7,159 bases of DNA from Thermaceae bacterium (GTDB taxonomy: Bacteria; Deinococcota; Deinococci; Deinococcales; Marinithermaceae). The translations under genes were made by a program, and so were the position numbers. Each line of letters begins with the position of its first letter. Within the stretch, counting starts at the first letter, position 1. The DNA is taken from contig JALUED010000158.1 in the NCBI GenBank assembly GCA_027053145.1, positions 1 through 7,159 on the forward strand, given 5' to 3'. The notes below the pieces were generated by a model that had not been told where the DNA came from, ran no database searches, and saw only the letters and a list, made by a program, of their open reading frames with translations. Positions 1 to 7,159 of this stretch are shown here, in pieces.

Positions 1-231
<231 letters not shown>

Positions 232-588
232 CTACCCCGGGTGCCGGCGGTAGCTGAAGGCGTCCTTGCGCCGGGCGCCGAAGGCCTCGGCGAGCCCAGC
301 GAGCACCTCGCCGGCGTCCGCCTCGCGGTAGAAGTAGAGGTCCAGGGTGGCGGAGGCGTCGTCCTCGGGCCAGGTGTGGATCATCACCGCCGCCACCGGG
401 CTGAGCGCGGCCGCCGAGAGCCCCTGGGGCTCGAACTTGTAGACCACGCTCCGGATCGTGGACTCCTCCGCCCCGAGCCGCTTCACCGCGTCCCGAAGCG
501 CCCGCTCCACGAGCGCCGCGTCCTCGAGGCGATCCACGTCGCAGCCGTAGATCTCCCCAACCCAACGTCCTCCCGATACCTTTGCCAC
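232..588 (-). CDS. S-adenosylmethionine decarboxylase-like protein lacking the pyruvoyl-forming serine
   Basis: A 118-residue protein with the fold signatures of bacterial class 1b AdoMet decarboxylase (SpeD/SpeH): GRWVGEIYGCD near the N-terminus, then KFEPQGLS, then IHTWPE. Genuine enzymes cleave themselves before a serine that becomes the pyruvoyl cofactor (Ser63 in Thermotoga maritima). Between the PxG(V/L)S and IHTWPE anchors the alignment with that enzyme, recalled from memory, is gapless. The cleavage-site Glu-Ser-His reads Val-Ala-Ala here. The active-site cysteine (FTCG) is replaced by Tyr (YFYR), while the processing histidine in IHTWPE is kept. It is therefore probably not a conventional decarboxylase. 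It precedes speE by 12 bases, so a polyamine role, perhaps prozyme-like, is inferred. An in-frame GTG at 619-621 would leave only 3 bases to ackA. I prefer the GTG at 586-588, which has TAGCAT 8 bases upstream and keeps the GRWVGEIY strand near the N-terminus as in the family. Confidence 0.8.
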   Translation of the reverse strand: MAKVSGGRWVGEIYGCDVDRLEDAALVERALRDAVKRLGAEESTIRSVVYKFEPQGLSAAALSPVAAVMIHTWPEDDASATLDLYFYREADAGEVLAGLAEAFGARRKDAFSYRRHPG

Positions 589-596
589 GAAAAGCC

Positions 597-602
597 ATGC
601 TA
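597..602 (-). promoter_or_regulatory. Probable -10 box (TAGCAT) of the speD-like/speE operon
   Basis: On the minus strand TAGCAT matches TANNNT and lies 8 bases before the GTG at 588, the pattern of near-leaderless Deinococcus-Thermus transcripts. I see no convincing -35 box. It shares a 36-base intergenic region with the ackA promoter. Confidence 0.35.
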
Positions 603-612
603 CCACCTGGGG

Positions 613-618
613 TAGGCT
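613..618 (+). promoter_or_regulatory. Probable -10 box (TAGGCT) of ackA
   Basis: TAGGCT sits 6 bases before the ackA ATG at 625, with no good Shine-Dalgarno sequence between them, consistent with a leaderless mRNA. No -35 box is evident at 16-19 bases; TTGCCA at 582-587 is too far away. The same hexamer occurs before the membrane-protein gene that starts at 5034. Confidence 0.4.
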
Positions 619-624
619 CACGGT

Positions 625-1758
625 ATGCGGGTTTTGGTCTTGAACGCCGGCTCCTCAAGCCTCAAGTTCGCCCTAACCGACGCATCCGAAGAGCGGCACC
701 TCCTCCGCGGCCGGGTGGAGCGGGTGGGCGAGGCAAAGAGCCTTTTGGTCCTCGGCAAGGAGGAAATCCCCGTCCGCGCCAAGGACCACCGCGCCGCCCT
801 CCAGGCGGTAATCGAGCACGCGGAGCTCGGCCCCATCGAAGCGGTGGGGCACCGGGTGGTCCACGGAGGCACGATCCGGGAAAGCCGACCGGTGGACGAC
901 GCGCTCCTCGAACGGATCCGGGCCCTCATCCCCTTGGCGCCGCTCCACAACCCGGCGAACCTCGCCGGCATCGAGGCGGCAAGAAAGCTTTTTCCGAACG
1001 TCCCTCAAGTTGCGGTCTTCGACACCGCCTTCCACCAGACCCTCCCCCCCGAGGCCGCCCGCTACGCCCTGCCCGCCGAGCTCGCCGAGGCCGGCTTTAG
1101 GCGCTACGGCTTTCATGGCATCTCCCACGCCTTCGTGAGCCGAAAGGCGGCCGCGCTCCTTGGGCGGCCGCTTGAAGACCTCCGCCTCGTCACCCTTCAC
1201 CTGGGCAACGGCGCGAGCGCCACCGCGGTCAAGGGCGGGAAAAGCGTCGCCACCTCGATGGGGTTTACGCCCCTGGAGGGCCTGATCATGGGCACCCGAC
1301 CGGGCGATCTGGACCCTGGCCTCGTGCTCGCGATCGCGAAGGAAATGGGGATCGAGGAAACCGAGCGGCTTTTGAACCGGGCCTCGGGGCTAAAGGGGCT
1401 TTCCGGCCTTTCCCACGACCTGCGCGACCTGCACGCCGCGGCCGCGCGCGGGCACGAGGGGGCGAGGCTCGCGCTCAGCGCCTACGTACGCCGGATCGTC
1501 TTCTACGTCGGCGGCTACGCCGCCCTCCTGGGCGGGATCGACGCCCTCGTCTTCACCGCCGGCGTGGGGGAGAACGACGCCTGGGTGCGGGCCGAGGTGG
1601 TGCGTGGCCTCGGCCACCTGGGCTTTCGCCTGGATGAAGCGAAGAACGCCGCCGGTGGTCCGGCGATCACCCGCGGGCAGCCGGTCGCGCTGGTCGTGCC
1701 CACCGACGAGGAGCTCGAGATCGCCCTCGAGACCCGCCGGGTGCTCACGGGGCGATGA
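625..1758 (+). CDS. ackA: Acetate kinase
   Basis: Cytoplasmic ASKHA-fold kinase that interconverts acetate plus ATP and acetyl phosphate plus ADP, normally acting with phosphotransacetylase; propionate is a common alternative substrate. The 377 residues are slightly short of the usual ~400 but hold all family motifs: LNAGSSSLKF at 6-15 (N7, S10, S12, K14), GHRVVHGG at 75-82 (R77), VFDTAFHQTLP with the catalytic Asp D133, RRYGFHGISH at 159-168 (H164), HLGNGAS at 192-198, TPLEGLIMGTRPGDLDP with R225, FTAGVGEN at 310-317, and the late Glu in PTDEE (E362). The start ATG places the first beta-strand directly at the N-terminus, as in the family. No pta gene is visible. The gene diverges from the speD-like gene, and its last 14 bases overlap the 3' end of the opposing ZIP transporter gene. 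Confidence 0.96.
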   Translation: MRVLVLNAGSSSLKFALTDASEERHLLRGRVERVGEAKSLLVLGKEEIPVRAKDHRAALQAVIEHAELGPIEAVGHRVVHGGTIRESRPVDDALLERIRALIPLAPLHNPANLAGIEAARKLFPNVPQVAVFDTAFHQTLPPEAARYALPAELAEAGFRRYGFHGISHAFVSRKAAALLGRPLEDLRLVTLHLGNGASATAVKGGKSVATSMGFTPLEGLIMGTRPGDLDPGLVLAIAKEMGIEETERLLNRASGLKGLSGLSHDLRDLHAAAARGHEGARLALSAYVRRIVFYVGGYAALLGGIDALVFTAGVGENDAWVRAEVVRGLGHLGFRLDEAKNAAGGPAITRGQPVALVVPTDEELEIALETRRVLTGR

Positions 1759-2476
1759 AGAGCTGAAAAGCAAGCATGCCCACGATCGCAAGCGTCACCG
1801 TCGAGGCCACGAGCTCGCTCGGGGTGTCCTCGAGGGCGTCGGTCAGGATCTCGGAGAAGACGAGCCAGATCATCGCCCCAGCAGCAAAGCCCAGGCCAAA
1901 GGGCAAGAAGGGCTTGAAGACCTCGACAAAAAGAAAGGCGGGCACCGCCATCAGGGGCTGAGGCAGGCTCGAAAACACGCTCCAACCGGCGGCCTTAACC
2001 CAGTGCACCCCCCGGGGTACCAAAACCAGGCTGATCGCAAGCCCTTCGGGGATGTTGTGCACCGCGATCGCAAGCGAGATGAAGGCGCCGAAGGCCTCGC
2101 CGGCGCCAAAGGAAACCCCCACCCCCACCCCCTCGGCGAAGGAGTGGGCGGTCATGACCAGAACGATCATCAGGGCCTTTTTGGCGTCCACCTTGGTCAT
2201 CTGGCCCCAGTTGATCCCGCCCCGAGACTCGATCCAGCGGTGGCTCAAAAGGATAAAAACGAGCCCGGCGACGATCCCCGCGAGGGTGCGGGAAGGCGAA
2301 AGCGGAAGTCCCTCGTAAATAAGAGAAAAGCTCGCCGCGAGCATCAGGCCGGCCGCCACCGCGTTGGCCATCCCCAGCCAACGCTTGGAAAACTTCCGGG
2401 CGAGCGCAAAGGGCACCGCGCCAAGCCCGGTGGCCAGCGCGGTCAGGAAAGCGTACAAAAAAACCTGAGCCGCCAC
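1745..2476 (-). CDS. ZIP-family divalent metal transporter (ZupT-like)
   Basis: A 243-residue inner-membrane protein with about eight hydrophobic segments, the ZIP topology and length (E. coli ZupT is similar). ZIP proteins import zinc, iron, manganese or related divalent cations into the cytoplasm. The metal-site helices are clear: HSFAEGVGVG at 111-120 (H111, S112, E115) and HNIPEGLA at 140-147 (H140, N141, P143, E144), with SEILTDA (E209) in a later helix. The cytosolic loop before the first metal helix lacks the His-rich cluster of many eukaryotic ZIPs. The start is a GTG at 2474-2476 with AGGGGG five bases upstream, overlapping the stop codon of the regulator gene. The two genes are 9 bases apart and surely co-transcribed. 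Its 3' end overlaps ackA by 14 bp. The metal cannot be told from the sequence. Confidence 0.92.
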   Translation of the reverse strand: MAAQVFLYAFLTALATGLGAVPFALARKFSKRWLGMANAVAAGLMLAASFSLIYEGLPLSPSRTLAGIVAGLVFILLSHRWIESRGGINWGQMTKVDAKKALMIVLVMTAHSFAEGVGVGVSFGAGEAFGAFISLAIAVHNIPEGLAISLVLVPRGVHWVKAAGWSVFSSLPQPLMAVPAFLFVEVFKPFLPFGLGFAAGAMIWLVFSEILTDALEDTPSELVASTVTLAIVGMLAFQLFIAP

Positions 2477-2485
2477 CGAGGCCCC

Positions 2486-2770
2486 CTAGAGCGCTTCCTC
2501 CAACGCGCCGAGGATCTCGATCACGGTCCGGCCCCGCGCGGTGAGGGTGTATTCCACCCGGGGCGGCACCTCGGGATAGGCGATCCGCTCGATCAGGCCC
2601 AGCTCGGTAAGCTCCTTCAACCGCTCGGAGAGCGTCCGGGGGCTCACCCGGGTGTTCCGCTCCAGGTGGGTAAACCGCGTGGGCCCCTCGGCCACCGCCC
2701 GGAGGATTTCCCATCCCGCTTCCCGGGAAACCGCTTTGAGCACGCTGCGGAAGGTGACGTCCCGGCGCAT
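2486..2770 (-). CDS. HxlR-family winged helix-turn-helix transcriptional regulator
   Basis: A compact 94-residue DNA-binding protein. It carries the HxlR pattern in order: a W-x-x-x-I-L helix (W20-EILRAVAEGP), the RFTHLER segment (33-38), the recognition region SPRTLSERLKELTELGLIERI (43-63), and the wing YPEVPPRVEYTLTARG (65-80). The usual N-terminal redox cysteine of HypR- and QorR-type members is absent; the protein has no Cys at all and one His (H35). A thiol-based or canonical metal-binding sensor is therefore unlikely in the monomer. The start is the ATG at 2768-2770. The frame stays open far upstream across the antisense strand of the mutase gene, but homology begins only here and a good promoter lies just upstream. 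It is followed 9 bases later by the ZIP gene and probably controls it and/or the divergent operon (inference). Confidence 0.88.
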   Translation of the reverse strand: MRRDVTFRSVLKAVSREAGWEILRAVAEGPTRFTHLERNTRVSPRTLSERLKELTELGLIERIAYPEVPPRVEYTLTARGRTVIEILGALEEAL

Positions 2771-2779
2771 ACCTGGCGA

Positions 2780-2809
2780 AGTATACGCTATGGCGGAGGA
2801 ATAGAGCAA
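2780..2809 (-). promoter_or_regulatory. Promoter of the hxlR-type regulator/ZIP operon
   Basis: Minus-strand TTGCTC (2804-2809), an 18-base spacer and TATACT (2780-2785), a good match to a housekeeping sigma promoter. The -10 ends 9 bases before the ATG, so the leader would be only a few bases long. It is divergent from the promoter of the 46-residue gene in the same 90-base intergenic region, where an autoregulatory operator could lie. Confidence 0.6.
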
Positions 2810-2848
2810 TCGCAGAAAAGCAAAGCTACTTTTGGGGCCGTAACCCGT

Positions 2849-2854
2849 TAGGAT
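2849..2854 (+). promoter_or_regulatory. Possible -10 box (TAGGAT) or Shine-Dalgarno site of the small gene at 2861
   Basis: TAGGAT lies 6 bases before the GTG at 2861. The overlapping AGGA (2850-2853) would also serve as a ribosome-binding site at a 7-base spacing. The two readings cannot be separated by eye. No -35 is apparent at the right distance. Confidence 0.35.
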
Positions 2855-2860
2855 AAAGCC

Positions 2861-3001
2861 GTGCGTGACGAGCCTAAACCCGACTGGCTCGACTTCCTCG
2901 CCCTGACCCTCGCCGCCTACGAGCTTGTGCTCCCGGCGCTTCTTTTCATGCTGCTCTTGGCTTTTGGGGCGGTCTTCTTGCTGAAACTCCTCGCGGGGTA
3001 G
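2861..3001 (+). CDS. Small single-span membrane protein (46 aa), function unknown
   Basis: A 46-residue frame from GTG to TAG that I do not recognise from any family. The N-terminus is acidic and polar (MRDEPKPDWLDF, with D3, E4, D8, D11). Residues ~19-44 form one long hydrophobic helix rich in Leu, Ala and Phe with a single late Lys (K42), so it should sit in the inner membrane as a single span. Support for its being real: it fills almost the whole gap between the divergent regulator promoter and the mutase gene, it has a TAGGAT box or AGGA site at the right distance, it stops 9 bases before the mutase ATG, and it is a coherent transmembrane sequence. It probably forms an operon with the mutase large subunit. 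Its role there is unknown. Confidence 0.62.
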   Translation: MRDEPKPDWLDFLALTLAAYELVLPALLFMLLLAFGAVFLLKLLAG

Positions 3002-3010
3002 GGATCCGGC

Positions 3011-4546
3011 ATGGAGGGGCTTTTCGAAACGCTTCCCGAGGACTACCGCAAGCGGCTGGGCCGGCCTGGGGAGTACCCCTTTACCCGAGGGATCTACCCC
3101 CGGATGTACCTTGAACGCCTCTGGACGATGCGCCAATACGCCGGCTTCGGCAGCGCCGAGGAAACCAACCGACGATTCCGCTATTTGCTCGCCCAGGGCC
3201 AAACCGGCCTTTCGGTGGCCTTTGACCTGCCCACCCAGCTCGGCCTCGACCCCGACCACCCGCTTTCGGTGGGTGAGGTGGGCCGGGTCGGGGTCTCGAT
3301 CGCTACCGTCGAGGACATGGAAGAGCTCTTCGCCGGCATTCCCCTTGACCAAGTGACCACCAGCATGACGATCAACGCGCCGGCGATGATGCTCCTCGCC
3401 ATGTACCTGCTCGTCGCCGAGCGGCGGGGCATCCCCTGGGAAAAGCTTGGCGGCACGGTGCAAAACGACATCCTGAAAGAGTACGTCGCCCGCGGCACCT
3501 ACATCTACCCGCCCAGGCCTTCGATGCGGCTCGTCACCGACCTTTTTGCGTTTTGCGCGGAGCGGGTCCCGCGCTGGAACACGATCTCGATCTCCGGCTA
3601 CCACATCCGCGAGGCCGGGTCCACCGCCGTCCAAGAGGTCGCCTTTACCCTGGCAAACGCCAAAGCCTACGTCCGCGCCGCCCTGGAGCGCGGACTTGCG
3701 CTCGACCGGTTCGCCCCCCGCCTCAGCTTTTTCTTCGCCGCCCACAACGACATCTTTGAGGAAGCCGCCAAGTTCCGGGCCGCGCGAAGGCTTTGGGCCC
3801 GAATCATGCGCGAGGAGTTCGGGGCGAAAAACCCCAAATCCTGGATGCTCCGCTTCCACACCCAAACGGCCGGCTCCACCCTCACCGCCCAGCAGCCCCT
3901 CAACAACATCGTCCGGGTCGCCTACCAGGCGCTCGCCGCTGTGCTCGGGGGTACCCAAAGCCTGCACACCAACGCCTACGACGAGGCCCTCGGCCTGCCC
4001 ACCGAGCAGAGCGCGCTGATCGCGCTAAGGACCCAGCAAATCCTGGCCTTTGAATCTGGGGTCACGCGGGCGATCGACCCCGCGGGCGGGTCCTTTTACC
4101 TTGAGCACCTGACCGACCGGATCGAGGCCGAGGCCGAGGCCCTGATCCAACAGATTGACGCGATGGGGGGCGCGGTCGCCGCGATCGAGGCGGGGTTCGT
4201 GCAGAAGGAGATCGAGGAATCCGCCTGGCGCTTCCAGCGGGAGGTGGAAGAGGGCAAGCGCGTCATCGTCGGCGTGAACCGCTTCACCGTCGCGGAGGAA
4301 ACCCCGGTTCCCGTCCAAAAGATCGACCCCGAGGTGGGCCGGCGGCGGGCCGAAGCGATCCGCCGCTACCGGGAACGCCGGGACCAAGCGGCGGTCAAAG
4401 CCGCCCTTTCCAAGCTCAAGGAAGCCGCGAAGGGCGACGCGAACCTTTTCCCCTTCGTCCTCGACGCCTTCCGCGCCCGCGCCACCCTGGGTGAGGTGGC
4501 GGGAGCGCTCCGAGAAGTTTTCGGCGAATACCAGCCCAGCTACTAG
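3011..4546 (+). CDS. Methylmalonyl-CoA mutase, catalytic large (alpha) subunit
   Basis: A 511-residue protein covering only the substrate-binding TIM-barrel half of adenosylcobalamin-dependent mutases. There is no C-terminal B12-binding domain (no DxHxxG motif), so a separate small subunit encoded elsewhere is needed. It interconverts (R)-methylmalonyl-CoA and succinyl-CoA, feeding propionyl-CoA carbon into the TCA cycle. Motifs: [16 protein letters not shown] at 41-56, [26 protein letters not shown] at 146-158, [22 protein letters not shown] at 193-203, [25 protein letters not shown] and [15 protein letters not shown]43, R161 and H198 fall at the spacing of Y89, R207 and H244 of the Propionibacterium enzyme. 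Tyr and Arg here mark methylmalonyl-CoA rather than isobutyryl-CoA specificity, where Phe and Gln are found. It follows the 46-residue gene by 9 bases and overlaps the opposing membrane-protein gene by 4 bp. Confidence 0.94.
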
Positions 4547-5034
4547 CGGCGCCTTAGCAAAAGGGCGTTCGTTAGAAAAACGAAGGTGAAAAGGAGCAAG
4601 ACCCACTTAAAGAAGGTCAGGTAACCGGCGAGCACGGCGAGCGCCGGGCGCACCCGCCCGAGCTCGGCAAGCAAAAGGAGGTTTTCGCCCAAGTCGGCGA
4701 GCGCCGCCGCGAGCGGTACCCCAGCGTAGGCGGGCGAACGGTAGAAGTGGTAGACCCAACCGGAAAGGGCAAGTCCGTAGACCGCGGCAAAGCCCAGGTC
4801 AAAACGCAGGAATGCCCCGTACAGCGCCCGGCCCCGCTCCCCTAGCGCCCCCAAGTACCCGGCGAGCCGCTCGGGCACGTAACCCCAAAACCAAAGGTCG
4901 GGCGGCGGTCCGGCGAGGGCGAGGATCGGCGGCATGAGGGCGAAAAGCAACCCCAAGAAGAGCAAAAGGGAAAGCGCCCCCACCCCGTAGCGGACCAGCG
5001 GGTGGGCGAGCACCTCAAAAAAGCGAGCTCCCAC
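4543..5034 (-). CDS. Uncharacterised integral membrane protein (163 aa)
   Basis: Not assigned to a family with confidence. The protein has about four hydrophobic helices: residues ~14-42, ~78-97, ~104-124 and ~131-160, with an RRR C-terminus. The loop after helix 1 is proline-rich and aromatic ([15 protein letters not shown]). Acidic residues lie in or beside helices: D79 in the [11 protein letters not shown] segment, and D114, E117 and N118 in [12 protein letters not shown]. Such intramembrane charged pairs are usually functional, but I can name no role. The chosen start is the GTG at 5032-5034, with TAGGCT 7 bases upstream; a second in-frame GTG seven codons later is an alternative. Its stop TAG and the mutase stop TAG share one CTAG. 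It diverges from the NTF2-like gene across only 23 bases. Confidence 0.75.
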
Positions 5035-5041
5035 GTACCCG

Positions 5042-5047
5042 AGCCTA
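5042..5047 (-). promoter_or_regulatory. Probable -10 box (TAGGCT) of the 163-aa membrane protein gene
   Basis: Minus-strand TAGGCT lies 7 bases before the GTG at 5034, with no Shine-Dalgarno sequence in between. It overlaps the opposing TACAAT box by two bases. Confidence 0.4.
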
Positions 5048-5051
5048 CAAT
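5046..5051 (+). promoter_or_regulatory. Probable -10 box (TACAAT) of the NTF2-like gene
   Basis: TACAAT is one mismatch from TATAAT and ends 6 bases before the ATG at 5058. A transcript from here would start at or beside the start codon. GAAGG between them is too close to the ATG for normal Shine-Dalgarno use. I see no clear -35. Confidence 0.5.
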
Positions 5052-5057
5052 GAAGGC

Positions 5058-5438
5058 ATGGAGCAGGAAGTCTGGGCGACCCTGCACCGCCACCTCTCGG
5101 CGATCTACGCTGGCGACTGGGCGATCTACGACGAGACCACGAGCGACGACGTGGTGGTCTACGAATGGTTTGTGACCCCGCACCGCCTCGAGGGGAAAAG
5201 CTTCCACGCCTTTATGCTCGAGCACGACTGGGCGGGCACCGGCGAGGACTGGCGCTACGACCTCTTGGACCCCCGGCTCGACCTTTTCGGGAACGTGGCG
5301 GTGGCAAGCTACACCCTCTTGCTCACCGTCGCGAAGGAAGACGGCATCGAGCACCGCACGGTGAACGAAACTCGAGTGCTCGTCAAGTTTCCCGAGGGCT
5401 GGAAGGTGGTCCACGTCCACAAAAGCCCAGGCCGCTAG
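5058..5438 (+). CDS. NTF2/SnoaL-fold protein, CaMKII-association-domain-like
   Basis: A 126-residue soluble protein with the alpha+beta cone pattern of the NTF2-like superfamily: an N-terminal helix (~2-20, ending in YAGDWAIYDE), a mid helix (~47-57, GKSFHAFMLEHDW), then long beta-strands. The run G-x-x-FHxF-x-x-E, LLDPRLDLFGNVAVASYTLL (69-88) and NETRVLVKFPEGWKVVHVHKS (103-123) resembles the CaMKII association-domain/DUF4440 branch. These proteins usually form oligomers, and the fold serves enzymes, binding proteins and scaffolds, so no reaction can be assigned. The final His pair (H119, H121) and conserved acidic residues line the usual pocket. It is led by its own TACAAT box and followed by a short hairpin before fumC, so it may be monocistronic or read through into fumC. 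Confidence 0.78.
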   Translation: MEQEVWATLHRHLSAIYAGDWAIYDETTSDDVVVYEWFVTPHRLEGKSFHAFMLEHDWAGTGEDWRYDLLDPRLDLFGNVAVASYTLLLTVAKEDGIEHRTVNETRVLVKFPEGWKVVHVHKSPGR

Positions 5439-5447
5439 GGACAAGCC

Positions 5448-5463
5448 GCCCCGAAAACGGGGC
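5448..5463 (+). terminator. Short GC hairpin between the NTF2-like gene and fumC
   Basis: A perfect 6-bp stem, GCCCCG with CGGGGC, around an AAAA loop, 9 bases after the NTF2-like stop codon. No T-run follows; the fumC -10 candidate begins two bases later. It could be a weak terminator or 3'-end stabiliser, but it is too short to be certain. Confidence 0.35.
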
Positions 5464-5464
5464 C

Positions 5465-5470
5465 TAAAAT
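5465..5470 (+). promoter_or_regulatory. Probable -10 box (TAAAAT) of fumC
   Basis: TAAAAT matches TANNNT and differs from TATAAT at one base. It lies 19 bases before the fumC ATG, leaving room for a short leader that contains the Shine-Dalgarno sequence. No clear -35 is visible. Confidence 0.45.
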
Positions 5471-5477
5471 GCCTGGC

Positions 5478-5485
5478 GGAGGTGG
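5478..5485 (+). promoter_or_regulatory. Strong Shine-Dalgarno sequence of fumC
   Basis: GGAGGTGG lies just before the ATG at 5490. It decides the start: an upstream in-frame ATG at 5469 would translate through this site into a glycine-rich tail (MPGGGGT) absent from the family. Confidence 0.8.
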
Positions 5486-5489
5486 AACG

Positions 5490-6884
5490 ATGAAGTACCG
5501 CATCGAGCGGGACTCGCTGGGCGAGCTCAAAGTGCCCGCCGACGCCTACTACGGCGCCCAGACCCAGCGGGCGGTGGAGAACTTCCCCATCAGCGGGCTC
5601 CGCTTCCCCCGCACCTTTATCAAGGCGCTCGGAGCGATCAAGCACGCCGCCGCCGAGACCAACCTCGAACTCGGCCTCCTTGATGAGGAACGGGCCCGCG
5701 CCATCCTTCAGGCCGCCGAGGAGGTCATCGAGGGCAAACTCGACGACCAATTCGTGGTCGACATCTTCCAAACCGGCTCCGGCACCTCCACCAACATGAA
5801 CGCCAACGAAGTGATCGCCGGCCGGGCGAACGAGATCCTGACCGGGCGCCGGGGCGGCAAGGAACCGGTCCACCCCAACGACCACGTCAACAAGGGCCAG
5901 TCCTCAAACGACACCATCCCCACCGCGATCCACGTTTCGGCGGCGCTTGAGCTTCACGAGGTGCTCCTTCCCGCCCTCCGCGAGCTCAGGGATGCCCTCG
6001 CCGAAAAGGCCGAAGAGTGGGACGGCATCGTCAAGATCGGCCGCACCCACCTGATGGACGCGACCCCGATCCGGCTTGGGCAGGAGGCAAGCGGCTGGGC
6101 CCGGCAGGTGGAGCTTTCCATCGAGCGGCTGGAGTCGGTGCTCCCAAGGCTCTATGAGCTCGCCCAGGGCGGCACCGCGGTGGGCACCGGCCTCAACACC
6201 CACCCCGACTTCGGCAAGCTCGTGGCGGAAAAGCTCTCTAAGCGCTTTGGGCTCCCCTTCCGCGAGGCCGCGAACCACTTCGAGGCCCAGCACTCGAAAG
6301 ACGCCGCCACCGAGCTTGCCGGCCAGCTTGCCACCGTGGCCACAAGCCTCATGAAGATCGCCAACGACATCCGCTGGTTGAACTCGGGGCCCCGGGCAGG
6401 CCTTGCCGAGATCCAGCTCCCCGCGGTTCAGCCCGGCTCCTCGATCATGCCGGGTAAGGTCAACCCGGTGATGAACGAGGCGCTGATGATGGTCTGTGCC
6501 CAGGTGATCGGGAACGCCACCGCGGTGCAGGTCGCGAACACCCACGGCAACCTCGACCTGAACGTGATGATGCCGGTGATCGCGAAGAACCTGCTGGAGT
6601 CGATCCGCTGGCTCGGCAACGCCACCCGGGTCTTCACCGAAAAGGCCGTCCGCGGCATGAAGGCCAACAAGGAAAAGGCCGAGGGCTACGTCGAGTGGTC
6701 GCTTGCGATGGTGACGAGCCTGGTGCCGGTGATCGGCTACGACAAGGCCGCCGAACTCGCGAAACGCGCGATGAAGGAGAATAAGACCATCCGCCAGCTC
6801 CTCCTTGAGGAAAAGATCCTCCCGGAGGAGGAGATCAACAAGCTCCTCGATCCCTGGCGGATGACTGAACCCGGTATTCCCTAG
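5490..6884 (+). CDS. fumC: Fumarate hydratase class II (fumarase C)
   Basis: A 464-residue iron-independent fumarase, the usual length, catalysing reversible hydration of fumarate to L-malate in the TCA cycle as a cytoplasmic homotetramer. Motifs: FQTGSGTSTNMNANEVIA at 93-110, HPNDHVNKGQSSND at 128-141, GRTHLMDATPIRLGQEASGW at 184-203 (H187 matches the E. coli His188 position), and the fumarase/aspartase signature GSSIMPGKVN at 316-325. In that signature S317 is the catalytic-loop serine, with K323 and N325. Aspartate ammonia-lyase is the nearest alternative, but SGW after LGQE and GKVN rather than AKVN in the signature favour fumarase. The ATG is fixed by the strong Shine-Dalgarno sequence at 5478-5485. 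A 10-bp hairpin terminator follows the stop by 18 bases, so fumC ends its transcription unit here. Confidence 0.95.
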   Translation: MKYRIERDSLGELKVPADAYYGAQTQRAVENFPISGLRFPRTFIKALGAIKHAAAETNLELGLLDEERARAILQAAEEVIEGKLDDQFVVDIFQTGSGTSTNMNANEVIAGRANEILTGRRGGKEPVHPNDHVNKGQSSNDTIPTAIHVSAALELHEVLLPALRELRDALAEKAEEWDGIVKIGRTHLMDATPIRLGQEASGWARQVELSIERLESVLPRLYELAQGGTAVGTGLNTHPDFGKLVAEKLSKRFGLPFREAANHFEAQHSKDAATELAGQLATVATSLMKIANDIRWLNSGPRAGLAEIQLPAVQPGSSIMPGKVNPVMNEALMMVCAQVIGNATAVQVANTHGNLDLNVMMPVIAKNLLESIRWLGNATRVFTEKAVRGMKANKEKAEGYVEWSLAMVTSLVPVIGYDKAAELAKRAMKENKTIRQLLLEEKILPEEEINKLLDPWRMTEPGIP

Positions 6885-6902
6885 CGGCTTTCATGGATTT
6901 AT

Positions 6903-6936
6903 GGGCCGGGGCACATTCGGGAGCGCGCCCCGGCCC
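6903..6936 (+). terminator. Hairpin terminator after fumC
   Basis: A perfect 10-bp GC stem (GGGCCGGGGC at 6903-6912 with GCCCCGGCCC at 6927-6936) around a 14-base loop, followed by TTATATTG. The U-tract is poor, but the very stable stem 18 bases after the fumC stop makes it a convincing terminator. Confidence 0.75.
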
Positions 6937-6937
6937 T

Positions 6938-6943
6938 TATATT
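6938..6943 (+). promoter_or_regulatory. Possible -10 box (TATATT) of the superoxide dismutase gene
   Basis: TATATT fits TANNNT and abuts the 3' side of the fumC terminator. TTCGGG at 6916-6921, in the terminator loop, is a poor -35 at a 16-base spacing. The leader to the ATG is 23 bases and contains the strong Shine-Dalgarno sequence GGAGGTG at 6951-6957. Confidence 0.45.
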
Positions 6944-6966
6944 GAGTGCGGGAGGTGAAGGAAGTT

Positions 6967-7159
6967 ATGCCGTATCCGTTCAAACTACCCGAACTGCCCT
7001 ACGCCTACGACGCCCTCGAGCCCTACATCGATGCCCGCACCATGGAGATCCACCACACCAAGCACCACGGGGGCTACGTCAACAACCTGAACGCCGCGCT
7101 CGAAAAGTACGATTACCTTTTCGAGCGCGGCGTTCAGGTTGTTGACGTAGCCCCCGTGG
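6967..7159 (+). CDS. sodA: Superoxide dismutase (Mn/Fe type), N-terminal fragment with a corrupted end
   Basis: Cytoplasmic enzyme that dismutates superoxide to oxygen and hydrogen peroxide. The visible start [20 protein letters not shown] is nearly that of the Thermus thermophilus Mn-SOD. It continues through [28 protein letters not shown]29 is the first metal ligand (His26 in E. coli numbering), and H33 and Y37 are the conserved gateway residues. The start is the ATG at 6967 with GGAGGTG upstream. From about codon 50 the bases are the exact reverse complement of codons 33-47, giving a non-homologous tail ([13 protein letters not shown]). The frame stays open to the edge by chance. Only residues 1 to about 50 should be taken as real. 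The other three metal ligands lie outside the window, so Mn cannot be told from Fe directly; Mn is inferred from the Thermus resemblance. Confidence 0.88.
7065..7159. repeat. Perfect 43-bp inverted repeat with 9-base loop at the right edge
   Basis: Bases 7117-7159 are the exact reverse complement of 7065-7107, separated by TACGATTAC (7108-7116). There is no mismatch in 43 bp, and the second arm runs to the last base given. The left arm is ordinary, conserved sod coding sequence, so the right arm is most probably a fold-back chimera from library preparation or assembly rather than a genomic palindrome. Confidence 0.95.

Follow-up and report, generated by a model that had tools for sequence, protein, structure and literature searches.

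A serine-less SpeD paralogue encoded before speE in Thermaceae and its possible sharing of an AdoMet decarboxylase active site with a second SpeD

The 7,159-nucleotide stretch of DNA analysed here (contig JALUED010000158.1 of a Thermaceae bacterium, hereafter the window) encodes SpeD1, a homologue of AdoMet decarboxylase in which both the self-cleavage site and the catalytic cysteine are replaced. Relatives of the window hold a second SpeD with an intact cleavage site (SpeD2), and it is likely that the dead paralogue acts together with the live one. The best-fitting mechanism, and probably the correct one, would be an asymmetric AdoMet decarboxylase in which SpeD1 and SpeD2 share an active site. 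This explanation draws on the residue patterns, co-occurrence, synteny, selection and predicted monomer folds described below and, from published work, on the requirement for SpeD1 in Thermus thermophilus and on the residues supplied by each half of the eukaryotic sandwich.

The SpeD1 gene (232..588, minus strand) encodes 118 amino acids from a GTG at 588 to a stop codon at 232-234. Its frame is open up to another GTG at 621, which would give 129 amino acids, and the start at 588, taken from the first-pass annotation of this DNA, agrees with several relatives that begin just before GGRWV. The protein matches Pfam AdoMet_dc (PF02675; E 2.5e-22, 79.7 bits against a cut-off of 25), its best structure matches are class 1b chains and its monomer fold is predicted with confidence (mean pLDDT 87.8), i.e. 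it is homologous to class 1b AdoMet decarboxylase in sequence and in fold. It differs from class 1b SpeD/SpeH, such as TM0655 of T. maritima, in lacking Glu62, Ser63 and Cys83 and in reaching only 57.4 bits against NCBIfam TIGR03330, a model for working enzymes with an equivalog cut-off of 75.65. Besides AdoMet_dc, Pfam shows no second domain at E up to 1, and hence no visible output domain. The gene lies 12 bp before speE, of which the window holds the first 73 amino acids before the gene runs off its end (1..219, minus strand; PF17284, 6e-11); this fragment scores 63 bits with NF002010 and 51.9 bits with TIGR00417, below cut-offs that apply to full-length proteins. On the other side, 36 bp from the start at 588, an acetate kinase gene (625..1758, plus strand; PF00871, 3.3e-126) is divergent to SpeD1 and stands outside the SpeD1/speE system.

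Residue numbers here are those of T. maritima SpeD (TM0655, PDB 1tlu/1vr7), with 1tlu as the alignment reference. Since SpeD1 aligns with 1tlu without a gap from Ser55 to His68, the Glu62-Ser63 cleavage site can be placed on Val-Ala (391..396, minus strand, as are all the residues that follow), and the catalytic Cys83 falls on Tyr (328..330), which are the replacements that the first-pass annotation had claimed. The equivalents of Phe49 (433..435), Ser55 (415..417), His68 (376..378) and Glu72 (364..366) are all present. For Ser55 and Phe49 we presume roles in the class 1b site; those of Ser63, His68 and Cys83 are given in PMC10407285, where His68 is a residue of both processing and catalysis. 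With Ala at position 63, SpeD1 is unable to form a pyruvoyl group by the known route, as had been proposed from the sequence. The serine of an upstream LSP motif was considered as an alternative cleavage site, which the first-pass annotation had named as a finding that would overturn its reading, but it is rejected on the alignment: this serine lines up with residue 60 instead of 63, and P0046 and P0047 lack it.

A PF02675 search of 111 Deinococcota genomes found SpeD1 in 57, SpeD2 in 58 and both in 56, a co-occurrence inflated by shared ancestry and counted without about ten weak matches (e.g. in G033, G035, G036, G075, G083, G091-G093 and G095). Each of the 56 pair genomes holds just two PF02675 proteins, and the intact cleavage site is in SpeD2; a first survey of the 21 genomes behind the loci had given two matches in 20 and one match in the other. 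The serine-containing speD whose presence elsewhere in the genome had been suggested thus exists in 56/57 genomes with SpeD1. SpeD1 occurs without SpeD2 in G018 only, and SpeD2 without SpeD1 in G024 and G038, these being genomes of unstated completeness. The lone SpeD2 of G038 has Ala55 and Lys72, and that of G024 has Ser55, Glu72 and Val83; Val for Cys83 with Ser63 kept is seen in this G024 protein (L125, 1544-2002) and also in P0156 and P0164. The nearest relative of the window (L001/G001, 92.7% DNA identity over the first 2.1 kb) carries SpeD2, and on the example of such relatives we assume its presence in the window's own genome.

In the window, as in each of the 57 genomes with SpeD1, speE is the next gene downstream of SpeD1 and is read from the same strand. 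The gap between the two ranges from -4 to 266 bp, and the speE match of G018 starts only at residue 162. A gene pair found in every genome that has SpeD1 exceeds chance. At the SpeD2 loci no same-strand speE (E up to 1e-10) was found within roughly 1.3-1.9 kb downstream; both genes occur at L071, but with some 10 kb between them and in opposite orientation. An undivided arrangement is found in G109, where one SpeD with Ser63, Cys83 and Glu72 lies about 30 bp before speE and SpeD1 is missing; the same genome holds a second, divergent PF02675 match.

Another possible role for SpeD1 is to form part of SpeE or to dock on it, with no action on SpeD2, in the way of the N-terminal domain of human spermine synthase. 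That domain likewise has an AdoMetDC-like fold associated with an aminopropyltransferase, but it is fused to the transferase, whereas SpeD1 is separate from SpeE in all 57 genomes, at the gaps given above. According to Table 1 of PMC11107197, aminopropyltransferases of T. thermophilus and Oceanithermus make spermidine and spermine/thermospermine as single genes in E. coli, where the SpeD of the host provides dcSAM, and a SpeE that works as a single gene speaks against SpeD1 as its essential subunit. A role confined to SpeE would, furthermore, leave the conservation of active-site residues in SpeD1 unexplained, and we regard it as decidedly unlikely.

A decaying pseudogene can be rejected, in agreement with the first-pass annotation: the frame is intact, the fold confident, dN/dS between 0 and 0.28 in 13/13 chosen pairs points to purifying selection, and Phe49, Ser55, His68 and Glu72 are all kept in 47/47 distinct SpeD1 sequences.

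When SpeD1 and SpeD2 are compared across the 56 pairs, the residues that they retain look complementary. SpeD1 has Phe49, Ser55, His68 and Glu72 in 56/56 each, together with Val62 (56), Ala63 (53) or Gly63 (3) and Tyr83 (55) or Phe83 (1), while SpeD2 has Glu62, Ser63 and Cys83 in 56/56 each, Ser55 in one (Thr in 50, Ala in 5) and Glu72 in five. This retention of two residue sets comes with caveats at Ser55, Glu72 and His68. Further class 1b proteins have Thr at position 55 (Aquifex 2iii and three alpha rows), and so the change of Ser55 proves little by itself; His68 is kept in 55/56 SpeD2 and Glu72 in five, which counts against a split site; and the alignment of column 49 is unsure in SpeD2 owing to an insertion there. 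Judged by these alignments, the sharpest case of complementarity would be the G025 pair, with His, Thr, Gln and Lys at positions 49, 55, 68 and 72 of SpeD2 (column 49 with the same reservation) and Phe, Ser, His and Glu in SpeD1. The strongest single argument for a shared site is that His68, a residue needed for processing, is invariant in SpeD1, a protein that has nothing to process.

The same residues bear on two other roles for SpeD1, both contained in the first-pass annotation. It could be a prozyme-like allosteric activator, i.e. SpeD2 would be complete in itself and the binding of SpeD1 would raise only its rate or stability, lending no residues. The trypanosomatid prozyme (PMC5201418) sets a precedent as a non-cleaving paralogue kept beside an active one, a situation also met in 56/57 SpeD1 genomes, and the retention of His68 in 55 SpeD2 fits a complete enzyme, as do the five that keep Glu72. 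However, the prozyme is of the double-length eukaryotic type and, as described in that paper, activates AdoMetDC allosterically, whereas SpeD1 is a half-size class 1b protein of 118-129 amino acids that keeps complementary active-site residues, and allostery leaves the invariance of Phe49, Ser55, His68 and Glu72 in SpeD1 unexplained. The logic of the prozyme proposal, a dead paralogue beside a live SpeD, therefore stands, while in its detail the residues suggest a half-site, and a purely allosteric activator seems unlikely to us. The second role is that of a sensor of SAM, decarboxylated SAM or polyamines that regulates the pathway. In its favour, Phe49 and Glu72, expected to bind AdoMet, are kept in a protein whose own catalysis is impossible by the known route, but His68 is invariant too and AdoMet_dc is the only domain that Pfam shows at E up to 1. 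Because His68 is invariant in a protein unable to process itself, a pure sensor fits less well than the shared site and appears quite improbable.

The loss of Glu72 from most SpeD2 has to be weighed against the history of the family. In a tree of 72 rows, which came with warnings about a small number of alignment columns, long branches meeting and an unsettled bootstrap, SpeD1 forms one clade (support 100/99) that is placed weakly with ordinary SpeD (52/60) and lies next to P0232 at 95/78, and SpeD2 falls within a distant HTFP-type family (100/100) without being a single clade there. Glu72 is unchanged throughout the 37 rows that do not belong to the HTFP family; within that family it changes nine times, four of these on the 19 SpeD2 rows, and it is missing in 6/16 HTFP rows outside the pairs (Ala in two, then His, Ser, Cys and Lys), a count in which partner status plays no part. 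Because the nine changes fall within the HTFP family, Glu72 is labile in SpeD2-type proteins generally.

This lability could also mean that SpeD2 has turned into an arginine or ornithine decarboxylase, the loss of Glu72 being a change of substrate, and that dcSAM comes from another enzyme. Arginine and ornithine decarboxylases derived from SpeD are described as widespread in PMC10407285, Glu72 varies across the whole SpeD2-type family, and an operon of Microcystis phage MaAM05 has a SpeD2-type protein beside a canonical SpeD, speE and speB. Against this, an arginine decarboxylase of another kind (speA over the cut-off in 50, PvlArgDC in 5) is present in 55/56 pair genomes, so that SpeD2 is not needed as one, and SpeD2, with its intact cleavage site, is one of only two PF02675 proteins in each pair genome. 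SpeD2 as an arginine decarboxylase is thus unlikely, and the complete scenario, with dcSAM of other origin, highly improbable. Class 2 AdoMetDC (PF01536) matched none of the 111 genomes, in a search in which no control genome gave a match either. G002, a 1.4-Mb genome, has neither speA nor PvlArgDC; PF01276 was absent from ten genomes searched, and PF02784 matched nine of the same ten, the matches being unsorted by function. In the MaAM05 record (L151, 2468-5246) the order is speH_2 (the canonical SpeD), speH_1 (the SpeD2-type protein), speE and speB in a row. In seven close relatives of the window (G001-G005, G037 and G038) speA does not pass the cut-off, and in all of them except G002 a PF01862 pyruvoyl-dependent arginine decarboxylase gene adjoins an arginase-family gene (L155-L158 are G005, G004, G001 and G038).

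Under the shared-site mechanism that we prefer, a SpeD1-SpeD2 dimer would have one working active site. SpeD2 would give the chain that is cleaved to pyruvoyl (Glu62, Ser63) and the catalytic Cys83, and SpeD1, lying opposite it across a sheet-sheet interface, would contribute Phe49, Ser55, His68 and Glu72, helping with processing and with binding of the substrate (ribose). The decarboxylated product would then pass to SpeE, encoded beside SpeD1. The complex itself, the contribution across the interface and the loss of self-sufficiency are what we infer from the data above. The pair would correspond to the class 2 enzyme of eukaryotes in unfused form, with the C-half set of residues in SpeD1 and the N-half set in SpeD2. 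In its most far-reaching form, to which we give an even chance, the proposal is that in the Thermaceae and some Deinococcales dcSAM would be made by two diverged half-enzymes acting as an obligate heterodimer, neither self-sufficient and each without what the other keeps; this would be class 2 asymmetry in a bacterial form, reached independently and without fusion.

Both halves of the eukaryotic AdoMetDC sandwich contribute residues according to PMC1282579, which places the pyruvoyl Ser on strand 4 with Cys nearby, and assigns to strand 12 a His and the Glu that binds ribose; on our reading of that paper, the two strands lie in different halves. It also describes prokaryotic chains as holding the union of both residue sets and the C-half as no longer cleaving. 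Like SpeD1, the C-half is a half-sandwich without a cleavage site whose partner half forms the pyruvoyl group; unlike it, SpeD1 has a gene of its own, whose neighbour is speE rather than the gene for the cleaving partner. An attempt to tell SpeD1 from SpeD2 by the half of human AdoMetDC that they resemble did not separate them, the ranges that both models matched in the human chains being mostly C-terminal. The human residues concerned we take to be Ser229, His243, Glu247 and Cys82. Phe7, Phe223, Glu67 and Ser68 of the human enzyme appear in PMC5377238.

Other known systems offer partial parallels. In Victivallis vadensis a SpeD is fused to a SpeD-type domain that does not cleave, and this protein enabled E. 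coli BL21speD to make spermidine again (PMC10407285). It likewise combines a cleaving with a dead SpeD unit, and AdoMetDC activity was shown for the fusion, but it is a single chain whose dead unit belongs to the ornithine decarboxylase type, whereas SpeD1 is a separate protein. The SpeD of Thermus phage phiYS40, co-expressed with E. coli speE, brought spermidine back in a speD-deficient E. coli (PMC9992855). It keeps Ser and Cys and has, by eye, Asp at position 72, and as a self-sufficient yardstick it is consistent with the split-site model without being decisive.

Published genetics in T. thermophilus already suggest that SpeD1 is required. In strain HB27, SpeD1, SpeD2 and SpeE are listed as TTC0473, TTC1093 and TTC0472 (PMC4021367). 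TTC0473 is taken here as the serine-less protein because it adjoins speE TTC0472; in T. parvatiensis (L020) and G071 (L083) it is the serine-less gene that precedes speE, by 11 bp. A speD1 deletion strain was unable to make long and branched polyamines and did not grow above 75 C unless polyamines were added (PMC6418473; the loss of these polyamines is repeated in PMC9957541), although the deletion may be polar on speE. A literature search, with subscription papers outside its coverage, found no report of the missing serine in Thermus SpeD1.

If the shared-site reading is true, the known SpeD1 of T. thermophilus would be a pseudoenzyme subunit, and the interpretation of SpeD1 and SpeD2 in metabolic models of this species, both being listed among its polyamine genes (PMC4021367), would change. 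The AdoMetDC/prozyme arrangement, well studied as a case in which a dead paralogue turns on its active relative, was described in 2016 as trypanosomatid-only (PMC5201418); SpeD1/SpeD2 of T. thermophilus, a tractable model organism, would be an independent, bacterial case of a dead paralogue, with a different mechanism if our reading of a shared site is right. It would also bear on the origin of the class 2 enzyme, whose single chain joins a cleaving half to a dead one, with division of labour between two genes coming first and fusion afterwards.

There is a second divergent kind of PF02675 protein in the Deinococcota, with Glu-Ala at positions 62-63 in L131-L134 and Glu-Ser in L129, all five without Cys83; in L129, L131 and L133 its gene adjoins, by eye, a glycerol kinase-like gene. 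Elsewhere in the window, 4543-5034 (minus strand) encodes a predicted protein of 163 amino acids with zero Pfam matches at 1e-3, and 5058-5438 a small protein that belongs to the family of the CaMKII association domain (PF08332, 1.1e-37), here encoded among bacterial genes.
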